A DNA stretch of 64,000 bases, from positions 434,001 to 498,000 of the forward strand of contig JAURZE010000022.1 in assembly GCA_030653545.1 (NCBI GenBank). The letters are read 5' to 3'. Numbering within the stretch: the stretch's first letter is position 1; each line of letters opens with the position of its first letter. A model generated the notes under the pieces. It did no database searches and was not told where the DNA came from. It saw nothing but the letters and a program-made list of their open reading frames with translations. Source of the DNA: Nitrospira sp. GTDB taxonomy: Bacteria > Nitrospirota > Nitrospiria > Nitrospirales > Nitrospiraceae. Positions 1 through 64,000 of the stretch are shown here, one piece after another. The position numbers and the translations under genes are program-made.

Positions 1-1
1 C

Positions 2-145
2 CCGCGCCGCAAAATCGCACTCGCATGCGACCTCACACAACAGCAAGAAACGCTTATGAGAGGAACCGCCCGTCTGATTCTAGAACAGCTGAAACGGATC
101 CGACCGCCGCGGGCAATTACCATGATCGTGGCAGGAACAAGCTGA
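2..145 (+). CDS. C-terminal end of an unidentified gene, cut by window edge
   Basis: An open frame runs from the left edge to a TGA at 143-145 and gives about 47 residues ending in PRAITMIVAGTS. It is basic and helical-looking (TLMRGTARLILEQLKRIRPP) and free of stops to the edge. I do not recognise the family. It converges with the tusA-like gene 31 bp away. It could also be a chance open frame, since only 144 bases are visible. Confidence 0.35.
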   Translation, partial: PRRKIALACDLTQQQETLMRGTARLILEQLKRIRPPRAITMIVAGTS

Positions 146-176
146 TAGGGAAAAAGGAAGGAACTCGATCAACGAA

Positions 177-443
177 CTAGTCGGTCTCCTCTCGCCTGAT
201 GCGCACCCGAAACGCGGCCCCGACCCGATCTTGCGCAAGTACCGTATGCCCCTCATTCTCTACGCTGCGCGGAACATTCTTAATGGGATCCCCATCATCC
301 AGCAAGACGGCTAAGACCTGTCCCTGATCCATCGTCTCGAGCTTCAACTTCGTCTTCACAAAATTATACGGACAGATGACCCCGCGGAGATCCAACTCGA
401 TATCCGTCGAAATCCCCGGTTGCACATTAGCATTCTTATCCAT
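177..443 (-). CDS. TusA/SirA-family sulfurtransferase-like protein
   Basis: The 88-aa product has the TusA fold signature: a beta strand (ELDLRGVICPYN) ending in the CP dipeptide with Cys24, which in this family carries a persulfide for sulfur relay, followed by an amphipathic helix and the PRSVENEGH segment. The ATG at 443 is preferred over a TTG at 473 because GGCGAGG lies just upstream and the extra ten residues do not match the family. A sulfur-relay role (tRNA thiolation, molybdenum cofactor or dissimilatory sulfur handling) is inferred from family; the substrate is unknown. A MoaB and a rhodanese gene occur elsewhere in the window but are not linked to it. Confidence 0.85.
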   Translation of the reverse strand: MDKNANVQPGISTDIELDLRGVICPYNFVKTKLKLETMDQGQVLAVLLDDGDPIKNVPRSVENEGHTVLAQDRVGAAFRVRIRREETD

Positions 444-548
444 CTTCACGCCTCGCCAATCAATACCAGTCAAGCTTCCGCCTCGATAAGGAATCTACGT
501 TACCAGCAAGAACCCACGACAACAAGACAGCAGGACTCTGATCAACGC

Positions 549-576
549 AAAAAAAAGGGGCAGCCGAAGCTGCCCC
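549..576 (-). terminator. Rho-independent terminator
   Basis: An 8-bp perfect stem GGGGCAGC/GCTGCCCC closes a TTCG tetraloop (minus-strand sense) and is followed by eight T. It sits 29 bp past the stop of the exported protein encoded at 605-1351 and is the strongest intrinsic terminator in the window. Confidence 0.9.
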
Positions 577-604
577 TTTCCAAAAACAAGAAACCAGATC
601 AGGT

Positions 605-1351
605 CTAGTTCAAGCCCTTCACGAGGTTAGGCTTGGTGTAATCAGCCGCTCCGTAGTCAGACTTGCTCTGGCCGGAGAATCCGATGCCGGGCTGCGGCTC
701 GCAGTTCCAGCAAGGCGCTGCACCGGTAAACTCACTGATCGTGGTATCGACGGTCCCCGTCACTTTGCCTGGGAGCACTGACCCAGCCACGCCACCGGTG
801 ATTCCACCGCTATTGGTTTCAATCGCGCGCTCAGTCATGGGGTTCGGGCGCTGGCCCAATCCACCGAAACCGGCAAGCTTCTCATTTCCACGAAGGACTG
901 TAATCTCCCGAACGATCTTCCGACCGGTACCGAACGGCTGAGCCGTCGACGTCTCTTCAAATGCTTGCACCGTCACATCGTCACCCGCCTCAAGGATTCG
1001 GACCTGATCCATATTGGTATTGGAATCAAAGTACACCGTGCGATAGTTCATTGTCCCTGAACCAGCTCGACCTTCGTCGTGCGAGCTTCCACCGCTCTCA
1101 AGATGCATCTTCCTGGCGGGGATATCAATGCCAATCACACGCCCATACACAGTCTCAGGCTGAGACAACCGATCGAGAAACGAATTGCGATCAAAGGCCT
1201 GAACGCGGTTGGCGCTTCCGGAAATGTCGCCGACTCCGGTTCCTACGCCCATCGCTGATCCGCCAGACTGCTGCAACCGCTCTTGCGCGACCGCAACACC
1301 CACAGAGCCGACAAAAAGAATTGTGGCTCCCAGTGCCAACACCTTACGCAT
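605..1351 (-). CDS. Exported protein of unknown function
   Basis: The 248-aa protein begins with a Sec signal peptide (MRKVLALGATILFVGSVGVAVAQ, read as charged n-region, hydrophobic core and A-Q cleavage). A Gly/Ser-rich stretch follows, then a beta-rich central segment of about residues 60-150 (TVYGRVIGIDIPARKMHLE ... DDVTVQAFE ... IVREITVL), and a Gly-rich C-terminal third containing a CWNC motif near residue 214. The start is fixed by AAGGAGG nine bases upstream. The central region could be an OB- or SH3-like fold, but no family is recognised. It is likely periplasmic or surface attached and is monocistronic with its own terminator. Confidence 0.75.
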   Translation of the reverse strand: MRKVLALGATILFVGSVGVAVAQERLQQSGGSAMGVGTGVGDISGSANRVQAFDRNSFLDRLSQPETVYGRVIGIDIPARKMHLESGGSSHDEGRAGSGTMNYRTVYFDSNTNMDQVRILEAGDDVTVQAFEETSTAQPFGTGRKIVREITVLRGNEKLAGFGGLGQRPNPMTERAIETNSGGITGGVAGSVLPGKVTGTVDTTISEFTGAAPCWNCEPQPGIGFSGQSKSDYGAADYTKPNLVKGLN

Positions 1352-1546
1352 GTGCTGCCTCCTTGTGAGAAAGATAATGTGTGGAGATGATGAACAACAA
1401 GATTCCTTGAGTGATCACGTACATGAGTCCGTTCTAATGACCGCGGAACTATAGGCCAACAGGGGAAACCTGTCAAGAGGGTTTTCTACTATAAATTGGG
1501 TTGTGACCAGACCGATGACTACCATCGCATGTGTTATCCGTAAATG

Positions 1547-1633
1547 TGGTGCCCAGAGGGAGGGTCGAACTCCCACTCTCTTACGAGAACCGGATTTTGA
1601 GTCCGGCGCGTCTGCCAGTTCCGCCATCCGGGC
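1547..1633 (-). tRNA. tRNA-Leu (anticodon CAA)
   Basis: This is an 87-nt class II tRNA with the CCA encoded. The acceptor stem GCCCGGA pairs with TCTGGGC (one G-T). The anticodon stem CCGGA/TCCGG encloses CTCAAAA with anticodon CAA (reads UUG). A long variable arm (TTCTCGTAAGAGA) and the T loop GTTCGAC are present. Discriminator is A, as expected for tRNA-Leu. Confidence 0.95.
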
Positions 1634-1830
1634 ACATCAAGAATACGCCATGATGTAATGCGCCCCTCTTCTAACATGAAGCCTCGGAAGGGTCAATCGG
1701 AACCGCCTCTTTTCTTCAGAAGAATACGTCTGCTAGAATGCGGTCGCGTCGCAATGGGAACCGTGGCATTTTGGTTTGTTCACGCCGTCGAGCATCCGGA
1801 CACATATTCGTATAAAGGAGCATGGCAGAT

Positions 1831-2112
1831 ATGACAGAGGTAGCGTGCGTCACATGCGGACAAACCGGAGAAGCAATCACCGCTCCCCTCTTTCTCGGCA
1901 AGCTGGAACAGGACATCAAAGCAAAAGTCTGCACCGCCTGCTGGAAGAAGTGGGAGGGCATGCGGGTAATGGTGATCAATGAGTATCAGGTCAACCTCGG
2001 CGACGAAAGTGGACGAGAGCTGGTCCGCAAACAAATGAAGGCCTTCTTAAAGCTGGAAGGTCAAGCCGACACCTCGAAGATCGCCGAAAACTTCCGTCCC
2101 GAAGGCACCTAG
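1831..2112 (+). CDS. YggX-like Fe(II)-trafficking / oxidative damage protection family protein
   Basis: The 93-aa protein has an N-terminal zinc-ribbon-like pair of Cys motifs (CVTCG ... CTACW) followed by a segment typical of YggX (KKWEGMRVMVINEYQVNLGDESGRELVRKQMKAFL). YggX proteins are implicated in protecting Fe-S clusters and iron trafficking; the added Cys pairs are a variation seen in this sequence. The ATG at 1831 is chosen because AAAGGAG ends ten bases before it, while an in-frame ATG at 1822 would have only one base of spacing. Confidence 0.75.
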   Translation: MTEVACVTCGQTGEAITAPLFLGKLEQDIKAKVCTACWKKWEGMRVMVINEYQVNLGDESGRELVRKQMKAFLKLEGQADTSKIAENFRPEGT

Positions 2113-2157
2113 CCCATCGTCGCTCTCTCCACTCTGCGTGCGTGACGATTCCGTTTT

Positions 2158-2181
2158 CCCGGGCGCAAGCGAGCGCCCGGG
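2158..2181. other. Strong GC hairpin downstream of the YggX-like gene
   Basis: CCCGGGCGC and its exact complement flank a 6-nt loop, 45 bp after the upstream stop codon. There is no T-run on either side, so it is a stable 3' structure rather than a clear intrinsic terminator. Confidence 0.5.
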
Positions 2182-2219
2182 GCCGCTTCACAAAATTCCC
2201 TGTCTTGTCGCCGACTTCG

Positions 2220-2249
2220 TTGACAGGCCCTTTTTGAAAATGCTACAGT
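2220..2249 (+). promoter_or_regulatory. Sigma-70-type promoter for the BFN/rplM operon
   Basis: TTGACA at 2220-2225 is a perfect -35 box. After 18 bp comes TACAGT at 2244-2249, preceded by TGC, an extended -10. The predicted start near 2256 leaves a leader of about 50 nt to the first gene. Confidence 0.65.
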
Positions 2250-2307
2250 CCTCCATTCTTCGCCTGCCTTCCATGATCATTTACTTGGATGTACAGTTGA
2301 ATTTGTC

Positions 2308-2763
2308 ATGATTACGCAAATGCAGGTCAAGGGGTTGATGTTCGACCCCTACAACAACGCCTATATCGTGGTGCTACGCGATGAGGACGAAGCCGAGATG
2401 TTGCCGATCTGGGTCGGCAAGTCAGAAGCGAGCGCCATTAGCCTTGCCCTGGAGCATGTGGCGCCGCCACGCCCAATGACGCACGATTTCATGAAAGCAT
2501 TCCTGGACGCCTATAACGCCAAAGTGATTAGTGTGGTCATCACAGACTTGAATGAGCACACTTATTTTGCCAAGATCCATCTGATGTACGAGGATTCGGA
2601 ATACGCCGTCGACTCACGCCCCAGCGACGCCATCGCCCTGGCGATTCGTTCGGAGGCGCCCATTTTCGCGAATGAGTCGGTTATCCGAAAGCAAAGCTCG
2701 GAAGAACTCGAACAATGGTTAGAAAATCTGAAGCCGGAAGATTTCGGCAAACTGGACTCCTGA
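2308..2763 (+). CDS. BFN (DUF151) domain protein, bifunctional-nuclease family
   Basis: The 151-aa protein is a single BFN domain: MQVKGLMFDP, VVLRDEDEAEMLPIWVG, the PRPMTHDFM segment and the hallmark DSRPSDAIALAIR near residue 110. Plant and bacterial members show DNase/RNase activity; the in vivo role in bacteria is poorly defined. It heads a run of same-strand genes (second BFN copy, rplM, rpsI), 13 bp from the next copy and behind a good promoter. Confidence 0.88.
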   Translation: MITQMQVKGLMFDPYNNAYIVVLRDEDEAEMLPIWVGKSEASAISLALEHVAPPRPMTHDFMKAFLDAYNAKVISVVITDLNEHTYFAKIHLMYEDSEYAVDSRPSDAIALAIRSEAPIFANESVIRKQSSEELEQWLENLKPEDFGKLDS

Positions 2764-2776
2764 CGCGACATTGACC

Positions 2777-3262
2777 ATGAACGACTCCGTACACCCACAC
2801 CATCCCGACCTCATCCCGCTCTCGGTGAGCCGGGTCGTCGAAGACGCCAATACGGATACCAGGATTCTCGTCTTGACCAGGACCGACGATCAGGACACCT
2901 TTATGATCTGGGTCGGCGCCCCCGAAGGCGACTCGATTCGTCGCGCCCTGGATTCGGCCACACCGCCCCGACCGATGAGCCACGATTTGGTCAAGAGTTT
3001 CGGCGAGCACTTCGGCATCACGACCAAGCGAGTCGTCCTGACCGACGTGAAAAGCAGCACCTATTACGCCACCGTATTTTTGGAGAACAAAGGGGTGGAG
3101 CGGTCGATCGATGCCCGGCCAAGTGATGCCATCGCCCTGGCCCTTCGAACGCACGCACCGATCTATACCACCCAGGACGTCTGGAAACGGCGCAGCGGGC
3201 AACACCTAGATGCCTGGCTCGCGAAGCTCGATACGAAAGATATCGACACACAAGAAGTCTAG
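2777..3262 (+). CDS. Second BFN (DUF151) domain protein, tandem paralogue
   Basis: This 161-aa protein repeats the landmarks of the preceding gene (DTFMIWVGAPEGDS, PRPMSHDLVKSF, DARPSDAIALALR) with an N-terminal His/Pro extension and clear divergence elsewhere, so the duplication is old. The ATG at 2777 is favoured over an in-frame TTG two codons earlier. It is co-transcribed with the first BFN gene and lies 40 bp ahead of rplM. Confidence 0.85.
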   Translation: MNDSVHPHHPDLIPLSVSRVVEDANTDTRILVLTRTDDQDTFMIWVGAPEGDSIRRALDSATPPRPMSHDLVKSFGEHFGITTKRVVLTDVKSSTYYATVFLENKGVERSIDARPSDAIALALRTHAPIYTTQDVWKRRSGQHLDAWLAKLDTKDIDTQEV

Positions 3263-3302
3263 GATGTTTGGTTTGACTAATTGCGAGGAGTAGAAGATCA
3301 CC

Positions 3303-3731
3303 ATGATGACTTATCTCGAAAAACCGGCCAATGTAAAAGAACAGTGGCATCTTGTGAACGCCGAGGGAAAAACCCTGGGACGTCTGGCGGCGAAAGTCGC
3401 CGGCATTCTCCGCGGCAAGCATCGCCCCACTTTCACCCCGAACGTGGATATGGGCGATCATGTGGTGATCATTAATGCCGAGAAGATCCATTTGACCGGC
3501 AATAAGATGCAGGACAAGCTTTACATCCACCACTCGGGTTACCCGGGCGGACTCAAGACCACTGATGCGCAACATCTGTTCAAGAAGGATCCGACTGAAT
3601 TGTTGGTGCGCGCCATTGAGGGAATGCTCCCCAAGAACCCCCTCGGCAACGGAATGGCAAAGAAACTCCGCGTCTATGTCGGATCGAATCATCCGCACCA
3701 GGCTCAACACCCGGAACCTATTTCTCTCTAG
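3303..3731 (+). CDS. rplM: 50S ribosomal protein L13
   Basis: The 142-aa protein is the usual bacterial length for L13 and carries its signatures ([35 protein letters not shown], the [12 protein letters not shown] segment). L13 binds 23S rRNA early in 50S assembly. GAGGAG lies 12 bases upstream; a second ATG follows at once. It pairs with rpsI 29 bp downstream, as in most bacteria. Confidence 0.97.
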
Positions 3732-3760
3732 CCTATAAGGACCAGAAGGAGACCAGTGAT

Positions 3761-4156
3761 ATGGCAGCCGTGACACAGTACGCAACAGGTCGCAGAAAAT
3801 GTGCCGTAGCCAGAGCCTGGGTAACCGGGACGGCCAATGGTGAAATTACCGTAAATGACAAGCCATTGGAAAAGGCCTTTCCCCGCCTCACCCTCCGGCA
3901 AATCATCCAGCTTCCCCTGGAGATGGCCGGACTCACCGGCAAGTATTCGATTAACGCGACGGTCTACGGAGGCGGCCCGACCGGTCAGGCCGGCGCGCTC
4001 CGTCACGCCATTGCGCGTGCGCTCGTCGTCTTGAGCCCCACGGTACGGACCCCGCTCAAGAAGGAAGGCCTCCTCACCCGCGACTCTCGCGTGAAGGAAC
4101 GAAAGAAATACGGACAGAAGGGTGCTCGTAAGCGCTTCCAGTACTCCAAGCGCTAA
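3761..4156 (+). CDS. rpsI: 30S ribosomal protein S9
   Basis: The 131-aa protein shows TGRRKCAVARAWV, the GGGPTGQAGALRHAIARAL core, and the conserved basic tail ending in KRFQYSKR that reaches the P-site tRNA. It is the last gene of the BFN-BFN-rplM-rpsI unit and is followed by an intrinsic terminator. Confidence 0.97.
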   Translation: MAAVTQYATGRRKCAVARAWVTGTANGEITVNDKPLEKAFPRLTLRQIIQLPLEMAGLTGKYSINATVYGGGPTGQAGALRHAIARALVVLSPTVRTPLKKEGLLTRDSRVKERKKYGQKGARKRFQYSKR

Positions 4157-4181
4157 ACAGCCGGAGCCAAAGAACGAGAAA

Positions 4182-4208
4182 GGGAAGGCTCCTTGCCTTC
4201 CCTTTTTT
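4182..4208 (+). terminator. Rho-independent terminator after rpsI
   Basis: The 8-bp stem GGGAAGGC/GCCTTCCC has a 5-nt loop and is followed directly by six T. It separates the ribosomal unit from argC. Confidence 0.9.
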
Positions 4209-4257
4209 GTGTCTACAACCGGACACCCTCAGCACCAGCTGGACAGGATGACAGGTC

Positions 4258-5310
4258 ATGCCTAAGAAATTTCGCATCGCGATCGCAGGAGCCAGCGGCT
4301 ATGCCGGAGCAGAACTCGTCCGTCTGGCCGCCGCGCATCCCTACTTTGATATCACTGCGGTGACCTCTGAGAAATCAGCCGGGCAATCCGTAGCCTCCGT
4401 CTTCCCCAGCCTGACCGGCGTCGTGCGGCACACGTTCGAAGCGCTGGCACCCGAGGCCCTGGCCGAACGAGCGGACGCTCTGTTCCTTGCACTCCCTCAT
4501 ACGAAATCGCAAGAGCCGGTTGCACTCTGCATGAAGGCCGGCAAACTGGTGGTAGATCTGAGTGCGGACTATCGGCTTAAGAGCGTGGCGGCGTATGAAC
4601 AATGGTATCAGACACCGCACGCCCATCCGGCGCTGCTCCAAGAAGCCGTCTATGGCCTGCCGGAACTCCATCGGAGCGCCATCGCGAAAGCGACGTTGGT
4701 CGCGTCACCGGGCTGCTACCCGACTGCGGCTATTTTGCAGCTGGCGCCGCTCTTCGCCAAAGGACTCGTCCAACTCGATTCCATCGTCATCGATGCGAAA
4801 TCCGGAGTCTCCGGAGCCGGACGAAGTCCGGCCCTGCCCTACCATTTTCCGGAAGCCCATGAATCGTTGGAGCCCTATAAGATCGGCAAGCACCGCCATA
4901 TTCCGGAGATCGAGCAGGAGCTCTCCGGTGTCATGGGAACGCCCGGCGCGGTCACGATCGCCTTTACCCCCCACCTCGTCCCTATGAATCGGGGTATTCT
5001 GAGCACGGCCTATTGCAAGCTGAAGACAGAGATTAAGCTGCCGGAATTGCGAGCCCTGTACCGGGAATTCTATAAGGGCGAGCGGTTTATCCGTCTCTAC
5101 GAAGATATCGTCCCGAACCCCCGCTACACCAAAGGGTCGAACTTTTGCGATATCGGGGTCTATGCAGACCAGCGAGCCGGATGGGTCGTTACCGTCGCGG
5201 CCGTGGATAACCTGGTTAAGGGCGCTGCCGGACAAGCCATTCAAGCGATGAATTTAATGATGGGAATTCCTGAGGAAACGGGACTCACCGCGCCGGGCAG
5301 TTACCCCTGA
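4258..5310 (+). CDS. argC: N-acetyl-gamma-glutamyl-phosphate reductase
   Basis: The 350-aa enzyme performs NADPH-dependent reduction of N-acetylglutamyl phosphate in arginine synthesis. An N-terminal nucleotide-binding loop (GASGYAGAEL, residues 11-20) and the active-site cysteine in SPGCYPTA (Cys153) are visible, as is the GVSGAGRS segment. Length and order match the family. argJ follows 47 bp downstream, consistent with an arg pair. Confidence 0.96.
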   Translation: MPKKFRIAIAGASGYAGAELVRLAAAHPYFDITAVTSEKSAGQSVASVFPSLTGVVRHTFEALAPEALAERADALFLALPHTKSQEPVALCMKAGKLVVDLSADYRLKSVAAYEQWYQTPHAHPALLQEAVYGLPELHRSAIAKATLVASPGCYPTAAILQLAPLFAKGLVQLDSIVIDAKSGVSGAGRSPALPYHFPEAHESLEPYKIGKHRHIPEIEQELSGVMGTPGAVTIAFTPHLVPMNRGILSTAYCKLKTEIKLPELRALYREFYKGERFIRLYEDIVPNPRYTKGSNFCDIGVYADQRAGWVVTVAAVDNLVKGAAGQAIQAMNLMMGIPEETGLTAPGSYP

Positions 5311-5357
5311 CATCGACGCAACAGCGTCACAGGATTCCTGAATAACCTTTCAGCGAG

Positions 5358-6572
5358 ATGACAGCTATGAACGCACAGGCATCAGGCGTGACCGCGCCAC
5401 AAGGATTTGAAGCCGCCGGCATCCATTGCGGCATTAAGAAACCAGGCATCCTCGACCTGGCTCTCGTGGTATCGACCGTCGCAGGTCCCATCGCAGGAGT
5501 CTTCACCAAAAACCGTGTCGCAGCAGCACCGGTGATTTTGGATCGCCGTCATCTCCGGCAGCGTCGTGGCCGCGCCATTATCGTCAACAGCGGGAACGCC
5601 AATGCCTGTACCGGCGCCAAAGGGCTTCGGGCAGCTGTTGCCATGGCCGCGGCCATAGGCAAGAGCCTGGCGATTCCGGTGAATCAGGTCTTCGTCGGAT
5701 CGACCGGCGTCATCGGACGGGTGCTCCCGATCGATCGGGTGCAGGCAGGCATCCCGACCTTGATCAAGAAACTCAGCCGCACAGGCGGACGCCAGGCCGC
5801 TCAAGCCATCCTCACGACCGACTTACGTCCGAAAACCGTCGTCGTTCAAGCCAAGATCGGCGGCCGAGTCGTGACCATCGGAGGCATGGCCAAGGGTTCA
5901 GGCATGATCCATCCCAATATGGCCACCATGCTCGGATACTTGACCACCGATGCCGCCATTGCGCCGGCCGCGCTGCAGCGCGCGCTGAAATCAGCAGTCG
6001 ATCAGTCCTTTAATTGTATTACGGTGGACGGCGATACCAGCACCAATGATACGGTCCTCTGCCTGGCCAACGGATTGGCGAAGAACGCGACCATCCAATC
6101 AGGCTCTAAGCACTATCGGCAGTTCGAACAACTGCTGACCGAGGCGTCGCAGGCGCTGGCCTTGGCCATCTGCCGTGACGGCGAAGGCGTTACGAAGGTC
6201 GTCAAAATCGCCGTCGGCGGAGCGAAGACCGTCGCAGCGGCCAAGCGAGTAGCCAGCACGATCGCCACCTCTAACTTAGTCAAGACGGCCTTGTTCGGTG
6301 AAGACGCCAACTGGGGACGTGTCATGGGCGCCCTCGGACGATCCGGCGTTCCCATCAATCCCGACATCGTGACGGTGCGCTTCGACAAGGTCGTGATGGT
6401 CAAACGAGGAATGGGAACAGGGCTGGCGGCGGAACGGAAAATCGCGCGGGTATTCAAGCAGAAGGAATTTACGATCTCGGTCGATCTCGGGCAAGGACAG
6501 GCAGCGGCCCACATGTGGACGACCGACTTGTCGTACGACTATGTTCGCATCAACGCAAGCTATCGATCCTGA
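5358..6572 (+). CDS. argJ: Bifunctional ornithine acetyltransferase / N-acetylglutamate synthase
   Basis: The 404-aa protein carries the autoprocessing and catalytic threonine in the motif HPNMATML (Thr190), where ArgJ cleaves itself into alpha and beta chains. GSTGVIGRVLP and GDTSTNDT are also typical. ArgJ transfers the acetyl group between acetylornithine and glutamate (cyclic arginine pathway). An alternative ATG three codons in (5367) is possible. Whether it also uses acetyl-CoA cannot be read from sequence. Confidence 0.95.
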   Translation: MTAMNAQASGVTAPQGFEAAGIHCGIKKPGILDLALVVSTVAGPIAGVFTKNRVAAAPVILDRRHLRQRRGRAIIVNSGNANACTGAKGLRAAVAMAAAIGKSLAIPVNQVFVGSTGVIGRVLPIDRVQAGIPTLIKKLSRTGGRQAAQAILTTDLRPKTVVVQAKIGGRVVTIGGMAKGSGMIHPNMATMLGYLTTDAAIAPAALQRALKSAVDQSFNCITVDGDTSTNDTVLCLANGLAKNATIQSGSKHYRQFEQLLTEASQALALAICRDGEGVTKVVKIAVGGAKTVAAAKRVASTIATSNLVKTALFGEDANWGRVMGALGRSGVPINPDIVTVRFDKVVMVKRGMGTGLAAERKIARVFKQKEFTISVDLGQGQAAAHMWTTDLSYDYVRINASYRS

Positions 6573-6734
6573 GGATGAACCCCACACCTAACCGCTTGAA
6601 AATCCACTGTAGCTATGATAGCGTGCCGAGGCTTTAGAGGTGCATCGGATAACTCTGCTCACACCATCGGCGTCAGCAGAAATAGTACTTAAATTTAACA
6701 TCAGCGAAGAAAAGCGCTGCTTGGCTTGAGAATA

Positions 6735-6768
6735 AGGGGATTCGTTCCCCTCACCCGCACGGCGGGTG
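6735..6768 (+). promoter_or_regulatory. Two adjacent hairpins in the rpsB 5' leader
   Basis: The first hairpin is AGGGGA/TTCCCT-type (6735-6740 with 6746-6751, 5-nt loop). The second follows with no spacer: CACCCGC with GCGGGTG around a 3-nt loop (6752-6768). They end 16 bases before the rpsB Shine-Dalgarno. Leaders of rpsB are autoregulated by S2 in some bacteria; whether this one is regulatory is inference. The rest of the 225-bp argJ-rpsB gap shows no gene. Confidence 0.5.
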
Positions 6769-6797
6769 CTCTGCAAGCCTCGAAGGGAGGTGAAGGC

Positions 6798-7565
6798 ATG
6801 GGAGTGGTCGCGATCAAGGAATTGCTGGAAGCAGGCGTGCACTTTGGACACCAGACGAACCGCTGGAATCCAAAGATGAAGAAGTATCTCTTCGGTGAAC
6901 GCAACGGCATCTACATCATCGACTTGCAGCAGACGCTCACGCGGATGGAACAGGCCTATGCCTTCGTTCGGGACACCGTCGCAGCCGGTGAAACCGTCCT
7001 CTTCGTCGGCACCAAGCGGCAAGCCGCGGAAATTCTCCAAGAGGAATCGACCCGCGCCAATATGTTTTACGTGAACCAGCGCTGGCTCGGCGGCATGCTG
7101 ACGAACTTCAAGACCATTCGTCTCAGCATCGACAAGATGAAGAAAATGGAAACGACGCTGCAAAATCCGACCGAGCATGGTCTGAAGAAAAAAGAAATCA
7201 TGCTCATGCAGAAAGACATCGTCAAATTGCAGAAGTATCTCTCCGGCATCAAGACCATGCGCGGCCTTCCGGGCGCCATCTTCGTGCTGGATACCCGCAT
7301 TGAAAAGATTGCCGTGCAGGAAGCGACCAGACTGGGGATCCCCGTTATCGCGATTCTGGACAGCAACTGCGACCCCGATAACATCACGTACCCGATCCCG
7401 GGGAACGACGACGCCATCCGCTCCATCAAGCTGATCACCTCGAAGATTGCGGACGCCTGCATCGAAGGCGCGCATATCAAGACGCAGCGCGATGAAGCCG
7501 ACTTCCAGGCGGCTCCGGCCGCAGGTGGAAAGCCGGCCGCAGTGAGCGCGGCTCCCGTCGCTTAA
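6798..7565 (+). CDS. rpsB: 30S ribosomal protein S2
   Basis: The 255-aa protein begins MGVVAIKELLEAGVHFGHQ, the invariant S2 start, and includes RWNPKMKKYLFGERNGIYIIDL and RWLGGMLTNF. The ATG at 6798 has GGGAGGTG seven bases upstream; in-frame sequence before it is the structured leader. The Ala/Pro-rich tail is a common S2 extension. It starts the rpsB-tsf-pyrH-frr unit. Confidence 0.97.
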   Translation: MGVVAIKELLEAGVHFGHQTNRWNPKMKKYLFGERNGIYIIDLQQTLTRMEQAYAFVRDTVAAGETVLFVGTKRQAAEILQEESTRANMFYVNQRWLGGMLTNFKTIRLSIDKMKKMETTLQNPTEHGLKKKEIMLMQKDIVKLQKYLSGIKTMRGLPGAIFVLDTRIEKIAVQEATRLGIPVIAILDSNCDPDNITYPIPGNDDAIRSIKLITSKIADACIEGAHIKTQRDEADFQAAPAAGGKPAAVSAAPVA

Positions 7566-7623
7566 CGCATTCGACAACCTAATATTCACGACGATCTCTC
7601 TCACCGCGTAAGGATAGAGGACC

Positions 7624-8220
7624 ATGGCAGGATCAAGTCAGCTTGTGAAAGAACTTCGGGAAAAAACCGGCGCCGGTATCCTGGATTGCCAGAAGGCGTT
7701 GACGGAAAACGGCGACGATGTCGAGAAGGCCATCGACTACCTCCGGCAAAAAGGTCTGGCCGCGGCCGCCAAGAAAGCCGGACGTGAAACGAATCAGGGG
7801 TTGATCCATTCCTATATTCATATGGGTGGGAAAATCGGCGTCTTGATCGAAGTCAATTGCGAGACGGACTTTGTGGCGCGCAACGAAGAGTTTAAAGCCT
7901 TCGTGAACGACCTGGCGCTCCAGATCGCCGCAGCCAATCCATCATACGTCAAGCGCGAGGACATCCCCGCCGACCTGGTCGAACGAGAGAAAGCTATTTT
8001 CGAAGGGCAAGCGAAGGAACTGGGGAAGCCCGCGGCGGCCTTGCCGAAAATCGTGGAAGGCAAGCTGGAAAAGTTCTATCAGGAGAACTGCCTGCTGGAA
8101 CAGTCCTTCATCAAGGACCCAAGCGTCACCGTCAAAGACCTGGTGGCGCAGAAGATTTCCAAGATCGGCGAGAACATGAACATCCGCCGGTTCACCCGCT
8201 TTCAGTTAGGCCAAGCATGA
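7624..8220 (+). CDS. tsf: Translation elongation factor Ts (short form)
   Basis: At 198 aa this is the short EF-Ts class rather than the ~280-aa enterobacterial form. The UBA-like N-terminus ([20 protein letters not shown]), the [11 protein letters not shown] motif that contacts EF-Tu, and a single core subdomain are present. It is the guanine-nucleotide exchange factor for EF-Tu. Its stop codon overlaps the pyrH start (ATGA). Confidence 0.97.
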
Positions 8221-8942
8221 GTTCTGCGAAATACCGGCGCCTCCTCCTGAAAGTCAGCGGGGAGATGTTGGCCGGTGAGCAGGGCTACGGGATTCAGCCA
8301 TCCGTCCTTGAGGGACTGGCGCAAGAAATCGCCTCTGTCGTGGCCCTGGATGTCCAAGTTGCCGTCGTCATCGGCGGCGGCAACATTTTCCGCGGGCTGG
8401 CGGCCAGCGCATCCGGGATGGAACGCGCCTCTGCCGACTACATGGGCATGCTCGCCACCGTCATGAATGCCCTCGCCCTCCAGAATGCACTGGAACGGGT
8501 CGGCGTCATCACTCGCGTCCAATCCGCCATTGAAATGCGCCAACTAGCCGAAGGCTATATTCGGCGTCGCGCCATCCGCCACCTGGAAAAAAATCGCGTC
8601 GTGATCTTTGCCGGCGGCACCGGCAATCCCTATTTCTCGACCGACACGGCTGCCGCGCTACGGGCCATGGAAATCGGTGCGCAGGTCATTCTCAAAGGAA
8701 CCAAAGTCGACGGGATTTACGATGCCGATCCGGTGAAAAATCCCTCGGCAAAGAAATACAGCGAGATCCCGTTTCTCTCGATCCTGAACCAAAACTTAAA
8801 GGTGATGGACTCGACGGCCATCAGCCTCTGCATGGATAACAACCTTCCCCTCATTGTGTTCAAGTTGACCGAACAGGGGAACTTCAAGCGGGTCGCACTC
8901 GGCGAACCCATCGGCACGCTGGTCACGATCAGCCCGCGCTAG
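8217..8942 (+). CDS. pyrH: UMP kinase
   Basis: The 241-aa protein of the amino-acid-kinase fold converts UMP to [42 protein letters not shown] and the [10 protein letters not shown] motif are present, typical for bacterial hexameric UMP kinase. The four-base overlap with tsf suggests coupled translation. Confidence 0.97.
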
Positions 8943-8961
8943 CTCATTACGGAGTACCGCC

Positions 8962-9525
8962 ATGTCGAACGCAGCTGCAGTCAAGCAAACCCTGACGACC
9001 CATATGGACAACGCCGTGGAACACCTCAAGCGGGACCTTGCCGGTCTCCGCACAGGCCGGGCCTCGGTGGCGCTCCTGGATGGCATTCGGGTCGATTACT
9101 ACGGCACCATGACACCGCTCAAACAGATCGCCAACATTTCGACCCCGGAAGCGCGGCTCATTACGATTCAGCCCTGGGAACCTCAATTGATTAAAGAGAT
9201 TGAAAAGTCCCTGGCGAATTCCGGACTGGGGGTGAACCCTTCAAACGACGGCAAAATGATTCGGGTTCCCCTTCCCCCGCTGACCGAAGAGCGCCGCAAG
9301 GAATTGACGAAGATCTGCAAGAAACACGGCGAAGACACCAAAGTACAGATCCGCGGTTTCCGGCGCGATGCGAACGAAGAGTTGAAGAAGCTCCAAAAAG
9401 ATGCGAAGTTGACCGAAGACGAACTGCGCAAGGGAGAGCAGGAAACCCAGAAGCTCACCGAGCAGTACGGGCAGAAAATCGACGACGTGATCAAGAAGAA
9501 GGAACAGGAGATCATGGAAGTCTGA
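8962..9525 (+). CDS. frr: Ribosome recycling factor
   Basis: The 187-aa protein has the long helical hairpin and the motifs DLAGLRTGRASVALLDGIRVDYYG and RVPLPPLTEERRKEL. It splits post-termination ribosomes with EF-G. It follows pyrH by 19 bp, the usual bacterial arrangement. Confidence 0.97.
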   Translation: MSNAAAVKQTLTTHMDNAVEHLKRDLAGLRTGRASVALLDGIRVDYYGTMTPLKQIANISTPEARLITIQPWEPQLIKEIEKSLANSGLGVNPSNDGKMIRVPLPPLTEERRKELTKICKKHGEDTKVQIRGFRRDANEELKKLQKDAKLTEDELRKGEQETQKLTEQYGQKIDDVIKKKEQEIMEV

Positions 9526-9553
9526 GTCAGGCTTCCAGACCCATCCTCATCGC

Positions 9554-10687
9554 GTGCCGACCATTTCTACATCCTCGCCGACCTACGCCACCGTCGACCT
9601 CTCCGCCCTGACCCATAATCTGACACAGTTGCGCCGTCTCCTCTCGCCCGGATGCGAGATCATGGCGGTCGTCAAGGCCAATGCCTACGGCCACGGCGCC
9701 GTCGAAGTTGCACGATCGCTCGTCGCACAGGGAGTCACCCGTGTCGCCGTCGTCTCGCTCGACGAGGGCATCGCCCTCCGATCGGCCGGGATCACCGTTC
9801 CTATTGTAATGCTTGGGCCTCTGTTCGCAGAACAGCTCCACGACATCATCGCCCACCGGCTCACGCCCGTCCTGAGCGATCGTGCGTTGATCCCGATTCT
9901 GGCCCAGGCCACGGCCTCGCTCGCGACCCCCTACCCGATTCACCTCAAAGTGGAAACAGGCATGGGCCGTCTCGGACTGGCTACGGACGAGCTGTTGAAC
10001 CTCATCGACTCAGGCCCATTGCCGGCTTCGCTCAGGATCGAAGGACTGATGACTCACTTCGCCGATTCCGACGGCCCCACGACAAGCCAAACTGAGCATC
10101 AGCTCGCGCTCTTTCAACACGTCATGAATGGCATCACGGCCCGCGGCCTTTCTATCCCGCTGATTCACGCCGCCAACAGCGGTGCCGCCGTTCGCTATCC
10201 GCACTCGCACTATTCGCTGATTCGACCAGGCATCATGCTCTATGGCTATCACACCTTGCCGAAATCGATCGCGGCGCCCGACCTCAAACCGGTCTTGTCA
10301 TTGCGGAGTTGCATCGCGCAGATGCGCGCCATCCCAACCGGTGGCACCATCAGCTATAACGCGACCTTCGTGGCAAAACGGCCGACCCGCGTCGCCGTAC
10401 TCCCGATCGGCTATGCCGATGGGTTCAACCGGCGACTCTCGAACCGTGGAGAAGTCCTCGTGCGCGGGCAACGCGCCAAGGTCATTGGCCTGGTGTGTAT
10501 GGATATGGTGATGATTGATGTGACGGAGATCCCGAACGCTGCCGTCGGGGACGAGGTCATCCTGATCGGCCGCCAGGGACGTGATCAGATTACCGCTGCC
10601 GATCTGGCCGAATGGACCGGCACGATCGCCTACGAAACGCTCTGCGCGATCGGTCCACGCATCCCACGCCGTTATCACACTTCCTAG
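9554..10687 (+). CDS. alr: Alanine racemase
   Basis: The 377-aa PLP enzyme makes D-alanine for peptidoglycan. The PLP lysine is in VVKANAYGHG (Lys41), and the second base tyrosine is in the SYNATF motif of the C-terminal beta domain. The start is GTG at 9554 with a weak upstream signal. It follows frr by 28 bp and probably belongs to the same transcript; it converges with the porin gene 18 bp away. Confidence 0.95.
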   Translation: MPTISTSSPTYATVDLSALTHNLTQLRRLLSPGCEIMAVVKANAYGHGAVEVARSLVAQGVTRVAVVSLDEGIALRSAGITVPIVMLGPLFAEQLHDIIAHRLTPVLSDRALIPILAQATASLATPYPIHLKVETGMGRLGLATDELLNLIDSGPLPASLRIEGLMTHFADSDGPTTSQTEHQLALFQHVMNGITARGLSIPLIHAANSGAAVRYPHSHYSLIRPGIMLYGYHTLPKSIAAPDLKPVLSLRSCIAQMRAIPTGGTISYNATFVAKRPTRVAVLPIGYADGFNRRLSNRGEVLVRGQRAKVIGLVCMDMVMIDVTEIPNAAVGDEVILIGRQGRDQITAADLAEWTGTIAYETLCAIGPRIPRRYHTS

Positions 10688-10705
10688 CGCTCTCGCCTCC
10701 GGCGG

Positions 10706-12127
10706 CTAGAAATTCATTCGGAATGAAATCCCGCCGGTATGATAGGTCGTGCGATAGAGTCCGTTCACCGCCGTCGCCAGGGCGCACCCGCAACTCACCG
10801 TCCGCTGTTCGTAGAGGGACAGCTGATAGGACAGGTCGAATCCCACGGCCTTCGGCTTGATCGGGCCGACCCCGAAATCGCCGCACCGAATCCCGAAGAT
10901 CGTTCCGCCCTCCTTGCATACCAGCCCGAATCCCACCGACGGGATATGCACATCAGCCCCGGGGATGGCGGGATCGAACGTGAGGTCAGGAATTTGCGTC
11001 GGTGAATTGGTATAGCCGGCGCGAACGGCCATTTCCCATTCCGGCAGCGATTCCATCTTCAGCCAGCGGTACTCCGTCCCGAGCATTACCGTGTAGGTGC
11101 TGCGCCAGTTTTGCGGTTGAGGAATGACGCCGCCGTTCGCGAGATAGATATCCAGATTTCTGACGGATTTCCATCCGACATAGTCCACATCCAGTTCCAG
11201 CTTCCACTCACGCTCAGCCGTTCTCGTCGGCCAGATCGCGATCGCTCCTGTAATGACTTGCGGCAAGACGAACGTAGTCGAAGCATCCGACGTCTTCACG
11301 CCGTTGGCGAGAATCCCGCCGCGCAAGGGCAACGGAACCTGATTCCGGTACACCACACCGATATTGGCAACCGGCTTCCCCTCGGCGTTACGCAACGCCG
11401 TATACAGGAGACTGACATTGAAGCCGGCAGCTGTCCCCTTCCCATAGAGCTCGGCTTTCGATCCGGCTGCCCCGAACACGGCAGGCGATCCGGGCGGGGT
11501 GATGAATTGCTTCTCAAAGTGCCCTTCGCCCAACATATCCGAAAAGGTATAGATGTCGGCGCCGAGGCCGAGCGACAAATCCGGCGTGACCTGATAGGCG
11601 ATGGTCGGCTTGATATCGATCAACGGTAACGCGGAAAAGGTGGCCTTAAATCGTTGCGGGCCGGTGTCCGAATACCGGCTCACTGAGCCGAGCGGTGACG
11701 TCAGACCGATCCCGACGGTCAACCCGTTCAACCACACCGCTCCGAGATCGCCGAGATTCGCCGTAATATACACATGCGACGGCGGCGGCCATGCCAGGCT
11801 CCCGTCACGAGTGCCGGTGGCGTTGGCTCCGGAGGTACTTGTGAAACTAGTGGTTCCTCCGGTCAGCAATCCTCCGGCCATCACTTGTACGCCGCGCAAC
11901 TGAGTCATGCCGGCGGGGTTGTAGTGCAGCGCCGACGGATCGTCCGCCTGAGCCGCGAAGGCGTTCCCTTGTCCTGATGCGGACGTCCCCTGCCCCTGGA
12001 TCCTCGGCACCTGAGCCGACGCTGGAGGAGAGAACCAGATCGAGAGAAGGACACCCCCCACGACCATACCGGCCAGCAACGATCGTCCGCATCTCCGTCT
12101 CGCTGTGATCAAGATACCCTCCGACAT
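10706..12127 (-). CDS. FadL/OmpP1/TodX-family outer-membrane channel
   Basis: The 473-aa product starts with a signal peptide ending PASA-Q, followed by the FadL-type N-terminal hatch (GQGNAFAAQADDPSALHYNPAGMTQLRG) and a long beta-barrel of alternating hydrophobic strands ending in a terminal aromatic residue (SFRMNF). Family members admit hydrophobic compounds such as fatty acids or aromatics; the substrate here is unknown. The ATG at 12127 is chosen because it starts a proper signal peptide. It follows the sensor kinase by 40 bp on the same strand. Confidence 0.88.
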   Translation of the reverse strand: MSEGILITARRRCGRSLLAGMVVGGVLLSIWFSPPASAQVPRIQGQGTSASGQGNAFAAQADDPSALHYNPAGMTQLRGVQVMAGGLLTGGTTSFTSTSGANATGTRDGSLAWPPPSHVYITANLGDLGAVWLNGLTVGIGLTSPLGSVSRYSDTGPQRFKATFSALPLIDIKPTIAYQVTPDLSLGLGADIYTFSDMLGEGHFEKQFITPPGSPAVFGAAGSKAELYGKGTAAGFNVSLLYTALRNAEGKPVANIGVVYRNQVPLPLRGGILANGVKTSDASTTFVLPQVITGAIAIWPTRTAEREWKLELDVDYVGWKSVRNLDIYLANGGVIPQPQNWRSTYTVMLGTEYRWLKMESLPEWEMAVRAGYTNSPTQIPDLTFDPAIPGADVHIPSVGFGLVCKEGGTIFGIRCGDFGVGPIKPKAVGFDLSYQLSLYEQRTVSCGCALATAVNGLYRTTYHTGGISFRMNF

Positions 12128-12167
12128 GTGGTGGCCATCGAGGCATTCCGACCCCACCTTCACAAGA

Positions 12168-15020
12168 TTATTGAAACCACCGCTCCATGACCGCATGCAA
12201 CTCACCGGCATCAAACGGCTTGAGCAAATACGCCTGCGCACCCATCCCGATCGCCTGAACCGCCAGTTCCTGGGAACCGGACGCCGTCATGATGACTATC
12301 GGGATCTCGGGGCTGTGCGATCGAATCTCTTTCAAGACGTTCAATCCATCAATCCGTCCCAGACCGATATCGAGAATCAGACCTGTATAGCCGATCGACT
12401 GGACCGCCACAAGCGCTTCCTGCCCATCCGTCGCGGCCTCCGGGTGATATCCGCTGGCCTTCAGCCGGTCAAACAGCCACTGCCGAATGTCCGGATCCTC
12501 GTCGGCCACCAGTACGCGCCGTTCTGCAACCGGCTGACTTGGCGGTGACGTTGGGATCGTCGATCGGAAGGGCAACGTAAAGGAGACTTCCGCTCCCCCT
12601 GCCGGACAGTTTTTGGCCGAGACGCTTCCCCCTTGCAGCTCGACCAGCGTTTTGACGATGGAGAGCCCCAACCCGAGCCCCTTCGGGCCGCTCCGCTGTC
12701 CCTGCTGCACGCGGAAAAACGGATCAAAGATCTTATCGAGATCCTCTGTCGGAATCCCCGGCCCCGTGTCCCTGACCAGAATGCGGACGAACCGCGGGCC
12801 TGATGATTCGATCGCCACCGTGATCTCACCGTCCTCCGGCGTATACTTGACGGCATTCTGGATCAAATTCACCGTCACCTGAATCAATCGATCGCGATCG
12901 GCCAAGACTTCAATGCGGGTATCTGGCGCAGTAAGACCGAGCCTCTGCCGCCTAGCGGAAGCCAGGGGGCGCAGTTGCTCAATGGCGTCGAGCAAGCAGG
13001 ACTCCAGATCCACATCGACAGGATGAACTTCCAACCGGCCGGCCTCGATTCGGGTCCGATCCAGAAGATCTTCAATCATCCGGATCAGCCGGTCGGAATT
13101 ATCCAGCATGCGGAAAAGATACCGCTGTTGTTTTTCGTTCAGCGGACCGGTGAGTCCATCCAAGAGATTTTGCACGAACCCCTTGATGGAGGTCAGCGGG
13201 GTCCGCAGCTCGTGCGAGACATGAGAGAGAAACTGCGACCGCAGCCGGTCGGCCTGCTCCAGCGCCTCGGTCCGCTCACGAATCTTCAACTCCAATCCGA
13301 CGTTCCATTCCTCGATCTGCTGATAGGCCGCCGCATTATCGAGCGCGATGGCCACCTGATTCGCCAGCGTGGTCATCAGCTCAAGGTCGTCCTTCGTCAA
13401 ACTTGGCTCATGCGTCCTATCGACCGTCAGGATCCCCAGAATGTGGTCTTTGGCTTTCAGCGGGACGATGATCAGGGACTTCGTCCGGCTCAGTTCCGCG
13501 AGCCGTCGATTTATCGGATGGAGCTCCTGCCAGACCGTTTGGATATCAGCGATCAACAGCGGAAGACCTTGCAGGACCGCCATCCCCTCAGGGCTGTTCC
13601 GGTCCGTCACCGGCACCTCACAATCCTGCGAGTAGGCCAAGACCTCATCGGAGGCTCCGATCACGCGCACATGCCGAATGACACTACGCAACGGATCGAA
13701 CATCGACACCATCGCACGGTCGTAATGCAAATCGTGCGTGAGCGTTTCCAGGACCCGCTTGAGCAGCGTATCGCGATCCAACGTCGCGCTGAACAGGAGT
13801 CCGGCTTGATGCAGAGCCGTCAATTGCGTCACCTTCCGTCGCAACTCAACTTGCGTCTGCTCCTGCCCTAAATAAGCCTCACGCAATTCCTCATGCCGCG
13901 ATTCGACGAAGGCGATCTGTTCGCGAATGAGCGATTCCCGCTGTCGGCTTTCCTTCCGCAGGCGGCGCTGCATCAGCCATCCGGCCGCCATGACCGGACT
14001 CAATCCGGCAAGCGCCATCTCAGCCGGCCCCATGGCAGGGAGCAGAAGGCGCAGTCCTCCCGCAAGGCACAACCCGATCAACCCGCTCCACAGAATCCAG
14101 TGCGACTCGCGCCGGGAGCCTGGATTGCCCCAGCCATCCCACGCCGGTTCACGTTGCAAGAGACCCAGCCCGGACTCATCCGCTACGGCCGCACGTGGAG
14201 CCGTGTCGGACGGCACCGGCAATGCCGCCAGCGTCTGAGACGCCCGTCCCCATCGCGCCGGCCCGTCGCTCTGCCATCGAATCAGCCATCGGCACCACTC
14301 ATCGTCGTTGGAGACGCACGACAGATTCGTCAACGTCGCCGGAGGCAGCCCATGCACGCGTGCCGGAACCGCAGCGAAAATCCCCTGGGCGGACTGGCAG
14401 ACCAGATAGGTGCACCGGCGCCTGAACGGCCCGAACTGGCGAAGCGTCCGGTCGGAAAACCGCATGGCGAGCGTGGCGGAACCCGGCGTCACGTCGACCA
14501 CCCGGCATTCAACCGAACCTGAGGCAAACTTGTTGCCGAAATAGGGAAACATGCCGTAGATCTGTTCGAGCGAGAAGGGTCGCGCCAACACCTGAATGAT
14601 CGGCGACATTTTTTCCATCCCGCCCGCGAAGATGAAGTTCGGGTCGCCGGTCAAGAGTTCGCAGAACTCGTAGAGGTAGGCGGCAAATTCGTAAGAGTAG
14701 CTATTCCAGGGGTTCTTCAGAAACTCCGGCGTGACATGGTAGACGGAATCTTTGATGCGCTGATTCAACAGCACGCACAATTCGTCGACGGCCTCCGGGC
14801 CTGCGCCGTCACCCCGTTCACGAGTCAGCGTCTTCTCCAAATCGAGAATGACCGCCCGAATGCTCATGCCGCTCAAATCCCTGATCGTCTGGCCGTGTTC
14901 GTCCAACCCGAACGGACGAAATTCCATGAACGGACGGTCAAGGATCCTGCGTTCCTTTGGCAATAGCTCGATCGACGGCAGCACCGACGGCTCGATACCG
15001 TCCAATGACTGAATAGGCAT
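12168..15020 (-). CDS. Membrane hybrid sensor histidine kinase with GAF and C-terminal receiver
   Basis: The 950-aa protein has an unassigned N-terminal input region (about residues 1-300), a hydrophobic pair of segments at 309-350, a coiled coil, a GAF domain (about 405-565), a HisKA domain with His603 in SHVSHELRTP, a HATPase with N, G1 and G2 boxes (QNAVKYTP, DTGPGIP, GLGLGLSIVK), and a receiver at 835-950 with phospho-acceptor Asp884. The start at 15020 has GGAGGGG upstream. No separate regulator lies next to it; the FadL-type gene is directly downstream, which suggests a link to envelope or lipid signals (inference). Confidence 0.92.
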   Translation of the reverse strand: MPIQSLDGIEPSVLPSIELLPKERRILDRPFMEFRPFGLDEHGQTIRDLSGMSIRAVILDLEKTLTRERGDGAGPEAVDELCVLLNQRIKDSVYHVTPEFLKNPWNSYSYEFAAYLYEFCELLTGDPNFIFAGGMEKMSPIIQVLARPFSLEQIYGMFPYFGNKFASGSVECRVVDVTPGSATLAMRFSDRTLRQFGPFRRRCTYLVCQSAQGIFAAVPARVHGLPPATLTNLSCVSNDDEWCRWLIRWQSDGPARWGRASQTLAALPVPSDTAPRAAVADESGLGLLQREPAWDGWGNPGSRRESHWILWSGLIGLCLAGGLRLLLPAMGPAEMALAGLSPVMAAGWLMQRRLRKESRQRESLIREQIAFVESRHEELREAYLGQEQTQVELRRKVTQLTALHQAGLLFSATLDRDTLLKRVLETLTHDLHYDRAMVSMFDPLRSVIRHVRVIGASDEVLAYSQDCEVPVTDRNSPEGMAVLQGLPLLIADIQTVWQELHPINRRLAELSRTKSLIIVPLKAKDHILGILTVDRTHEPSLTKDDLELMTTLANQVAIALDNAAAYQQIEEWNVGLELKIRERTEALEQADRLRSQFLSHVSHELRTPLTSIKGFVQNLLDGLTGPLNEKQQRYLFRMLDNSDRLIRMIEDLLDRTRIEAGRLEVHPVDVDLESCLLDAIEQLRPLASARRQRLGLTAPDTRIEVLADRDRLIQVTVNLIQNAVKYTPEDGEITVAIESSGPRFVRILVRDTGPGIPTEDLDKIFDPFFRVQQGQRSGPKGLGLGLSIVKTLVELQGGSVSAKNCPAGGAEVSFTLPFRSTIPTSPPSQPVAERRVLVADEDPDIRQWLFDRLKASGYHPEAATDGQEALVAVQSIGYTGLILDIGLGRIDGLNVLKEIRSHSPEIPIVIMTASGSQELAVQAIGMGAQAYLLKPFDAGELHAVMERWFQ

Positions 15021-15110
15021 AGCACCCTCCCCTCCGGGGACACGCCGCACGCGCCGGAGGGCCTTCGTTAGGCCGCATCCCGCGCCGGATATCCGGATTC
15101 CGGCGAGGCT

Positions 15111-15139
15111 AGTATAGGAAGGAAAGCTAGAGACTTCAA
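15111..15139 (-). promoter_or_regulatory. Promoter for the histidine kinase
   Basis: On the minus strand TTGAAG (15139-15134), 17 bp, then TATACT (15116-15111) match sigma-70 boxes well. The implied leader is about 85 nt before the ATG at 15020. Confidence 0.6.
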
Positions 15140-15243
15140 GAGAGAAGATCGCACGGCGGAAGGGATGGATCACCCGGAAAGACCGATCAACAGAGCCGAT
15201 CCGGCAGGCTCAGTTGACCGGTCCGGCAGGAGAGCGGAGCGAC

Positions 15244-15552
15244 TTACTGCTTCACCCGGCGCTTGAGCTGCTTCTCGATGCTGGCCACCTTGCTAGACAG
15301 CCGGCCTTTCGCCGCCTTGCGATAATCCACCTTGATCGTGCAGGAAATGCGTCCACAATCTTTGCGCATTCGCTCGTAACACTTCTTCACGACGCCAAAG
15401 ACTTCGTCCCATTCCCCTTCCAGCACCGTCCCCATCGGATTGAGCCGGTAATCCACGCCGCTCTTGTCGATAATATCCAGCGACCGCGCCACATACTTCC
15501 CAACACTCTCCCCTTTGCCCAACGGGGACATGCTGAATTCAAGTAAGACCAT
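15244..15552 (-). CDS. MTH1187/YkoF-type thiamine-binding family protein
   Basis: The 102-aa protein matches the MTH1187 family: an LLEFSMSPLG start, YVARSLDIIDKSGVDYRLNPMGTVLEGEWDEVFGVVKKCYE and a basic C-terminus. Structures of this family bind thiamine-like ligands between beta-alpha-beta repeats; the physiological role is unclear. AAGGAG precedes the ATG. It lies 14 bp after the siroheme-type gene, so the two are co-transcribed. Confidence 0.82.
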   Translation of the reverse strand: MVLLEFSMSPLGKGESVGKYVARSLDIIDKSGVDYRLNPMGTVLEGEWDEVFGVVKKCYERMRKDCGRISCTIKVDYRKAAKGRLSSKVASIEKQLKRRVKQ

Positions 15553-15566
15553 CGTCGCCGACTCCT

Positions 15567-16235
15567 TTATGTGGTTTTAGCAGCCGGTGCCGCCGTCCCT
15601 GCGGCCGTCTGACGGGCACGCTCTTCCTGCCAGACTTTCGGATATTGCACTTTGCCCAAGAGACGGAACCCGTCCAGCGCTTCACGCAGTAATGCGCGCC
15701 GCTTGTCCGCATCGGGCTCGTTCGCCTTCGCCTGCTCGCGGAGATGACCGAGCCAATCGACAAAGGCCGAAAACTCGCTATCGAGAATACGCTCCAGGTC
15801 TTCCTTCATGAATCCCGACAACGCCGGGGCCACCCCGCTGCTGCTGATCGCGACCCGGGCATGCCCGACCGCCACCACCGCCGGCATCGTGACACTGGAC
15901 AGCTCCGGCATGTCCACCGACCACAGGAGGAATCCCTTTTCCCGGGCCTTCGCCAGCAACATCTTGGCAAATTCCCGATCTCCACGGATCGTATTCAGCA
16001 CCAGTATCGTATGCTCCAGATCGGTCTCGCGGAAATGCCGGCCGCGATGAATGACCTTCGCGGACGCGGCCAACAGTTTCAACGTTTCATGCAGTGTCGG
16101 ACTGATCACCGTCACCCGGGCGCCGGACTCAAGCAACCGCTGCGACTTGTCCGCCGCTTCTTCGTCGCCGCCGATCACCAGGACGGAAAAGCCCTTCACA
16201 TCGAGCACCAAGGGAAAACCAGGATTGGGAGCCAT
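15567..16235 (-). CDS. Precorrin-2 dehydrogenase / sirohydrochlorin ferrochelatase-like (CysG N-terminal, Met8-like)
   Basis: The 222-aa protein contains the NAD-binding half of siroheme synthase: FPLVLDVKGFSVLVIGGDEEAADK, SGARVTVISPT, and the HARVAISSSGVAPALSGFMKEDLE segment of the dimer/chelatase domain. It oxidises precorrin-2 and may insert iron to give siroheme. The ATG at 16235 is chosen because GGAGG lies eight bases before it; upstream in-frame ATGs at 16250 and 16280 lack that. A C-terminal Ala/Thr-rich tail is not part of the domain. Siroheme would serve nitrite or sulfite reductases encoded elsewhere. Confidence 0.88.
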   Translation of the reverse strand: MAPNPGFPLVLDVKGFSVLVIGGDEEAADKSQRLLESGARVTVISPTLHETLKLLAASAKVIHRGRHFRETDLEHTILVLNTIRGDREFAKMLLAKAREKGFLLWSVDMPELSSVTMPAVVAVGHARVAISSSGVAPALSGFMKEDLERILDSEFSAFVDWLGHLREQAKANEPDADKRRALLREALDGFRLLGKVQYPKVWQEERARQTAAGTAAPAAKTT

Positions 16236-16371
16236 AACGTGTTCCTCCATACGGCACAGGGTGTAACTGGCAGCCATCATACAATAGCGTCTTCCTGGCC
16301 GTAAACCGTACCCTCCCCTTTTCCCCGCGACCTGTCTATAATGCGACGCTCATTGAGACTCTGGAGGATGC

Positions 16372-16824
16372 ATGGCCGGCATATCAGGACAAGCGATCGG
16401 AATGGCAGGCAGTATCATTGGTCTGGCGGCCCTCGCCGCCTGGCTCGGACTCGCCCATAGCTGCGATCCGGCCACCGGAGAACCGGTCGTCGCAGGACGG
16501 GTGACCATCGCCCCGAATCTGGCCGATCAGGTCAAGCCGACCGACGTGCTCTTTGTGATTGTCAAGCGTCCACAGGGTCCGCCCCGTCCCATTGCCGCCA
16601 AACGCATCGACCACCCGACATTTCCGGCCTCCTTTGAAATAACCAACGCCGATGTCATGGTCGAGGGATCTGAACTGCGCGGGATGGTCGACATCGTGGC
16701 CCGACTCGACCGCGACGGCCAGGCCGGACCGGCGCAGCCCGGCGACATCGAAGGACGCTACGCCAAGAACCCCACCCTCCCGGGCGGCCGAGACTTCGAG
16801 ATTGTCCTGGATTCAGTGAAGTAG
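16372..16824 (+). CDS. Stand-alone CcmI/CycH C-terminal-type domain, membrane anchored
   Basis: The 150-aa protein has an N-terminal hydrophobic anchor (residues 9-30) followed by a domain resembling the C-terminal periplasmic part of the cytochrome c maturation factor CcmI/CycH: GRVTIAPNLADQVKPTDVLFVIVKRPQGPPRPIAAK, SFEITNADVM, AQPGDIEGRYAKNP. CcmI normally has TPR repeats that deliver apocytochrome c; here they are absent. A role in cytochrome c assembly or metal-centre chaperoning is inference. TGGAGG precedes the ATG. Confidence 0.7.
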   Translation: MAGISGQAIGMAGSIIGLAALAAWLGLAHSCDPATGEPVVAGRVTIAPNLADQVKPTDVLFVIVKRPQGPPRPIAAKRIDHPTFPASFEITNADVMVEGSELRGMVDIVARLDRDGQAGPAQPGDIEGRYAKNPTLPGGRDFEIVLDSVK

Positions 16825-16853
16825 CGGGGGATTCGAACTACTAAACACTCGCG

Positions 16854-16890
16854 GGATGCTCAAAAAGCTTTCCCGCAAGGCCGCAGGCCA
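16854..16890. repeat. Partial copy (left arm only) of the palindromic element
   Basis: GGATGCTCAAAAAGC followed by GCAAGGCCGCAGG matches the left arm and core start of the full copies, but the rest is missing and a full copy starts 23 bp later. It lies 30 bp after the CcmI-like stop codon. Confidence 0.7.
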
Positions 16891-16912
16891 TAGGTTAACC
16901 AGGCAAGAAAAA

Positions 16913-17037
16913 CAGACCGTTCAAACAAGCTATTCGGCAAGGCCGCAGGCGAAAAAACACCGCAGGCGTACCCTCAGGGGTACGTTGAGGATGTTTTAGA
17001 GACGAGAACGCAGCCAAGAGCTTGTTTCAACGGTCTG
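16913..17037. repeat. Palindromic intergenic element, copy 1
   Basis: The ends CAGACCGTTCAAACAAGCT and AGCTTGTTTCAACGGTCTG are inverted repeats with a single mismatch (C opposite C in the folded form). The core has GGCAAGGCCGCAGG and the inner hairpin GCGTACCC-TCA-GGGGTACGT. The right end is 2 bp from the stop codon of the HNH gene. Confidence 0.9.
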
Positions 17038-17039
17038 CG

Positions 17040-17585
17040 CTAAGTCTCGGCGGGATCGGCGTCAAGCTCCATATTCCAATACAGATAATCCCGCCAGCTC
17101 TCCGGCGTGTTGCGGATCCCGATCGTAATCGTAATCACCGGGTTCCAGCGCGGCTTCACCGGTTTCTTCTTCAACTTCATCCCGGCTTCATCCGGCGTCC
17201 GCCCGCTCTTGCGATTATTACAGCGCCAGCAGGCCGTGGTGATGTTCTCCCACGTCTTCTTCCCGCCCTTGGCAATAGGCACCACGTGGTCGAAGGTCAA
17301 CTCTTCCGTTCGAAATTTCTTGCTGCAATATTGGCAGGTGTAGCCATCGCGCGTAAAAATATTGATGCGGGAAAACTTCACCGCCCGGTGGCTGTCTTTC
17401 AGGCGCACCAGTTTGAGCAGCCGCATCACTGCGGGCAGTTTGATCGAGAGGGAGATGCCGTGGATTTCGCGGTCGTAGACTTCGAGGACTTCGACTTTGC
17501 CTTGCCACAGAAGGGCAATGGCTTTTTGCCAGTGAACCACCCGCAGCGGTTCGTACGTCGAGTTGAGCAGGAGAGTCATTTCCAT
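17040..17585 (-). CDS. HNH endonuclease family protein
   Basis: The 181-aa protein has an N-terminal region common to this family (LLLNSTYEPLRVVHWQKAIALL) and a C-terminal HNH domain with two CxxC zinc motifs (CQYC at about residue 94 and CWRC at about 133) framing FDHVVPIAKGGKKTWENI, the His-Asn-His centre. HNH proteins of this type are widespread in bacterial chromosomes and their target is usually unknown. GAGG precedes the first ATG; MTLLL two codons in is an alternative start. Confidence 0.85.
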   Translation of the reverse strand: MEMTLLLNSTYEPLRVVHWQKAIALLWQGKVEVLEVYDREIHGISLSIKLPAVMRLLKLVRLKDSHRAVKFSRINIFTRDGYTCQYCSKKFRTEELTFDHVVPIAKGGKKTWENITTACWRCNNRKSGRTPDEAGMKLKKKPVKPRWNPVITITIGIRNTPESWRDYLYWNMELDADPAET

Positions 17586-17745
17586 GCAACAACCTCATTC
17601 CCTACCTGGCTCCTCTCTGAGAGGCCATCCAGTTTATCAAGGGCGTATATAGTGTTTTTATGCCATAGGCCCCGGGCGAAATCAAGCAACCCCGCATCTA
17701 TCGCCCTCTAGACGCCGCTATCGGTTTTTTGGGACACTGCCCTCT

Positions 17746-18066
17746 ATGAAAGACTTCGTGACCGTGGCCGCGCTCACCGACGTGCCTCCGGGAACAACAA
17801 AGACGGTGGACATCAGCGGCATCTGGATCGCGCTCTGCAATGTCGACGGGACGCTCTATGCGGTCGACAACACCTGCCCGCATGCAGGCGGGCCGCTTGG
17901 GGACGGGAAACTGAATGGGGGCATCATCGAATGCCCCTGGCATGGATGGAAATTCGACCTGCGAACCGGCCAGCGTGTGAACAATCCGAACTTCACGGTG
18001 GCCTGCTGCGACGTGCGCGTCGTCGGCGGCCAGATTCAGATCAAACTCCCGGAGGACCTGACATAG
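17746..18066 (+). CDS. Rieske [2Fe-2S] ferredoxin (NirD-type)
   Basis: The 106-aa single-domain protein has both Rieske motifs: CPHAGGPLG (Cys44, His46) and CPWHGWKFD (Cys63, His66). It resembles the small NirD-type or dioxygenase ferredoxin component and would act as a soluble electron carrier. The partner is not encoded next door. Its last 26 bases overlap the convergent gene at 18041-18571. Confidence 0.92.
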   Translation: MKDFVTVAALTDVPPGTTKTVDISGIWIALCNVDGTLYAVDNTCPHAGGPLGDGKLNGGIIECPWHGWKFDLRTGQRVNNPNFTVACCDVRVVGGQIQIKLPEDLT

Positions 18067-18571
18067 GCGGCATGGGAGGGGCACCAGGCAGCGGCGGCGC
18101 AGGCGTCTGCGGCCGATCGGAATCCGGCGCCATCGGCGTCACGCCGTCGGCAGGCACCGAGGCGGCGTTGACCTTCTTTTTCCCCAAGTGTGCGTGCCAG
18201 ATAAATTCCCGCTCAAACCATTGGCCGCTGACACTTTGATCGCGCAACTGCAGCCGAATCTCGTAGATGTCCCCTTCTACCTGCTTCACGCGCCACTCAC
18301 CGAGCCGCACCCCCTGCCCGCGCTCCTTCATCGAACGGACATGTTCGTTCATCGCTTGAAGAATCGTCGGAAACCCGATCGCCTGATGCGTCTGCACCAT
18401 GGCCAGCGCCTCGGCCGCTTGCTTGTCCGCCATCGGATTGAGAGACGGCGGCTTCGTGACAAAGTAGTAGAGCCCGCCGAACACGAGCACGGCCACCACC
18501 GCATAGTGGAGCGTTCTCACCAAGAACGAAGATTCCGACGGTGCAGTCGAGAGAGACGGATCGGTACTCAT
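18041..18571 (-). CDS. Membrane-anchored protein of unknown function
   Basis: The 176-aa protein has one transmembrane helix near residues 22-42 (LHYAVVAVLVFGGLYYFVT), an external domain (residues 50-135, with WRVKQVEGDIYEIRLQLRDQ) and a Pro-rich tail (PPLPGAPPMPPMSGPPG). It converges with and overlaps the Rieske gene by 26 bp, so the Pro-rich tail is the reverse complement of that gene's 3' end. No family is recognised. Confidence 0.65.
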   Translation of the reverse strand: MSTDPSLSTAPSESSFLVRTLHYAVVAVLVFGGLYYFVTKPPSLNPMADKQAAEALAMVQTHQAIGFPTILQAMNEHVRSMKERGQGVRLGEWRVKQVEGDIYEIRLQLRDQSVSGQWFEREFIWHAHLGKKKVNAASVPADGVTPMAPDSDRPQTPAPPLPGAPPMPPMSGPPGV

Positions 18572-18765
18572 AGTTCAGATACTCAATTCCATAGGAGAGG
18601 ACGATGGCCTGACGGGCGAACACGCATCGCAGGCATCTTAGGAAGCGCTTGGATGGTTGTCAATGGACGATCCCCCGCGCGAAGCCGGCCGCTTGTCTGA
18701 AGAAAAGCCGGTGTGCTACAAGTAACGCGGCACCATCGTCACTCGAATCACCAAGAGCGCCTCGC

Positions 18766-19209
18766 ATGAAATTCTTTCTGTACGGAGACAACCTCAATCT
18801 GACCCAACTCAAGCGCCGGGCTCCGGAACATCAGTTCCTCTATCTGGCCACGCTGGGCGATCACACCATCAAGTTCTGCCGATGGTCGGCACAGTGGCGT
18901 TGCGGACTCTCCAGCATCGCTCCCTCCCCCGGAGAAAAGGTCTGGGGCGCGGTCTTTGAACTGACCGACGAGGACCTGAAGATTATGGATGAGTTTGAGC
19001 AGGATGTGCCGCCGGGCGCCTACCGGCACCTGCAGGTGACGGTCTTGACCGAAGCCGGCGAGAAAGAACTCGTGACGACCTACGCCGCCAATCCCATCGG
19101 AAAGTTCAAACCCAAAGACCACTACCTCGACTGGGTCATCAAAGGACTCAAACAGTGGAAAATGCCGGAGGAAGCCGTCGAACAGTGGCAAGCCTACCGG
19201 CCTTCGTAG
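18766..19209 (+). CDS. Gamma-glutamylcyclotransferase-like (GGCT/AIG2) protein
   Basis: The 147-aa protein starts MKFFLYGDNLN, the GGCT-type first strand with the Y-G substrate loop, followed by WGAVFELTDEDLKIMDEFE, where the acidic DEFE lies at the catalytic-glutamate position, and the YRHLQVTV strand. GGCT-fold enzymes cyclise gamma-glutamyl amines or peptides; the substrate is unknown. The ATG at 18766 is used because sequence upstream in frame does not fit the fold. Confidence 0.78.
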   Translation: MKFFLYGDNLNLTQLKRRAPEHQFLYLATLGDHTIKFCRWSAQWRCGLSSIAPSPGEKVWGAVFELTDEDLKIMDEFEQDVPPGAYRHLQVTVLTEAGEKELVTTYAANPIGKFKPKDHYLDWVIKGLKQWKMPEEAVEQWQAYRPS

Positions 19210-19263
19210 GCAGCGCGACGCACGCGCTGTGTTCACACATCACCCACTCTAACTGAGGGAACT

Positions 19264-19590
19264 ATGCCAAAGCCAAAGCATCATATTCTCGTCTGCACCA
19301 ACTCCCGTCCTCCGGGACACCCCAAGCCATCCTGCGGCAGCGCCGGAGCCGCGCAGCTGCTCATGGCCTTCAACATGGGGCTCATGCAACGCGGCGTGCA
19401 GCCCGGCCAGGTCCTCGTGAGCGGCACCGGATGCCTGGGCCCCTGCGAACAGGGCCCGACCGTCGTCGTCTACCCCGACAACACCTGGTACTCAAAGGTG
19501 ACCGAAGCCGATGTCGCGACCATCCTCGATGAACACATCATCAAGGGAACGCCGGCCGCGAAACTGAACCCGGACGCAGCCTGGAAATAA
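19264..19590 (+). CDS. Thioredoxin-fold [2Fe-2S] ferredoxin
   Basis: The 108-aa protein has HILVCTNSRPPGHPKPSCG and SGTGCLGPCEQGPTVVVYPDNTWY, the four-cysteine pattern of thioredoxin-like 2Fe-2S ferredoxins (NuoE-like fold). It would transfer electrons in a soluble pathway not identified here. GAGGG lies upstream of the ATG, and moaB follows 17 bp later on the same transcript. Confidence 0.9.
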   Translation: MPKPKHHILVCTNSRPPGHPKPSCGSAGAAQLLMAFNMGLMQRGVQPGQVLVSGTGCLGPCEQGPTVVVYPDNTWYSKVTEADVATILDEHIIKGTPAAKLNPDAAWK

Positions 19591-19607
19591 TTTCCGACGA
19601 GCGAAGT

Positions 19608-20120
19608 ATGGCCAGCGCGACCCATCATGAACACAAACACCATGCACCCAGAAGTATCGGGTGCATGGTCATTACCTGCAGCGATACCCGCACGCCTGAG
19701 ACGGACACGAGCGGCCAGCTCATTCAGAAGCTGCTCAAGGAACAGGGGCACAGTATCGCCGCCTACCATCTGGTGAAAGACGAGCCGGCGCAAATCACGG
19801 CGCGGATCACCGAAGGCATCGCCAACGAAGCCGTCCAGGCCATCATCGTCAACGGCGGGACCGGGATCTCTCGGCGGGATTCGACCTTTGAAGCAGTGGA
19901 TGCGATGCTGGAAAAACGGTTGGATGGATTCGGCGAGGTCTTTCGCTATCTGACCTATCAAGAAATCGGTTCACCGGCCATCATGAGCCGGGCCACCGCC
20001 GGCATCATCAAAGGCCGCGTCCTCTTCTCCACCCCAGGCTCAGAAAACGCCGTCCGCCTGGCGATGGAAAAGCTGATCCTTCCAGAACTCGGGCATCTCG
20101 TCAAAGAACTCACGAAGTAG
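19608..20120 (+). CDS. moaB: MoaB/Mog-family molybdopterin biosynthesis protein
   Basis: The 170-aa protein has VITCSDTRTPETDTSGQ, IIVNGGTGISRRDSTFEAV and a C-terminal FSTPGSENAVRLAMEKLILPELGHL. MoaB/MogA adenylates molybdopterin before metal insertion. A His-rich N-terminus (HHEHKHH) precedes the domain and could bind metal. It is followed 19 bp later by palindromic element copy 2. Confidence 0.9.
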   Translation: MASATHHEHKHHAPRSIGCMVITCSDTRTPETDTSGQLIQKLLKEQGHSIAAYHLVKDEPAQITARITEGIANEAVQAIIVNGGTGISRRDSTFEAVDAMLEKRLDGFGEVFRYLTYQEIGSPAIMSRATAGIIKGRVLFSTPGSENAVRLAMEKLILPELGHLVKELTK

Positions 20121-20139
20121 TCTGCCTCTCCCTCATTCA

Positions 20140-20261
20140 GGATGCTCAAAACGGTCTTCTAGCAAGGCCGCAGGGAGCACGGCGAGTGAGGCGTACCCTC
20201 TGGGGTACGTCGCAGCGAGACACGCGAGTGAGAACGCCGCTAGAAGCCGTTTTCAGCATCC
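20140..20261. repeat. Palindromic intergenic element, copy 2
   Basis: Arms GGATGCTCAAAACGG and CCGTTTTCAGCATCC pair with the same single C.C mismatch; the core is GCAAGGCCGCAGGGAG then GGCGTACCCTCTGGGGTACGTCG. It lies between convergent genes, 19 bp after moaB and 2 bp from the stop codon of the CBS gene. Confidence 0.92.
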
Positions 20262-20263
20262 GC

Positions 20264-20701
20264 CTAGTCTTGAGAAATCTTCGGTTCAGAATACTTCTGC
20301 ACTTCCGTCGAGATAATCGACTGCGCATACTTCCGGTACGACAACATCACATCCCGCACCGAGACCACGCCGACAATCTCCCCGCCCTTGGTCACGGCCA
20401 GGTGGCGCACACCGAGGTCACCCATCATTTCCTGAGCATCGTCTATCGACTCGCTCCCCTCGATCGTGCACAGGGGCGTTGTCATAATCTTCTCGACGGT
20501 CAGTTTCCCGAGCGGCTTACTGGTGGCCACTGCCCGACGGACAATATCCGTATCCGTCACAATGCCCACCAACTGCTTGCCCTTCTTCACCAGCAACGAC
20601 CCGACTCGGGCCGTCCGCATTTTCTTAGCCGCACTTACAATCGACACCGCCGGCCCGACGGTTTTGGGATGTTTGCTCATGATCTTGGATACGGTAGACA
20701 T
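20264..20701 (-). CDS. CBS-domain pair protein
   Basis: The 145-aa protein is two CBS motifs in tandem (VSKIMSKHPKTVGP ... VGIVTDTDIVRR; VEKIMTTPLCTIEG ... VGVVSVRDVMLSYR), a Bateman module that usually senses adenine nucleotides. A start at 20701 is set by GAGGGAGG upstream. With no attached enzyme it probably regulates a partner protein. A second CBS protein is at 40241-40693. Confidence 0.9.
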   Translation of the reverse strand: MSTVSKIMSKHPKTVGPAVSIVSAAKKMRTARVGSLLVKKGKQLVGIVTDTDIVRRAVATSKPLGKLTVEKIMTTPLCTIEGSESIDDAQEMMGDLGVRHLAVTKGGEIVGVVSVRDVMLSYRKYAQSIISTEVQKYSEPKISQD

Positions 20702-20896
20702 GGTTTCCCTCCCTCGTTGATGGTGTCGAGTGGAAAGAACGCCGGCCGCGCTCATTCAGCTTTGATTCAACCTAACACAGATCGGATGGGGTAGTCGAAA
20801 CGAGGCGGCAGAGACGCATCGAGTAAGCCACACACTTTGAGGCACGCCGTAAGGAAACAAGTAAAGACAGGACGCTTCTCAGACTTCAAACCCGAA

Positions 20897-20993
20897 GGAC
20901 GCTCAAAACGGTTTACGTTCTCACCCGCCCAACCCCAGCGCGCCAAGACGCGCCTTCTCCCTGGCAAGGCCGCAGGGGGCGTGGCGACTGAGG
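20897..20993. repeat. Interrupted, decayed copy of the palindromic element
   Basis: The left arm GGACGCTCAAAACGG is followed by a ~45-bp insert (about 20918-20962, starting TTCTCACCCGCCCA) and then GGCAAGGCCGCAGG and GTGGCGACTGAGG; the right arm is missing. The remainder of the 20702-21025 gap shows no gene. Confidence 0.75.
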
Positions 20994-21025
20994 GTTGGAA
21001 CGGGCTTCAAAAGATCAGAAGCTAC

Positions 21026-21146
21026 GTCTGTTCAAAATGGCCTTCCGGCAAGGCCGCAGGCGAGAAACGACCGGAGGCGTACCCTCTGGGGTACGTTGAG
21101 GATCGTTTTGAGCCGAGAACGAAGCCCGAAGCCATTTTCAACAGAC
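21026..21146. repeat. Palindromic intergenic element, copy 3
   Basis: Arms GTCTGTTCAAAATGG and CCATTTTCAACAGAC are inverted repeats with the conserved C.C mismatch. The right arm overlaps the 3' end of the dehydrogenase gene and supplies its last codons and TGA stop. Confidence 0.92.
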
Positions 21147-22166
21147 GAGCACTATCTTCCCGAAGAACTTGCGGGAGAGCATCTGCTCTTGCGCCGCGCG
21201 AGCCTCTTGAAGCGGATAGGTGCGGTCGATGACAGAGATCAGCCGCTTCTGGCCCATCAGTTCCGCCGCCTTCACCAGTTCCGCCCGCGTCCCCATGTAG
21301 GAGCCCTTGATCGTGTACTGGCGAGAATAGACATACCGGAGATCCACCTTCACCTCAGCGCCGGTCGTCGCGCCACAGGTAATCAAGCGCCCGCCTTTCG
21401 CCAGCGACGCCAGACAGCTCTCCCACACCTCCGGCCCGATATGCTCGATCACCACATCCACGCCATGGCCTTCGGTCAGGAGCTTCACGCGATCCGCCAC
21501 GTTCTCCTTCGTATGGTTGATAACCGCGTCGGCGCCGAGCACCACCGCCTTGGGGATCTTGTCGTCCGATCCGACCGTTGTGATCACGCGCGCGCCGGCG
21601 AGCTTGGCCATTTGAATCGCCATGGTCCCTACGCCGCTCCCACCGCCCATGATCAACACCGTCTCGCCATGTTGGAGACCGGCCTGGGCAAACAACATAT
21701 GCGACGCGGTCACCGAGACGAGCGGGAACGCCGCCGCCTGTTCGAACGAGAGGTTCTCGGGAATCGGCATCACATTGCGGAACGGCACCTTCACATACTC
21801 GGCATAGCCGCCGTGCATCATCGCCCCCAGCAAGCTGTAGGAGCGGCAGAAGTTGTCTCGCCCTGCCAGACACTGTTCGCACTTCCAACAGCTGATCCCG
21901 GGCGAGATGAACACGCGCTGCCCGACCGTCACGTGATCGGCCTGTGCGCCGACCTGCTCTACGACACCCGCCACGTCCGATCCTGACACATGCGGCATCG
22001 GCATGGGATAAGCTGGATTCCCCTGCCTGATCCAGATATCCAGATGGTTCAGCGCGCAGGCTTTGACCTTGACCAACACCTCATCAGGCCCGATCGTCGG
22101 CGTCGGCATATCTTCATAGCTCAACTTATCCGGTCCACCATGCGCGCGAAATAAGACAGCTTTCAT
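21138..22166 (-). CDS. Zinc-type MDR alcohol dehydrogenase
   Basis: The 342-aa protein has the GroES-like catalytic domain (GHGGPDKLSYEDMP-type start, NHLDIWIRQG, HVSGSDVAGVVEQVG), a structural-zinc cysteine cluster (CWKCEQCLAGRDNFC) and a Rossmann loop (GGGSGVGTMAIQMAK). It should oxidise or reduce an alcohol, aldehyde or quinone with NAD(P); the substrate is unknown. AAGGAG precedes the ATG at 22166. The C-terminal ...VLVC ends inside palindromic element copy 3. Confidence 0.9.
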   Translation of the reverse strand: MKAVLFRAHGGPDKLSYEDMPTPTIGPDEVLVKVKACALNHLDIWIRQGNPAYPMPMPHVSGSDVAGVVEQVGAQADHVTVGQRVFISPGISCWKCEQCLAGRDNFCRSYSLLGAMMHGGYAEYVKVPFRNVMPIPENLSFEQAAAFPLVSVTASHMLFAQAGLQHGETVLIMGGGSGVGTMAIQMAKLAGARVITTVGSDDKIPKAVVLGADAVINHTKENVADRVKLLTEGHGVDVVIEHIGPEVWESCLASLAKGGRLITCGATTGAEVKVDLRYVYSRQYTIKGSYMGTRAELVKAAELMGQKRLISVIDRTYPLQEARAAQEQMLSRKFFGKIVLVC

Positions 22167-22293
22167 ATTCAGCTCCTTGCTAGACCACACCCTACCCTAC
22201 AGAACTAGATCGGAAACAACCGGGAGAAGCTTGAGAGAAATACTGATCGTAACAATCACGTCCCGGCAGGTTGCTCAAAAAGGCTATCCGAAC

Positions 22294-22418
22294 CAGGCTG
22301 ATCAAAACGTCATGTCACAAGGCCGCAGGGAGTGCGGCGACTGAGGCGTACCCTCTGGGGTACGTCGCAAGGAGACGTACGACTGAGAACGCAGTGAGAT
22401 GGCGTTTTCATCAGCCTG
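22294..22418. repeat. Palindromic intergenic element, copy 4 (with a partial left arm before it)
   Basis: Arms CAGGCTGATCAAAACG and CGTTTTCATCAGCCTG pair with one C.C mismatch, and the core is complete. The right end touches the stop codon of the PhzF gene with no spacer. At 22267-22292 CAGGTTGCTCAAAAAGGC is a left-arm fragment of another copy. Confidence 0.92.
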
Positions 22419-23348
22419 CTAAAACTTCAGCTCGCCCTCCACCACCATCACACACTCCCCCCCGACCTTTACTGCCTGAATGACTCCGTCGGACGAATCG
22501 ACCTGGATGAGAATGCGCGAGGGGCGCTCGATCTCATAGCCCTGCTCCGAGACAATCTCGGTCGTCGGCTTCACATCAATAATGCGGTGATGCACCAGAT
22601 AGGCCCCGAGCGCGCCGCTCGCGCTGCCGGTGGCGGGATCTTCAAGAATGCCGATGGCCGGCGCAAACATGCGGGTATGGACCGTCGAGTCCGGCTCGAC
22701 CGTGACGGTCGTGAAGACCATGATGCCGTTGGCGCCGAAACGACCGCAGAGATCGGTAATGGCAGAGGGATCGGGGTTGATCGACCGGATCGCCGTCAGC
22801 GTGCGAATCGGCAGTATGAGGACCGGCAGCCCCGTTGACACCACCTCGATGGGCGACTTGGCCTCCGCCACCACGTATTTCGGCAGCCCGAGCGAAATGG
22901 CCAGCTTGTAGAAATCTTCCTCATCCTCCACCGCGTCGAGAAACTCCGGTTTCGGCTGCGACATGACCACATGCTCAATCTGCTTCCCCACCCCACGCAA
23001 CTCCACCGGGAACAAGCCGATGTTGCACTCGTAGAGCAGACGGGTCACCGATCCGGTGAGCGGCACAAGTCCGAGCTGCGCCAGGAGATAAAACGTGCCG
23101 ATCACCGGATGGCCGGCAAAGGGCAGTTCCTGCGTCGGCGTAAAAATCCGCAACCGGACCACCGCCGCCTTGTCGGTCGGAGGGAACACAAAGACCGTCT
23201 CGGAGAGGTTCATTTCCCGGGCGATCTGCTGAAGTTGATCATCGGAGAGCCCGTCGGCCTCAGGAAACACGGCAACGGGATTGCCCCCGAACGGCTCTGA
23301 GGTAAACACATCGGCTTGGTAGAACTTCAGCGAGCGGCGATCAGGCAT
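22419..23348 (-). CDS. PhzF-family isomerase/epimerase
   Basis: The 309-aa protein has the two-lobed PhzF fold with [18 protein letters not shown], the catalytic glutamate in MNLSETVFV (Glu50), [11 protein letters not shown] and the second-lobe [16 protein letters not shown]. PhzF isomerises a phenazine precursor in pseudomonads, but no phenazine genes are present, so the substrate here is unknown. AGGAG precedes the ATG. Confidence 0.92.
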
Positions 23349-23388
23349 TTGTAGCTACTCCTATAAATCCTGACGATAACCTCCCCGG

Positions 23389-23550
23389 CATGTTCAAAAA
23401 GGTCTTGTGGCAAGGCCGCAGGGAGTACGGTGACTGAGTCGTAGCTTTCTCACCCACCCACCTCAAGCTGCCGGAGCAGCTTGTTCCCTGCGGGGTACGT
23501 CGCAAGGAGACGTACGACCGAGAACGCCGCCAGAAGCCTTTTTCAACATG
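23389..23550. repeat. Palindromic intergenic element, copy 5, split by a ~45-bp insert
   Basis: Arms CATGTTCAAAAAGG and CCTTTTTCAACATG pair with the conserved mismatch. The inner hairpin is interrupted: GAGTCGTAG is followed by an insert with TTTCTCACCCACCCACC and an AAGCTGCCGGAGCAGCTT stem, then CTGCGGGGTACGTCG resumes. The right end is 3 bp from the radical SAM stop codon. Confidence 0.9.
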
Positions 23551-23553
23551 TCG

Positions 23554-24792
23554 CTATGCCGGACGAGGCAGCGCCTCGTACGACTGCACCATCGGATTCC
23601 GCACATAATTCTCGACATAATTCTGCAACGACCCGTTGCGATAGAGCTGCTCGTTGGCAAACCGCGTGTCGACCTTGTGCAGCACTTTGACTTTCACGCC
23701 GGTCTTTTCCGTAAACTGTTCCAGCGTTACGCCGGTGATGTCCGTGTAGGGACCGCGGCCCGATTGCATGATGCACTTGGGCACGTGAATGATTTTTTCT
23801 GTCGTCAGCCGCTTCGCAATGTCGTCGAACGTGAGCAGTACCGTGCAATCCGAATCCCCGCTCAGCATCGCATTCGGCACGTACAGCACGCGCGCCTTGT
23901 TCTTCCGGTACATCGAGAGGATCTTCGAGACGCTCCAGCCCGTGACCAGCGTATCTTTCTTCTCCAATTCAAGCGAATCGAAGAGGCTCACGATGCGCTT
24001 CCGGCTCAGAAAGGCCGTGATGTAGGCCTCTGTATGGATCGTCTGCAAATTCGGCAAGGCCGCATCGTAGATCCGTAGCGCTTCCTCCGCCAGATGCTTC
24101 CGGCCCTGGCGCATGAGGCCGGCCGTCTCTTCCTTGAGGCCCCGCACCGGCGTGAGCGTGCCCATCCAGAGCACGCACTTCTGATTGATCTTAGAAATCT
24201 CTACCGCATCCTTCGACATCGTATTCGCATCGAAGGCATAGAAATTCGCCGACGACACCGCCGGGCCGTCCAGCACCTTCATCAGATGCTTCACCGAGGG
24301 CGCATGCGGCATGAGCCGCTGGCGATACTCGCTGAGGGTGATGACCGAGAGTTCAAAGTTGATCCGGCCGGGATATTGCGCGACCAGCTGATGAATCTTC
24401 GGGACATGCACGAAGCCGACAGTGAAGAACTGAATGCTCTTGTCCGTGTACTTCAGAAAGTCCTCGACCCACTCCATCGCCTTTGGATGGAGAAAGAGAT
24501 CAGTCCATTCCATGAACTCGTTCCCGCCCAGGCACCAGAACTGCTTCGGGTCGGTCGGCTTCTTGCTGATGTAGTCGAGAATGTATTTCCAGTCCTCGTC
24601 AGAGGTCTTGGGCGGATCGAGCGTTTCGCGATAGGAATGGTCCAGCTCGTAGCAGAACTCGCACTTCACCGGGCAATCGCGCCCGAGGCTCAGCGGGATC
24701 TTCCCCGCATCCATCTCACGGCGCAACACATCGCGATAATCCTTCTTGGTGAAGATCGGAGCGGCCTGGAGCATCGGGAGGGGCATTGGCAT
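23554..24792 (-). CDS. Radical SAM protein of unknown function
   Basis: The 412-aa protein carries the canonical CPVKCEFC cluster motif (Cys40, Cys44, Cys47), then the W-C-L-G-G-N-E segment that likely binds SAM, and a TIM-barrel-like body. A C-terminal region (residues 260-400) lacks extra Cys clusters of the SPASM type. Substrate is not recognisable. It starts 34 bp from the divergent J-like gene and is one of three radical SAM genes within 5.6 kb. The N-terminus MPMPLPM leaves the exact ATG uncertain. Confidence 0.85.
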   Translation of the reverse strand: MPMPLPMLQAAPIFTKKDYRDVLRREMDAGKIPLSLGRDCPVKCEFCYELDHSYRETLDPPKTSDEDWKYILDYISKKPTDPKQFWCLGGNEFMEWTDLFLHPKAMEWVEDFLKYTDKSIQFFTVGFVHVPKIHQLVAQYPGRINFELSVITLSEYRQRLMPHAPSVKHLMKVLDGPAVSSANFYAFDANTMSKDAVEISKINQKCVLWMGTLTPVRGLKEETAGLMRQGRKHLAEEALRIYDAALPNLQTIHTEAYITAFLSRKRIVSLFDSLELEKKDTLVTGWSVSKILSMYRKNKARVLYVPNAMLSGDSDCTVLLTFDDIAKRLTTEKIIHVPKCIMQSGRGPYTDITGVTLEQFTEKTGVKVKVLHKVDTRFANEQLYRNGSLQNYVENYVRNPMVQSYEALPRPA

Positions 24793-24826
24793 TGATTGAC
24801 GACCTTGCTCCAGCTAAAGTAACAGG

Positions 24827-25102
24827 ATGACCGACGAGACCATACCCAAAGAAATCGCCCAGGCACTGAAGATTCTGGATCTCACGCTCCCCGTCACCAC
24901 CGAGGATCTTGAACGGGCCAAGCGCGTACAGCTCTATACCTGGAATCCCGCCCGCTACGCGAATCTGACGAACAACCCCAAGAAGTACATGGAAGCCTAC
25001 AAGAAGGCCGAAGAGATGACCAAACTGGTCGAAGCCTCGTATGCTCTCCTCTGTGCGGTCTTAGTTCCCGACGAATCCTCGAGCGATCAGTCTTCTTCCT
25101 GA
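24827..25102 (+). CDS. Small J-domain-like protein lacking the HPD motif
   Basis: The 91-aa protein runs KILDLTLPVTTEDLERAKRVQLYTWNPARYANLTN then a basic helix AYKKAEEMTKLVEASYALL, which has the helix II / loop / helix III layout of J domains; WNPARY stands where HPD would be, so stimulation of Hsp70 is doubtful. The assignment is tentative. Its start codon is only 34 bp from the divergent radical SAM start, which hints at shared control. Confidence 0.55.
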   Translation: MTDETIPKEIAQALKILDLTLPVTTEDLERAKRVQLYTWNPARYANLTNNPKKYMEAYKKAEEMTKLVEASYALLCAVLVPDESSSDQSSS

Positions 25103-25115
25103 ACTGCCATCTCCC

Positions 25116-25239
25116 CAGGATGCTCAAAACGGCATCCCACTAGGCCGCAGACGAGTCAAAAACGGATGCGTACCCTCAGGGGTACGTTGAGGATTTTGAC
25201 GAGCCGAGAACGACGTGGGAGGTCGTTTTCAGCATCCTG
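25116..25239. repeat. Palindromic intergenic element, copy 6
   Basis: Arms CAGGATGCTCAAAACGG and TCGTTTTCAGCATCCTG pair with the conserved C.C mismatch; the core hairpin is GCGTACCC-TCA-GGGGTACGT. It sits 13 bp after the J-like stop and directly abuts the stop codon of the next radical SAM gene. Confidence 0.92.
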
Positions 25240-27198
25240 TTAGCCCACACCGTGGGAGACCACCCGAGACCTGCCCTCTTTGCCGTCTTCTCCTTCGTTC
25301 ATCGACACCGGCCACGTGACCAATCCTGAGACCGCATCCGACGCCGTCGTCTGCGTCTGCTTGGCGTAGATCTGGGGCAGCTTGTTCGTACCGAACTTGG
25401 AGATATAGAGGAACACATGCTCGCGGGAATTCACCCGCACGGCCCAGGGCTGGAAATCGTTCTTGTAGAACTCTTCGCACATCTGCATCGCATCGAGGCA
25501 CGACAGGGTGCTCGGCTCGTTCAGCGTGTAGTAGTAGTCCAGCGGCAGGTCGTACTCCTCCTGCTTGTGGATCGTGATGCCGAACTTCTCCGGATTGCGC
25601 ACCATCGGCGTGTGCCGGTAAGCCACGAAGTAGAAGAGTTCCACCGAATGAATCACCGGCTGATTGTCGATGACGAACTGCCGCGTCTCCAGCGCCTCGT
25701 CTTTCGTTTCGCCGGGGAATCCGTAGAAGGCCATCACGTGGTTCCAGATCCCCGCCTTCGAGGCCTGGTGGAGATTGTTCTGAATCACGCTTTTCTTCGC
25801 GTGCTTGTCCATGAGGTTCAAGACACGCTCGTTCGCCGACTCCATGCCGTAATAGAGGGTGCAGCAACCGGCCTTCGCAGCGAGGTCCCAGATCGCCTGG
25901 TCCTGTAAGGTTTCTTCAAACCGGATCAGCGTCGTCCACTTGATCCCGACGTTCTGCTCCACCAGCAACTGAGACACTTTCTTGAACAGGGCCGGCGGAT
26001 AGGATTCGTCGGAGAAGAGGAAGTGTTTGCACTGGTACTTGTCGCGCAGTGCAGTCACCTGCTCGATCACATGCTGCGCCGTCATCCCGCGATATTGATC
26101 GAAGTAGCCCTGCCCGTGGTCGCAGAACGTGCAGCGGCCCCAGTAGCAGCCGCGCGTCGCGAGATAGGGAATAATCCGCTCCGGGACAAAATAATGGTCC
26201 AGCGGCAGGCCGTCGAAATCCGGCAGCGGCAGGGCCGCCGTCTTCTCCGTATAGACTTCCTTGCTCTGCTTCACCCCGTCGGCATGGCGATACATGAGAT
26301 TCGGCACCGACTCCAGCGCCCGCTGCCCGTTCAGCGCCTCGATATACCAGAGCAGCGCATGTTCGCCTTCGTAGAGGATCGCCGCGTCGAACACCTCGGT
26401 GAAGAACCGTTCATGGTTCGGCAGCTCTTCTTGCAGCCGCGTGATGACATTCCCCCCGACCACGACCTTGATGTGCGGGAACGTCTCCTTGATCATCTTG
26501 CAGAAGGTCAGGCCCGCCAGCAGCTGCATCTGCGTGCCGATGGAAATGCCGATCACCTCCGGCTTCTCTTTACTCACCGACGGCAGCACCAGCTGATTGC
26601 AGATATCGCGATAGACGTTCACCTGCTCGTCGTCGAGACAGGCGAAGACTTCCTTCGAGACGCCCGGCCGGTAGCCCAGGTTGCTTTCCATCGGATAGAA
26701 GACGAGCGAGGCAGGATAATAGGCAGCGGAGATGTACTGCATCGCCTCACGGAAGGTATTGAGCGCCAGCTCCAGCTTCTCGGCTTCGTAGAACCGCTCG
26801 CCGCGCACGACCAGCTTGGCATCTTCCGCCCGCTCCGCCAGGTCGAACACATCCACCGCATAGGCCTGCTCGACGACCGATTTCTGATCCGCCTCGCGAT
26901 CCGTGAGCGTCCCGGCCTTTTCCTTGTCCTGCAGCGGCTTGAGCTGCATGCCGAGCCGAGCCTTCACCCAGATCAGGAACTCCATGGTGAAGAAGTGATC
27001 GTACATCTCGATGTTGATGTCACGCTGCACGACCTGATGACCGGCCTCCCGCAGCACCGCCGTCAGCGACGGCAGCGCCAGATAGGGCGCCGTCGGCACC
27101 CACTCGGGCGGAAACAGCAGCATCACCTTCGAGGTCTTCCGATCCTCTTTCTTGATCGGCGACAAACCGTCTATTTGCACGAGTCCTGAAGCAGACAT
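25240..27198 (-). CDS. Radical SAM protein with cobalamin-binding-like domain (paralogue 1)
   Basis: The 652-aa protein has an N-terminal Rossmann-like half (PEWVPTAPYLALPSLTAVLREAGH ... VIGISIGTQMQ ... VVVGGN) as in B12-binding radical SAM enzymes, then TRGCYWGRCTFCDHG with cysteines 351, 356 and 359, a C-x4-C-x2-C spacing instead of the common C-x3-C-x2-C. No DxHxxG motif is seen. ATG at 27198 is used; a GTG five codons earlier is possible. The next gene on the strand is its paralogue, 50 bp upstream. Reaction unknown. Confidence 0.85.
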   Translation of the reverse strand: MSASGLVQIDGLSPIKKEDRKTSKVMLLFPPEWVPTAPYLALPSLTAVLREAGHQVVQRDINIEMYDHFFTMEFLIWVKARLGMQLKPLQDKEKAGTLTDREADQKSVVEQAYAVDVFDLAERAEDAKLVVRGERFYEAEKLELALNTFREAMQYISAAYYPASLVFYPMESNLGYRPGVSKEVFACLDDEQVNVYRDICNQLVLPSVSKEKPEVIGISIGTQMQLLAGLTFCKMIKETFPHIKVVVGGNVITRLQEELPNHERFFTEVFDAAILYEGEHALLWYIEALNGQRALESVPNLMYRHADGVKQSKEVYTEKTAALPLPDFDGLPLDHYFVPERIIPYLATRGCYWGRCTFCDHGQGYFDQYRGMTAQHVIEQVTALRDKYQCKHFLFSDESYPPALFKKVSQLLVEQNVGIKWTTLIRFEETLQDQAIWDLAAKAGCCTLYYGMESANERVLNLMDKHAKKSVIQNNLHQASKAGIWNHVMAFYGFPGETKDEALETRQFVIDNQPVIHSVELFYFVAYRHTPMVRNPEKFGITIHKQEEYDLPLDYYYTLNEPSTLSCLDAMQMCEEFYKNDFQPWAVRVNSREHVFLYISKFGTNKLPQIYAKQTQTTASDAVSGLVTWPVSMNEGEDGKEGRSRVVSHGVG

Positions 27199-27202
27199 TC
27201 TA

Positions 27203-27242
27203 TTCTCACCCACCCACCCCGGCGCGCCGAGACGCGCCTTTC
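27203..27242. repeat. Short GC-rich insert-type repeat between the radical SAM paralogues
   Basis: TTCTCACCCACCCACCCCGG followed by CGCGCCGAGACGCGCCTT matches the inserts found within two palindromic element copies (20918 and 23447). GGCGCG and CGCGCC form a small hairpin. Confidence 0.7.
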
Positions 27243-27248
27243 ACCGAG

Positions 27249-29147
27249 CTACATCTTCCCCGCTAGTGTGTGCGTCACACCAGCCGTTTTCATTGACTGA
27301 TATTGCAGATCCCGCAACTTCTCCAACCCGAACTTCGCGATATAAAGAAAAATATATTCCCTGATGTAGAGCCGCAGGTCCCAGCCCGCGTAATGGTTCT
27401 GTTCGAATTGCTGAAACACCCGTTCGGCCTCTTCGATACTCATCCCGTTCTTCACCGTGTAGTAATAGTCGAGCGCCAGATCCCACTCGGGGTTCTTGTA
27501 GGCCGTCACGCCCCACTTCTCCGGATGCTTCGCCACGGGGTTATGCCGACCCAGGTCGAACGTGCCGAACCCCAGCGAATGCACATAGTCTTTGTTCTGC
27601 TCCAGGAACTCCACCGACGACCAGGCTTCCTCTTTCGTCTCGCCGGGAAAGCCGAAGAAGCCCATGCAGTGGTTCCAGATACCTGCCTCCGCCGTGCGCT
27701 TGAGATGCTCGGTCATGATGGCGGTCGTCGTGGCCTTGTCCATCAGCTTCAGCACCCGCTCGTTTCCCGACTCGTAGCCGAAGTGGAGGTACTTGCAGCC
27801 CGACTCCTTCGCATCCTGCCAGACTTGATCTTCCAACAGGCTCTTCTCGAACCGCATGTGCGTCGTCCAGGTGATATCCATCCTGGTATCGATCAGCCCA
27901 CGCGCTAGCTTGCGGAACAGGGCCGGAGGGTACGACTCGTCGGTGAAATGGAAATGCTTCGCCCCGTACTTATCGCGCAGATGTGTGATCTCCGCCAGAA
28001 TGTCCTGGATCTTCTTGCTCCGGTATCCGGCGGTATAGCCCTCGCCATGGTCGCAGAACTCGCAGCGGCCCCAGTAGCAGCCGCGCGTGGCCAGATAGGG
28101 CAGAATCTTCGTCGGAACGAAATACTTCTCCAGCAGCAGGCCGTCGAAATCAGGCGGCGGCAGCGCATGCATATCTTCCGCAAAACTCGTCTCCGACGTA
28201 TGGACGCCGGTCTCGTCCTTGTAGATCGTGTTCGGCACGTCGGCCAGGCTCCGCTTCGCCCCCACCGCCGAGACGAGTTGGACAAAGGCCGTCTCCCCTT
28301 CATAGACCACGGCACTGTCGAAGTATTGGAACAGCGGCGACTGTGGGAGCACATCGCGCAGGCGCGTGACCGTATTGCCGCCGATCGTGACGTGGATATG
28401 GGGGAAGTGCTGCTTGATGAGGGCACAGAAGGTCATGGTAGAGAACATCTGCTGCTGCAACACGATCGAGATCCCGATCACGTCCGGCTGGGCCTGCTCA
28501 ATCGCCGGCTTCACCAGATGCTCGAACACGTCGCGGTAGATATTCACCTGCGTATCGTTCACCGCGTCGATGACTTCGGAAGAAACGAAGACCTTATAGG
28601 ACAGATCCGTCTCCATCGGCGGCATACAGATCCGCGCCGGGGCATAGACCATGGAAATGACCGACGTCACTTCGCGGAACACTTGAATAGCCCACTCTAA
28701 CTGGTCGATTTCGTAGAATACTTCCCCACGGATAATCGCCTTCGCCTTCTCCGCTTTCTTGATCAATTCGTCGATCCGCTGCCTGGTCACGTCGCAGAGC
28801 GCCAGCTGCAAATCCATCTCGTTGGCGTCCAGATCCCGCTTCTTGGAGAGCTTTCGGAGCCGGTCGAGTTGCTGCGGCACCCGGCGCAGGACTTTCTTCA
28901 AAAAGTCCTCGCTGAAGTACCAGTCCCACATTTCGAGGTTGATGTCTTTTTGGATGACGGTATGGCCGGCCTGACGGAGGACGGCGGTGAGGGAGGGAAG
29001 GCTCAGATAGGGTTCGGAGGGAAACCAATCGGGCGGGAAGATCAGCATGACCTTCATCTTCCGGCCGCTGGAAGCTTCGAAACTCTGACGATTCAGGAGA
29101 ATCAGTTCTTTAGAAGCCCGCTCGCCCTTCGAATACTCAATGCGCAT
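27249..29147 (-). CDS. Radical SAM protein with cobalamin-binding-like domain (paralogue 2)
   Basis: The 632-aa protein is collinear with its neighbour: KVMLIFPPDWFPSEPYLSLPSLTAVLRQAGH, VIGISIVLQQQM, TIGGN, then TRGCYWGRCEFCDHGEGY with cysteines 357, 362 and 365 in the same C-x4-C-x2-C spacing. The C-terminal third (RMDITWTTHMRFEKSL ... GYESGNERVLKLMDKATT ... FGFPGETKEEAW) is the usual radical SAM barrel. The two copies probably form a hetero-complex or act on related substrates (inference). GAGG lies upstream of the start. Confidence 0.85.
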   Translation of the reverse strand: MRIEYSKGERASKELILLNRQSFEASSGRKMKVMLIFPPDWFPSEPYLSLPSLTAVLRQAGHTVIQKDINLEMWDWYFSEDFLKKVLRRVPQQLDRLRKLSKKRDLDANEMDLQLALCDVTRQRIDELIKKAEKAKAIIRGEVFYEIDQLEWAIQVFREVTSVISMVYAPARICMPPMETDLSYKVFVSSEVIDAVNDTQVNIYRDVFEHLVKPAIEQAQPDVIGISIVLQQQMFSTMTFCALIKQHFPHIHVTIGGNTVTRLRDVLPQSPLFQYFDSAVVYEGETAFVQLVSAVGAKRSLADVPNTIYKDETGVHTSETSFAEDMHALPPPDFDGLLLEKYFVPTKILPYLATRGCYWGRCEFCDHGEGYTAGYRSKKIQDILAEITHLRDKYGAKHFHFTDESYPPALFRKLARGLIDTRMDITWTTHMRFEKSLLEDQVWQDAKESGCKYLHFGYESGNERVLKLMDKATTTAIMTEHLKRTAEAGIWNHCMGFFGFPGETKEEAWSSVEFLEQNKDYVHSLGFGTFDLGRHNPVAKHPEKWGVTAYKNPEWDLALDYYYTVKNGMSIEEAERVFQQFEQNHYAGWDLRLYIREYIFLYIAKFGLEKLRDLQYQSMKTAGVTHTLAGKM

Positions 29148-29281
29148 GAAGGAGGCTCCTCGTCTATCGCTCCGGCATTCAGAAATTGAAAGAATGCCAA
29201 GGGGTTAGCTATAGGAGGACACATTGTAAGGGGGCGGTAGAGGGATATTCAAGGGCGGAAGGTGCGAAGCCTGATCTAGGG

Positions 29282-29578
29282 CTAGCGAATCTTCCAATAG
29301 CCGGGCCTTCGTCGGCCATGAGCAACAGCCAAAATCTCAATCCGGTCGCCCTTAACCCGGTAGATTAATTGAAACGGGAACCGCTGAAAGAGATAGCGCC
29401 GAGTCCCATGAACAAAGAGGGGCCAGCGTTCGGGAGCCAGAACAACCGATTCGACCCCGCGGTCCAGTTCAGCTAGGAACGAATCCGCGGCAGACGGGCT
29501 TCTTGCTAGATACCATTGTCGAGCAGCTTGAGCTTCTTGAACAGCGTCGGGATGGAACACAACAGACAGGCCCGGCAT
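29282..29578 (-). CDS. RelE/ParE-type toxin
   Basis: The 98-aa basic protein has the ParE layout (VVFHPDAVQEAQAARQWYLAR, then SPSAADSFLAELDRGVESV, PERWPLFVHGTRRYLFQRFPFQLIYRV, AVAHGRRRPGYW). ParE members poison gyrase and RelE members cleave mRNA; this sequence looks ParE-like. Start and antitoxin stop overlap as TAATG, a translational-coupling sign. Confidence 0.88.
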   Translation of the reverse strand: MPGLSVVFHPDAVQEAQAARQWYLARSPSAADSFLAELDRGVESVVLAPERWPLFVHGTRRYLFQRFPFQLIYRVKGDRIEILAVAHGRRRPGYWKIR

Positions 29579-29805
29579 TAGAGACCGAGGATCTTTCGAC
29601 GAGCGTCACTCCAGGAGACCAGCAACGGCGGGCGAGGTGAATCAAGGTCCTTCAACCTACGGGCAATCTCTTTGTTCCATTCCGCTTCAGCATCGGCATC
29701 AACGGTTGCGTCCAGACTCTCCAATAGCGACCCCGCCATCGCGGCCCGAGCTTCTGGAGGAAGTTTAAGCGCATCCTCTAACAATTTTGTTGCATCAGAT
29801 CCCAT
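29578..29805 (-). CDS. Antitoxin, putative addiction-module component family
   Basis: The 75-aa acidic protein matches the small addiction-module antitoxin type (LLEDALKLPPEARAAMAGSLLESLDA...ADAEAEWNKEIARRLKDLD, ending SWSDARRKILG). It precedes its toxin on the same strand with a one-base overlap. Confidence 0.88.
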   Translation of the reverse strand: MGSDATKLLEDALKLPPEARAAMAGSLLESLDATVDADAEAEWNKEIARRLKDLDSPRPPLLVSWSDARRKILGL

Positions 29806-29835
29806 AGCGAAATATTAGCAGAGAGGCGCAATGAA

Positions 29836-30036
29836 TCAAAGCGGTTTTGACTGACCCGAGGTATGAGCGCGAAGAGCTTTTTCAGCAAAGGCATCAAGTT
29901 TACCGGCCTTCACATCAGCCTCGAACTGACGATCCCATGTCTCCCCGTCAAATGCCGCATACCATCGGCGAAACGCGGCAAGCTCATCGGGAGACAACTT
30001 CTCAATCTGTTCTTCGATCGCTTCAACTTTGCTCAT
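29836..30036 (-). CDS. Orphan antitoxin-like protein
   Basis: The 66-aa acidic protein (MSKVEAIEEQIEKLSPDELAAFRRWYAAFDGETWDRQFEAD...AGKLDAFAEKAL) resembles antitoxins that normally precede a RelE/ParE toxin, but no matching toxin follows; the next gene 30 bp downstream is another antitoxin with its own toxin. It may be a remnant or an extra regulator. Confidence 0.7.
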   Translation of the reverse strand: MSKVEAIEEQIEKLSPDELAAFRRWYAAFDGETWDRQFEADVKAGKLDAFAEKALRAHTSGQSKPL

Positions 30037-30109
30037 GCATCACCTAACCTCGCTAAGATCTGAGCCAAACTCGTCGTCTCTCCCCGCTCATATCCCTATA
30101 ACAGTCGAC

Positions 30110-31918
30110 CTAGATACTGGAATCTATTAGTGGCCGTAACGATTTGCTGAGCGTCTCTGCTTCTTTAGTCAAGAAGTCTCTATGTCGCAGGTAGTTCTCT
30201 CGAAGCTCCCGGTATGGGGTCATTTCTGCGTGCCGGCTACAATCAGAAATCGCGCGTGGGTAGTAGCTCGATAGATACTTGACGGAATTTACGGTGTTAA
30301 CCCGAATTGAGCAAAATGGGAGGCCCACCATCGCATACGGGCGTCTATCTTGGCTCTGATAGACACGGTTTTGCGAAGCCCACAGGGCCTCTGGCAAAGA
30401 CAAGCCGAGTCCTTCCCGAAAGAAAGATCTGCCAATTTCTTGGGCCTCAGGCTCTATCACTGGGAAAAGTGTTCCAACGTAGGCACGAGCTCCAGCGAAC
30501 ATAAAAGATGCACTCAAGCGATGCCACGACGAGCAAGCGTTGTTAAAAATAACTGGGGTACAGTCAGGTGCGAAGCCGTGAAGAGCGGGAATCCACATAT
30601 GATCATGCATTTGAAGGCCCATCGATCCGATTACTCGAGAGATCTCCTCGCTCGCCACTCTGTACTTCTTCTTTTCGAAGATGTCCATTCCTGCCCAAGT
30701 AGTTATCGACGTACCGACGTATAGGTTGGATTTTGCAGCTGAGTCTGTCCAATCCACGCCGTCCAACTCGTGAAAGCGGCTGAAGGTTTGCACGAGTACT
30801 TTTTCCGACTTGTGGTCGTACGCAAACCCGACTCCTTCATCGATAACGAGACGGCGGGCGATGCCCTCGCTATCTTTGAAGTCATAAGTGACCCGTTGCC
30901 CCGGAACATCGCCCGCATGAGTCGATATTACGATGATGTCAAAGGGCACAGTTTCCATCAGCATCATAACGTTAAGGACAGTGGCAGCAGGACCGAGCTG
31001 AACGCGAACGAGCGTTTTATTTTGGCCTAATGATTCGGCAATGACATCGATCTCAGATCCAGATACTTCACCTGGTTGAATTAGAAGGGCGGTCCTTGCG
31101 CTGTGCTCTGCTTGAGAAGCGGCCCAGAGCCCTTCCACCATCGAAAGTCCAAAGTCCGGAAATGCAAACATGTGCGTGGTTGGACGTTCAGGTACCGCTA
31201 TGCCCCAGGGGAAACGGTTCGTGATAAACAGGAGTTGCTTGTACTGGCTGAAGTCTATATTGGGGAGTTGTCCACGAACCCGATCCCGAATGGTGGCAAA
31301 TCGATGTGAGGCGTTTCCACCAGAACCAAGGGCATAGATTTCTTCCAGCCATTCTGTTTGTTCAGAGTCCGGAAGCTTAGGATGCGTCAAAAACGATGCA
31401 TCCGTAGCAAAGGCCATATTGCTAGCAATCACCTCCGCAAGAGGATTGCCTCTCTCGCAAATGATCAAGAGGTGCGTGCCACTGGCGACAAAATCCGTTG
31501 TGTGGGATTCAGCTGTAGTCGTATCCAAAAGTTTTTTTGATCGACGGGCTAGCAGAACACCAATACCGAGGTTGTCGCTCCCCCAAACAAGCCTTTTCTT
31601 CGGACCCTTCGTCCAGCCTTTCAGCGCTTCTTGAGCCTCGTCTCTGGACCTGACGTGAATGAACATTCCCGCTGGCTTGCCCTCCGACATTGATCGGTTT
31701 TGATCGACCGTCGTATCAGCCAGTAGCACCCTCCGGCTTTCAGCCGTTGAGATCGCATTAGTACGTCTAATCACTTCATTACTCCAATCAGGTCGGGCAA
31801 GGTGAGGCCCAGAAATGATTGGCAGATAATGCGGACGTGTAAAAAGAGATGAAATTTCTGCGACAAGCCTAGCGTTGTCTCCGACGACGGCTACTTTCTC
31901 AAAGGCGGGTATCGCCAT
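30110..31918 (-). CDS. CHAT-domain (caspase-like) protease
   Basis: The 602-aa protein has a C-terminal CHAT domain with the catalytic dyad: His334 in DIIVISTHAGD and Cys462 in VIFNNACSSWHRL. After the Cys comes FAGARAYVGTLFPV then GLSLPEALWASQNRVY, standard CHAT features. Residues 1-215 are unassigned, with no TPR or clear repeat. GAGG lies six bases before the ATG. Base composition is visibly A+T richer than its neighbours, suggesting transfer. CHAT proteases act in programmed cell death and phage defence in some bacteria; here the role is inference from fold and the accessory setting. Confidence 0.85.
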   Translation of the reverse strand: MAIPAFEKVAVVGDNARLVAEISSLFTRPHYLPIISGPHLARPDWSNEVIRRTNAISTAESRRVLLADTTVDQNRSMSEGKPAGMFIHVRSRDEAQEALKGWTKGPKKRLVWGSDNLGIGVLLARRSKKLLDTTTAESHTTDFVASGTHLLIICERGNPLAEVIASNMAFATDASFLTHPKLPDSEQTEWLEEIYALGSGGNASHRFATIRDRVRGQLPNIDFSQYKQLLFITNRFPWGIAVPERPTTHMFAFPDFGLSMVEGLWAASQAEHSARTALLIQPGEVSGSEIDVIAESLGQNKTLVRVQLGPAATVLNVMMLMETVPFDIIVISTHAGDVPGQRVTYDFKDSEGIARRLVIDEGVGFAYDHKSEKVLVQTFSRFHELDGVDWTDSAAKSNLYVGTSITTWAGMDIFEKKKYRVASEEISRVIGSMGLQMHDHMWIPALHGFAPDCTPVIFNNACSSWHRLSASFMFAGARAYVGTLFPVIEPEAQEIGRSFFREGLGLSLPEALWASQNRVYQSQDRRPYAMVGLPFCSIRVNTVNSVKYLSSYYPRAISDCSRHAEMTPYRELRENYLRHRDFLTKEAETLSKSLRPLIDSSI

Positions 31919-31978
31919 TATTCCTCAGGGAGCATAATAGATGGGTGGAATCTTCTCACAGAACGCTCAAATCCCTCC

Positions 31979-32160
31979 ACATGCTAGTTAATTGGGGACA
32001 ATAAATAAGACAGGCTACTTTTCTAGCGCTCAGCCTCACCCGCTGCCGCATCGTCGATTCCAAGCCCGGTATCGCCGCAACCTTTACTTGAAGAGAGGAA
32101 AAGAACGGGGACATTCTGAGTTTCCAGGCGCGTGACCGACCGACACCTTCCTCGCCTGCC
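31979..32160. repeat. Decayed intergenic repeat between CHAT and the small membrane-type gene
   Basis: The 378-bp gap 31919-32296 holds no gene. At 32046-32085 the motif CTGCCGCATCGTCGATTCC followed by AAGCCC and TCGCC is shared with 36229 and 39328, and 32104-32160 has GGGACATTCTGAGTTTCC and GGCGCGTGACCG, a decayed copy of the repeat also found at 34621 and 39380. TTGGGGACAATAAATAAG at 31990 is another motif of unknown origin. Confidence 0.6.
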
Positions 32161-32296
32161 ATTACCACCCCCTCGCCGTCCCCCATCGCATCAGGACGAT
32201 GAATACGCCTTTCACTTTGCAGTAGACTACCCCATACAGATTACTGAGGATGCGCCACACGCTAATAACAAGCTGACCTAAGTGCGAGGGAAAATC

Positions 32297-32524
32297 ATGA
32301 GCGACGCTCAAGACCCTAAAAGAGAGGATATACCCGAAGAGGGAAACACCGAAAAGGTGGTACGCGGTGTGCTTCAAGTCGCTAGTGGTGCAATTCCGCT
32401 TTTAGGTGGCGTTCTATCTGCAGCCGCAGGTGCTTGGTCAGAACGAGAGCAGGCCAAAGTAAATCGATTTTTCCAGCAGTGGATAAAGATGCTCCAAGAG
32501 GAGATTCACGAAAAAGCGCGTTAG
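32297..32524 (+). CDS. Small Gly/Ala-rich membrane-type protein, probably truncated
   Basis: The 75-aa protein has an amphipathic Gly/Ala hydrophobic segment (VLQVASGAIPLLGGVLSAAAGAW, residues about 25-47) followed by a charged helix (SEREQAKVNRFFQQWIKMLQEEIHEKAR). It ends in a TAG five bases before the terminal repeat of the RAYT element, so a longer original C-terminus may have been lost. GCGAGGG precedes the ATG; an earlier in-frame GTG at 32282 is less likely. Its divergent neighbour is the CHAT protease. No family name is assigned. Confidence 0.6.
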   Translation: MSDAQDPKREDIPEEGNTEKVVRGVLQVASGAIPLLGGVLSAAAGAWSEREQAKVNRFFQQWIKMLQEEIHEKAR

Positions 32525-32528
32525 TAGT

Positions 32529-33551
32529 GGGGTCAGGCATGAGTATTGACTTATTTCATCTCGAAACCTAGACTCCCCGCCATGGCTCGCAAGCCGCGCA
32601 TCGATTTTCCGGGGGCTTTCTACCATGTGATCGTCCGTGGCAACCAGCGCGCGACAATCTTTCATGACCCCGCTGATTACACCGCCTATCTGGAGCGCCT
32701 CGAACGCTATCGCCTTCGGGATGGCGTCACGCTCCATGCTTACGTCCTGATGAAGAATCACGTGCATCTGTTGTTAGAAACCGGGGCACACCCGCTGGCC
32801 CGTACGATGCAAACCCTGCAGTTCACTTACAGCCAATACTACAATCGCCGGTACAACAAGAGCGGCCATGTGTTTCAAGGGCGCTATCACGCCATTCTCT
32901 GTGACCGCGACGCCTACCTGCTGGAATTGGTCCGGTACCTTCACCTAAATCCCGCCCGACTGCGGACGCCGCTGAACCCGTGGACCTACCAGTGGAGCAG
33001 TCATGCGGTGTATCTCGGCCGCGTTGGTCCCGTCACGGTCCAGACGTCGAGCGTCTTGGAATCGCTTCATCGACAGGTGGGTCCTGCCCGGCAGGCCTAC
33101 CGTCGTTTTCTGATGGACGGCTTGGCCCACGGGCATCAAGAACGATTCTACGACACCGTGGATCAGCGATTTCTCGGCGATGAACGGTTTATCGAAGAAG
33201 CAGATCGGCGCACTGCCGCAACGCGAGAGGTGTCGGCCCGCCCCAAGCGGGTGCCTTTCGGAACGCTCCTGACGGCGGTTGCCACGGCCTACGAGGTGAC
33301 ACCGAAGACGATTCTTGCTCCGGGGCGGCACCGGGCCGTGGTCCCGGCCCGCACGATGCTGGTGGGTCTTGCACGGAGATGGAGCGTCCTGACCACTCGT
33401 GAATTGGGCCGACGGCTGCGACGTGATCCATCCATGATCAGCCGCCTGGCCGCCGCCTATACAGCCCACCCCGACACCACAATCGAAACCCAGATACGTC
33501 ATGCGCTCCAGCTTCACCTATTACAATAAGTCAATACTCAAGCCTGCCCCC
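32529..33551 (+). mobile_element. RAYT-type element bounded by inverted repeats
   Basis: The left end GGGGTCAGGCATGAGTATTG (continuing ACTTATT) and the right end, in reverse complement GGGGGCAGGCTTGAGTATTG (continuing ACTTATT), agree at 25 of 27 positions and enclose a single Y1-type transposase gene whose stop codon lies inside the right repeat. Solo ends occur at 50369 and, less exact, at 51264. No target-site duplication is obvious. Confidence 0.85.
32582..33529 (+). CDS. REP-associated tyrosine transposase (RAYT, Y1_Tnp family)
   Basis: The 315-aa protein starts MARKPRIDFPGAFYHVIVRGNQ, with the metal-binding HVH in MKNHVHLLLE (His60, His62) and the conserved tyrosine region FTYSQYYNRRYNKSGHVFQGRYHA, followed by YLHLNPARL and PWTYQWSSHAVYLG, all typical for RAYTs. 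The C-terminus adds an HTH segment (TRELGRRLRRDPSMISRLAAAYT). RAYTs are single-copy or low-copy and mobilise REP hairpins rather than themselves. Confidence 0.92.
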   Translation: MARKPRIDFPGAFYHVIVRGNQRATIFHDPADYTAYLERLERYRLRDGVTLHAYVLMKNHVHLLLETGAHPLARTMQTLQFTYSQYYNRRYNKSGHVFQGRYHAILCDRDAYLLELVRYLHLNPARLRTPLNPWTYQWSSHAVYLGRVGPVTVQTSSVLESLHRQVGPARQAYRRFLMDGLAHGHQERFYDTVDQRFLGDERFIEEADRRTAATREVSARPKRVPFGTLLTAVATAYEVTPKTILAPGRHRAVVPARTMLVGLARRWSVLTTRELGRRLRRDPSMISRLAAAYTAHPDTTIETQIRHALQLHLLQ

Positions 33552-33661
33552 CTCTTGATTCAGGCTGGCGTTTACTGACCTTGCGTCCTTTTTGGAATCT
33601 CTCCGTCTATTGAGGTAGGACGCTCAGAGCGTCGTCACCTTGACACAACAGGAGGGGCTCC

Positions 33662-34603
33662 ATGGACACCTATCAGTTCCCGGCCAAGGCCATTACTACT
33701 CAGCCACCACAATCCGTTACCGATCAGCTCACGTGGCGATTCGCGATACAGTGGGGCCTGTTCCCATTTGTGCTGGTCCTCGCAGGTCTCGCCTCGTTGG
33801 CCATCTACCACGGCCTTGTGCCACCGATGGTGGCGCAGATGGGAATCTTTGCCATCGCGCTGCTGGCTGTCATCGCTGCGGAGCATGTTATTCCGTTCGA
33901 GCGCCGGTGGCGGCAGACGGCATCGATCGAACGTCGTGTCGACGCCACTTCGCTCGTGGTCCTGATGACCCTGATCGACCCGATGCTCAAACAGAGCGTC
34001 ATGCCCTTGCTGCTGTCATTGACCGTGACGGTGGCCCATCCAGGAGGTGGGCTCGGCTGGTTTCCGACGGACTGGCCGATTCCTGCGCAGCTCGTGCTGG
34101 CGGCTGTCATTGCGGAATTCGGCCAGTACGCCGTGCATCGTGCCGCTCATTCGCAGCGCTGGATGTGGGGCGTACACAGCTTTCATCACAGCCCACCCCG
34201 GCTATACTGGCTGAATGGATTTAGAGTCAATCCGCTGAATGTGGCATGGCACAAACTCTCGGGGCTCTTCATGTTGATGCTGATCGGGGCACCGGCACCC
34301 ACGCTGCACATGTTGATTCTGTTTGGGACGGTCGTATCGGTATTCCAGCATGCCAATGCCGACCTGCGCTACAACGGATGGAATCTTTTCCTCTCGACGG
34401 CTGATTTGCATCGTTGGCACCATTCGGCTGATCGACAGGAGGGACATTGCAATTTCGGCTCACTGATAATGGTGTGGGATCGGTTGTTGGGAACGTATCG
34501 GCGGCCACTGGCTCAAGCTCCTGCTCAAGTTGGAGTCGAGGGATTGTTCACCCGTCCGGACGGGTATCTCACGTGGTTACGCCGCTCGACCGGACTTGGT
34601 TAG
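33662..34603 (+). CDS. Sterol desaturase / fatty acid hydroxylase family membrane enzyme
   Basis: The 313-aa protein has four or five membrane segments and the tripartite histidine motif of non-haem di-iron hydroxylases: HRAAH (159-163), HSFHH (172-176), and HANADLRYNG then HRWHH (250-254). Family members hydroxylate or desaturate lipids, sterols or carotenoids; the substrate is not deducible. AGGAGGGG precedes the ATG. The exported protein downstream starts after 175 bp that contain a decayed repeat. Confidence 0.88.
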   Translation: MDTYQFPAKAITTQPPQSVTDQLTWRFAIQWGLFPFVLVLAGLASLAIYHGLVPPMVAQMGIFAIALLAVIAAEHVIPFERRWRQTASIERRVDATSLVVLMTLIDPMLKQSVMPLLLSLTVTVAHPGGGLGWFPTDWPIPAQLVLAAVIAEFGQYAVHRAAHSQRWMWGVHSFHHSPPRLYWLNGFRVNPLNVAWHKLSGLFMLMLIGAPAPTLHMLILFGTVVSVFQHANADLRYNGWNLFLSTADLHRWHHSADRQEGHCNFGSLIMVWDRLLGTYRRPLAQAPAQVGVEGLFTRPDGYLTWLRRSTGLG

Positions 34604-34620
34604 TTCAACAACCTGGCGCA

Positions 34621-34672
34621 GGAAAAGAATGGGGACATTCTCAAATTTCCGGCGCGGGGCGGGCCGACGCCT
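34621..34672. repeat. Copy of the second intergenic repeat (GGGACATTC...CCGGCGCG type)
   Basis: AAAAGAATGGGGACATTCTC followed by AAATTTCCGGCGCGGGGCGG parallels 32104, 40070 and others. It lies between the hydroxylase stop and the next gene. Confidence 0.65.
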
Positions 34673-34778
34673 TTACCTTTACCTTTCCCCTTCACAACAC
34701 AGACCGATGGACCAGTCGGTCGGGAAAGAGTAGAGTTACCCATGGCTTTCTGCTAGGCACCGAGGCGCAGGAGCAACG

Positions 34779-35468
34779 ATGACACAACAAGACGGTGGTT
34801 CTTCTGCTCGTTCTGCGTTTTTTCTGCTCATCCCGGTTCTGTTTCTGCTCGGTTCGTTCGTGCTCCCTTCCTTCGATCTGAGTCCAAGCCAAGCCCGCGC
34901 CGCAAGCAAAGGTCAGACGAAGTTCCAGCGCATATCGACACAGTTCATCGCGGCGTTGGGCGATCCAGGTGCGACCTCCGGGAGCGGCGCGCAATCGTGG
35001 GGTCTGTGGCCTCTGGACCCGGGTCCTCGGGGCGTTGAGCTGACCAACTATAAACGGTTGAAGGATGCAGGTGGCGTCGCCCCAGCGCGCTGGAATTTCG
35101 ACGACAGGGACTGGTGGCTGGAGGAGCATGGCTTGATCATGGAGCAGCCGACCTTTCCGCTCCCTCCCGGCAAATACCTGGTCACGGGCCGCCGCGACGT
35201 GACGGCTGTGCTGACCATTCATCCCGCCGACAGGAATGGCGACAGGCGCTGGGAACTCGATAAAGGCGCGACGCTCTACGACGTGACGCACCTGGCCTGC
35301 CGCTCCGCGCGCTATACACCGGCTGCGGTTGGCGGTTCGTGCTCGCCGGCAAATGCGCGGCAGACTGCATTTCCAGTTGCGCCAGGAGGAGCGATGCCTC
35401 CGGTCGAGGGCTGCGCGAAGCAGGACTATGCCGTTCTACTCGTGATCGGCGTGGGCGTGGAAGACTAA
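34779..35468 (+). CDS. Exported protein of unknown function
   Basis: The 229-aa protein begins with a hydrophobic signal (FFLLIPVLFLLGSFVLPSF) and has a Pro/Trp-rich globular part: WGLWPLDPGPRGVEL, PARWNFDDRDWWLEEHGLIMEQPTFPLPPGKYLVTGRRDVTAVLTI and RWELDKGATLYDVTHLACRSARY. Three to four cysteines in the C-terminal half could form disulfides. No family is recognised. AGGAG precedes the ATG, and it follows the sterol-desaturase-type gene on the same strand. Confidence 0.65.
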   Translation: MTQQDGGSSARSAFFLLIPVLFLLGSFVLPSFDLSPSQARAASKGQTKFQRISTQFIAALGDPGATSGSGAQSWGLWPLDPGPRGVELTNYKRLKDAGGVAPARWNFDDRDWWLEEHGLIMEQPTFPLPPGKYLVTGRRDVTAVLTIHPADRNGDRRWELDKGATLYDVTHLACRSARYTPAAVGGSCSPANARQTAFPVAPGGAMPPVEGCAKQDYAVLLVIGVGVED

Positions 35469-35648
35469 TCGCCGGTGACGACGGACTAGACTAAGAAAAA
35501 TCTGTCAGGAAGCATTTCCCGGCACATGACCATCGGCGCCTTCCTCGCCCCACTTCTCCCCCTTCTTCTCATCTCATCCCTCGGCAGGCTTGCATTTTCA
35601 GGCATCCGGGCATAGCCTTACCTGCAAGAACGGCTAAGGAGAACACCC

Positions 35649-35846
35649 ATGGCAAAGGCAAAAGCTGAAGCGCTGGAACTGATCAAGAAGCTGCCGGACG
35701 ATGTAACCACGAGTGGGATTATGGAGGAGCTGTTCTTCAAGCAGCAGGTGGAAAAAGGCCTTCAGGACGTAGCTGATGGGCGCATCCTCACCCAGGCAGA
35801 GCTGAAGGAGAGAATGGCCCGATGGCGCAAGTCCGCTGGTCGCTGA
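35649..35846 (+). CDS. Antitoxin of a RelE/ParE module
   Basis: The 65-aa acidic protein (ALELIKKLPDDVTTSGIMEELFFKQQVEKGLQDVADGRI...KERMARWR) matches small antitoxins placed before ParE-type toxins. AAGGAG precedes the ATG, and the gene overlaps its toxin by 25 bases. Confidence 0.82.
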   Translation: MAKAKAEALELIKKLPDDVTTSGIMEELFFKQQVEKGLQDVADGRILTQAELKERMARWRKSAGR

Positions 35847-36139
35847 CTGCCGGGAACGATCTTCAGGACATCGAAGACTTCATCGCCCGTGATTCCGTAC
35901 TCCATGCGATCACGTTCGTCGACCGCCTGGTTGAATCCACAGAGACACTTCTCACGAACTCCCACATCGGACGCGTTGTTCCCGAGTTCGATCGCTCGGA
36001 TCTTCGAGAAGTGATTTTCAGAACTTATCGAATCGTCTATCTCGTGAAAGACGACACCGTCTTCATTCTTCGAGTCGTCCACGGTGCTCGGGATTTACAG
36101 GCACTTGTTCGCCGAGAACCTTGGGATATTGGCAGCTAA
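35822..36139 (+). CDS. RelE/ParE-type toxin
   Basis: The 105-aa protein has VRWSLTAGNDLQDIEDFIARDS, LTNSHIGRVVPEF, LREVIFRTYRIVYLVKDDTVFILRVVHGARDL, the ParE/RelE barrel pattern. It overlaps the antitoxin gene by 25 bases. This is the second of three toxin-antitoxin pairs within 11 kb. Confidence 0.88.
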   Translation: MAQVRWSLTAGNDLQDIEDFIARDSVLHAITFVDRLVESTETLLTNSHIGRVVPEFDRSDLREVIFRTYRIVYLVKDDTVFILRVVHGARDLQALVRREPWDIGS

Positions 36140-36142
36140 GAC

Positions 36143-36457
36143 GTTGGGAAGAAAAAGAGGGAGATTCTGAGCCGCCCCCAATTTCATTGACACCGCGTAG
36201 GGCACATATGCGGCCTCCTCGGCCTCACCAACTGCCGCATCGTCGATTCCAAGCCCATCGTCGCCTCAATCTTCGCTCGCCAGTTTTCCCTCCCCAATGG
36301 CTGCTGCCGATTCATGCAGATCCGCAACATGACCAGTTCATGATCAAAGAGGCACTGATCGATCTAGTCCCCTTTCTCTTTGCCTCAAGGCTTGCTGCCC
36401 TGGGGCAAGAAACCTGTATAGTAAGCCGTTCACCAAAATCACATCGTCGGAGGCTTC
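36143..36457. repeat. Intergenic stretch with decayed repeat modules
   Basis: No gene is seen in 36140-36457. GGGAGATTCTGAGCCGCC at 36160-36177 and CTGCCGCATCGTCGATTCC at 36231 are remnants of the same module as at 32046-32160 and 39301-39424. A weak promoter (TTGCTG at 36392, TATAGT at 36417, 19-bp spacing) lies upstream of the next gene. Confidence 0.5.
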
Positions 36458-36718
36458 ATGGATTGGACTTCGCTTACTACTACCGTTGAATTTCTGGTGT
36501 TTGCGCTCGTTGTGGGCGTCATCGCCAAAGTGCTGATGCCCGGAAAGGATCCGGGTCAGTTGATCGGGACGACGGTGATCGGGATCGGAGGCGGGTTGAT
36601 CGGCGGCTGCCTTGGAGGCCAAGTAGGTCTCAGCGGGGATTCCGATATCGTCGCGTTTGTCTTCGCAATCATCGGGGCGCTTACAATACTGATGCTCTAT
36701 CACTGGCTCGCAGCCTAA
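36458..36718 (+). CDS. GlsB/YeaQ/YmgE-family small membrane protein
   Basis: The 86-aa protein has three hydrophobic segments (FLVFALVVGVIAKVLMPG; LIGTTVIGIGGGLIGGCLGG; IVAFVFAIIGALTILMLYHW), a close match to transglycosylase-associated / stress-response proteins of the YeaQ type. The function is uncertain and members are often induced by acid or osmotic stress. GGAGG precedes the ATG. Confidence 0.85.
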   Translation: MDWTSLTTTVEFLVFALVVGVIAKVLMPGKDPGQLIGTTVIGIGGGLIGGCLGGQVGLSGDSDIVAFVFAIIGALTILMLYHWLAA

Positions 36719-36801
36719 CAAATTACGGAACAAGAAAAGTGGGCAGACAAACTGAGCAATTGTGAGCAGCCACCCAAGAAGCGATCGAGTATCATCACAG
36801 C

Positions 36802-37473
36802 ATGCTCCACGAATTTTTGACTTCGAATCGTACAGAGTTGATCACGCGTTGCAGGAACAATGCGGTGAGAAGGTTCTCGCCATCCGAGAGTCCCATCGCG
36901 CTCGATCATGGTGTCCCGCTATTCCTGCAGCAGCTCGTCGAGACCCTTCGTCTCGAACAAACGACCCCTCACGTTGATACTGTCGAAACAACGCCGACGC
37001 CGGCTCATACGGAAATCGGTCGCGCCGCTGCCGTGCACGGCGGCGATTTACTCCGACTCGGATATTCCATCGACCAGGTCGTGCACGATTATGGCGATGT
37101 GTGCCAATCCGTCACCCAGTTAGCCGGCGAACAGGACATGGAAATCTCTACAACTGAATTTCGCACGCTCAACCGTTGCCTCGACAATGCGATTGCCGAC
37201 GCCGTCACGGCATTTGGATCTGCTCACCAGGTCTTAATCGATGACCAGGCGGAAACTTTGCAGCAACGCCTGCATTATTATTCGGTCGATCATCAACGTC
37301 TAGTCGATATCGCCCTCAAATCATTTTCCGCAATAAGGACAGGTCATGTAGGAGCGACTGGAGCGACCGGCACATTGCTGTTGCAGACCCTAGAGGAACT
37401 GCGCTCCCTCGCTGAGCGGACGTTGCCTGAGATCCGTCTGGCCTACCTCAGCAGTTCAGCTGCGCCCTCCTAA
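36802..37473 (+). CDS. Sensor-type alpha-helical protein without a kinase domain
   Basis: The 223-aa protein resembles the N-terminal input region of some histidine kinases or RsbR-like sensors (FLTSNRTELITRCRNNAVRR, DHGVPLFLQQLVETL, GDLLRLGYSIDQVVHDYGDVCQ, FRTLNRCLDNAIADAVTAF). No HisKA, HATPase or receiver follows; the product ends after a Ser/Thr-rich segment at residue 223. It may be a stand-alone sensor or a truncated kinase; no nearby frame continues it. Confidence 0.65.
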   Translation: MLHEFLTSNRTELITRCRNNAVRRFSPSESPIALDHGVPLFLQQLVETLRLEQTTPHVDTVETTPTPAHTEIGRAAAVHGGDLLRLGYSIDQVVHDYGDVCQSVTQLAGEQDMEISTTEFRTLNRCLDNAIADAVTAFGSAHQVLIDDQAETLQQRLHYYSVDHQRLVDIALKSFSAIRTGHVGATGATGTLLLQTLEELRSLAERTLPEIRLAYLSSSAAPS

Positions 37474-37633
37474 CCGCGCATGCTTCATTCGACGCTTCAT
37501 TCCTGCACGACAAGCAGCCGTCACGCCCTGCATCTCCTGCCTCACCTACTTCCGCGATAGACCAAACCGACAGGCCACGTTACAATGGCCGCGCTTTCTG
37601 CTCGCTTCGCAATAGATTTTGCAAATACATCCC

Positions 37634-38371
37634 ATGGCAATCACTACGACCTATATCGTCACCGTTCTGTTGGACGTCAACGAGATTCAGGACGTGGACG
37701 ACCGGGCGGAAAGCCGCAGCTATATCGTCGGTGATCGCGAGTCCAAGCAGGCCGTGATCATCGATGCCGTCATCGAAAACGTCGAGCGCGCCCTTCGACT
37801 CATCAACGAGCTTGGGCTCACCCTCCGCTTTGCCGTCGAAACGCACATCCATGCCGATCACATCACCGGCGCCTCGGCCATCAAAGATCGAACCGGCGCG
37901 CAGATCGTGTACGGCGGCGGCGCCAAGGGCGAGGTCACTGGCGCGGATCTGTTCCTGTTCGAGGGCGAGGCGCTGCAGCTCGGTCAGACGTCACTGACGG
38001 CGCTGGCAACCCCCGGTCATACGAACGGCTGCACGAGCTACGTGCTCCCTGGCGCCGTCTTCACGGGCGATGCGTTGTTCATCCGCGGCAACGGCCGGAC
38101 CGATTTTCAGGGCGGCTCGCCGGAGAAACTGTTCGACTCCGTTCGGAAGAAACTGTTCGCGCTGCCGGACGACACGATCGTCTACCCCGGGCATGATTAT
38201 CAGGGCCGGATCTCCTCCACGATCGGCGAGGAAAAGCGATTCAACGAACGCCTCAACCTCTCGATCGACCGGGCGACCTTCGTCGACATGATGAATCGGA
38301 GAAACGTGCCACGTCCGGCCAAAATGGATATCGCCATCCCCGCCAACATGCGAGCCGGCCGGGCCACCTGA
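37634..38371 (+). CDS. MBL-fold persulfide dioxygenase-like (ETHE1-type) hydrolase
   Basis: The 245-aa protein has the metallo-beta-lactamase motif ETHIHADHITGA (His71, His73, Asp75, His76), TPGHTNGCTSYVL with the second metal ligand, TGDALFIRGNGRTDFQGG and YPGHDYQG. The single-iron ETHE1 group oxidises glutathione persulfide to sulfite; glyoxalase II is the alternative but the short C-terminus fits ETHE1 better. The ATG at 37634 is preferred. A sulfur link with the TusA-like gene and the rhodanese is possible but not operonic. Confidence 0.85.
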   Translation: MAITTTYIVTVLLDVNEIQDVDDRAESRSYIVGDRESKQAVIIDAVIENVERALRLINELGLTLRFAVETHIHADHITGASAIKDRTGAQIVYGGGAKGEVTGADLFLFEGEALQLGQTSLTALATPGHTNGCTSYVLPGAVFTGDALFIRGNGRTDFQGGSPEKLFDSVRKKLFALPDDTIVYPGHDYQGRISSTIGEEKRFNERLNLSIDRATFVDMMNRRNVPRPAKMDIAIPANMRAGRAT

Positions 38372-38596
38372 TCACTCCTGCCTTCTTTCTTCAAGCCGTC
38401 TTCACCATAAACCGGTCCCCCTTATACTGAGCTGCATTGATCAGATTATTACTCGTTCCTGCGCGTAGAATCGCATTCACCACGGGCGATCAGTTCGCTG
38501 CCAGTTGATCGTGCCAAGTGAGTTCACGTTGTGACCGTCAGAAACGAACCGATTACATTCGGTTGATGAGTTTCACATTACTACAGGGGGTAGGCC

Positions 38597-39217
38597 ATGA
38601 ACCAAATTCGATATCTGGGGTTTGCGTTAGTGTTTGTGTTGGGGTGTCAGGGTACGCCAACCGTGACGAGGACCGGGGATGTCAAAGACATCATCATCGG
38701 AGATAACCTTACGTCAGGCGACATCTCCGTTAGTCCAGGCGATGAAATTCGGTGGGTCAACAAGAGAACCGCGCCTGTTCGAGTCGTCTTTATCGACCCG
38801 GTGTTGGATAAGCAGTTGTCGTGCAACAATAATTTCGGCGGATGGATGACACCCAGTGGGACAGCACAACTGGCCACGAACCAAACTGCGAGTGTCTGTT
38901 TTAGGGATGCCGGCACGTTCCGGTACACCGTCAGGATGGAATCAGCGAGAACGACCGGCGAGCTCAACGTTCCTGGAGTTATCAAGGTTGGCGGACAGGG
39001 CGGGCAGGCCGTTGGTCAAACCAGTGAGCAAAACCGTGGCCGAAGCAGCGGGCAGACCGGGGAGCAACCCAATGATCGAACCAGTGGGCAGGCCAGCGAT
39101 CGCATCAGTGATCAAAAGCCAGGCCGCCCGAGCGATCAAACCAGCGACAAACCGACTAGCCCGACAAGCTCCACGTCGACCACGACCACCACGACGACAA
39201 CAATGCCCCCTCAGTAA
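38597..39217 (+). CDS. Lipoprotein with cupredoxin-like domain and low-complexity tail
   Basis: The 206-aa protein has a lipobox (VLGC, Cys17) and a cupredoxin-like part (residues 30-125: ISVSPGDEIRWVNKRTAPVRVVFI, CNNNFGG, CFRDAGTFRYTVRM) in which the usual copper ligands are not clearly placed. The C-terminal 75 residues are a Gln/Ser/Gly/Asp low-complexity region with repeats such as SGQ(T/A)(S/G)(E/D) and end in a run of eight Thr (Ala/Thr/Met/Pro/Gln tail). The tail may span the envelope. GGGGGT precedes the ATG. Confidence 0.75.
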   Translation: MNQIRYLGFALVFVLGCQGTPTVTRTGDVKDIIIGDNLTSGDISVSPGDEIRWVNKRTAPVRVVFIDPVLDKQLSCNNNFGGWMTPSGTAQLATNQTASVCFRDAGTFRYTVRMESARTTGELNVPGVIKVGGQGGQAVGQTSEQNRGRSSGQTGEQPNDRTSGQASDRISDQKPGRPSDQTSDKPTSPTSSTSTTTTTTTTMPPQ

Positions 39218-39300
39218 GTCCACCCGCCATCAAGACTTATGAGGTATGCATCGAAAGAAACTGGATAAGCAGGGGGAGGACGAGAAAGAGGACAGGCTAA

Positions 39301-39424
39301 GCGAGCAGCTTCCTCGTCCTCCCTCGATTCCAATCCCAGCGTCGCCGAAATCTTCGCTTGGGGTTGGAAACCCGTAATCTTCTGAATTTCCCGGCGCGTG
39401 GCCGTCCGGCGCCTTCCCCGCCAT
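39301..39424. repeat. Second intergenic repeat, two-part copy
   Basis: GATTCCAATCCCAGCGTCGCC parallels 32057 and 36243, followed by CTGAATTTCCCGGCGCGTGG and CCGTCCGGCGCCTTCCCC, the best-preserved example of the family core. It lies between the lipoprotein and the toxin-antitoxin promoter. Confidence 0.75.
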
Positions 39425-39451
39425 GCCCTCTCGCATCTTGCCTCCCTCCCC

Positions 39452-39496
39452 TTGACAAACAATCGCACCAAACGTACGCTTTGTACGATTCGTACA
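39452..39496 (+). promoter_or_regulatory. Promoter and palindromic operator of the phd/relE-type module
   Basis: TTGACA (39452), 17 bp, TACGCT (39475). Just after, TGTACGA-T-TCGTACA (39482-39496) is a 15-bp near-perfect palindrome overlapping the start-site region, and another CGTACG lies within the -10. Such sites are bound by antitoxins or antitoxin-toxin complexes; the assignment is inferred from position. Confidence 0.6.
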
Positions 39497-39514
39497 CTTC
39501 CAATGAGGTGATTC

Positions 39515-39769
39515 ATGGCGCATCTTCCATCCAGTAAAGCACGCGAAGGGTTTGCAGACACCATCAACCGCGTCGCATTCGGCAAAGAGCGGGTGGTCTT
39601 GCGACGGCGCGGAAAGGAAGTGGCCGCCGTGGTTTCGATGGAGGATTTGCGATTACTGGAAGACTTGGAAGACCGCATCGACCTGGTAGATGCGCGAGCC
39701 GCCTTAGCCGAGACGAAGAAGAAAGGCGCGAAGTCTCTGGAGGCCGTCATAAAGGAACTCGGTCTCTAG
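39515..39769 (+). CDS. Phd/YefM-family antitoxin
   Basis: The 84-aa protein matches Phd/YefM: SSKAREGFADTINRVAFGKERVVLRRRGKEVAAVVSMEDLRLLEDLEDRIDL. The N-terminal half would bind the palindrome just upstream, the C-terminal tail the toxin. GAGGTG precedes the ATG. Confidence 0.9.
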   Translation: MAHLPSSKAREGFADTINRVAFGKERVVLRRRGKEVAAVVSMEDLRLLEDLEDRIDLVDARAALAETKKKGAKSLEAVIKELGL

Positions 39770-39778
39770 CCTTCCCCC

Positions 39779-40036
39779 ATGGCCTACTCGATTCTCCTCG
39801 CCCCGCCTGCTGAGCGACAGCTCAAAGCGCTCGCCGAACCGGTTCAAAAGCGGATCGTGAAACGTCTCAAATCATTACGTGAGAATCCTCGCCCTCATGG
39901 CATCAAGAAACTCGCCGGCGAAGAGGACTTGTATCGTATTCGGGAAGGCGATTACCGCATCATCTATACGATTCAAGACAAGCAACTGATCGTCCTCGTC
40001 GTGAAGATCGGCGACCGGAAAGCGATCTACCGATAA
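39779..40036 (+). CDS. RelE-family mRNA interferase-type toxin
   Basis: The 85-aa protein has YSILLAPPAERQLKALAEPVQKRIVKRLKSLRENPRPHGIKKLAGEEDLYRIREGDYRIIYTIQDKQLIVLVVKIGDRKAIYR in outline, with the RelE-typical basic residues and the final Arg. It follows the antitoxin by nine bases. Confidence 0.9.
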   Translation: MAYSILLAPPAERQLKALAEPVQKRIVKRLKSLRENPRPHGIKKLAGEEDLYRIREGDYRIIYTIQDKQLIVLVVKIGDRKAIYR

Positions 40037-40060
40037 CCTCCCCTCTCCCCCAGAACAAGG

Positions 40061-40108
40061 GAAGACAAAACAGGGACATTCTGCATTCCCCGGCGCGTGG
40101 CGAGGGAA
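40061..40108. repeat. Copy of the second intergenic repeat
   Basis: AACAGGGACATTCTGCATTC followed by CCCGGCGCGTGGCGAGG. The 204-bp gap to the CBS gene holds nothing else. Confidence 0.65.
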
Positions 40109-40240
40109 TGGTTCATTCGGCATTTCTGGTACATCCGGATGCACGACACCGGCAAGGCACACCCAACTTTCCCCACACCCACGCATGGTCACCCAGGGCA
40201 CGGGCATTCGTAAACTCGGTGCGTCACCGGCACGCTACGG

Positions 40241-40693
40241 TCAGCCTCGCATGCCTTTCTCGAAGAACAATCCACGGTTGATGTCGCCGATGCTGAGCAT
40301 CCCGACCAGCATGCCCTTCTCGACGACGGGAATGCGCCGGAAGTTCTTGAGCCCCATATAGGAGGCCGCTTCCAAAACAGGGTCGTGGGGCGCCACCGTC
40401 AAGGGATTCTGACTCATGATCTCTTCGACTTTCCTGCCAAGCGCCTCAGGATACCCCTCTTCCATTTCGACAAAATCCCGACTATGCACGTTGTCATGAA
40501 TGTATTCGCCATAGTTAGGATACAACGGCAGCAGGACGTCGCGTAGCGTCACCATCCCGATAAGCCGGGCGTCTCCGTCTATCACGGGAATGGCCCCGCA
40601 ATTGCGATTCATCATTTTTATGACAATCGATCGAACCGAATCCGTCTTTCCGGCAGTGACGATGCTGGTTGACATGACGTCATGGACTCGCAT
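40241..40693 (-). CDS. CBS-domain protein
   Basis: The 150-aa protein has two CBS motifs (VHDVMSTSIVTAGKTDSVRSIV ... LIGMVTLRDVLLPLYPN and VEEIMSQNPLTVAPHDPVLEAAS ... LVGMLSIGDINRGLFF). It is the second single-Bateman-module protein in the window. The ATG at 40693 has AAGGAGG nine bases upstream; in-frame sequence before it is non-coding. Confidence 0.9.
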   Translation of the reverse strand: MRVHDVMSTSIVTAGKTDSVRSIVIKMMNRNCGAIPVIDGDARLIGMVTLRDVLLPLYPNYGEYIHDNVHSRDFVEMEEGYPEALGRKVEEIMSQNPLTVAPHDPVLEAASYMGLKNFRRIPVVEKGMLVGMLSIGDINRGLFFEKGMRG

Positions 40694-41515
40694 GACCACC
40701 TCCTTCTCGCGATGCAAGGAGAAGTTCGGCGCTCGCCCCACGTACGTGCTCCGTCGACGCCGCAACGACCAGGACTGGTCGCCTGCCTTCACGATCGCTG
40801 GATCGATCAAGAAGGAAACAGCACGGGCGATCTTGCAGGAAGCGAGAAGATCGCCCGCGTGTGGCGCTTAGGGCGCCGACTGGCTTTCGCTTGGGCTGAT
40901 CGGGAAGGCCCGCTCAAGAATGGGTGTGACGGCAGCTCGTCAGTGGAGAAGGGTGAGTGGAGTGGACACTCCTCACGCCGGCCCGGTCTCTCCACAATAG
41001 CTCATCGGTACGTGTGGTTCCCTGACGCGGGAAAGCGACAGCCGATGGAGAACCGGCTAGCGTGACTGACGAGAAACCCGCCCATCGCTCGGCGGGCCAT
41101 GGTGGTCAGGCGGACTAAGGTCTTGCATCTCCACCTCCTCCTGGATTCGAAGTGATCTGAAGGATTGCGGACAGCCTCGCCCTGCGCCAGCCTCCTCTTC
41201 AGGAGAGACTGCACGCATAGGTTCATCCTTACTCCTCCTCAAGAAACGATGTCAACCGGAGCCGTTTCTTTTTTCAAAATAGGCATCAGCATTACCCGTG
41301 CCATCCATACTCAAGGTAGCAGGAACTGAAAACGCGACAAGAAAACCACCGCGGCTGGCTGACGAGACACCCGTTGGTAGCAACCATGCGGACGCGTGAC
41401 CGTCCGGCGCCTCCCCACCCCCTCTGACACCTCCCCCCTTCGCCTCTATCCCACGCGTTGACATGTAATCCATGTCCCCGCCACAATTGCCTACCACTTA
41501 GTACAGGAGGGCAAC
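40694..41515. other. 822-bp stretch without a convincing gene
   Basis: It holds an 11-bp inverted repeat (40824-40857), a CCCGCC/GGCGGG hairpin near 41080 and a decayed repeat core (41391-41416, GACGCGTGACCGTCCGGCGC). On the minus strand, GAGGAGGAG precedes short frames starting near 41226 and 41242 (61 to 74 codons), but their compositions differ and no family is seen. It may be a decayed gene area. Confidence 0.5.
40824..40857. other. Perfect 11-bp inverted repeat
   Basis: CGGGCGATCTT and AAGATCGCCCG flank a 12-nt spacer, 130 bp upstream of the CBS gene start. It could be a protein-binding site or an attenuator; no T-run follows on either strand. Confidence 0.45.
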
Positions 41516-41977
41516 ATGACCGCACAGGACACCCTGAGAGCCCAACCCTTCGTCGTGGGCCCCACCAACTACGCTTCCCCGTTAGATGTCCTCGGCACCA
41601 AAGTCACCGTGCTTGCGTCAAACGCCGCGACACACTCATATGAAATCACCTTGCAGCGAGGTGACGAAGGAACAGGGCCGCCGTTGCATTGTCACAACTG
41701 GGACGAATCATTCTTTGTCCTCAAGGGCTCGATCGAATTTACTACCGCCGGAAAAACCGTCCTGTGCAAACCAGGGACGCTCGTGCACGTGCCCGCCAAC
41801 ACGATGCACGGCTTCTGCTATGGAGTCGGCGGCGGCGAGATGCTTGAGTTTACCGGCCAAGGTGGCCTGGCGACCCAAATGTTTACGGCCGTGCACCAAG
41901 AGATCCCTCCCGGCCCGCCCGACATTCCGAAGGTGCTGCAGGTGCTCGCGCAAAACGGAGTGGCCGTCGCGCCCTGA
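41516..41977 (+). CDS. Cupin-domain protein
   Basis: The 153-aa protein is a single cupin barrel: motif 1 GPPLHCHNWDESFFVLKGSIEF with two His and a Glu, motif 2 PGTLVHVPANTMHGFCYG. Metal binding is likely; the substrate is unknown (sugar epimerase, dioxygenase or binding protein all possible). AGGAGGG precedes the ATG. Confidence 0.85.
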   Translation: MTAQDTLRAQPFVVGPTNYASPLDVLGTKVTVLASNAATHSYEITLQRGDEGTGPPLHCHNWDESFFVLKGSIEFTTAGKTVLCKPGTLVHVPANTMHGFCYGVGGGEMLEFTGQGGLATQMFTAVHQEIPPGPPDIPKVLQVLAQNGVAVAP

Positions 41978-42018
41978 GAGAACAAGAACCGCCGGTTTCG
42001 GGCCTGACCGCCTCAGAG

Positions 42019-42064
42019 AAGAGAAGGCGCCAGGATCCATGTCCCGGCGCGTGGCGGCTCCCGG
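42019..42064. repeat. Copy of the second intergenic repeat
   Basis: GAAGGCGCCAGGATCCATGT followed by CCCGGCGCGTGGCGGCTCCCGG between the cupin gene and the next gene. Confidence 0.6.
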
Positions 42065-42136
42065 TTCACTCCCGACTACTCCCTTTTCCCCGTACGCATG
42101 ATAGATTGCGCGTAACCACCCGCGGAGGACACCCCC

Positions 42137-42598
42137 TTGAGGGCCTCGCGAAGAACTCCCCCACTACTCAGCCGGCCTGCGCTCTCTCTGGCCGGCCGCT
42201 TGTTCGTCACGCTTGTCATCGCGGTGCTGGCGGTCGCTCCTGCACAAGCAGAGACCTTTCGCTCTGATTCGAAGCGGTTCGGCAATCCGAAGATGGACAT
42301 TGTCCTGACCGAGACCGAGCGCCTGACGAGAACCTCTATTGTCGACATTCAGATCACGGCCATCGGCTCCTCGGTGGGCTCCTCCTTCTTTCTCTTGTGC
42401 AGCCTGCGCGACCTGGCCCGACAGCGGGGCCCCTTCCGCTATCTCGTCAAGACAGAACGGGTGCCACGCGACAGCCAGATGCTGGTCGGATTTCTCAACG
42501 GCCCCAGCGAAGAACCGGCAGAACTCGATCCGCGGCTGGCCGGACAGCCGGTGATCGATCTCGACGACTTCGCGCCGATTTGCGACAAGATGAACTGA
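42137..42598 (+). CDS. Exported protein of unknown function, TTG start
   Basis: The 153-aa protein has a signal peptide (SLAGRLFVTLVIAVLAVAPAQA-E) and a mature domain with TETERLTRTSIVDIQITAIGSSVGSSFFLLCSLRDLARQRGPFRYLVKTE and PVIDLDDFAPICDKMN; two Cys are present. The TTG start is supported by GGAGG 11 bases upstream. No family recognised. Confidence 0.65.
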   Translation: MRASRRTPPLLSRPALSLAGRLFVTLVIAVLAVAPAQAETFRSDSKRFGNPKMDIVLTETERLTRTSIVDIQITAIGSSVGSSFFLLCSLRDLARQRGPFRYLVKTERVPRDSQMLVGFLNGPSEEPAELDPRLAGQPVIDLDDFAPICDKMN

Positions 42599-42740
42599 AC
42601 CGGACGCCCGACGCAGTCGAGCGCCTCTCTCACAGCTCATCCGGTAAACGTCGCAGAAGGATCTGTAGAGGGGAAAAGAACACGAGTGAAGGGGAGGACA
42701 CCATCACGGCAGGCACGGACACATGCCGCTGCCCTGACTT

Positions 42741-42986
42741 CTATGGCTTTATCTCTGCTGACTTGGCCACATACCGCTGGATTTCGCGGTCCGGAACGAT
42801 GCTATGCACGATCTCGCCGTCCTCGTATATATCTGCGATGTTGAGGGCGCCGCTCAAAACCAGTTCTCCGAATGCCTGCTCGCTGATATTCAACCGTTTC
42901 GCGGTAGCTGTGGGAGAGAAACCCCGTAGACCGGGATCCCGCTCAAGTGCTGCCATCCATTCTGAGGGCGAGTATCGTTTTCTCAT
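42741..42986 (-). CDS. Small HTH-like protein
   Basis: The 81-aa protein (FSPTATAKRLNISEQAFGELVLSGALNIADIYEDGEIVHSIVPDREIQRYV) shows a possible helix-turn-helix. Upstream of the ATG no strong Shine-Dalgarno is seen. A role in regulation is conceivable; no family is certain. Confidence 0.5.
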   Translation of the reverse strand: MRKRYSPSEWMAALERDPGLRGFSPTATAKRLNISEQAFGELVLSGALNIADIYEDGEIVHSIVPDREIQRYVAKSAEIKP

Positions 42987-43083
42987 GCGACGCAGTCTAT
43001 AGAAGGGGCTGGGCTATTTCAATCGACGACCAGAAATCGCCACACACACCCGACTCCCTTCAATTGAGACGGCTTCTTCATAC

Positions 43084-44292
43084 TTACTCCACAACGCTGA
43101 ATTCATAGCGGGCGCTTGTCAGCGCGGCCAACAGTTCCGACGCGTGATCCCGGCCCCGGGTTTCCATGGTGATATCGATTGCGGCTTGGTTCAGGCTGAC
43201 CCCGTAGTGCGCACGGTTGTAGGATGTCTCCACGATGTTGGCGCGGGCTTTGGAGATAACCGCCGTGAGGCCTTCCAGCGCGCCGGGATAGTCCGGAAGC
43301 AGGACGCGGAGGCGCAACCGTCTGCCGTCCCGCACCATGCCTTGCTCGATGATTCTCGCCAGCAGATTCACATCAAGGTTACCGCCGGAGACCAGCACCG
43401 CAATGTTTTTCCCGTGATGACCAGTTTTACCTTCCAAGACCGCGGCCAGCGCCACGGCACCGGCCCCTTCCGCCACCGTCTTCTCCCCTTCCAGCAGCAT
43501 CAGGATCGCCTCCGCGATTTCGTCTTCGTCGACCGTCACGATCCGATCGACGTACCGGCTCACGAGCGGCAGCGTGCGCTGGCCTGCCCGGCGAACAGCG
43601 ATGCCGTCGGCCAACGTCGATTTCGCCGGGAGATCGACCGGTTCCTGCTGCTGCAGCGCCGCCTGCATCGACGGCAGCCGGGCGGTTTGCACGCCGACGA
43701 TCTCGACCCGCGGATTGAGCGCCTTGACCGCGCAGCCGATCCCCCCGATCAGCCCGCCTCCTCCGACCGGCACGACGATCACATCCAGCGCGGGGTTCTG
43801 CTTCAAGAGTTCCAGCCCGATGGTCCCCTGTCCGGCGATGACCGCGTCGTCGTCGAAGGGGTGAATAAATACTGCCTTCCGCTCCACGCTCCGTTCGATG
43901 GCCGCCGCGCAGGCCTCGTCATAATTGTCGCCATGCAGCACGACATCCGCCCCATAGGCGCGCGTGGCGGAGAACTTGATCAAGGGCGTCAACCGAGGCA
44001 TCCAGATTTGAGCCGGAATGCCCCGCTGGGTCGCGTGATAGGCCACCCCCTGCCCATGGTTTCCTGCCGAAGCTGCGATCACTCCCTGCCGCCGCTCCTC
44101 CTCCGTCAGGGTCAAGATACGATTCAGCGCGCCGCGCTCCTTGAACGCGCCGGTCATCTGCAGATTTTCCAGCTTCAGGAAGACGGAATTCCCCGTCAGC
44201 CGGGACAGCATTTTCGAATGCATCAACAGCGATTCATAGATGGATGCACCGATGCGGGCAGCGGCTGCTTCGATCGACTCAAGATTGACCAT
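43084..44292 (-). CDS. ilvA: Threonine ammonia-lyase with C-terminal ACT domain
   Basis: The 402-aa PLP enzyme has the PLP lysine in GAFKERGALNRI (Lys51), the GGGGLIGGIGCAVK glycine loop for phosphate, and a C-terminal ACT domain (residues 325-402, LRVLLPDYPGALEGLTAVISKARANIVETSYNR). It makes 2-oxobutyrate for isoleucine synthesis. The ATG at 44292 has AAGGAGAACGG upstream. A terminator and a Thr/Ile-rich leader peptide lie just upstream, so transcription attenuation is likely. Catabolic threonine deaminase is the alternative assignment (single ACT domain, shorter length). Confidence 0.9.
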   Translation of the reverse strand: MVNLESIEAAAARIGASIYESLLMHSKMLSRLTGNSVFLKLENLQMTGAFKERGALNRILTLTEEERRQGVIAASAGNHGQGVAYHATQRGIPAQIWMPRLTPLIKFSATRAYGADVVLHGDNYDEACAAAIERSVERKAVFIHPFDDDAVIAGQGTIGLELLKQNPALDVIVVPVGGGGLIGGIGCAVKALNPRVEIVGVQTARLPSMQAALQQQEPVDLPAKSTLADGIAVRRAGQRTLPLVSRYVDRIVTVDEDEIAEAILMLLEGEKTVAEGAGAVALAAVLEGKTGHHGKNIAVLVSGGNLDVNLLARIIEQGMVRDGRRLRLRVLLPDYPGALEGLTAVISKARANIVETSYNRAHYGVSLNQAAIDITMETRGRDHASELLAALTSARYEFSVVE

Positions 44293-44330
44293 GCCCCGTT
44301 CTCCTTCCCGTAATTCCTTCAGGCCCCTCT

Positions 44331-44369
44331 GCAAAAGAAAACCCCTGGTGGAACCAAATCCGCCAGGGG
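44331..44369 (-). terminator. Attenuator terminator in the ilvA leader
   Basis: On the minus strand CCCCTGGCGG, 8-nt loop, CCACCAGGGG then TTTTCTTTTGC. It lies between the leader peptide and the ilvA start, 38 nt before the latter, and matches an intrinsic terminator (10-bp stem with one wobble or mismatch at the apex). Confidence 0.8.
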
Positions 44370-44404
44370 CCGCTGCTCGCGTGCATTTCCAGTCGCAGGC
44401 AGGC

Positions 44405-44473
44405 TCAGGCGGAGCGGGCGATCATCATCGCCGCCGCCATGCTAATTCCGATGCTCTGCCGAATGGTTGTCAT
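44405..44473 (-). CDS. Putative 22-residue leader peptide of ilvA
   Basis: The frame runs ATG to TGA and encodes MTTIRQSIGIS followed by 11 more residues; two Thr and four Ile make up more than a quarter of it, with the Thr-Thr-Ile and Ile-Gly-Ile clusters in its first half. The stop is 35 nt before the terminator stem. Residue content fits sensing of charged tRNA-Ile and tRNA-Thr. The Shine-Dalgarno (GCGAGG) is weakly placed, at 13 nt. Confidence 0.6.
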   Translation of the reverse strand: MTTIRQSIGISMAAAMMIARSA

Positions 44474-44512
44474 CGTGTCACGATACCTCGCGGGTAAATC
44501 AATGCGTTGTGA

Positions 44513-44541
44513 TGTATATCATTTGCCGACAGACGCATCAA
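44513..44541 (-). promoter_or_regulatory. Promoter of the ilvA leader
   Basis: TTGATG (44541-44536), 17 bp, TATACA (44518-44513) on the minus strand. The predicted transcript begins about 30 nt before the leader peptide ATG. Confidence 0.6.
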
Positions 44542-44585
44542 GCTTTCGCATCTGTCGTGACGACACTGGTTTATATGGGTGATCG

Positions 44586-44753
44586 GAAGCGCACGTCGCG
44601 CTCCTCTCTCAAAACGTGCCGGTGTTCGACTATCTCGCCGACCTCCACCCTCTTCCGGACACGGGATTTGAGGTGATTGCCCTGCCGATGAAGATCGCCG
44701 GTGGGACAAGCGGCCCGCTCCGCATCATCGCCGTGCTGCCCCCAACACCCTAA
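44586..44753 (+). pseudogene. 3' remnant of a cyclase-family gene (paralogue of 57029-57850)
   Basis: Reading from 44586, EAHVALLSQNVPVFDYLADLH and then LPDTGFEVIALPMKIAGG..SGPLRIIAVLPPTP match the C-terminal 55 residues of the intact cyclase at 57 kb at about 80% of positions, ending in TAA at 44751. No upstream part of the gene is present, so it is a remnant of a duplicated locus. Confidence 0.8.
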
Positions 44754-44940
44754 GCCGCCGCGCGCACCCTGCCAGGGTCCGTTCGATTCCCCGCGGCTGC
44801 ACCGTCCTTCTTCTTAAACATCGCTGGTCGCTCCCCCCTCACCCATCCCCCTCCTCTTTTTACATTTTATTATGCAAGTGGTCATTCATCGGGTACCTTA
44901 CGACTATCTCGTTCAGGCGCTCTCACAAGGGAGGAGTGGT

Positions 44941-45543
44941 ATGCTACCGACGCTCGTGTGCCTCCGCCGGACCATCGGTCTCGTTGTTGCCTTTGCCGTC
45001 CTGGCCGGGTGCTCGGTCACCATGAGCGCACAGGATATCCCGTCGGTGCAGGCCACCAGCCCGCTCACCAGCCCGCGATCCCAGTCCTTCATCTTGCACC
45101 CGTTCACTGATCAGCAGAACCTGGCCGCGCCGGTGATTCTTCAAGTCGCCTTCAACAAATTGACGCTCGAGGAGTCTCCGGCAGCGATGATAACTTCCGC
45201 CGTGCATCGAGAGTTGGAGCGCACCGGCCATCGCCCGATCCAAGACGGCCAGCAATCAAAAGGAGACTTTTTGATTGAAGGCACCGTGACTCAGCATTCA
45301 CTCCGCCGCGACATCGGCAACTCGCTGACCACCATCACCGGCAACGTCGAGATCACCATCACGGTCCGTCCTGCAGCCGGGGGCAAGAAGGCATTCACGA
45401 AGCGCTATCGGGGATACCACTTCGCCAATGGGCCGGATCTCCCGCCTAAGGTCTGGAAAGACGTCTTGGGTCAGGCCATCGCCGAGTCGGTCAAAAGCCT
45501 GTCGATGGATCGCGACCTAGCCGCCTTCATTCACTCGCTGTGA
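44941..45543 (+). CDS. Lipoprotein of unknown function, YajG-like
   Basis: The 200-aa protein has a signal peptide with lipobox (VLAGCS, Cys22) and a domain with FTDQQNLAAPVILQVAFNKLTL, SAVHRELERTGH, FLIEGTVTQHSLRRD and ITGNVEITITVRPAAGGKKAFTKRYRG, similar in layout to YajG/lipoprotein-16 proteins. The ATG at 44941 with GGAGG upstream is favoured over a start 23 codons earlier. It lies between the two remnants of the duplicated cyclase/lipoprotein pair. Confidence 0.7.
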   Translation: MLPTLVCLRRTIGLVVAFAVLAGCSVTMSAQDIPSVQATSPLTSPRSQSFILHPFTDQQNLAAPVILQVAFNKLTLEESPAAMITSAVHRELERTGHRPIQDGQQSKGDFLIEGTVTQHSLRRDIGNSLTTITGNVEITITVRPAAGGKKAFTKRYRGYHFANGPDLPPKVWKDVLGQAIAESVKSLSMDRDLAAFIHSL

Positions 45544-45666
45544 GGGAAGAGCCGTGAAACACAGTCACAAGCGCCGGGACTGTTCACAACGGAGCCGGAG
45601 CTCCATCGCGACACCTTATTGAAGCAGGCCCGTCATCGAATCCGGGTTATCCTCTCCGCCAAAGCC

Positions 45667-46080
45667 TCACTCCCGACGCACAAATCTGACCCGAATGCGG
45701 AAGATGATAAACTCCGACGGGTTGACCGGCGCCATGCCCACCTCACAGGTCAGGACTCCATTATCGATGTCGGCCTGCGCGATCAACGCCTCCTCGCAAC
45801 GGATGAAAAAGGCTTCCGTTGCACTCCTTCCTTGCAACGCATCCTTCGCCCATAGCATGACCAAATGCCCCCTCAGGGTCTCCTTCAGTTGCACCCTGAT
45901 CTCAGGCGTATTCGTCTCGTAGATCAGCCAAGCCAGCTCACGTTGGCAGATTTGATTCAGTGACGCCCGAGCCAGCTCCCGCGTCAGGGCAGGCATATCT
46001 AGAACACCGGCAGCACTCTCATCCACATAAATACCTGGGACCAACAGCTCATTGGATAGCGGTAGTGGGGCATTCGTCAT
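45667..46080 (-). CDS. Phage tail-sheath C-terminal-type mini protein
   Basis: The 137-aa protein has a short PGIYVDE start as in sheath proteins, then jumps to the sheath C-terminal domain: LARASLNQICQRELAWLIYETNTPEIRVQLKETLRGHL then ATEAFFIRCEEA...ADIDNGVLTCEVGMAPVNPSEFIIFRI. This domain closes the sheath ring in contractile tails. The usual large N-terminal and middle domains are absent and no other tail genes are nearby. AAGGAG precedes the ATG. Confidence 0.75.
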   Translation of the reverse strand: MTNAPLPLSNELLVPGIYVDESAAGVLDMPALTRELARASLNQICQRELAWLIYETNTPEIRVQLKETLRGHLVMLWAKDALQGRSATEAFFIRCEEALIAQADIDNGVLTCEVGMAPVNPSEFIIFRIRVRFVRRE

Positions 46081-46211
46081 GACAGGCACTCCTTGTGTGA
46101 GGTTCGATACGAGGGAAACCTCAGCAAGCTACATGCCGAATGCCGGCAGGGCATTATGCGCCTGAATATTCAGCCCTGGGTCGTTAAACGGAAGAGAGCG
46201 AGGAACGCTGA

Positions 46212-46229
46212 CGTATCGAGATCGATACG
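46212..46229. other. Perfect palindrome CGTATCGA-GA-TCGATACG
   Basis: An 18-bp palindrome with eight-base arms lies 131 bp upstream of the mini-sheath start, in the 267-bp gap 46081-46347 that has no gene. Single CGATAC motifs occur nearby at 46109 and 46242. It could be an operator. Confidence 0.4.
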
Positions 46230-46347
46230 CTGCCACGAAAACGATACAGATTGGGGATTCGAAGGACAGCGTTGGCGTCACGCACGGTTCAGGCAGTACA
46301 TGAGGGACGACCTGCGAATGTTGCGAAAGCCCAGGCGCCCGGGAGAA

Positions 46348-46620
46348 TCAATGCGATGGTATTTCACTCGGCGTGAGTGTCGCTGGAGGGCGTGACGGCT
46401 TTCTCCGCAACTCCACATCCTGATCAATCATCTTCAGGATATTCAGCTGGGACTCTAATTCGTCAATCCGCTTCTCTCGCTCGCGCAGTTGTTTTTGGAG
46501 AGACTGCACGACGCTGGACTCCTCGGCAACCTGACTGCTTTTGTGCACCACCGGGATGGCGGTCGGAGCGGAGGGCAGAGTGGCAGGGACAGAAGGACTA
46601 TTCCTCCTGTCCCTGCACAC
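46348..46620 (-). pseudogene. Truncated copy of the coiled-coil lipoprotein (paralogue of 57893-58204)
   Basis: The 90-aa frame shares VVHKSSQVAEESSVVQSLQK and then QLREREKRIDELESQLNILK and MIDQDVELRRKPSR with the intact copy at over 80% of positions, but the N-terminal signal peptide and lipobox are missing, replaced by unrelated sequence (MCRDRRNSPS, GTG start). It is probably a decaying duplicate. Confidence 0.7.
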
Positions 46621-46642
46621 ATTTCATTGCCTTCCCTCCGGC

Positions 46643-47818
46643 TCACTCTACAGCCCGGCTTGCCCGCAAGTCGCCAGACTGATCCGGCAGCAACATGATG
46701 CAGTTGGGGTTCAACCCCTGCGCCTTCAAGGTCTCAATACTCCCCAACACTTTATCCTGTTTCAGATCGATCACCGTAATGGACCCGTCGCTCAACCCTT
46801 CGAGATTCAGCAGGCTGTTCTGAACAAAGAGGTACCGTTCATCGGGCGACAGCACGCTATGATGGGCGCCGGCGGCTGCCGCGATAGTTTTGAGAAACTT
46901 AGGCTGCCGCGGATCGCTGTTGTCATACAGATTGACGAACCCCGGCTTCGCCGTCGTGACGAACAGGCGATCTCCCTTCGCGTTATAGACCATCTCCAGC
47001 GGCATCTCTTGTTGCCGCGGTCCGAAATCATCGATCTCATAGAACGAGAAGGCCTGGCTCTTCGGATCCCAGACCCCGGCCCACAACGTGCCTTCCATCA
47101 AATTGGTGATGTGCACCACGGGGGGATTCGCATTGGGGCTGAACATAATTTCGACCGGAGCGGATTTGGCCGGAGCCGGCTTCGACCCAATTTTGTGCGT
47201 CGACAGCACTTTCCCAGTACTGGCCTCGATCACAGTAACTGAATCCCCCTGTGCGGTCATGTCCGGCTTCTCCGTACTGGTGACGAGTACGCGGTCGATG
47301 CCGTTGTGAATCGCGATCCCGTGCGGGTACAGAATCGTCGCTGGGGACGGCTCGACGGCACTGATCGTCTTGATCGGCTTGTCGAGCAGCGCGTCTCCCA
47401 TAATCACCGTGCTTGAGCCCATGCAGGTGAGATACCAGGTCCGGTTATCCTCCGAAACGGCGAGATCCTCTCCGACCTCACAGTCCGGGACATTAATAGC
47501 GCGAAGCCGATAGGGAAACGTCGTGAGGTCCACGACGTGGAGGACGCTTTTCCCCAAGGCTGTCACATAGGCTTTGGTGCGGTCCCGGTTAAAGAAGATG
47601 TGATGGGCGACGAGGTCGGATGGCAGCGGAATCTCCATGAGAATCTTCCCGTAGCCCGCAGACTCCGGATCAATATCCATGATCGCAATTCCCTCCCGTC
47701 TCACCGGCTGATCGGCTTTACTCTCATAGTTTATCAGGGCAAGCAGTTCCGCTGATGCGGGAACCGTGCCGGCAAGCAGCAGGCCCAAGCCCAACGTAAG
47801 CAATCGTAATGTGTTCAT
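46643..47818 (-). CDS. Exported seven-bladed beta-propeller-like protein
   Basis: The 391-aa protein has a signal peptide ending ASA-E and repeated strand motifs typical of YVTN/YncE-type propellers (KAYVTALGKSVLHVVDLTTFPYRL, ILYPHGIAIHNGIDRVLVTS, KGDRLFVTTAKPGFVNLYDN, SPDERYLFVQNSLLNL, SITVIDLKQDKVLGSI). AGGAGG precedes the ATG. Likely periplasmic; partner or ligand is unknown. A short truncated lipoprotein remnant lies immediately downstream. Confidence 0.85.
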   Translation of the reverse strand: MNTLRLLTLGLGLLLAGTVPASAELLALINYESKADQPVRREGIAIMDIDPESAGYGKILMEIPLPSDLVAHHIFFNRDRTKAYVTALGKSVLHVVDLTTFPYRLRAINVPDCEVGEDLAVSEDNRTWYLTCMGSSTVIMGDALLDKPIKTISAVEPSPATILYPHGIAIHNGIDRVLVTSTEKPDMTAQGDSVTVIEASTGKVLSTHKIGSKPAPAKSAPVEIMFSPNANPPVVHITNLMEGTLWAGVWDPKSQAFSFYEIDDFGPRQQEMPLEMVYNAKGDRLFVTTAKPGFVNLYDNSDPRQPKFLKTIAAAAGAHHSVLSPDERYLFVQNSLLNLEGLSDGSITVIDLKQDKVLGSIETLKAQGLNPNCIMLLPDQSGDLRASRAVE

Positions 47819-47924
47819 GGCAGCCTCCTTCTGTATGAATGAAGACAGACGTCATCATGTTTGGCGATCTGTACGCCGCGGGCCGGCACCACTGTCCGGT
47901 GTTGCGCCCCACGCCCTGGTACGT

Positions 47925-47948
47925 GGCGGGTCGGCCCGCCGACCCGCC
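47925..47948. other. GC-rich inverted repeat
   Basis: GGCGGGTCGGC and its complement with a 2-nt centre lie 7 bp after the AhpD-like stop codon. No T-run follows, so termination would need another factor. Confidence 0.45.
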
Positions 47949-47955
47949 TGGCCAT

Positions 47956-48264
47956 TCAGGCTTTATTCATCGCATGAGTGCCGTGCGTGACAGCCCCGCC
48001 CGCGCGTAACGCGGCCGCAGCCAATACGGTTTTGGCGATCTCCGGATCCGTAGCGCCTCGCTCTCTTGCCCTCCCCACGTGGAGGTCGATGCAATAGGGA
48101 CACTGGATCGTCAGCGCGACAGAAACGGCGATCAATTCCTTATACTTTCTCGGAATCGCGCCCTCAGCCCAGGCCGCCTTATCGGAAGCCGAAAATGCTT
48201 TCGCCGCTTCCGGCGCATGGGTTTCTAACTCCTTCAACTTCGCAAGGTTCTTCATGTCGTACAT
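47956..48264 (-). CDS. Carboxymuconolactone decarboxylase / AhpD-type protein
   Basis: The 102-aa protein has the helical CMD fold with the CPYCIDLHVGRARE redox motif (CxxC, His), which marks AhpD-like peroxidase-linked members rather than true CMD. It sits 65 bp after the methyltransferase on the same strand. GGGGAGG precedes the start. Confidence 0.88.
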   Translation of the reverse strand: MYDMKNLAKLKELETHAPEAAKAFSASDKAAWAEGAIPRKYKELIAVSVALTIQCPYCIDLHVGRARERGATDPEIAKTVLAAAALRAGGAVTHGTHAMNKA

Positions 48265-48329
48265 ACTCGCCTCCCCGTACTGTGTGGTTGCTGATTGAGG
48301 GTTGTCAGGATATTCCTTCTATTGAAATT

Positions 48330-49148
48330 TCAGGCCCGGATGCCGATCACTTCCAGATACTCGGCGAAGACCGTCGTACACCCGTTCCCGGCTCGATTGT
48401 GAGCGGACCAAAGGGCTTCGAGTTCCCCGCGAAGACGTTCCTGACCGTCGACATCTAGGGACGCGAAAGCCTGATTCGTCGGTCCATAGTAAAGGCGGAA
48501 CAGCTCGACGACTTCCGAAGGAGGAAAGGGGTACGTGAACGTATACGGCCTCCTGGTCAGGCTGAGTTCCGACAGCCCCGTCCCGAGCCGTTCACGCACT
48601 GTAGCTTCGTCGCCCCATAGGACCGGCGAGGGCATGCCGGAGGGCGCAATGAATTTCGAGACGGTCTTGAACATCTGTCCGACAAATCCCTGCGGCGTCC
48701 AGTTCGCCATCGCCACGGTTCCCCCCGGTGCACACACGCGCAGCAGTTCCTTCGCGACCAGATCCGGCCGCGGCGCGAACATCGCGCCGATCAGGCTCGT
48801 GACGACATCGAAGCTCGCATCCTCGAAGGGCAGCGCTTCTGCATCAGCTTCTTCGAAGCGAGCCCGGAGACCCTCAGCATGCGCACGGGCCTGCGCCCGC
48901 TCCACCCAGTTACTGGCGATATCGACTCCGGCCACCTCCAGGCCGTCCTTCGCGGCCATCAGAGCGAGCTGGCCGGAACCGCAGCCCACGTCCAGGAACC
49001 GGCTTCCCGGTGCGACCGGCAGCCGCTCGTAAAACTCCCGCGCGCCGCCCTCCATGTACCGCGAGAATCGGTCGTAGTCGCCGGCCATCCAGATGGTCTT
49101 GAGCCGCACTTTTAGATTGTCCAATTCCCGAATCGCTGTGCTCGTCAT
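48330..49148 (-). CDS. Class I SAM-dependent methyltransferase
   Basis: The 272-aa protein has motif I FLDVGCGSGQLAL, motif II DGLEVAGVDIA and FEEADAEALPFEDASFDVVTSL, typical of UbiE/COQ5-like methyltransferases. GGGAGG precedes the ATG. It diverges from the AraC-type regulator, which may control it and the AhpD-like gene. Substrate unknown. Confidence 0.92.
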   Translation of the reverse strand: MTSTAIRELDNLKVRLKTIWMAGDYDRFSRYMEGGAREFYERLPVAPGSRFLDVGCGSGQLALMAAKDGLEVAGVDIASNWVERAQARAHAEGLRARFEEADAEALPFEDASFDVVTSLIGAMFAPRPDLVAKELLRVCAPGGTVAMANWTPQGFVGQMFKTVSKFIAPSGMPSPVLWGDEATVRERLGTGLSELSLTRRPYTFTYPFPPSEVVELFRLYYGPTNQAFASLDVDGQERLRGELEALWSAHNRAGNGCTTVFAEYLEVIGIRA

Positions 49149-49345
49149 GATCGGTTCCTCCCTCTGGTCTTAGAATGACGCCGCAGATCAGTGCCACGTT
49201 GTCTCTGCTCGCACTATACGGAGCCGGTGTTCCGGCGTCTTATCCGCTCGTCTGGCTCTCTTATCAGGAGAATGCTAAGCTGGCGGATCGTTTATCCGGG
49301 CGTCCGGCCCGTTTAGCCGAAACGCTTGCGACGGGATCACATCAC

Positions 49346-50332
49346 ATGGATGTGTTGTCTGAAGTTCTGAAGGCCGTGAAGCTTGATGGCGCGGTCTTTT
49401 TCCACGGCGAGTTTTCTTCGCCCTGGTGTTCGCGCCAGCCCGATGCCTGTGCTATGGCCTCCTATCTGTCCGCCAACACCAAGCACGTGATCATCTATCA
49501 CTTGGTGACCGAAGGACGGGGGTATGCCCGGGTTGAGCAGAACGGCCGCGCGATATCCCTTGAGGCCGGCGACATCATCATCGTCCCGCACGGCGACGCG
49601 CACCTGATGGGAAACGGCCCTCCGGTCACACCTGTAGACAGCAGCGAACAACTGAGGCAGGTCCTTGCAGAGGGGAAAATGCTGTCCCAATTTGGAGGCG
49701 GCGGAGAACTGACGAGGCTGGTCTGTGGGTACATGACCTGCGACCCGCAACTTTCGCAGGTCTTTCTGGCGGGGCTTCCCCCGATCGTCAAAGTCCATAT
49801 TCGGGACAATCCGTCTGGACGGTGGGTGGAAGACACCCTTCGATACTCCGTCAACCATGCCGAGACCTCAGGCCCTGGCGGCGCCGCGGTCATCGCCAAA
49901 TTGTCGGAAGTCTTGTTCGTCGAAACCTTGCGTCGGTACATCGAGAAGTTGCCGCGGACACAGACCGGATGGCTCGCCGGGGTGCGCGATCCGGACGTGG
50001 GAAAGGCTCTGGCGCTATTGCACAAGCAGCCGGCTCACCCGTGGACCATTGCCACGCTCGCCAGCGAGGTCGGCCTATCCCGCTCCGTGCTCGCCGAGCG
50101 ATTCCAGCATTATCTGTCAGACACGCCGATCGGCTATCTCACGCGCTGGAGACTACAGCTCGCCGCACAGCTGTTGACATCGACGTCCAAAAGCGTAGCC
50201 GAAGTGGCGGGCGATGTCGGCTACGAGTCCGAGCCCTCCTTCAACCGCGCGTTCAAACGGGAGTTCGGCCTGCCGCCCGCCCGGTTCCGCAGCCAATCGA
50301 AGGAACGCAAATCGGACAGGCTGCTTTTCTAG
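49346..50332 (+). CDS. AraC-family transcriptional regulator
   Basis: The 328-aa protein has an AraC-type cupin_6 ligand half (ISLEAGDIIIVPHGDAHLMG) and two C-terminal HTH motifs (LASEVGLSRSVLAERFQHYLSDTPIGYLTRWRLQLAAQLL; VAEVAGDVGYESEPSFNRAFKREFGLPPARFR). The ATG at 49346 starts the cupin half; the 57 in-frame codons before it do not resemble the family. It diverges from the methyltransferase and AhpD-like genes and may respond to a compound they act on (inference). Confidence 0.9.
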   Translation: MDVLSEVLKAVKLDGAVFFHGEFSSPWCSRQPDACAMASYLSANTKHVIIYHLVTEGRGYARVEQNGRAISLEAGDIIIVPHGDAHLMGNGPPVTPVDSSEQLRQVLAEGKMLSQFGGGGELTRLVCGYMTCDPQLSQVFLAGLPPIVKVHIRDNPSGRWVEDTLRYSVNHAETSGPGGAAVIAKLSEVLFVETLRRYIEKLPRTQTGWLAGVRDPDVGKALALLHKQPAHPWTIATLASEVGLSRSVLAERFQHYLSDTPIGYLTRWRLQLAAQLLTSTSKSVAEVAGDVGYESEPSFNRAFKREFGLPPARFRSQSKERKSDRLLF

Positions 50333-50368
50333 GGGTTTCCGCTGAATAATTTGGGGTCATCATGCGCT

Positions 50369-50392
50369 GGGGGCAGGCATGAGTATGGATTT
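50369..50392. repeat. Solo RAYT-type end
   Basis: GGGGGCAGGCATGAGTATGG (plus ATTT) matches the RAYT terminal repeats at 32529 and 33551 over the first 17 bases, without a transposase nearby. A copy of the second repeat family begins 9 bp later. Another degenerate end (GGGGGGCAGGTCATGCG) is at 51264. Confidence 0.7.
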
Positions 50393-50400
50393 CTGAGCAG

Positions 50401-50456
50401 GCAAAGCACAGGACCCATTTCCCGGCGCGTGGCGGTCCGGCGCCTTCCACAGTCTT
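50401..50456. repeat. Copy of the second intergenic repeat
   Basis: GACCCATTTCCCGGCGCGTG followed by GCGGTCCGGCGCCTTCC. A comparable copy is at 51289-51320 (ATTTCCCGACGCGTGGAAGT), also following a RAYT-end-like motif, which suggests that the two belong together. Confidence 0.75.
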
Positions 50457-50571
50457 CTCTTCTGGCTGAACCACCGCAAACAGACTCTTCGTTCAGGCCT
50501 CCTTCCCGGCGAGATGGAACGAGCGGAAGACGGCCCTGGATACTGAGAGAAATGAAGAATACAATACTTCC

Positions 50572-51204
50572 ATGTACGCCATACAGCAGCGCGCCGGTCT
50601 GGCTATCCAGGCACTGTGTCTGCTCTCCGTCGTGCTGCTTGTGGAAGGATGCAATTCCAAATCTCCGCCTTCCAGCGTCCGATTCCCGATCACATCCGGT
50701 TCCCATACCACCTTGCCAACCCCCCAACAGCGCATCCTTCTATGGGGGGATCCTCCCCTGACCGATGTTGCGATGGAATGGCTTCGGTCCCATCACTACT
50801 CGAGTGTCCTGATGCCCGAAAACGGCTCCCTCCACACTCCTCAAATTTCTCACACCTTTTCAGATCACAAGGTTGCATATGCCGTCGCAAGGAGCATGCA
50901 GGCCGACTATGTGCTTTTTCTTGAACGCGAGGAGAGCAAGGACGGGGCCCTAATCGAGCCGCAATGCGGTCCTCTCTTCTCTGTGGACGTTCGCATAAGC
51001 GGGCTATCAGTGGAGAGCAGAGGTGTCGCACTGCGAGCGAACGCCCATTACCCGCAATGTGTCGAGCTCAGCGTTGAGACCTTTCGAAACCTGACTTGCC
51101 AGGCCTTCGCCACAGCGTGGGGATACCGCCCGTCCGGGCAACTCGACATCCCGTCGAGTCTAATGTGCACGGTTGGTCAGGCCAAACCGATACCGAGCCG
51201 CTAA
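50572..51204 (+). CDS. Lipoprotein of unknown function
   Basis: The 210-aa protein has a signal peptide with lipobox (LLVEGC, Cys27). The mature part has LLWGDPPLTDVAMEWLRSHHYSSVLMPENGSL, a Rossmann-like alternation, then LFLEREESKDGALIEPQCGPLFSVDVRISGLSVES and four Cys. Layout resembles outer-membrane lipoprotein families of unknown role. No strong Shine-Dalgarno is visible. Confidence 0.65.
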   Translation: MYAIQQRAGLAIQALCLLSVVLLVEGCNSKSPPSSVRFPITSGSHTTLPTPQQRILLWGDPPLTDVAMEWLRSHHYSSVLMPENGSLHTPQISHTFSDHKVAYAVARSMQADYVLFLEREESKDGALIEPQCGPLFSVDVRISGLSVESRGVALRANAHYPQCVELSVETFRNLTCQAFATAWGYRPSGQLDIPSSLMCTVGQAKPIPSR

Positions 51205-51429
51205 CTCTACGGAGGGCCCTCAGAAGGCAAGGCGTCGGGCTCGATGCACTTCATGGGGGAAGCTGGGGGGGCAGGTCATGCGTTCCAACATTTCCCGACG
51301 CGTGGAAGTCCGATCCCTTCTTCGCCTCCCTACCCATCACTGCATACACCTATAGGCGAGCCACTATCCACGACAGTGCCGCATGCCCCGCCTTTCCCCC
51401 CTTTTATTTACTGCTCGCCGGACCGTCGT

Positions 51430-52956
51430 CTAGCCGAGCATCTGCGAAGGCACGACGCCCTGCATCGCCTCGGGTATCGGCTGTCCCATCAAACGCAAAC
51501 AGGTCGGCGCCACGTCGAGCACTGACAAGTTGGGAAGCCGCCCCCGGCCGGAAATACCCGGTCCTGCAGCGGCAAAGAATCCCCGGAGATCGTGCCGGGT
51601 ATCGCGGTTGAAAAACAAATCTTTCTGTTCGAGCACGGCGCGCGGGTGTTCAATCCGCCGCTTCGGATAGGGTGCGGGAGCCCAGTCGAAGAAGATGTCC
51701 GGCAGTGACCGGTGCGGCTCCGTCCGGTAGAGATCCACGGTACGGGCGATGTACCGAACGGCTGGTAGACCACTCTTGGGATCGATCAGCCGCTTCAGAT
51801 CATCTTCCACCCGATCCAGCAGCTTCCGGTAGTCGGCACCGGGCTCGACGACGCCCTGCGGTTCCCGTCCGCGGAGATTGACGCGCAGGAGCCCGAGAAA
51901 ATACGACGGGATCGGAAACAATGTGGTGGCCGGCCAGTCGGTGCCCCCGAACCACTCTCGTGTCAGCATGCGGCCATGAAAGCCATCCGGCAGCCGGTCG
52001 CTGATCGCCCGCTGCCAGGATTGCGGGATCATTCGCCGGATCAGGCGAGCTGCGGCCGGCTCTGAGCCGGCAGGCTGTTGCATCCGATGATAGCCCAGCT
52101 GCCGGCAGAAGGCCCGCGTGAGTTCAAGGTTCGGGTAGTCCTCCTGGATCCCCATGTTCGACACCACGATCGCTGTGCTATCCTGCCCCAGTTGATCCAG
52201 CACCCGGCCGAACATGTGATCGATCGCCTGGTACACGTCACGCGTCGCATGCTTCAAACGGCCTCCGTTGGGCACCGGGGTGCTGGCGCGGTCGGAATAC
52301 TTCCAGAATTGGTGTCCGGCGATGTGGGCTTCGTGAAACCCGATGACAACCAGGTCAAAATGATCGCGAGCCAGCAGATGCCGACAGATGGCGGCTTTCT
52401 GTTCAATCTGCTTCAACAATCCCTTGTAGATCCGTTCGTCGTCATCGACGGTGCCTCCGACCAGTTCTTCCACCCCGAGAGGTGAACCGAATTGCCTGCG
52501 CAGATCCGCAAACAGCGACGACGGAACGGAGTACCCCGCAAATCGCGCGTTGTGAGGCGACCAGTTAGCCACCTGCACGCCGGGCACGCCGATCGTACAA
52601 TGCACTTCCGGCACATCGATGGCCGCCACACGCATGCCACTGTCGCGGAGCTGCCCCCAGAAGGGCACGGCATCGTCGACCCGTTGATCGGAGAGCTCGA
52701 GTTCATAGGTGCCCGGTTTGAGCGGACGCCAGTAGTAATACCCGTGTTGCGCCCGGGACAGACCGGAGAGCAGGGAGACCCAGATCCCGTTTTCGCTGAC
52801 AAACTCGGAGCCGGTGAGCCGGCTTTGCACTCCCCGCTCGAGCAGCCCCTTGATCGTCGGCAGGTAGCCCTCATCAGCCCATTGCTCGATCAGTCCGGCA
52901 TCGCCAGCATCAAAAGCCAGGAGCACGAGCGGACCGCGTTCACCTGTCTGGTTCAT
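51430..52956 (-). CDS. Alkaline phosphatase-superfamily enzyme (type I phosphodiesterase-like)
   Basis: The 508-aa protein starts VLLAFDAGDAGLIEQWADEGYLPTIKGLLERGVQ, the metal-binding N-terminus of this superfamily, with ENGIWVSLLSGLSRAQHGYYYWR as the nucleophile region, and further motifs DLVVIGFHEAHIAGHQFW, STAIVVSNMGIQEDYPN and the late SLPDIFFDWAPAP metal segment. It should hydrolyse a phosphoester; nucleotide pyrophosphatases/phosphodiesterases are the closest type. The ATG at 52956 has CGGAG upstream. Likely linked with the polysaccharide-type genes that follow. Confidence 0.85.
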   Translation of the reverse strand: MNQTGERGPLVLLAFDAGDAGLIEQWADEGYLPTIKGLLERGVQSRLTGSEFVSENGIWVSLLSGLSRAQHGYYYWRPLKPGTYELELSDQRVDDAVPFWGQLRDSGMRVAAIDVPEVHCTIGVPGVQVANWSPHNARFAGYSVPSSLFADLRRQFGSPLGVEELVGGTVDDDERIYKGLLKQIEQKAAICRHLLARDHFDLVVIGFHEAHIAGHQFWKYSDRASTPVPNGGRLKHATRDVYQAIDHMFGRVLDQLGQDSTAIVVSNMGIQEDYPNLELTRAFCRQLGYHRMQQPAGSEPAAARLIRRMIPQSWQRAISDRLPDGFHGRMLTREWFGGTDWPATTLFPIPSYFLGLLRVNLRGREPQGVVEPGADYRKLLDRVEDDLKRLIDPKSGLPAVRYIARTVDLYRTEPHRSLPDIFFDWAPAPYPKRRIEHPRAVLEQKDLFFNRDTRHDLRGFFAAAGPGISGRGRLPNLSVLDVAPTCLRLMGQPIPEAMQGVVPSQMLG

Positions 52957-53114
52957 GCGAGACTCCGGGTTGCTGAGATCAGCGGCAGAATAACCCTCCC
53001 TCAGCACCGGTTCAAGGGCGCGCGCAGGGCGTCATCCATGCGACGGCCTGCGATCTCCCTTCGCGGGTTGAAACGGAAGCGAGGACCCGCAACCGAATCC
53101 TGAAAGGATGTCGA

Positions 53115-54215
53115 ATGTCTATCGGAATAGGAGTCATCGGTTATGCCGGGGCCGCATCACGGCTGCACCTGCCTGTCCTGACCCGTCTCCCCGGAGTACG
53201 GGTGACCGCGATCGCCGGAACTACCGGGGAAACCCTTTACGCAATGGCCGATCGCTACGCAATCCCCGGCCGATACCTCGACTATCGCGCCCTGCTGCGC
53301 GATCCATCGGTCGATGCCGTGGCAGTCTGCGTCCCGCCGGCCCTGCACGACGTCATCGGACTGGCAGCTCTGGACGCGAAGAAGCACCTTTTCATGGAAA
53401 AGCCGCTGGCCCTCTCGCTCGGACAGTGCGCGCAGTTGGTCCAGGCAGCCGAATCGGCGCAGGTGACGACCATGGTCGGCTTCCATCTTCGCTGGCATCG
53501 GCTCGTGCAAGAGGCGCAGAAACGGATTGCCTCCGGCCGTCTCGGCAGAGTCGAACTGCTCCGGACCGTGTTTACCAGCGGAATTCTCCGGCGCGCGAAT
53601 GTGCCGGCCTGGCGTCAGCGCCGCGAGGCGGGCGGCGGCGTCTTGATCGAGTCGGGGGTGCACTACTATGACCTCTGGCGATTCCTCACCGGAAGCCGCG
53701 TCGAGGAAGTCCAGGTCGTGAGCCGCTCAGAACAGCCCAATGACATTACGGCAGCAGTGACGGCGCGACTGGGGAACGGCATCGTTGCCACCGCCGGGTT
53801 TTGCCAGGGAACGGTGGACGACCTGGAGATCGACATCTATGGATCGGCCGGTCGGCTGCGCATTTCCGGATACGCGCTCGACGGGCTCCGCTTCGATCCG
53901 TCCGGATGCAAGGGGATGAATAAACTCATGAACAGAGTTCTCTCCGCGCCTGATCGAGTGCTCCGTACAATACAGGGAGCCGCCATCGGAGGATACTACG
54001 CCAACGCGTATGCCAATCAGTGGCAGGGCTTCGTCCAAGCCATTCACGACGGCACCCGATCCGGCGCCACATTTGCGGACGGGCTGGCAGCCACCCGTGT
54101 CGCCCTTGCGGTCACCCAGGCGGCCGACTCCGGTTCTTCTGTTCGCGTCGCCGACTGTGCCGATATGATCGCGCCAGTCCGGGAACGGAGCAGCGGACCG
54201 GCTGCGAGGCCCTAA
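53115..54215 (+). CDS. Gfo/Idh/MocA-family oxidoreductase
   Basis: The 366-aa protein has a NAD-binding N-terminus (IGVIGYAGAASRLHLPVLTRLPGVRVTAIAG), HLFMEKPLALSLGQC with the catalytic EKP motif, and a C-terminal alpha/beta domain (GGGVLIESGVHYYDLWRFL). Such enzymes oxidise or reduce sugars and amino sugars. It diverges from the phosphodiesterase-type gene and converges with the glycosyltransferase, all pointing to nucleotide sugar or glycan work. Confidence 0.92.
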   Translation: MSIGIGVIGYAGAASRLHLPVLTRLPGVRVTAIAGTTGETLYAMADRYAIPGRYLDYRALLRDPSVDAVAVCVPPALHDVIGLAALDAKKHLFMEKPLALSLGQCAQLVQAAESAQVTTMVGFHLRWHRLVQEAQKRIASGRLGRVELLRTVFTSGILRRANVPAWRQRREAGGGVLIESGVHYYDLWRFLTGSRVEEVQVVSRSEQPNDITAAVTARLGNGIVATAGFCQGTVDDLEIDIYGSAGRLRISGYALDGLRFDPSGCKGMNKLMNRVLSAPDRVLRTIQGAAIGGYYANAYANQWQGFVQAIHDGTRSGATFADGLAATRVALAVTQAADSGSSVRVADCADMIAPVRERSSGPAARP

Positions 54216-54229
54216 GAGCCCCAACCGGC

Positions 54230-55417
54230 TTACACAGAAACGGATCGCGCCTTGGTCAGCCCTTCGTAGATGGCAATAAACCGGTCGAGAAATTGTCCCT
54301 GATCGAAGGCCATGAGCGCATAGCGCCGGCCGGCCAGGCCGAGGGATTCGGCATACTCCCGATCGCCGAGGACCTTGAGCAACAGGCGTCCGAGTGCGGC
54401 GTGGTCGCCGGGCGCAACCAGGAGCCCCGTCTCTTCGTGCCGCACGTACTCAGTGAAGCCTCCGGTGGCGCTGGCCACCAGGGCGGTGCCCCGCATCATC
54501 GCTTCGGCCGCTGCATTTCCGAAGGCCTCGCTCCCGCGCGAGGGCACGACCTGCACCCAGGCGGCATTGAACCGGTGTTCGATGATCTCGCGCGGCTGAT
54601 GGCCGAGAAACTCGATCTTCGCATCGAGCTGCTCCGCGATCCTCCGCAGCCGACCGCTTTCGGGCCCTTCTCCGGCAATCAGCAATTGCGTGTCGGGCCG
54701 CTGCTTGATGACCAGTTTGTACGCGTCTAAAAGCGTATCGACCCCCTTCTCGTACGCCAATCGACCGGCAAATGCGATAATCGGCGGGCCCGAGAGCGGA
54801 GGGCGCGGCTCACGGGCCTTGATGCCGTTTGGAATCACCTCAACACGGGGGATACCGGAGACTTCCAGCCACTCGGCGACCGATCGGCTATTGGCGACGA
54901 CGACATCGAATACGTCACGCCAACACCTCCAGAGATGCAGTTGCGTCATTAAGAGCGGCCAGGCGAGGGCCGGCACGCACCCGGCTCGATAACAAATCGA
55001 GCCGGCCGGCTCATGGCATCCCTTCCCGTCCGGCAACACTCTCGATCCGATCGGACACACGGTTCGATACCACCCGTCGTGATACACGGCAGGGACCTCG
55101 CGCAGTAACGGGAGGATCAGCGGCGACAGTTGAGACAGAAACAATCGCACATGCACGACATCAGGCTGAAAATCGGCCAGGGCGTGGCGTAATCCGAGAA
55201 ACGCGGACGGATTGCCGCACCACAACGCCGCCCGTAGCGGCGTCGCCGTTCCAAAACAGCCGTACTCCGCCGGTTCGGCGGCTTCATCCGCATATGCGCG
55301 GCTCGCAAAAAGACGCACATCATGGCCGCGCGCCCGCAACCCGTCACGGAGCGACAGCGTGACTACCTCGTTGCCGCCTCTCGGCACCGAGTAATCGCTG
55401 ACTAGCAGAATCTTCAT
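54230..55417 (-). CDS. GT4-type glycosyltransferase
   Basis: The 395-aa GT-B protein starts MKILLVSDYSVPRGGNEVVTLSLRDGL and has the C-terminal donor domain signature FAGRLAYEKGVDTLLDAYKLV ... HQPREIIEH ... SEAFGNAAAEAMMRGTALVAS with the E-x7-E motif. It should transfer a sugar from a nucleotide sugar, probably to a lipid-linked or secreted glycan. The start at 55417 is set by ATG; the converging Gfo/Idh/MocA gene ends 14 bp away. Confidence 0.92.
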   Translation of the reverse strand: MKILLVSDYSVPRGGNEVVTLSLRDGLRARGHDVRLFASRAYADEAAEPAEYGCFGTATPLRAALWCGNPSAFLGLRHALADFQPDVVHVRLFLSQLSPLILPLLREVPAVYHDGWYRTVCPIGSRVLPDGKGCHEPAGSICYRAGCVPALAWPLLMTQLHLWRCWRDVFDVVVANSRSVAEWLEVSGIPRVEVIPNGIKAREPRPPLSGPPIIAFAGRLAYEKGVDTLLDAYKLVIKQRPDTQLLIAGEGPESGRLRRIAEQLDAKIEFLGHQPREIIEHRFNAAWVQVVPSRGSEAFGNAAAEAMMRGTALVASATGGFTEYVRHEETGLLVAPGDHAALGRLLLKVLGDREYAESLGLAGRRYALMAFDQGQFLDRFIAIYEGLTKARSVSV

Positions 55418-55564
55418 GGCTTATACATAACGCACTTGAAGCCGGGAATTGATGAAATTTTCTGACCGCCGCATGGCGGGGGATCGATGATTTATCAGCC
55501 CTGCCGTCGCGGCCCGCAATTCATATTCATCGCATCGTATCGACGGAGACTGCGTGACGCGCGC

Positions 55565-56812
55565 TTAGCGCCCGCGGGATGGCAGCTTTGTCGATTGACG
55601 TTGCTTGATGGCCTCGGCAATCACTCCTGCCACTATTTTGTTCGCCTTTGCCGAATAATGCTCCCCTACAAATAACTCGTTGAGATCCCCCTCTTTCACC
55701 TGAGCATAGAGCTGTTGCGCGGTCTCCACCGTGTCGTACCGCTGTTTGATGGCTTCCAGCAAATCCTGATACGGCAAGGGGCGTGCGGCACTCACATACT
55801 GAAAATTCCATTTCGGGATGAAGGCGGCCACGAGAAAGGCGGCCCCCTGTCGCTCGACATCAGATTGAAGTTCGCTCAAGATTGCGAGGGCCAATTGGCT
55901 CGGCTCGTTCTCGATCGCATAAAATGCGGGGTCTTTCCACTCCGCCGACCACTGGCCGATTAGTGCCATGACGGCAGCCACCAGTTTGCTCTTTATCCAG
56001 ATATGCTCTTCATAGTCGGCCGGTCGATAGAAGTACTCGAAGCGGAGATTCTCCCATCTGTCAATGTGCGCATAGAGGTCGGACAGTTCGTCCGGCGTTA
56101 CGGTCGGAATGTTGATCGCTTCCAGGTGGCGATCGTCCAGAATGAAGCGCGGTTTGCTCAAGGGCATGCGGGAGGGCCTGTGGTAGAGCATCCTCAAGAT
56201 GTTGAGATTGCGCTTCACGTTCTCAGGTTGAAATCCAAAAATGACGAGGTCCGGATGAAACGCCGCGCCTGACGTCTGCCAGCGCAGATAGGCTTGGTCC
56301 ATACCATAGCCCGGCGCCCCCAGGTTGACGATCTCGGCTGGGATCCCCGCTTCCGTTAACTTCTTTTCCAGATACGCGCCCCAAGTCTGTTCGAAAGGAA
56401 CTTCGTCGCCATGGGTATAGGAATCCCCTAGCAAGACCACCCGCAGACGGTTGCTCCTGGCCGGCATCCCCTCCTCGCTCGATCCTGCTCGCACACCGTC
56501 GCGGTTCGCGTGATACAACCCGTTCTCAGAGGTGCTGCCGGGCCTTTGCACCCACCCCAGTGTGGAGTCGTACGTCAGGTAGGACCGCCCGGAGCGATAC
56601 TTCTCCATCATATCGTTTACCGCATTGACGGGCGAGCGAAACGGCTTGAGATACAGGGTCTTATTCAGGATAGAGAGCCGGGAGGTTCCATCGGCATCAT
56701 AGGCTACAAGATACCTAATGGCCATCTCAGCACAGAGCAGACTCAGCGCCATCACCAGCGCGCCAACCACGAAGATGAAGATCGTTTGCCGGGTACGGCC
56801 GGAGTTTCGCAT
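55565..56812 (-). CDS. Membrane-anchored SGNH hydrolase-like protein
   Basis: The 415-aa product has an N-terminal transmembrane anchor (IFIFVVGALVMALSLLCAEMAIRYLV) and the SGNH block I VVLLGDSYTHGDEVPFEQTWGAYLEKKL, block II GAPGYGMDQAY, block III VIFGFQPEN and the C-terminal DLNELFVGEHYSAKANKIVAGVIAEA with the Asp/His position. Such enzymes remove or transfer acyl groups from glycans. The ATG at 56812 puts the anchor at the N-terminus; a further 63 in-frame codons exist upstream but look non-coding. Confidence 0.82.
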   Translation of the reverse strand: MRNSGRTRQTIFIFVVGALVMALSLLCAEMAIRYLVAYDADGTSRLSILNKTLYLKPFRSPVNAVNDMMEKYRSGRSYLTYDSTLGWVQRPGSTSENGLYHANRDGVRAGSSEEGMPARSNRLRVVLLGDSYTHGDEVPFEQTWGAYLEKKLTEAGIPAEIVNLGAPGYGMDQAYLRWQTSGAAFHPDLVIFGFQPENVKRNLNILRMLYHRPSRMPLSKPRFILDDRHLEAINIPTVTPDELSDLYAHIDRWENLRFEYFYRPADYEEHIWIKSKLVAAVMALIGQWSAEWKDPAFYAIENEPSQLALAILSELQSDVERQGAAFLVAAFIPKWNFQYVSAARPLPYQDLLEAIKQRYDTVETAQQLYAQVKEGDLNELFVGEHYSAKANKIVAGVIAEAIKQRQSTKLPSRGR

Positions 56813-57028
56813 TGAGGCTTCTAGCGATGGGGAAACATGACTAGGCAATCTTGTACCATCACGTGAGGGGGAAAAACATTGAAAGAATTCGGCGTACTCC
56901 TCGCTTTCCCCCCACACTACTCCCCCTCGGCTCAGACATGATGAATCCATCTCCGGATTTGCCGTAGACTTGCCGACATTCGATAAATGAGAATACCGCA
57001 AGAAGACTGAGTATTGAGGGACGCTGCT

Positions 57029-57850
57029 ATGGTGAAACAGTTGATGAATGGGCTCGTGCTGTCACTGATCCTGGTGAGCGCGGGATGCAATGTCAGCCAG
57101 CCTCGGCTTGATCATCCGACGTTGGAGCACTCACGGCTGATCGATCTCACCCATGCGTTCGGAGCAGACACGATTGTATGGCCGACGGAACATGACTTCC
57201 GGCTCGTCGTCCAGCATGAGGGTGAGACGCCAGGCGGCTACTATTACGCGTCGAACCGCCTGGAGATGGCCGAACATGGCGGGACGCACATTGATGCGCC
57301 CATTCATTTTGCCAAAGGCGGACAGACGCTGGATCAGATTCCGCTTGATAATCTGGCAGGAGCCGGTGTCCGAATCGATGTATCGGAACAATGCGCCCGG
57401 GATCGGGATTACCGCATCACGATCCAGGATTTCGAACGATGGGAAACGACGCACGGGCGCATTCCTGACCGGACGATCCTGTTACTCGATACCGGGTTTT
57501 CCAGGTTTTGGCCGTCGAGGCAGGACTATCTGGGAACAGAACTGAGAGGGCCTGAGGGTGTGCGTGCACTCCATTTCCCTGGTGTGCATCCTGAAGCCGC
57601 TGCGTGGCTGGTGCGCGAGCGACAGATCAAGGCCGTCGGAATCGACACGGCCTCGATCGATTATGGACAATCCACCCATTTTGAGGCGCATGTCGCGCTC
57701 CTCTCCCGAAACGTGCCGGTGTTCGAAAATCTTGCCGACCTCCGCGCTCTTCCGAATATGGGATTTGAGGTGGTTGCCCTGCCGATGAAGATTGTCGGTG
57801 GGACCGGCGGTCCGCTCCGCATAATCGCGGCGATTCATCCTCCTCCGTAG
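57029..57850 (+). CDS. Cyclase-family (kynurenine-formamidase-like) lipoprotein
   Basis: The 273-aa protein has a lipobox (SAGC, Cys20) and the cyclase/formamidase motif EHGGTHIDAPIHF (His83, His87, Asp89, His93) plus the conserved HVALLSRNVPVFENLADL and GGTGGPLRIIA. Metal-dependent amide or ester hydrolysis is expected. A 3' remnant of a second copy lies at 44586-44753. It starts from divergent DNA shared with the SGNH gene; GAGGGACG precedes the ATG. Confidence 0.88.
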   Translation: MVKQLMNGLVLSLILVSAGCNVSQPRLDHPTLEHSRLIDLTHAFGADTIVWPTEHDFRLVVQHEGETPGGYYYASNRLEMAEHGGTHIDAPIHFAKGGQTLDQIPLDNLAGAGVRIDVSEQCARDRDYRITIQDFERWETTHGRIPDRTILLLDTGFSRFWPSRQDYLGTELRGPEGVRALHFPGVHPEAAAWLVRERQIKAVGIDTASIDYGQSTHFEAHVALLSRNVPVFENLADLRALPNMGFEVVALPMKIVGGTGGPLRIIAAIHPPP

Positions 57851-57892
57851 TGTCCGAGCGAAGGAAGCCACGCGGGAAGGCTCCAGCGAGGT

Positions 57893-58204
57893 TCACTCGC
57901 CCGGCTTCAGCGTTGCAGGTGTACGGGCAGGCTTTCTCCGCACTTGAACGTCCTGATCAATCATCTTCAGGATATTCAGTTGGGATTGTAATTCGTCAAT
58001 CCGCTTCTCCCGCTCGCGCAATTGCTTTTGAAGCGATTGCACAACACTTGACTCTTCGACAACCTGACTACTTCTGTGCACCACTGGGGTGGCGGGCGGA
58101 GCGGCGGGCATAGTGGCAGGCGCGGTGCCGCAGGCACTCAGCACGCTCGCCAGCCAGAGACCACACCCCAAACTGCCACATAGTTTTCTTCGCACGTGAC
58201 TCAT
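57893..58204 (-). CDS. Small coiled-coil lipoprotein
   Basis: The 103-aa protein has a signal with lipobox (VLSACG, Cys25) and a coiled coil (VVEESSVVQSLQKQLREREK and RIDELQSQLNILKMIDQDV). It converges with the cyclase gene 42 bp away. A duplicate without signal peptide lies at 46348-46620. Confidence 0.8.
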   Translation of the reverse strand: MSHVRRKLCGSLGCGLWLASVLSACGTAPATMPAAPPATPVVHRSSQVVEESSVVQSLQKQLREREKRIDELQSQLNILKMIDQDVQVRRKPARTPATLKPGE

Positions 58205-58316
58205 AGTCTACGTGTGCCATTTGATCCCAGATCCCGCAAGGACATTCATGATTCTGACATTTCATAGGCGAGAGAAGCCCGACAACTAGCGGGTGCATTC
58301 GAAGGAGGATTCCCAG

Positions 58317-60644
58317 CTACTTTTTGATCCGAAGGTCGAGCTCTTTTGTGGTCGTCTGATTGGTGGAATCCCGAACAGTAAAATCGTGCTCGGTTTCACT
58401 TGTCGCCGTTGGGGTACCACTGATCACTCCCGTCGCGGGAGACAGTGTGAGCCCTGCGGCTAAGGCAGGGGTCACTGACCAGGTATAGGGTGTCGTGCCT
58501 CCCGAGGCCGTGAGCGTCGCAGTATAGGCTTGATTTCTCTTGCCGTCCGGCAGCGACTTCGTCGTGATGTTCAATGGTTGTCGCGAGGCGCTAATCGCGA
58601 TCGAAAGTGATTTGATGGCCGACTGCTGGTTGGGAACAGTGGAGTCCAGCACCTTGAATGTCGTGGAGGTTGTGCCTGAGGCGGTCGGCGTGCCGGTGAT
58701 GGCTCCGGACGCGCTCAATGTAAGGCCTGGCGGCAGCGACGAGCCGCTATTGAGACTCCAATTATAGGGAGAGGTACCTCCTGAGGCTATCAGCAATGGA
58801 GCAGTATAGGATTGGCCGACCGTGCCGCCTGGTAGAGAGGCGGTCGTGATCGTCACAGGCGTAACATTCGCAAGGATAGCGAGCGACAGTGTTCTCTTGC
58901 CTTGCTGATTAATCGGGAGGGTTGAATCAGTCACGGTGAATTCCTGGTTGGAATTGCCGTTACTTCCACTGAGCGGTGTTCCACTGATGACGCCTGACGA
59001 TGGGTTGAGCAAGAGACCGTTCGGCAACGCCGGACTCACTGACCATGAATAAGGCTGCGCACCGCCGGTGGCCGTCAATTGGGTATTGGAGTATGGCTGG
59101 TTGACCGTGCCGGTCGGGAGCGATGATGTGGTGATGGAGGGCGGAGCCGGAGAGTTGATGGCGATCGTCAAATTCTGCTCATCGAATTGCGGAATCGCAT
59201 CAGTGACCCGCAGGGTAAAGGTGAACGGGCCCGTGCTGGTCGGCCTTCCTGAAACCGTTCCACTTGAGGCATTGAGGTTCAGGCCAGGGGGCAGCGCGCC
59301 GCTGGTCACACCCCAGATCAAAGTCCCTATGCCGCCCGTGACCGAAACAGTCTGGTTGTAGGCCTCGTTGAATGTTCCCGCGGGAAGCGACGTGGTGTTG
59401 ATGTTCGGCGCCGCGGGTAAGTTGATCGTGATCGGCAAGGTTTTTTGCGTTGACTGTTGCGGTGTCCCGGAATCCCGGACTCTGAAGGTCGGTGAAGATG
59501 TCCCTGCCGTCGTTGGTATCCCGGTAAGCACCCCGCTTGAACTGAGGTTGAGCCCGACAGGCAATGAGCCGCCGGCGAGATCCCACGTTGTTATGCCCGT
59601 GCCTCCTGAGGCTCCTACTGTAGCTGTATAAGACTGCGCCACGGTGCCTGGCGGCAGGGAGTTCGTCGTAATAGCAAGTGCCGGCGGAGCCGCTCCGACA
59701 ATCAATTGCATTGTCTGGGTCGCTGTTTGGGGTATGGGCGGTGTGGCATCTCTCACGGTGAATGTATAGGAAAGACTGCTTGTGTTGGTCGGGATGCCGC
59801 TGATGACACCTGTAGACTGGTTCAGTGTCAATCCATTCGGTAGAGCCGGGGATCCGCCGGCGAGTCCCCAGGTGTAGGCCCCCGTGCCTCCTGATGCTGC
59901 TAACGTGGCGCTATAGCTCTGATTTGCGGTCCCTTGCGGGAGTGAGGTGGTCGTAATCGAGAGCGGAACGGAACTGATGGTCAACGCCAGGGATTTCTCG
60001 ACCGTCAATCCCGTCGCATCTCGTACCGTAACGGTATGGGCATCGTTACCGGTTACAACGGGTGTTCCGCTGATGACTCCACTCGAATCCAGGGTGAGAC
60101 CACTGGGCAGAGGGGCAGAGCCATTTTTGAGGCCCCACGTGTAAGGTGTAGTCCCGCCGGTCCCGCTTAACGCAAATGCGTACAGTTGGTTGATGGTTCC
60201 GGCTGGGAGGAAGCCTGTGAGTATGGCCAAAGGCGTCGGCGCGGTATTAACCGTAATCGCGAGGACCTTTTGGACCGACTGTCCCTTCGAGTCCTGCAAG
60301 GTGAACTCGGTGAACCTGGTCGCGGTGGCGGTGGTTGGTACCCCTGCAATTTTCCCCGTGGATGGAGTCAACGTAAGCCCGTTAGGCAATGCCGGCGATC
60401 CAGTGGCCAAGCTCCAGGTGTAGGGTGGTGTTCCTCCATTAGGCGCCAGCGTCACGTTATAGTCAGCCTGGACTGTTCCAACTGGAAGAGGATCAGATGT
60501 GAGAATCGTCAATGGGCCTGATGCTGCAGGGGCAGAAGGAGCAGAAATCGTACTGACGTCTCCGCAGGCGCTCAGGGATAAGGCCACGAGTATCGGAAGG
60601 AGCACGGCCGACAGAATACTTCGATGGGAAGGATAACGTTGCAA
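58317..60644 (-). CDS. Lipoprotein with eight Ig-like (He_PIG-type) repeats
   Basis: The 775-aa protein has a lipobox (LSLSACG, Cys27) and eight repeats of about 90 residues with the frame LPxGTxxxxYxxxLxASGGTxPYTWxLxxGxLPxGLxLxxxGxIxGTPT, interspersed with PLSITT-type linkers. Putative Ig (He_PIG) domains in such arrays act in adhesion or glycan binding at the cell surface. The start is TTG at 60642 with AAGGGGG six bases upstream; no ATG fits the signal peptide. Repeats are diverged at DNA level, so the array is old. Confidence 0.88.
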   Translation of the reverse strand: MQRYPSHRSILSAVLLPILVALSLSACGDVSTISAPSAPAASGPLTILTSDPLPVGTVQADYNVTLAPNGGTPPYTWSLATGSPALPNGLTLTPSTGKIAGVPTTATATRFTEFTLQDSKGQSVQKVLAITVNTAPTPLAILTGFLPAGTINQLYAFALSGTGGTTPYTWGLKNGSAPLPSGLTLDSSGVISGTPVVTGNDAHTVTVRDATGLTVEKSLALTISSVPLSITTTSLPQGTANQSYSATLAASGGTGAYTWGLAGGSPALPNGLTLNQSTGVISGIPTNTSSLSYTFTVRDATPPIPQTATQTMQLIVGAAPPALAITTNSLPPGTVAQSYTATVGASGGTGITTWDLAGGSLPVGLNLSSSGVLTGIPTTAGTSSPTFRVRDSGTPQQSTQKTLPITINLPAAPNINTTSLPAGTFNEAYNQTVSVTGGIGTLIWGVTSGALPPGLNLNASSGTVSGRPTSTGPFTFTLRVTDAIPQFDEQNLTIAINSPAPPSITTSSLPTGTVNQPYSNTQLTATGGAQPYSWSVSPALPNGLLLNPSSGVISGTPLSGSNGNSNQEFTVTDSTLPINQQGKRTLSLAILANVTPVTITTASLPGGTVGQSYTAPLLIASGGTSPYNWSLNSGSSLPPGLTLSASGAITGTPTASGTTSTTFKVLDSTVPNQQSAIKSLSIAISASRQPLNITTKSLPDGKRNQAYTATLTASGGTTPYTWSVTPALAAGLTLSPATGVISGTPTATSETEHDFTVRDSTNQTTTKELDLRIKK

Positions 60645-60991
60645 TGAATCCCCCTTGTGGCATGGATCACTTATTCAAATAGTGTCTCAAGCGAGATGTC
60701 CGGTCTGGTCAATACAGCTCACTATCATAGTTACACCATGGCCATGTTCGAGCCGCTTTCCCGGCGAGTGGCAACTCCATTCTTGTGAAACGTCGTTCGC
60801 TTCTCGTCTTTCTAATCGATAGCCTTCCATTACCAGATCCGTTTCACGTTTCACGAACGACGAATCTGCCTCCCCCCACACTCCGCAGCGCCTTGAGCAT
60901 TTCAATGGAACGGGGTAGACTTCTTGCGGTCATCAATAGGAAGGCGCTAGCGTAGCGGCTTCCTCTCACCTCCCACAAAAGGCAGATCCCC
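60645..60991. other. Gap with a decayed repeat
   Basis: In 347 bp only a degenerate repeat core (GAGCCGCTTTCCCGGCGAGT, about 60748-60767) and no gene are seen. Confidence 0.5.
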
Positions 60992-61450
60992 ATGAAGCAG
61001 TTATTCACATCCTCAATGGCCATTATGATCGGTGTGGTGCTGGCGGTTCCCCCCCACGCGTTCGGGCAGAGTGTTCCGCCGGTGGTGATGCAGAAAGTTC
61101 ACGCGGCGAAGAAGCAGGTCAAGACGATCGGCATGGAGGAGTATCGCAAAGTCGTGGAGAGTCCGGGTGATGCGCTGATCGTGGATGTGCGCGAGCCGAA
61201 CGAGTTTGCCGCCGGGCATGTGCCGGGGGCGATCAACATTCCCCGCGGAGTTCTCGAATTCCAAATCTGGAAGCAGGTGGGCTTTCCGGCTAACCCCGAC
61301 CTTGGGCGAAATGTGATCCTTCAATGCCAAAGCGGCAACCGCGCCTCACTAGCCGCCCAGTCGCTAGCTGAGTTGGGATTCACACACACAACTGCGGTGG
61401 TGATGCCCCTCGAGGACTGGCAACAGGCCGGCCATCCGTTTGTGAAGTAG
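60992..61450 (+). CDS. Exported rhodanese-domain protein
   Basis: The 152-aa protein has a signal peptide (IMIGVVLAVPPHAFGQ) and one rhodanese domain with VDVREPNEFAAGHVPGAINIPRG and the active-site loop QCQSGNRASL (Cys112). It would transfer sulfur in the periplasm. It is separated from other sulfur-relay candidates (TusA at 177, ETHE1 at 37634). Confidence 0.92.
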   Translation: MKQLFTSSMAIMIGVVLAVPPHAFGQSVPPVVMQKVHAAKKQVKTIGMEEYRKVVESPGDALIVDVREPNEFAAGHVPGAINIPRGVLEFQIWKQVGFPANPDLGRNVILQCQSGNRASLAAQSLAELGFTHTTAVVMPLEDWQQAGHPFVK

Positions 61451-61537
61451 GCCTTCGCCGATACGTTGAAGAGACCTCCGGAAGGGAACGAGAGGCGACG
61501 ACAGTCTATTTGACTATCGGTTCAGCACTCGGTGGAG

Positions 61538-61894
61538 TCATTCCTGAATCGACGGCCGCTGAACCGCGGTCTGCTGAACCTCCGGCATCGGCAATCGGCC
61601 TTCCGCCTCTTTGCACGTCGTCCAGGGATGCAGCGCGGCGCCGACACCGGCTCCGGCCATGGCCACCGGAATCGACACGATAAACAGCGGAACTCCGATG
61701 CCGTACCCGACCCATTGCAGCGCCACACTCCCACGATCCTGACCTGCTTCAACGACGCGTTCGGCCGGGTACAAAGGGAACGTGCCGTACTCACTCCCGA
61801 GGCTGGCACTCTCAGCCAGAGACCGGCAGCGGGCGTCGCTCAGCGAAGGCGACAGAAGCATCGCGACCATCAGCAGTATCCCATACACCTTCAT
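61538..61894 (-). CDS. Exported protein of unknown function
   Basis: The 118-aa protein starts with a signal peptide (MKVYGILLMVAMLLSPSLSDA) and has a hydrophobic segment VGYGIGVPLFIVSIPVAMAGAGVGAALHPW, so it may be membrane inserted. GGAGGGGG precedes the ATG. No family recognised. Confidence 0.65.
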   Translation of the reverse strand: MKVYGILLMVAMLLSPSLSDARCRSLAESASLGSEYGTFPLYPAERVVEAGQDRGSVALQWVGYGIGVPLFIVSIPVAMAGAGVGAALHPWTTCKEAEGRLPMPEVQQTAVQRPSIQE

Positions 61895-62255
61895 GCGTTC
61901 CCCCTCCACACAATCCATAACCCGCACCAGATCATGATGCCCTCACCTGTCACATAGTTTCAGCAACCGGCCATGACCGCCTCTTTGCAAACAGCAAACC
62001 TAATTTCACAAAGGATTGGAGAGATCGAAGAAATGCAGCCGGATGCAGGCCAATCGCTTATTTCTCATTCATCGCGGAGCCGACGTCCACGCGACTTCTC
62101 ATTCCATGAGTGTTTTCGCTCAACCCGCACAGTGCGGATATGACCATCTTCACAGGTGGAAAGCGAACGGCCGATCAGGGTTGTCTTGCAGGAGCAGTCA
62201 GCTGCCGAACGGGCGCCGTGCAGAAAGACGAGACTCTCCGCACGGCTCACGGCGG
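61895..62255. other. 361-bp stretch without a clear gene
   Basis: A 36-codon plus-strand frame (62032-62142) and a 61-codon minus-strand frame (62065-62250) overlap here; neither has a family match that I can support. Confidence 0.45.
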
Positions 62256-62858
62256 TTACTTCATTTTTCTGGGGTCTTGATACACCATGAGATGCGCATA
62301 CGGGGTGCCCTCAAACATGATGTAGACTCCTGACGGGTTCGGCGCGACCGGCAGCTTCGTGCCTGCGGCATCAAACGGCCACATGAGCATCCAGTGTGGA
62401 GGTTCGGAGACATTTTTCGCTCCATCTGCCGACATCACCACTTGGCCGCTTTTTTCAAAGTGCGAACCGCCGCGGGCCATATAGGCGATTCCCGGAACTG
62501 TGTTCGTCGGCTTCTGGGCGTTATTCATCAAATCAGTCATCCATTGCTGCGCAGCCGCATCCATGCACATCGGATCCGGAGCCGGCAGGTTCAGGACCGT
62601 AGGAATGCACGTGAAACCGTTGGCGCTCTTTCGCGCTTCGGTCAGCTTTCCATCCGCACCGAACACCATCACGCCGGCGTCTTTCGAAATGAGCGGCGTC
62701 GCCGCGCTCAACGCGAGGGCGGCCTGTTCCTGCACAGACATGGCTTTGACTTCCTTCACGGAGGCCCCCTGCTTCGGCGCTTTATCCGCCGCGAGGACGA
62801 CGGCCGGTATGGCGAGACAACAGGCAACCATACCGGCAAACAACATTGGCTTACTCAT
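62256..62858 (-). CDS. Exported protein of unknown function
   Basis: The 200-aa protein has a signal peptide ending VVLA-A and a mature part with QEQAALALSAATPLISKDAGVMVFGADGKLTEAR, TCIPTVLNLPAPDPMCMDAAAQQWMTDLMN and PPHWMLMWPFDA...GVYIMFEGTPYAHLMVYQDPRK. Two Cys and several Met are present. It resembles secreted proteins of unknown role found with stress genes. AAGGAGG precedes the ATG. Confidence 0.75.
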   Translation of the reverse strand: MSKPMLFAGMVACCLAIPAVVLAADKAPKQGASVKEVKAMSVQEQAALALSAATPLISKDAGVMVFGADGKLTEARKSANGFTCIPTVLNLPAPDPMCMDAAAQQWMTDLMNNAQKPTNTVPGIAYMARGGSHFEKSGQVVMSADGAKNVSEPPHWMLMWPFDAAGTKLPVAPNPSGVYIMFEGTPYAHLMVYQDPRKMK

Positions 62859-62980
62859 CGCACCCTCCTTGGTTAAAGATATGATGACGTACGGAGGAGA
62901 TCATGCCGGCAGACCAGGAACAGGAAGCCTATCGATACAAACCGCACCAGCGAAGCGCGGCGCCGAGCGGGACTTGAGCC

Positions 62981-63412
62981 CTACTGCTCATAATTCTCGA
63001 CGATCTCCGGCGGGCGAATTCCCGCCTCGTTCGGATCAAGCCCGACGTCGCGAAGTGCTCGTCGCTGGCGCAAGAGATCCCAGCACTGATCCAGTTCGAC
63101 CCTGACTTGCGCCAGCCGCTTCCGATCAGCTTTGGGATGCGCTCTAAGCTCGTGCAATTGGTGCTCTTCTTCGACCAGGCGCTGAATGTGAGTGAGGACC
63201 GGCTGATCTTCGATTTGATTCTCCACGAGAACCTCCTCCAGCCCGGACGTAGTCGGCATGAATATGTTTTGATCGTACGCCCCCACCAACTTTCGGTCAA
63301 CTGACGCGGCGACCCATTTGATGACTGGAGAAATCAGACCAGTCGTGCCGTTCACCTTGTCCGAAAGAGTGCGGTCGGCAATGTCGAAGGGCTCGCCGAA
63401 CGTGGAATTCAA
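62981..63412 (-). CDS. DUF2630-type small protein
   Basis: The 143-aa frame ends with VLTHIQRLVEEEHQLHELRAHPKADRKRLAQVRVELDQCWDLLRQRRALRDVGLDPNEAGIRPPEIVENYEQ, the DUF2630 pattern (about 80 residues). The N-terminal 50 residues are unlike it; the start may be TTG at 63412, or ATG at 63259, neither with a convincing Shine-Dalgarno. Function unknown. Confidence 0.65.
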   Translation of the reverse strand: MNSTFGEPFDIADRTLSDKVNGTTGLISPVIKWVAASVDRKLVGAYDQNIFMPTTSGLEEVLVENQIEDQPVLTHIQRLVEEEHQLHELRAHPKADRKRLAQVRVELDQCWDLLRQRRALRDVGLDPNEAGIRPPEIVENYEQ

Positions 63413-63528
63413 GGGAGGCTGGAGAAGTCGCAGGCCGATCGCCAGTGCGTCCTTGACGAGGGAATAACTCTTGGCAGCGTCTATCCGATTGAGGATTCTC
63501 TGTCCCTCTGATGAATCCTCCTCAATGA

Positions 63529-64000
63529 TTACTTATTAGTCAACTCGCAAGGAACAATGGCCTCTGCGAGCTCTTCGAAATGAGTGCTCCATTCCAGCAG
63601 CGGCCTGATCAAACCGGGTATATGCCCTCCGATGTTCCCGCGCGCAGAATTGCCTTGCTTACTTTCCACCACTTGGAACATCACAGCCTCGTGTTCCTCA
63701 ATATCAACCTCCCTCGTTTGCAAGGTTCGGCAAAACACGCTGACAAAATACGTTCCCTCAGTGAGCAAGTGACCGGGCACGGTTCCCTGACTCATATACT
63801 TTCCGATAGTTCGAGGACAATCTCTCCAAGCGCTATTAACCTCATACGCCAGGAACAGCAGATCGCCCTTTTCATTGAACAGTCCGAAATGAGGGGCGAG
63901 AATGAGACCTGGTTGAAGCACCTCGTATTCCAACTCCACACTGAACGGCCTGCTGATGTCGATGACATTGGCAATCGCTCTGTGATCATTGTGAATGCGT
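63529..64000 (-). CDS. C-terminal Wzt-like carbohydrate-binding domain, 5' end outside the window
   Basis: The open frame continues to the window edge and reads NDHRAIANVIDISRPFSVELEYEVLQPGLILAPHFGLFNEKGDLLF, then NSAWRDCPRTIGKYMSQGTVPGHLLTEGTYFVSVF and IPGLIRPLLEW. This jelly-roll is the cargo-binding C-terminus of Wzt-type ATP-binding subunits that export O-antigen or related polysaccharides. The ATPase domain would lie outside the window. It fits the nearby glycan genes. Confidence 0.8.
   Translation of the reverse strand, partial: RIHNDHRAIANVIDISRPFSVELEYEVLQPGLILAPHFGLFNEKGDLLFLAYEVNSAWRDCPRTIGKYMSQGTVPGHLLTEGTYFVSVFCRTLQTREVDIEEHEAVMFQVVESKQGNSARGNIGGHIPGLIRPLLEWSTHFEELAEAIVPCELTNK

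Follow-up and report, generated by a model that had tools for sequence, protein, structure and literature searches.

The ilvA gene of the window (the whole stretch of 64,000 nucleotides of Nitrospira DNA that was analysed) is very probably controlled by a ribosome-mediated transcription attenuator which senses charged tRNA-Ile; judged from its sequence and from that of its relatives, we put the probability of this reading at about 0.88. The attenuator represents an undescribed family which would employ a known mechanism, i.e. classical ribosome-mediated attenuation, and the literature searched yielded no paper on attenuation in Nitrospira or in acidobacterial branched-chain genes. The component parts, their conservation, the mutually exclusive pairings, the compensatory changes in the terminator and an isoleucine enrichment matched to the downstream gene have all been observed. 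A transcription attenuator in front of ilvA had been proposed in the initial annotation, to be abandoned if the Ile codons or the terminator were missing from relatives; both proved to be kept, and the proposal was thus borne out.

The minus strand in front of ilvA carries all parts of the element, in the order promoter, leader ORF, terminator with the T tract TTTTCTTTT and Shine-Dalgarno sequence, followed by ilvA itself. The sigma-70-type promoter read from the sequence (TTGATG-17-TATACA, 44513..44541; -35 at 44541-44536, 17 bp, -10 at 44518-44513) lies exactly where it had been annotated, and each of the 34 relatives carries a counterpart (TTGAT/TTGCT-N15-19-TA[TC]A) at the corresponding position. 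The leader ORF (44405..44473) encodes MTTIRQSIGISMAAAMMIARSA in 22 codons, with Ile at codons 4, 8, 10 and 18; no clear Shine-Dalgarno sequence was seen for it. Segment 1 (44417..44438), which is contained within this ORF, is composed of the outer arm GGCGG (44438-44434, leader codons 12-14) and an inner hairpin, GGCGAT/ATCGCC. It may pair with segment 2 (TCCGCC-TGA-GCC, 44402..44413), which extends across the leader stop codon and has segment 3 as its other possible partner. Segment 3 (GGCCCCTGGCGGA, 44359..44371) is common to the antiterminator (2:3) and the terminator (3:4), the 3' arm of the latter being segment 4 (CCACCAGGGG, 44342..44351). The T tract follows at 44333..44341, and all relatives are T-rich at this site.

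The terminator hairpin together with its T tract (44371-44333) has a folding energy of -22.4 kcal/mol (z -3.46), which was equalled by none of 200 shuffled sequences. The hairpin is strong and lies where it had been annotated, although its stem is not a perfect 10-mer: it comprises 9 pairs and one C.A mismatch (core CCCCTGGcGG/CCaCCAGGGG in the window). A simple consensus scan of the window listed neither the ilvA promoter nor this terminator, as a consequence of the thresholds of the scan. Downstream, the Shine-Dalgarno sequence AAGGAG (44306-44301) precedes ilvA itself (43084..44292), coding for a threonine ammonia-lyase of 402 aa (TIGR01127, 485 bits against a cut-off of 379) with a C-terminal ACT-like domain (ACT_4, 24.9 bits, slightly below the cut-off of 27). 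On the plus strand of the window, at about 44600-44755, there is a frame, NVPVFDYLADLHPLPDTGFEVIALPMKIAGGTSGPLRIIAVLPPTP, which by eye looks like what is left of the C-terminus of a cyclase-type gene; a Pfam search with this frame gave no match.

IlvA orthologues with 79-94% identity were found in 22 of 79 genomes of the same genus (including that of the window) and in 12 genomes belonging to other genera in this family. The full unit (promoter, in-frame leader ORF, antiterminator and terminator) is present upstream of all 34 orthologous genes. A covariance model built from 31 of these 34 Nitrospiraceae leaders (R1) retrieved, across 172 genomes of the family, 34 copies scoring 105-142 bits, and no other match exceeded 37 bits. 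Most of the remaining weak matches were the palindromic terminator read on the opposite strand, and were rejected. Mean pairwise identity is distributed very unevenly along the region: 0.35 in the 5'UTR between promoter and leader, 0.67 in codons 1-9, 0.91, 0.81, 0.99 and 0.87 in segments 1, 2, 3 and 4, respectively (34 relatives), and 0.50 between the terminator and ilvA. This patchy conservation agrees with what would be predicted for a switch. Since the parts recur upstream of all 34 genes while the 5'UTR is unconserved, the attenuator is not a chance arrangement.

Two features of variable parts of the region are worth recording. One relative (L016) carries an insertion of about 150 nt with REP-like palindromic repeats (such as CCCCGTAGCGAGCTACGGGG) between the terminator and ilvA. 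In addition, some genomes (L010 and L022-L024 versus others) differ in having, in place of the terminator loop GGATTCGGTTCC, the reverse complement GGAACCGAATCC, as if the tip of the hairpin had been inverted.

The leader behaves as a coding sequence, judging by its pattern of variation. It is 20-23 codons long and contains 3-5 Ile codons in each of the 34 genomes; insertions and deletions (L008, L010, L011, L034 and the L022 group) all involve multiples of three, the start codon is kept throughout (GTG instead of ATG once), a stop codon (TGA or TAA) is always retained, and no broken leader was found. Isoleucine accounts for 17% of the residues of the Nitrospiraceae ilvA leaders. Codon 10 (ATT in the window, 44444..44446) is the likeliest main control codon: it specifies Ile in 30 of 34 leaders and Met (ATG) in the other four (L011, L033, L038 and L039). 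Codon 18 is Ile in 33 of 34. If the assumed ribosome footprint is correct, an Ile codon falls within the productive stall window in 33 of 34 leaders, the exception being L033.

The proposed mechanism is as follows. With enough isoleucine, the ribosome would reach the leader stop codon and cover segment 2, and the terminator 3:4 would halt transcription before ilvA. If the leader were not translated, hairpin 1:2 would capture segment 2, again leading to termination. When isoleucine is short, the ribosome would stall at one of the Ile codons, mainly codon 10, and cover the 5' arm of 1:2; in the acidobacterial homologues described below, it might also stall at an Ile run in place of codons 16-18. 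The stalled ribosome would release segment 2 for pairing with segment 3, so that the terminator would be blocked and ilvA transcribed. The element shares with attenuators of the ilvL/thrL type a leader ORF with Ile codons (34/34, translation predicted), an intrinsic terminator and an antiterminator which excludes it. From the sequence comparison we infer translation of the leader, an effect of stalling on read-through and the direction of the regulation.

Segment 3 is nearly invariant and pairs both ways, with segment 2 or with segment 4, and the Nitrospira structures are about 97.5% paired (98-100% of the cells in helix 1:2). The annotated antiterminator, TCCGCC:GGCGGA, is supported by the 38 sequences compared: none of them has fewer than 7 of the 9 pairs of 2:3, and all except one keep 8 or more. 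No compensatory change was found within Nitrospira alone, because the element varies too little there, and more distant relatives were thus needed. Most changes in segment 4 within Nitrospira turn a G-C into a G-U pair, which is the pattern to be expected of a segment 3 that has to remain complementary to segment 2 as well. When acidobacterial sequences were included (in an alignment from which one bulged base was removed in four rows to keep the register), the terminator 3:4 displayed compensatory changes at 3 pairs (9 cells), namely C-G to A-U, U-A to C-G or G-C, and C-G to U-A. Its covariation was 0.243, compared with 0.120 in shuffled alignments (0 of 500). In the same alignment the antiterminator 2:3 shows a single double (compensatory) change, and helix 1:2 none; the inner hairpin of segment 1 is lost in the three most distant acidobacterial members, in which the form of 1:2 changes.

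Folding calculations, in which the ribosome edge was assumed to lie 12 nt downstream of the first base of the A-site codon, are consistent with this scheme. With this assumed footprint, the predicted probability of 2:3 in the nascent RNA rises on average from 0.35 without a ribosome to 0.93 with a ribosome stalled at an Ile codon, and from 0.16 to 0.95 in the window. Once the ribosome is placed at the stop codon, the RNA left free is computed to fold into the terminator. In several relatives (e.g. L007, L009, L010 and L019) the predicted probability of 2:3 is high even without a ribosome, which is a weak point either of the folding model or of the postulated basal state.

The next closest IlvA proteins after those of Nitrospiraceae are acidobacterial, and some of their genes are preceded by related leaders. 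R1, although built from Nitrospira leaders only, gave matches of 21.6-30.9 bits directly upstream of ilvA in Bryobacterales or Acidobacteria (L080/L132, L069/L131 and L073/L134), and matches of 65-94 bits ahead of a small gene with an ACT domain, which is followed by ilvA (L137, L138, L139 and L141). These leaders read AIIIASSA, AIIIVGSA or AIIMIASSA as opposed to the AMMIASSA typical of Nitrospira; according to the model, the three Ile codons sit where a stalled ribosome would be best placed. By eye, a leader is absent from ilvA of Terriglobia and Acidobacteriaceae (L059-L068 and others). A stand-alone ACT-domain gene of 75-134 aa stands behind the attenuator at seven loci (L137, L138, L139, L141, L184, L188 and L193). 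It is closest to the family of the acetolactate synthase small subunit (below the family cut-off in the two members tested), is followed by ilvA at the L137-L141 and L184 loci, and is absent from the Nitrospira unit.

A second model (R2), which combined the Nitrospira and acidobacterial ilvA leaders, was run on 257 genomes of the same acidobacterial order, and revealed similarly built leaders upstream of the genes for acetolactate synthase (ilvB) and citramalate synthase (cimA); one protein of each kind was confirmed (TIGR00118 and TIGR00977). R2 also gave matches of about 25-33 bits at genes unrelated to branched-chain amino acids (L210, L213-L216); these have the appearance of ordinary 3'-end terminators and were not retained. 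After addition of the ilvB and cimA leaders (R3), matches were obtained in 136 of 219 genomes of one acidobacterial order (E up to 1e-6); most of the genomes are MAGs, the E-values come from short calibrations and a limited number of candidates was scored per genome. The census of ilvB, cimA and ACT genes is a sample of these matches: of 60, 54 lie directly before ilvB, 3 before cimA and 2 before ACT genes, and 1 runs off a contig end. In an even sample of 396 genomes from the whole acidobacterial phylum, few matches fell outside the one order. The ilvB and cimA leaders of Acidobacteriota (loci L192-L211 and L257-L325), which are rich in Ile/Val and Ile/Leu, constitute a large undescribed family of attenuators. 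Leader composition follows the downstream gene: Ile 17% before ilvA, Ile 22% and Leu 18% before cimA, and Ile 19% and Val 23% before ilvB.

In Nitrospiraceae, R3 produced only few weak matches, below 39 bits, at other genes. Neither R1 nor R3 detected, in the 172 genomes of the family, a full-length high-scoring copy besides the ilvA units, and the covariance models found no second attenuator in Nitrospira, e.g. before cimA or ilvB. The cimA frame of Nitrospira lies close behind another gene, and no leader was seen there.

In a tree of 106 IlvA proteins, computed with a quick method, the Nitrospiraceae clade falls inside Acidobacteriota, beside the attenuated acidobacterial genes (support of 100 for the joint clade), and the ilvA of other Nitrospirota falls far away. 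Since the Nitrospira gene is nested among acidobacterial ones, the gene and its attenuator probably crossed phyla together: ilvA with its leader would have moved from an acidobacterium to Nitrospira, the ACT gene being lost in between. The direction of this transfer we infer from the nesting in the tree. That ilvB leaders were picked up by a model built on ilvA leaders speaks for common descent of the ilvA, cimA and ilvB leaders rather than for convergence on one design. On balance, we lean towards a single family of Ile-sensing attenuators, which may have arisen in Acidobacteriota, been copied among ilvB, cimA and ilvH/ilvA with its codons retuned to the products of each gene, and crossed with ilvA to Nitrospira as one working unit.

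Which residues the switch senses deserves separate consideration. According to the initial annotation, the 22-residue leader, with two Thr and four Ile, responds to threonine, the substrate, as well as to isoleucine. The peptide is present and its Ile codons are conserved, and the window leader does have Thr at codons 2 and 3. However, threonine is found 0-2 times per leader (compared with 3-5 Ile), mostly in the unconserved N-terminus, and is absent from several (L009, L011, L012, L013, L015, L025 and L029); it is therefore not a conserved sensed residue. According to the computed ribosome edges, a ribosome stalled at codons 2-3 would moreover not reach the 5' arm of 1:2, and the runs seen in the closest acidobacterial homologues consist of Ile rather than Thr. 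The isoleucine part of the claim thus stands, and we regard additional sensing of threonine as very unlikely. Methionine makes up 13.6% of the residues of the leaders, and codons 12, 16 and 17 are mostly ATG and lie inside the productive stall window. As acidobacterial relatives have ATT ATT ATC in the place of codons 16-18, the ancestral Ile run might have become Met-Met-Ile, turning the Nitrospira switch into a combined Met/Ile sensor. This is improbable: codons 16-17 vary among Met, Ile, Ser and Val while codon 18 remains Ile in 33 of 34 leaders, a response of ilvA to Met has no physiological rationale, and one-base changes within a group of close genomes explain the pattern equally well.

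An isoleucine-sensing switch must also be weighed against explanations which dispense with the leader peptide. A strong terminator occurs in every genome, and the regulation is deduced from sequence data; one could thus envisage a constitutive terminator behind a meaningless short ORF, which damps transcription or yields a small RNA. We give this little credence, since it leaves unexplained the conserved in-frame leader, the Ile enrichment that tracks the downstream gene in a second phylum, and the retained complementarity of segment 3 to segment 2. A ligand-binding riboswitch or T-box at the ilvA leader may be brought to mind by a T-box (RF00230, 94.7 bits) in the genome of the window (L235; G000:C24, minus strand, 3067-3300), located before a 2-isopropylmalate/citramalate-synthase-like (leuA-like) gene. 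This finding also demonstrates that the search can detect T-boxes, and neither RF00230 nor the Rfam leader families (Thr, Leu, Trp and His leaders, and others) matched at ilvA. Rfam searches of the window element and 18 related loci, with gathering and permissive thresholds, gave no match at the gathering score, and the best sub-threshold matches were unrelated. Moreover, an aptamer would need more than the short conserved core, which the leader and the pairings already account for; a riboswitch or T-box at this place is thus extremely improbable. With a T-box before the leuA-like gene and a ribosome-mediated attenuator before ilvA, a single organism appears to employ both devices for its branched-chain genes.

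Citramalate synthase is encoded in 78 of 79 genomes of the genus as compared with 22 of 79 for ilvA, so that a minority of the genus possesses two routes to 2-oxobutyrate. The route via ilvA is therefore accessory, which suits tight control by isoleucine. This suggests that Nitrospira ilvA provides a reserve route, to be opened under isoleucine shortage, next to the citramalate synthase which nearly all members of the genus possess.

The results point to an undescribed attenuator family which spans branched-chain genes in many Acidobacteriota and ilvA of Nitrospira. One scaffold combined with Ile, Ile+Leu or Ile+Val leaders constitutes a natural series suited to testing how control codons are retuned, and the ilvA attenuator provides a case, given the probable transfer, of cis-regulation surviving passage between phyla.

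Acidobacteria were included in the broad screen for terminator-based attenuators by Naville and Gautheret (2010; PMC2965389), in which almost all attenuators predicted for this group were without associated functions, leader-peptide systems then being known in Proteobacteria and Actinobacteria only; its main text names no ilv or Nitrospira attenuator. In Staphylococcus aureus, synthesis of branched-chain amino acids is likewise subject to leader-peptide attenuation, which acts beside CodY (PMC5794164), but the peptide of this Firmicute is leucine-rich. The ilvBNC operon of Corynebacterium glutamicum, which also serves branched-chain amino acids, is preceded by an attenuator that forms alternative mRNA hairpins (PMC11857589). 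It differs in belonging to an actinobacterium and in controlling ilvBNC, the sequence relation having been compared through Rfam only. Most documented cases of leader-peptide attenuation come from Proteobacteria, Actinobacteria and some Firmicutes, and the classical ribosome-mediated examples are ilvL (ilvGMEDA) and thrL (thrABC) of Escherichia coli. The Nitrospira element resembles these in having a promoter, a short leader ORF enriched in amino acids of the pathway, a stop codon in segment 2, the alternative pairings 2:3 and 3:4 next to a putative 1:2 helix, and an intrinsic terminator before the first gene. It differs from them in its phylum, in controlling ilvA directly, in matching no Rfam leader family and in its sparse Ile codons (3-5, mostly non-adjacent), which stand in place of the long Ile/Val/Leu or Thr/Ile runs of ilvL and thrL.
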